From a bacterium (GTDB lineage: Bacteria > SZUA-182 > DTGQ01): DNA of 9,077 nucleotides. The notes below the pieces were generated by a model. It did not search any database, was not told where the DNA came from, and was given only the letters and a program-made list of their open reading frames with translations. Of the stretch, positions 1-9,077 are shown piece after piece (the stretch's first letter is position 1; the number at the start of each line of letters is the position of its first letter). The position numbers and the translations under genes are program-made. The DNA lies in assembly GCA_023512255.1 (NCBI GenBank), contig JAILZY010000120.1:1-9077 (forward strand), read 5' to 3'.

Positions 1-34
1 ACTTTCTTCTCTCTTTATTTTCTCTCCTCCCCTT

Positions 35-62
35 TATATTTTCAACATTATTTTTTCAACAT
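35..62. repeat. 14-bp imperfect tandem duplication
   Basis: Positions 35-48 and 49-62 both end in TTTTCAACAT and match at 13 of 14 positions. It is probably a replication-slippage duplication in non-coding DNA. Confidence 0.7.
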
Positions 63-103
63 GGGGAACATCTGTGGCAAGAGTAGTAAAAGAAATTCGT
101 TCT

Positions 104-131
104 TATTTATTAGCTACTATTTATTAGCTAC
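104..131. repeat. 14-bp perfect tandem duplication
   Basis: TATTTATTAGCTAC occurs at 104-117 and again, without a gap, at 118-131. It sits just beyond the end of the decayed restriction-endonuclease gene. Confidence 0.9.
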
Positions 132-176
132 CATTGAGAGACATAACCCTAATAAGAGCTAAGCCCCTTCGAGGGT

Positions 177-921
177 TTATAGTTGTTCTGATATAGGGTT
201 TATGGTGTCTGATATATAAGAGCGATTGCCTTTAATATACAAGACAGCATCCAAGATAGCTATGGTTATCGCCTCTACATTTTTTATTTCCAAGGTAGCG
301 ATAGCATCATTGAATTGCGCGTTTTGATGACCTCCAAAATCAGTTAAAAATTTAGCTTATCCAATTATATATTTATTTCCCATTGAATCTGGCAATAAAA
401 TCTAGGCCTTTATTTCTTTTGTAATGTAATCTTTCTTTAGCGAAAGAAAGCATCTCTCTATCGCTACCATCAAGGATGGCATTTTCTTTTGTATTAATAA
501 ATTCATCAATTTTAATAGGTTGTATGCCTAATGATTTTTTATTAAGCCACCTCCTAAACAAGGGACCAATTTGTCGATTGGTCTCTTTGGGCTCGGAGCA
601 TTTTACAAAAATATTATCTAATCCCATCTCATAAAGACGACCACAGAGACGATCAATTGTTGCTAGATTTCTTTTAATTGCTGAGGGATCTCGTTTTAGG
701 TATGCAACATAAGAATCTTTAATTGGGAAAAGGTTTAGTTTTAATAAATTTTTGATTAGTCCAAAGTTATCGCGTTTTTTAAATGCTTTCTCGACCTCTT
801 TCCAAATATCTTTATTTATATCTCGTATTCCTTCAGGAATTGTTGGATAAACTTGGAAGAGATCATCTAAGTAACTTCTTTGATTTGCATATTCAATACT
901 TAATGTTATCCAATAATTCAT
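177..921 (-). pseudogene. Decayed type II restriction endonuclease (PD-(D/E)XK type)
   Basis: The start ATG is at 921; the intact frame runs 182 codons (MNYWITLSIEYANQRSYLDD at the N-terminus) to a stop at 373-375. The end of this frame, KGLDFIARFNGK, looks like the first half of a PD-(D/E)XK nuclease core, with Asp174 as catalytic Asp. The second half lies downstream in another frame: YIIG, then TAA at 357-359, then AKFLTDFGGHQNAQF and on to a stop at 177-179. Removing one copy of the tandem ATTT duplication (371-378, plus strand) joins both halves into one 247-codon frame. The TAA then sits exactly where the ExK glutamate of GEAKF is expected (a GAA to TAA change). The family call rests on remembered motifs (KDSYVAYLKRDPSAI, EPKETNRQIGP, GEAKFLTDFGGHQ) common in type II endonucleases, possibly Tsp45I-like; recognition site unknown. 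No methyltransferase is visible. The gene is AT-richer than its neighbours and abuts the tRNA-Ser 3' end, suggesting acquired DNA. No Shine-Dalgarno precedes the start. Confidence 0.75.
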
Positions 922-922
922 A

Positions 923-937
923 GTCTCAAGATGAGAC
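923..937. promoter_or_regulatory. Hairpin/palindrome immediately before the dead endonuclease start
   Basis: On the minus strand GTCTCA-TCT-TGAGAC forms a perfect 6-bp inverted repeat ending one base before the ATG at 921. It could be an operator (restriction-modification controller sites are short palindromes near such starts) or an RNA hairpin over the initiation region. Nothing in the window encodes a controller protein, so the role is a guess. Confidence 0.35.
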
Positions 938-966
938 CGCAATTTGAGAAATCCTAAAAAGCTAAA

Positions 967-1064
967 TGGCGGAGAGGGTGGGATTCGAACCCACGTGCCC
1001 TGCTCATCACAGGACAAGTCGATTTCGAGTCGACCCCGTTACGGCCAGACTTCGGTACCTCTCC
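967..1064 (-). tRNA. tRNA-Ser(CGA)
   Basis: Read on the minus strand, acceptor arms GGAGAGG (1064-1058) and CCTCTCC (977-971) pair, followed by discriminator G and an encoded CCA (969-967). The D stem is CCG/CGG. The anticodon stem GTCGA/TCGAC encloses the loop CTCGAAA, giving anticodon CGA. The long variable arm (GTCCTG paired with CAGGGC) is the class II hallmark of serine tRNA. The T arm is GTGGG-TTCGAAT-CCCAC. It decodes UCG. Its 5' 26 bases overlap the 3' end of tadA, so it is probably transcribed with tadA and cut out by RNase P. After the CCA comes TTTAGCTTTTT, which may help end transcription. Confidence 0.97.
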
Positions 1065-1560
1065 GCGAACCATCATTTCTGAGCTGAGCAAAAAAGCTCT
1101 GGAGCAAGGATAATGACCGCTCTCTGCCAACTCCTTCGATAACCTCCAGCTTTCCATCTCCCCAGAGCCAAACTGCCCCGATTTTTGATCTCACGGCACC
1201 ACTCTTTGGCTCTCTGAGAGCATAAATGAGCTGTGAAATTTTGGCCAGCCTAATAGCTCCAAGACACATGAGGCAGGGCTCTACGGTTACATATATCCTA
1301 CACCCCGTCAGCCTCCATTCGCCCAAGGCAGAGCCTGCCTGGCGAAGAGCCATGATCTCCGCATGAGCCGTAGGGTCTGCCTTTGCCTCAACCTGATTGT
1401 GCCCCCGGCCAATTATTGTCTCACCCTGCACGACTACGGCTCCAATCGGCACCTCTTGTTCTCTCAGACCACGTTCTGCCTCCTCTAGGGCAGCGTTCAT
1501 GAAATTTTCATGAAAATTATCAAGGATATCAATATCTTCTCCTTCAGGACCTAAGGCCAT
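1039..1560 (-). CDS. tadA: tRNA-specific adenosine deaminase TadA
   Basis: This zinc-dependent cytoplasmic deaminase converts adenosine-34 to inosine in the anticodon of tRNA-Arg(ACG). The cytidine-deaminase fold signatures are clear: AHAEI (zinc ligand His66, catalytic proton-shuttle Glu68) and EPCLMC (zinc ligands Cys96 and Cys99). EVPIGAVVV, GHN and PTAHAE also match TadA. At 173 aa it is near family length. The start is uncertain. ATG at 1560 has no Shine-Dalgarno and lies 2 bases after a TATAAT, while Met21 (codon at 1500) would cut into FHENFMNAALEEA, which aligns with the conserved TadA N-terminus. The C-terminal residues RRGTEVWP and the TAA stop are encoded inside the tRNA-Ser gene, the stop falling in its D loop. 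The spacer to the upstream ATPase gene is 170 bases and holds a separate promoter. Confidence 0.95.
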   Translation of the reverse strand: MALGPEGEDIDILDNFHENFMNAALEEAERGLREQEVPIGAVVVQGETIIGRGHNQVEAKADPTAHAEIMALRQAGSALGEWRLTGCRIYVTVEPCLMCLGAIRLAKISQLIYALREPKSGAVRSKIGAVWLWGDGKLEVIEGVGRERSLSLLQSFFAQLRNDGSRRGTEVWP

Positions 1561-1562
1561 AA

Positions 1563-1595
1563 ATTATACTATCAGGATAACCTTCAGAGTGTCAA
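1563..1595 (-). promoter_or_regulatory. Sigma70-type promoter for tadA-tRNA-Ser
   Basis: On the minus strand a perfect -35 TTGACA (1595-1590) is followed after 16 bases by GATAGT (1573-1568) and then a perfect TATAAT (1568-1563, 21-base spacing). Use of GATAGT would start transcription within a base or two of the tadA ATG, giving an essentially leaderless mRNA. Use of TATAAT would start just inside the reading frame. Confidence 0.6.
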
Positions 1596-1633
1596 GCGGT
1601 TTATGTACCGGACAGATGCCCCCAATTCCCCTC

Positions 1634-1687
1634 TTGATATCTTTACTGTTTGATATCTTTGGGTATTTATTGTTTGGGTATTTATTG
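1634..1687. repeat. Two consecutive short tandem duplications
   Basis: TTGATATCTTT occurs at 1634-1644 and 1650-1660 (period 16). TTTGGGTATTTATTG is perfectly duplicated at 1658-1672 and 1673-1687 (period 15). They lie in the spacer between the ATPase gene and the tadA promoter and look like slippage products rather than binding sites. Confidence 0.85.
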
Positions 1688-1730
1688 GTAGATTTTCATG
1701 CCATTGCCCAACTTTATATAATCTCCAGTT

Positions 1731-2441
1731 TTATGTATATCTTGTTTTGACCAGCAGCGTCTTAGGATCCAGCTTGACATGGAGAGCTGTAGGATTGAAA
1801 TCATCATGGTCCTTCAGCAGCCTCAGAAAGATGGCATCCTTCACTGGATCGAGGGCGACAATAACACTCAAAAGGTCCTCGAATTGACTGTAGGGGGCTG
1901 GAATGCCGTGCTCATTAATAAGCTGACCTTCGCGGTGGGTGCGGGCCGAACACCACATCTCAAGGCTAAACTCTTCAGCAATCTTTTTGAATGACTCAAC
2001 CTCGGCTCTGGTGGTATGTTCAAAATCAAACCCATCAACAATTACTACCTGAGGAGTAAATCCTCCTTGATGTATGGAGGTCTGGATCGCAGATCTCATC
2101 TTATCAATAGAAAAGGAGCGGTTCATGTAGCTCATGATAATGAGATTTTTTTCTACCATCTCCCGAAGCTCATTAGCATTCTCCAGTTGAAAGGATTCAA
2201 CCAGATTACTGGTGATCTGATCATACCAGACCCTGACCTTATCCACGCTCTTTTCAATTCCAAAGTGCACTACCTTGTTTCCCCGCACTATATCATCCAG
2301 GGCGAGATAAACAAGGCAGGCTGTTTTCCCGACACCGGCCCGGGCCATAAAAATGCCGATATTGCCCTTTCCCAAGCCGCCATGGATGGATTTTTCAAAA
2401 ATCCGAAAAGGGCTTTTCTTTTCCATTTCACTGAGAAGCAT
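1731..2441 (-). CDS. Stand-alone RecA/DnaB-like P-loop ATPase, function unknown
   Basis: The start is ATG at 2441 because it has a strong Shine-Dalgarno (AAGGAGAG, about 2445-2452) at good spacing; an upstream in-frame ATG at 2483 lacks one. The 236-aa product is essentially a single RecA-type ATPase core. Walker A is ARAGVGKT (33-40, the first Gly replaced by Ala), FGIEKS (60-65) resembles the DnaB FSLEMS strand with the catalytic Glu at 63, and Walker B is VVIVDG (132-137, Asp136). MWCSART (162-168) sits where DnaB/KaiC proteins have the sensor strand. No DnaB N-terminal domain, primase, zinc finger or membrane segment is visible, so it is not a replicative helicase. It follows fusA by 96 bases in the same direction and may share its transcript. 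Function is not known to me; the DnaB/KaiC-like fold call is firm, a named role is not. Confidence 0.8.
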   Translation of the reverse strand: MLLSEMEKKSPFRIFEKSIHGGLGKGNIGIFMARAGVGKTACLVYLALDDIVRGNKVVHFGIEKSVDKVRVWYDQITSNLVESFQLENANELREMVEKNLIIMSYMNRSFSIDKMRSAIQTSIHQGGFTPQVVIVDGFDFEHTTRAEVESFKKIAEEFSLEMWCSARTHREGQLINEHGIPAPYSQFEDLLSVIVALDPVKDAIFLRLLKDHDDFNPTALHVKLDPKTLLVKTRYT

Positions 2442-2492
2442 TGACTCTCCTTTCTTAATGAAAATACGAGGAGAAAACCACAATTTACCAAC

Positions 2493-2518
2493 CTTACCTC
2501 TCCATCGGGAGAGGTGAG
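2493..2518. other. Strong intergenic hairpin between fusA and the ATPase gene
   Basis: CTTACCTCTCC, loop ATCG, GGAGAGGTGAG form an 11-bp stem with one G-T wobble. No T-run follows on either strand, so it is not a classical intrinsic terminator. It resembles the widespread CCTCTCCC...GGGAGAGG intergenic repeat class. It could stabilise or process a fusA-ATPase mRNA. Confidence 0.6.
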
Positions 2519-2522
2519 TGCC

Positions 2523-2542
2523 TTAGATTACTTTAGATTACT
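2523..2542. repeat. 10-bp perfect tandem duplication across the fusA stop codon
   Basis: TTAGATTACT at 2523-2532 is repeated at 2533-2542. The fusA stop TAA (2538-2540) lies in the copy at 2533-2542, so the other copy extends past the gene end. Confidence 0.9.
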
Positions 2543-4622
2543 TTTTCTTCTTCCCATTCTTCTCCTGATACTTCTTTTTCAGCTCCTCGGCAATGGTCTG
2601 AGGTACAGGACTGTACTTGCAAAACTCCATGGTAAATTCTGCTTTCCCTTGAGTTGCAGAACGCAGAGCGGTCGAATATCCAAACATTTCAGCCAGCGGC
2701 ACCTCAGCTTCAACAACGCTGCGGAACCCATCTTCAGAGGTACTGATAATAATTCCCCGACGCTGGTTCAATCCCCCGATAATGGCTCCCTGAAACTCAC
2801 TGGGCCCCTCGACCGAGACTTTCATGATCGGCTCTTGAATGATCGGCTGGGCCTTTTCATACGCCTGCCAGAAAGCCCCTTGAGCAGCCTGTTGAAAAGC
2901 AATATCTGATGAGTCTACCGGATGGGAGGCCCCATCGTTGATTGTAATCTGCAGGCCAGTGATCGGAAAGCCGATTAGCCTCCCCTTTTTCAAGCAGGCT
3001 TGAAAGCCCTTGTCGCAGGAGGGAATAAACTCTCTGGGGATTGCTCCACCGACAATCTTATCAATAAAAACATAATGCTCTTCAGAAGGTTCCATGAATC
3101 CGGCCACTCTACCATATTGGCCTGCCCCACCGGTCTGCTTCTTGTGGGTGTAGTTGAATTCTGCTCTCCGAGAGATGGTTTCCCGATAGGCGACTTCGGG
3201 CATACCCGTCTCAACCTCAGCGCCGTACTCCCGACGCATCCGCTCGATGTAGATATCGAGGTGCAGCTCTCCCATTCCGCAGATGATGGTCTCGTCCGTT
3301 TCCGGGTCAATGTAGGAGCGAAACGTCGGATCCTCTTTGGTAAAGCGGGCCAATGCCTTGGACATACTGACCTGGGATTTATTGTCCTTGGGAACGATTT
3401 TCAATTTGATGACCGGCTCAGGCACATGCATCGAGGTCATGGTATACTGGATGCCCTCAGAAGTAAAGGTATCACCGGAGGCACAATCAATGCCAAAGAG
3501 AGCGACAATATCTCCTCCCCTGGTTTCCTCGATATCCTCCATCTGATCCGCATGCATGCGGACCAGCCGCCCGACCTTGATCTTTTTCCCAGTCCGAGCA
3601 TTGATCAGGGTGTCTCCCTTTTTGAGGCTCCCCTGGTAGACCCGAATATAGGTCAGCTGCCCATATCTTCCTTCCTCTAACTTAAAAGCCAGCGCCACCA
3701 GGGGCTTATCTGGATCGGGCTGGAGAGTTACCAATCCTCCGCCATTGCCAATATCAATGGCCTCGTTGTGAATATCAGCCGGATTGGGCAAATACCTGCA
3801 CACTGCATCCAGCAGGGGCTGAACCCCCTTGTTCTTATAGGCAGATCCCATAAATACCGGCGTCAATTTCAGAGCCAGAGTTCCTTTGCGGATAGCATTG
3901 ATTATGAGCTCTTCGGTTACTTGTCCATCCAATATGGCCTCGGTTAATTCATCACAAAAGAGCGAAGCTGCATCCAGCATCTCTTCCCGTTTGATTTCGG
4001 CCAACTCCATCAATTCGGCTGGGATAGTGTCGGTGCGGACAATCTCTCCCTGAGGTCCATCAAAATAGATGGCCTTCATGCTGACCAGATCCACAACCCC
4101 TTGAAAATTTTGCTCAAGACCAATAGGAATCTGCATAGCTACGGCATTTAGATTTAACTTATCCCGTAGTTGATCGACTACCCGCAGGGGATTTGCCCCA
4201 GAGCGGTCGCATTTATTGACAAAGGCTAGCCTGGGGACTTTATAGCGGCTCATCTGGCGGTCAACAGTAATGGATTGGGACTGGACACCACCGACACCGC
4301 AGAGCACTAGGATCGCTCCATCCAGAACCCGCAGGGCCCGCTCAACCTCGATGGTAAAATCTACATGCCCTGGGGTATCAATAATATTAATGAAATAATC
4401 CCCCCAATTGCAGAAGGTAGCTGCAGAGGCGATCGTTATACCCCGCTCTCTTTCCAGCTCCATTGAGTCCATAGTTGCTCCGACCCCATCTTTTCCCTTA
4501 ACCTCGTGAATGGCATGGATTCTTTTAGTGTAAAAAAGGATTCGCTCAGTGAGGGTCGTTTTTCCCGAGTCGATATGGGCACTGATTCCAATGTTGCGAA
4601 CTTTGGTTAAATCTTTTATCAT
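2538..4622 (-). CDS. fusA: Translation elongation factor G (spdEFG1-like)
   Basis: EF-G is the ribosome-dependent GTPase that drives tRNA-mRNA translocation in the cytoplasm. The 694-aa product is full length. GTPase motifs are G1 AHIDSGKTT (15-23), G2 RGIT (60-63), G3 DTPGH (82-86), G4 NKCD (136-139, instead of the usual NKMD) and G5 GSAYKN (259-264). Domain II follows from about 300, domain III around 405-480 ([10 protein letters not shown]), domain IV around 485-600 (GGAGQYGRV at 498-506; decoding-site tip SHPVDSSD at 566-573, His567) and domain V to about 675, ending in a lysine-rich tail. [27 protein letters not shown] and NKCDR match the spirochaete/planctomycete/delta and mitochondrial EFG1 type as I know it. 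The ATG at 4622 is preceded by GGAGG (4636-4640) at a long 13-base spacing. There are no neighbouring rpsL, rpsG or tuf genes, so this is not the classical str operon copy; a second EF-G elsewhere is likely. Confidence 0.96.
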
Positions 4623-4708
4623 TTTATTCTCAAATCCTCCAGATGTTGTTCTCCTCGCTCATCTTGTTGATGTCGCTTCACAATTCATTTTATAGATTGA
4701 GGTCTCCT

Positions 4709-4726
4709 ATGCTGATTCATGCTGAT
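4709..4726. repeat. Direct repeat ATGCTGAT with 10-bp period upstream of fusA
   Basis: ATGCTGAT at 4709-4716 and 4719-4726 recur exactly one helical turn apart, about 90 bases before the fusA start. This spacing suits a protein bound to one face of DNA, but no regulator can be named. No good promoter is evident between 4623 and 4808. A 10-codon frame ([10 protein letters not shown], minus) overlaps the fusA Shine-Dalgarno but has no ribosome site of its own. Confidence 0.35.
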
Positions 4727-4808
4727 ATTTTGGTTAATTCCCTAAGACAGCATGTTCAGATTACTGCTAGAAAAACACTGATCACCAAGTTACTGATTCT
4801 AAAGGAAT

Positions 4809-4847
4809 AAAAAGTTTCCTAGAAGAGAGAACGTCCTCTTCTGGAAA
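4809..4847 (-). terminator. Intrinsic terminator of the candidate RNA
   Basis: On the minus strand TTTCC-AGAAGAG and CTCTTCT-A-GGAAA form a 12-bp stem with a single bulged base and an 8-base loop. They are followed by CTTTTTATT. On the plus strand no T-run follows the hairpin, so the direction is minus. It lies upstream of fusA rather than after a gene. Confidence 0.7.
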
Positions 4848-4966
4848 CCCAGTGTGAGAGTAGCCAGCGCCTCCGGCCTGGTTAGTTTTTAGGATATCCG
4901 AAAAGCAGCAGCTCTTCTCGTTAACGAAGATCTATGAGCGAGTATTTCTCTTAGCGGCATAGGGTT
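4809..4966 (-). ncRNA. Candidate small RNA or attenuated fusA leader
   Basis: A promoter (-35/-10 at 4997-4969) would start a minus-strand transcript near 4961-4966, and a hairpin plus T-run ends it near 4809, giving about 150-158 nt. Four hairpins can be drawn: 4932-4962 (CTATG/CATAG with inner GC and GAG/CTC pairs), 4913-4930 (TCTTC/GAAGA), 4864-4881 (CCAG-GCC/GGC-CTGG with a one-base bulge) and the terminator 4815-4847. No reading frame of note lies inside. AGAAGAG occurs both at 4918-4912 and as the upstream terminator arm at 4842-4836. Either copy can pair with CTCTTCT at 4827-4821, which would allow a terminator/antiterminator switch controlling fusA 190 bases further on. I do not recognise a known RNA family; it could equally be an independent sRNA. 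Confidence 0.45.
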
Positions 4967-4968
4967 AT

Positions 4969-4997
4969 ATAATATCACTAAATTGACTAAAAGGCAA
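4969..4997 (-). promoter_or_regulatory. Sigma70-type promoter of the candidate RNA
   Basis: On the minus strand TTGCCT (4997-4992) and TATTAT (4974-4969) are separated by exactly 17 bases. Each differs from consensus at two positions or fewer. It points toward the hairpin cluster and fusA. Confidence 0.55.
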
Positions 4998-5271
4998 CCC
5001 TTATCTCCCCCCCAGATACTCCCCACATTATGTCCAATTATAGTGTTCCCTTTTCCCCAGGGCGATTGCATGAAAAATTACTTGGCTAATAATATCAAGA
5101 AGATATTATAGAGTTATCCTAAAATTAATGATTAATCTACATAAATATTTAATATCTTTAGGAGAGATTTTTACTTTTTTTAATTCCAAATCCTGAAAAT
5201 AGCCGATAAGTTTTATCTAAATTTACTAGCCATCTTATCATTAAATTTCATCAAATTGGCTTTAGTGGTTC
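4998..5271. other. AT-rich spacer without a supported gene
   Basis: A possible 60-codon minus-strand frame (5071-4889) crosses the candidate RNA promoter, has no Shine-Dalgarno and resembles nothing, so I do not call it. The stretch contains an AT-rich 8-bp stem (ATAATATC 5089-5096, GATATTAT 5102-5109, loop AAGAA). Confidence 0.5.
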
Positions 5272-5300
5272 TATCGCTAAGTAAATATATTTTAACGATA
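5272..5300. promoter_or_regulatory. Operator-like inverted repeat upstream of the P-type ATPase
   Basis: TATCGCTAA (5272-5280) and TTAACGATA (5292-5300) are inverted 9-bp arms with one mismatch, separated by 11 bases that include the palindrome AAATATATTT. The position, 87 bases before the metal-transporter ATPase start, suits a metal-responsive repressor or activator site. No regulator gene is in the window. Confidence 0.4.
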
Positions 5301-5308
5301 ACCTATCG

Positions 5309-5332
5309 AGGCCAAAACCTTAAGATTGGCCT
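5309..5332 (+). promoter_or_regulatory. Leader hairpin before the P-type ATPase, possible attenuator
   Basis: AGGCCAA and TTGGCCT pair in a 7-bp stem around a 10-base loop, followed by TTAATTAATTATT. The trailing run is only partly T-rich, so any terminator would be weak. Confidence 0.3.
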
Positions 5333-5386
5333 TTAATTAATTATTCCGTACTTGGCGAGGAAACCTTTTAGAGGGGAGAAGGAGTG

Positions 5387-7561
5387 ATGGAGAAAAAAGA
5401 GAGGGATAAGGAGATTAGGGTTGCCCATGCTGTCTGTGGTAGAGTACGGCTTAAGATAAATAGCTCCAATGATGACCTGCTCAGGAGCTTGGAAGACTTT
5501 TTCCAGGATCAGGAGGGAATTTCAGAGGTTAGGCTGAATCGATCATCGAGAAGCCTAATCCTGAGCTATAGACCAGATCTTGTCAGTGAACAGGACCTGA
5601 TCGGCCTCATCGAGAAGTTTTCCTTCGAAGAACTCATGAATAGCTACTCTCTGCCCAGGAAGAGACCATCCTGGGCCGGCAGTCCCCGTTGTGACGGCGG
5701 GCACCCTATGTCATCATGGCTACCTCTGGCCTTATCCAGCGCCGCGGTTGCCTTTGGCCTGTTGTCTGAATCGGCTCTTGTTCCCTGGCTTGTGGCCGGA
5801 GCGAGCGTTCCGATCTTAAATCGTGCTCTGAATGCTCTGCTCGCCCAAAAAGGCAGGCTTAATGTAGATGTCCTCGATGCTGCGGCGGTGGCTACTCTTG
5901 CCCTTCGCCGACAGTTTAATACGGCGGCAGCTATGGTTTGGCTTGTTTCCTTGGGGGATTTTATTCGTGAGGCCACTGTGCAGCGATCTCACCGGGCGAT
6001 TGAGAGGCTCTTTCGTGGCCAGAGTCAAGTCTCCTGGATTGTCCGTGGGGGGAAGAAGGTCAGGGTCAGGGTCGGGGAGATTAAAAAGGGGGAGGTGGTG
6101 GTCGTCTATCCGGGTGAGCTTATTCCAGTGGATGGGATCATTCTTTCGGGTAGAGCCACCGTTGACCAGAAAATACTTACCGGAGAATCGATGCCGGTAG
6201 AAAAGGAAAAAGGAGGCTATGTGTATGCGGGATGTGTGGTCAGGGAGGGAAAACTATATCTTAGAGCAGAGAAGGTAGGAGCCGAGACAGTTAAGTCTAA
6301 GATTATTCAAATGGTGAGCAATGCCCCGATTCATGAAACCAGGATTCAGAATTATGCTGAGCGATTTGCCGGACGCCTCGTGCCCTGGAGCTTTATGGCC
6401 GCGGGGGTATCCCTGGCCCTGTCTGGCAATACTGGCACAGCCGCTTCCCTGCTGATCGTTGACTATGGCACAGGCATTCGAGTGGCTGCCCCGACTACGG
6501 TCTTAAGCTCTATGACCTGGGCAGCCCGTCAAGGGATTCTGATCAAGGGAGGCCGCTACCTTGAGCTCCTGGCCAAGGTCGATACGATTGTTTTTGATAA
6601 AACAGGAACCCTGACCATCGGAGAGCCTGAGGTGGTCGAGATTATCCCCTATGGGAAAAATGTTAGCCCCGAGAAGGTCTTGTCCCTGGCCGCAGCAGCC
6701 GAGGCCAGGCTGACCCATCCTGTGGCTGAGGCCATTGTTAGGGCAGCCCGAAAGCGGGGGCTAGCCATTCCAGAGCGGGAGTCTTCCGAATATTCGATTG
6801 GCTTGGGGATCGAGGCCACAGTTAGCGGATGCTCAGTGCTGGTTGGCTGTCATCGGTTCATGGCTTTGAAAAAAGTCAAGGTTGATCGAGCCGATCGAGA
6901 TATTCTGAGGATGAGGGGGCGAGCCGCTACCCCTTTGTTTGTTGCGGTCGATGGTCGCTTGATCGGACTTTTGATCTATACTGACCCGCCTCGGCCAGAG
7001 GCGCCAAGTGTTATCCGAGCCCTTCGGTCCAGGGGGATTAAAAATCTCATCATGCTGACCGGTGATCATCCAGCTATCGCTCAAAAGGTGGCCCGCAGCC
7101 TGGGTATTGATCAGTACGTGGCCGATGCCTTCCCTGAAGAGAAAGCGCAAGTGGTCAAGTCACTCCAGGAGCGGGGCTGCACTGTGGCTGTGGTGGGAGA
7201 TGGAATAAACGACACCCTAGCCTTTGTCCAGGCCGATGTGGGCATAGCCGTAAAAGGGGGGGCGGATGTAGCCGTAGAGACCGCTCAGGTATCCCTGCTT
7301 GAAGGAAACTTGTGGAAAGTTCCTCAAGCTATTGATATTGCTCGCAGATCAACCCATCTTATTCAGCAGAACTGGAAGATTAACCTCTATCCTAACACGG
7401 GAGCCATTGCCTTCGTCCTGCTTGGGATCCTAGGGCCTGTTGGCACTACCGTGATCAGCAATGGTTCAGCAGTCATCGCTTCCCTGAATGCCTTACGGCC
7501 CCTGATGGACGGCAGCTCACCAGAGAGAGTGGCCGCGCCAGAGAGAGGGGCCGTAGGGTGA
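5387..7561 (+). CDS. P1B-like heavy-metal translocating P-type ATPase with non-canonical metal site
   Basis: This inner-membrane pump couples ATP hydrolysis to cation transport. I start at ATG 5387 (724 aa); a GTG directly before it is in frame, and GAGGGGAG (5371-5378) sits 8 bases upstream. Residues 10-75 form an HMA-like domain (AHAVCGRVRLKI) without CxxC. Membrane segments lie around 110-195, followed by actuator TGES (265-268), phosphorylation site DKTGT (Asp404), P1B-type LTHP (443-446), TGD (558-560) and GDGIND (604-609). The C-terminal membrane pair ends in SNGSAVIASLNALRPL. In the membrane helix that normally carries CPC, the sequence is VDYGTGIRVAAP, with YGT at 360-362, so neither Cu+ nor Zn/Cd/Pb can be assigned. 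The C-terminus carries a tandem duplication (PERVAA PERGAV). It is divergent from fusA and converges on the HEAT gene. The family is certain, the substrate unknown. Confidence 0.92.
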   Translation: MEKKERDKEIRVAHAVCGRVRLKINSSNDDLLRSLEDFFQDQEGISEVRLNRSSRSLILSYRPDLVSEQDLIGLIEKFSFEELMNSYSLPRKRPSWAGSPRCDGGHPMSSWLPLALSSAAVAFGLLSESALVPWLVAGASVPILNRALNALLAQKGRLNVDVLDAAAVATLALRRQFNTAAAMVWLVSLGDFIREATVQRSHRAIERLFRGQSQVSWIVRGGKKVRVRVGEIKKGEVVVVYPGELIPVDGIILSGRATVDQKILTGESMPVEKEKGGYVYAGCVVREGKLYLRAEKVGAETVKSKIIQMVSNAPIHETRIQNYAERFAGRLVPWSFMAAGVSLALSGNTGTAASLLIVDYGTGIRVAAPTTVLSSMTWAARQGILIKGGRYLELLAKVDTIVFDKTGTLTIGEPEVVEIIPYGKNVSPEKVLSLAAAAEARLTHPVAEAIVRAARKRGLAIPERESSEYSIGLGIEATVSGCSVLVGCHRFMALKKVKVDRADRDILRMRGRAATPLFVAVDGRLIGLLIYTDPPRPEAPSVIRALRSRGIKNLIMLTGDHPAIAQKVARSLGIDQYVADAFPEEKAQVVKSLQERGCTVAVVGDGINDTLAFVQADVGIAVKGGADVAVETAQVSLLEGNLWKVPQAIDIARRSTHLIQQNWKINLYPNTGAIAFVLLGILGPVGTTVISNGSAVIASLNALRPLMDGSSPERVAAPERGAVG
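7520..7555 (+). repeat. 18-bp imperfect tandem duplication at the 3' end of the P-type ATPase gene
   Basis: 7520-7537 and 7538-7555 share CCAGAGAGAG and GGCCG and match at 15 of 18 positions. They add six residues in frame (PERVAA then PERGAV) just before the stop. Confidence 0.85.
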
Positions 7562-7609
7562 TAACGGGTAAATATAAAATTAACTCGATAGTGATAAGTG
7601 GTCTTTAAT

Positions 7610-8563
7610 TTAATTTTCCAAATGAGCCAGAATTTCTTCTGCCTTGAGTTTTCCAAGAATATCAATGGCCCGTACTCTGGTTACGTAATTTATGGTCAGG
7701 CTGCTGGCGCACATGGTGAAGAAGGAGATAAGATCGGCTCTGGTTTGCTTTGATAGCCGTGCGGCGGCTGATCTTGAAGAGTCAAGCACGAGGCTGTCCC
7801 GCTGGAGTATGGAGATTAAAGCTGTGCTCATTCGCTCAAGGATTCTTGCGGATGGGTAGGCAAGAGTTTTCAGCATATAGCGGATGATTCCGCGACTGCC
7901 TATTTCACCAAGTGATTCGATGGCCGCAGCTAGGATAAATTCATCATCCCGCTTGAGAAGATCGAGGAGAATCTTAGTAGCTCTCCTTCCGCCGATTCTT
8001 TCAAGGCTCTTGATGCAGGAGAAAATCACCCATGAGTCATCTTCGGTCTGAAGGAGCCTTTCTATGGCTGGAATTGCCTGCTTATCAGCTAGCCTTCCCA
8101 GGCTGGTAAGGGCCGAGCTTCTCACCCTGGGAGAGGGGTCTTGGAGAGTAGCGATCAATGCTTCTGCAGCTTTGGGATTGCCGACAAGACCAAGCAGGTC
8201 AGCCGCTTGGGCCCTGATTAGCTCATCTTGATCATGAAGCAATGGGGTGAGCAAATAGATGTGGTCGTAGGCAAGCCCCTCGATGATTTCAAGGGCCATA
8301 GTGCCTACATGCGCATCAGTTTCATGCAGATCATTTTTATGTTTATACAGCAAGGGCAGGAGGCATTCAATTACCCAGGCTGCGTTGTTTTTAATTAGAT
8401 CAGATGTGGCCAAATCCTGAATCGGTTGATCGCTTTTGGATAAAAATTCCCTAAGTGCTCGGCCTGTCTTTCCGCTTGCCTTTTTTACTAGAGTTTGAAT
8501 GAGCTGGTTTTTTACTGCAAAGTTTATTTTCTCACTACTGCGGGTTTCAAGCTGGTTTGACAT
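7610..8563 (-). CDS. HEAT-repeat protein (PBS-lyase-like repeats)
   Basis: The product is a 317-aa soluble alpha-solenoid, probably a protein-binding scaffold. The start ATG at 8563 is supported by AAGGGAG (8572-8578) 8 bases upstream. Helical repeats of about 31 residues run from roughly 101 to 225: LLTPLLHDQDELIRAQAADL, then AEALIATLQDPSPRVRSSAL, then IPAIERLLQTEDDSWVIFSC, then TKILLDLLKRDDEFILAAAI. Each is followed by a turn such as GLVGNPKA or GEIGSRGI. Degenerate helices fill residues 226-258 and 286-316. The N-terminal 60 residues are charged and non-repetitive. No signal peptide, membrane helix or catalytic motif is visible, so a lyase activity is not implied. It converges on the P-type ATPase gene with 48 bases between the stops and no clear terminator. 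Its partner and pathway are unknown. Confidence 0.85.
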   Translation of the reverse strand: MSNQLETRSSEKINFAVKNQLIQTLVKKASGKTGRALREFLSKSDQPIQDLATSDLIKNNAAWVIECLLPLLYKHKNDLHETDAHVGTMALEIIEGLAYDHIYLLTPLLHDQDELIRAQAADLLGLVGNPKAAEALIATLQDPSPRVRSSALTSLGRLADKQAIPAIERLLQTEDDSWVIFSCIKSLERIGGRRATKILLDLLKRDDEFILAAAIESLGEIGSRGIIRYMLKTLAYPSARILERMSTALISILQRDSLVLDSSRSAAARLSKQTRADLISFFTMCASSLTINYVTRVRAIDILGKLKAEEILAHLEN

Positions 8564-8798
8564 TTTTAGGGCTCCCTTATTTTTTACCCCTAAATTGATA
8601 TATTTTTTTTATTTTATTCTAATTTTTATTTTATTTTAAAATTTCTATTTCCCCCTAAATTGTTAAGGTTGCGATGATTATTATATAATTACTAAAAAAG
8701 CAAAATTGATGCCATAGATTCGATGGCTACAAGGCAGGGCTATTAATGCCGCTTCGCAAGGTAGGGGTGAGGGAATCCCCCATTAAGATCAATCCGAC

Positions 8799-8847
8799 TG
8801 CTTCAATGTGGTGCACAATTTACTAAGTGCTTCAATGTGTTGCACAA
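8799..8847. repeat. 20-bp direct repeat, period 29
   Basis: TGCTTCAATGTG(G/T)TGCACAA occurs at 8799-8818 and 8828-8847, matching at 19 of 20 positions. A related piece GTGCGCAATTT follows at 8903-8913. The regular spacing suggests either a tandem duplication or paired protein-binding sites. Confidence 0.85.
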
Positions 8848-8913
8848 ACTCATATATCTTTAACAAGCTAATATATCTTTTAATGGTATTTTCGCTAATA
8901 AAGTGCGCAATTT

Positions 8914-8934
8914 GGGCGGCCCTAAGGGCCGCCC
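8914..8934. repeat. REP-like perfect palindromic repeat
   Basis: GGGCGGCCC-TAA-GGGCCGCCC has perfect 9-bp arms and a 3-base loop and is followed by CTAC. This GC-rich hairpin in an AT-rich spacer matches the GTAGGGGCGGCCC-type dispersed intergenic repeats that I know from several bacterial genomes. Confidence 0.75.
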
Positions 8935-9077
8935 CTACAGTTGGTTGGGTAATTGGATCTGCTCTCACATTTAGCGAAAGAATCATTTAATATTAACCTC
9001 CTATGCTTTTGCACTTTTTCTCCAAGGCCTTGATTTTACTGGATTTGCTATTAGAGGTAACTTTCAAGGATTTCAAG

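Follow-up and report, generated by a model that had tools for sequence, protein, structure and literature searches.

A Tsp45I-type restriction endonuclease gene disabled by three lesions, probable remnant of a decaying acquired restriction-modification cassette

The window, that is the whole stretch of 9,077 nucleotides analysed here and also an entire contig, in all likelihood retains part of an acquired Tsp45I-type restriction-modification cassette in decay, with its endonuclease gene (R) disabled by three lesions and its methyltransferase gene (M) lost or moved. The R remnant occupies positions 226-921 of the minus strand, starts with the ATG at 921 and corresponds to codons 1-231 of 260. 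It shares with the Tsp45I-type Type II endonucleases the family, the D-x12-E-A-K spacing, the start and the order of conserved motifs, but differs from them in a frameshift after codon 182, a stop at the Glu, the absence of 29 codons and the lack of an adjacent methyltransferase. As read from the sequence, the gene would encode today at most a fragment of 182 residues that lacks both the catalytic Glu and the catalytic Lys and is thus no endonuclease.

The identity of the remnant was established with Pfam, by homologue identity and by the end of homology at the edge of a mobile element. When both pieces of the remnant were joined, with X at the stop, PF06300 (Tsp45I type II restriction enzyme) was matched over most of its length with an E-value of 5.8e-111 and a score of 370.6, the cut-off being 25 bits; the match spans remnant residues 2-233 and profile positions 1-235 of 260, the C-terminal 25 positions being missing. 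Among the homologues, the intact L027 is recognised by PADLOC as REase_II (model PDLC03495, 5.8e-129). Tsp45I itself recognises GTSAC. The suggestion of a preliminary description of this DNA that the gene is a restriction endonuclease is hence upheld by the Pfam search it had proposed, and can be narrowed to Type II. Searches with the endonuclease gave no match in NCBIfam and no relative among PDB sequences. A scan of genome contigs yielded 179 relatives, 80 of which were kept for alignment and locus counts. These 80 homologues, from Patescibacteria, Bacteroidota, Nitrospirae, Omnitrophota and other groups, display 67-80% identity, a level that across phyla indicates horizontal spread, and nearly all have 260 residues, ending in ...MSALVLREFLYQL/I. 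Of 96 further genomes taken from around the own one, just one has the family; no second copy of a Tsp45I-type gene was found in the own genome, and the GC content of the remnant is 32% versus 48% in the remainder of the contig.

The first lesion is a tandem duplication of ATTT at 371-378, where the plus strand reads ATTTATTT. It shifts the frame of the minus-strand gene after codon 182, and the open frame, ...NKGLDFIARFNGK, ends at a TAA (373-375) right after GLDFIARFNGK, the continuation past FNGK being found in another frame as YIIG*AKFLTDFGGHQNAQFNDAI and also as YIIG*AKFLTDFGGHQNAQFNDAIATLEIKNVEAITIAILDAVLYIKGN. Homologues carry FNGKYVIGEAK without the four extra bases, and none of the 80 aligned homologues ends naturally at FNGK. 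The second lesion is a TAA at 357-359 (minus strand) that, according to the alignment, replaces the codon of the catalytic Glu of D-x12-E-A-K, Glu187 in homologue numbering. This position is Glu in 79 of the 80 aligned homologues, the sole exception (L087) having TAA as well, and where the homologues present the near-invariant GEAKFLTDFGGHQNAQF the remnant has TAA. The D and the K of the core are still readable in the remnant, with the Glu codon turned into a stop and the frame already shifted upstream. The preliminary description had read the same end of frame, with the core continuing in another one, the same ATTT copy as its cause and the same stop in place of the Glu of D-x12-E-x-K, and it had named homologues ending at FNGK as what would speak against it; on all these points the translations and the alignment agree with it. 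Of the 109 near-invariant positions, just three differ in the remnant (P86L, the Glu codon and G224A), which argues for a recent inactivation and decay.

The predicted fold of L027 places D174, E187 and K189 on a strand-strand-helix-strand segment (strands 175-179, 182-190 and 217-222, helix 197-209), although the confidence of this model is low (pLDDT 61). A structure search of the PDB with the model gave no significant match; among its top matches were McrC, BamHI, XisH and Holliday-junction resolvases, and several of them, such as McrC, BamHI and the resolvases, are PD-(D/E)XK nucleases.

The preliminary description considered the gene to be killed twice, and while both the frameshift and the Glu stop are real, a third lesion was overlooked, namely the loss of the C-terminal 29 residues at a junction of a miniature element (MITE) and an insertion sequence. 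Homology to the endonuclease ceases at codon 231, at about position 226, and a dispersed repeat starts at 225, the last 29 codons being replaced by a 129-bp MITE (97-225, plus strand). The translation of 246 residues that had been proposed as the repaired protein does not represent a full-length one, since homologues have almost always 260 residues and residues 233-246 of the repair are MITE sequence. The MITE is bounded by terminal inverted repeats (TCGYTCTTAT...ATAAGAGCGA; TCGCTCTTAT/ATAAGAGCGA), whose 24-base pattern finds 196 matches in the genome, 100 forward and 96 reverse, and 0 in the reversed control, and the family amounts to roughly a hundred copies in the 3.8-Mb genome. The sampled copies (L104-L110, L113-L142) measure 91-123 bp for the most part, and an exact 6-bp target duplication flanks the majority of them. 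The family is thus like other prokaryotic MITEs in being short and non-coding, in its terminal inverted repeats, in its 6-bp target duplication and in its copy number, whereas the copy at R, flanked by AGAAAT on the left and TTGCCT on the right, has no target duplication. It also contains an internal 14-bp duplication. In four relatives no match to the MITE was obtained, in a search that had no positive control there.

A spacer of 22 bp separates the MITE from the terminus of a high-copy insertion sequence (1-74, plus strand) at the contig edge, which is repeated almost unchanged at no fewer than 39 other places, contig ends in nearly every case. The other contig ends that carry it show CAGATGTTCCCCATG..., and at the end of contig C32 a ribosome-binding site and an ATG are found further inside the insertion sequence. 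A recent expansion of this insertion sequence has probably fragmented the assembly. Dozens of contigs end in its 75-bp terminus (CAGATGTTCCCCATGTTGAAAA...), which is nearly the same in all of them (L144-L154).

The partner methyltransferase, which the preliminary description supposed lost or separated, is indeed absent from its expected place. In 79 of the 80 homologous loci, R is followed downstream on the same strand by a gene for a beta-class methyltransferase (DPPF) of about 380 residues. The two genes are immediate neighbours in nearly every case, L019 with a distance of about 3 kb being an exception, and no such cognate gene lies downstream of the remnant. The genome search that had been recommended, carried out with a homologous methyltransferase as query and with the PADLOC model PDLC03354 in the 96.6%-complete assembly, detected no cognate and only methyltransferases of other classes. 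In the own genome the strongest matches come from C77, with a Type III Mod of 40% identity, and from C104, with a large protein. Both score in the range of 136-169 bits, whereas a true family member scores 588 bits; the remaining matches are weak and partial. The C77 protein was rejected as cognate, being a Type III Mod beside its Res. Likewise rejected, as cognate or orthologue, was a methyltransferase on C112, which is of a different class, with a TSPPY motif and 310 residues, and whose best PADLOC model is PDLC03350 versus PDLC03354 for the true partner. The 80th homologous locus, L017 (L017:5001-5732), has an intact catalytic core and a shortened R C-terminus, lacks the methyltransferase and has a different gene directly after.

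The locus is anchored in the core genome by a tadA-like tRNA adenosine deaminase frame (1039-1560, minus strand), syntenic in the relatives G001-G003. The tRNA-Ser(CGA) gene (967-1064, minus strand; ARAGORN and Rfam) adjoins the insertion that carries the R remnant. The tadA frame, ending in RRGTEVWP, overlaps the 5' end of the tRNA (1039-1064), and this overlap is kept in two relatives (L155, L156). In G001-G003 tadA, tRNA-Ser(CGA) and tRNA-Ser(GGA) follow in that order, with no R, and beyond tRNA-Ser(GGA) both SRP RNA and dnaX were confirmed in G001, dnaX also in G002. In the own genome the R remnant comes directly after tRNA-Ser(CGA), and tRNA-Ser(GGA) was not found in the own assembly. The own contig C112 (L094:1-1500) presents tandem MITE pieces and the TSPPY-class Type II methyltransferase gene (36% GC), then SRP RNA and dnaX. 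It is very probable that a single AT-rich insertion, unassembled in its middle, has one side on contig C139 and the other on C112. Since the interior of the insertion is unassembled and tRNA-Ser(GGA) is missing too, the cognate methyltransferase could lie in this gap instead of being lost. A duplicated tRNA end marking the integration of an island was also considered and discarded, as the tRNA 3' end recurs only once, in another tRNA-Ser gene on C48.

The cassette would thus have been acquired horizontally and inserted between tRNA-Ser(CGA) and dnaX. The endonuclease gene would then have decayed, through the 4-bp duplication, the change of Glu187 to TAA and the exchange of its last codons for the MITE, and the adjacent methyltransferase gene would have been lost or moved. 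The MITE at R, with a foreign left flank and no target duplication, points to a MITE-MITE recombination or another MITE/IS rearrangement, which may have deleted the 3' end of R together with M. As to the order of these events, an orthodox Type II system whose methyltransferase fails will cleave the host DNA (PMC4687349). Cutting would therefore have been lost before M or together with it, and the order put forward in the preliminary description, with the nuclease inactivated after loss of the methyltransferase, is backwards for such a system.

Stop codons within the endonuclease gene were also found in homologues. In L087 (Bacteroidales, JAAYKF010000024.1; L087:5001-5783) the TAA falls on the same Glu codon, the rest of the 260-codon frame is open and a methyltransferase frame of 368 residues is open downstream. 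Single in-frame stops are present in three more homologues, at codon 84 of L044, codon 137 of L048 and codon 91 of L067, each again followed by an open methyltransferase gene. In total, 4 of 80 R genes but none of 79 M genes contain an internal nonsense codon (Fisher p = 0.06); the M gene of L038 seems to be broken in two by a frameshift close to the N-terminus.

This asymmetry bears on whether decay was driven by selection against cutting, with the nuclease inactivated first while M was present and M lost later through a MITE/IS rearrangement, a refinement to which we give an even chance. It is in keeping with the four R genes that carry one in-frame nonsense codon in front of an open M, and with the inability of an orthodox R to persist once its M is gone (PMC4687349). 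However, the difference between R and M reaches only p = 0.06, neutral loss of a dispensable gene fits as well, and one sequence does not reveal the order of its lesions. Selection for loss of cutting, as the preliminary description had proposed, is accordingly plausible and fits the asymmetry, as would neutral decay after the first hit.

The good conservation of the remainder of the gene, with so few of its near-invariant positions altered, would also be expected if the lesions at 357-378 were assembly or sequencing artefacts in an intact endonuclease gene. This is unlikely, as two separate errors within about 20 bases would be needed, the replacement of the C-terminus by the MITE would remain as a third independent lesion, and an active enzyme without methyltransferase would be lethal. 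Still less probable is that loss of the Glu by the same one-base change constitutes a recurrent, perhaps reversible, way of switching off cutting with methylation kept in Tsp45I-type systems. The change does occur both in the window and in the Bacteroidales L087, with its intact methyltransferase, but the chance that one of four nonsense homologues hits the codon affected in the window is about 4% (95 codons are one step from a stop), so that the coincidence is weak evidence of anything. Finally, the retention of the truncated 182-residue protein for another role, for instance as a DNA-binding or regulatory fragment, is extremely improbable. The frame does stay open to codon 182, and the codons of that part that differ from L027 are more often synonymous (69) than non-synonymous (38), but this ratio mainly reflects the time before inactivation, the part past the frameshift being similar (18 to 8), and no homologue has that end.

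The decay of an acquired cassette by three lesions, to which we return as the preferred reading, belongs to a common kind of event, as corrupted restriction-modification genes are present in large number in REBASE (PMC4687349). Like those, the remnant stems from acquired restriction-modification genes that were disabled and lost from the host genome; it differs in having a lesion on the catalytic codon itself and a tail removed at a MITE/IS junction. It is therefore a case of ordinary decay in a copy that is unusually easy to read, and it reveals no new system. What it provides is a readable snapshot of the death of an acquired restriction-modification system, with point lesions in the nuclease, a mobile-element junction and a methyltransferase lost or separated. 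Moreover, single nonsense codons recur in R but not in M of the Tsp45I family, a pattern that a larger sample could put to the test.
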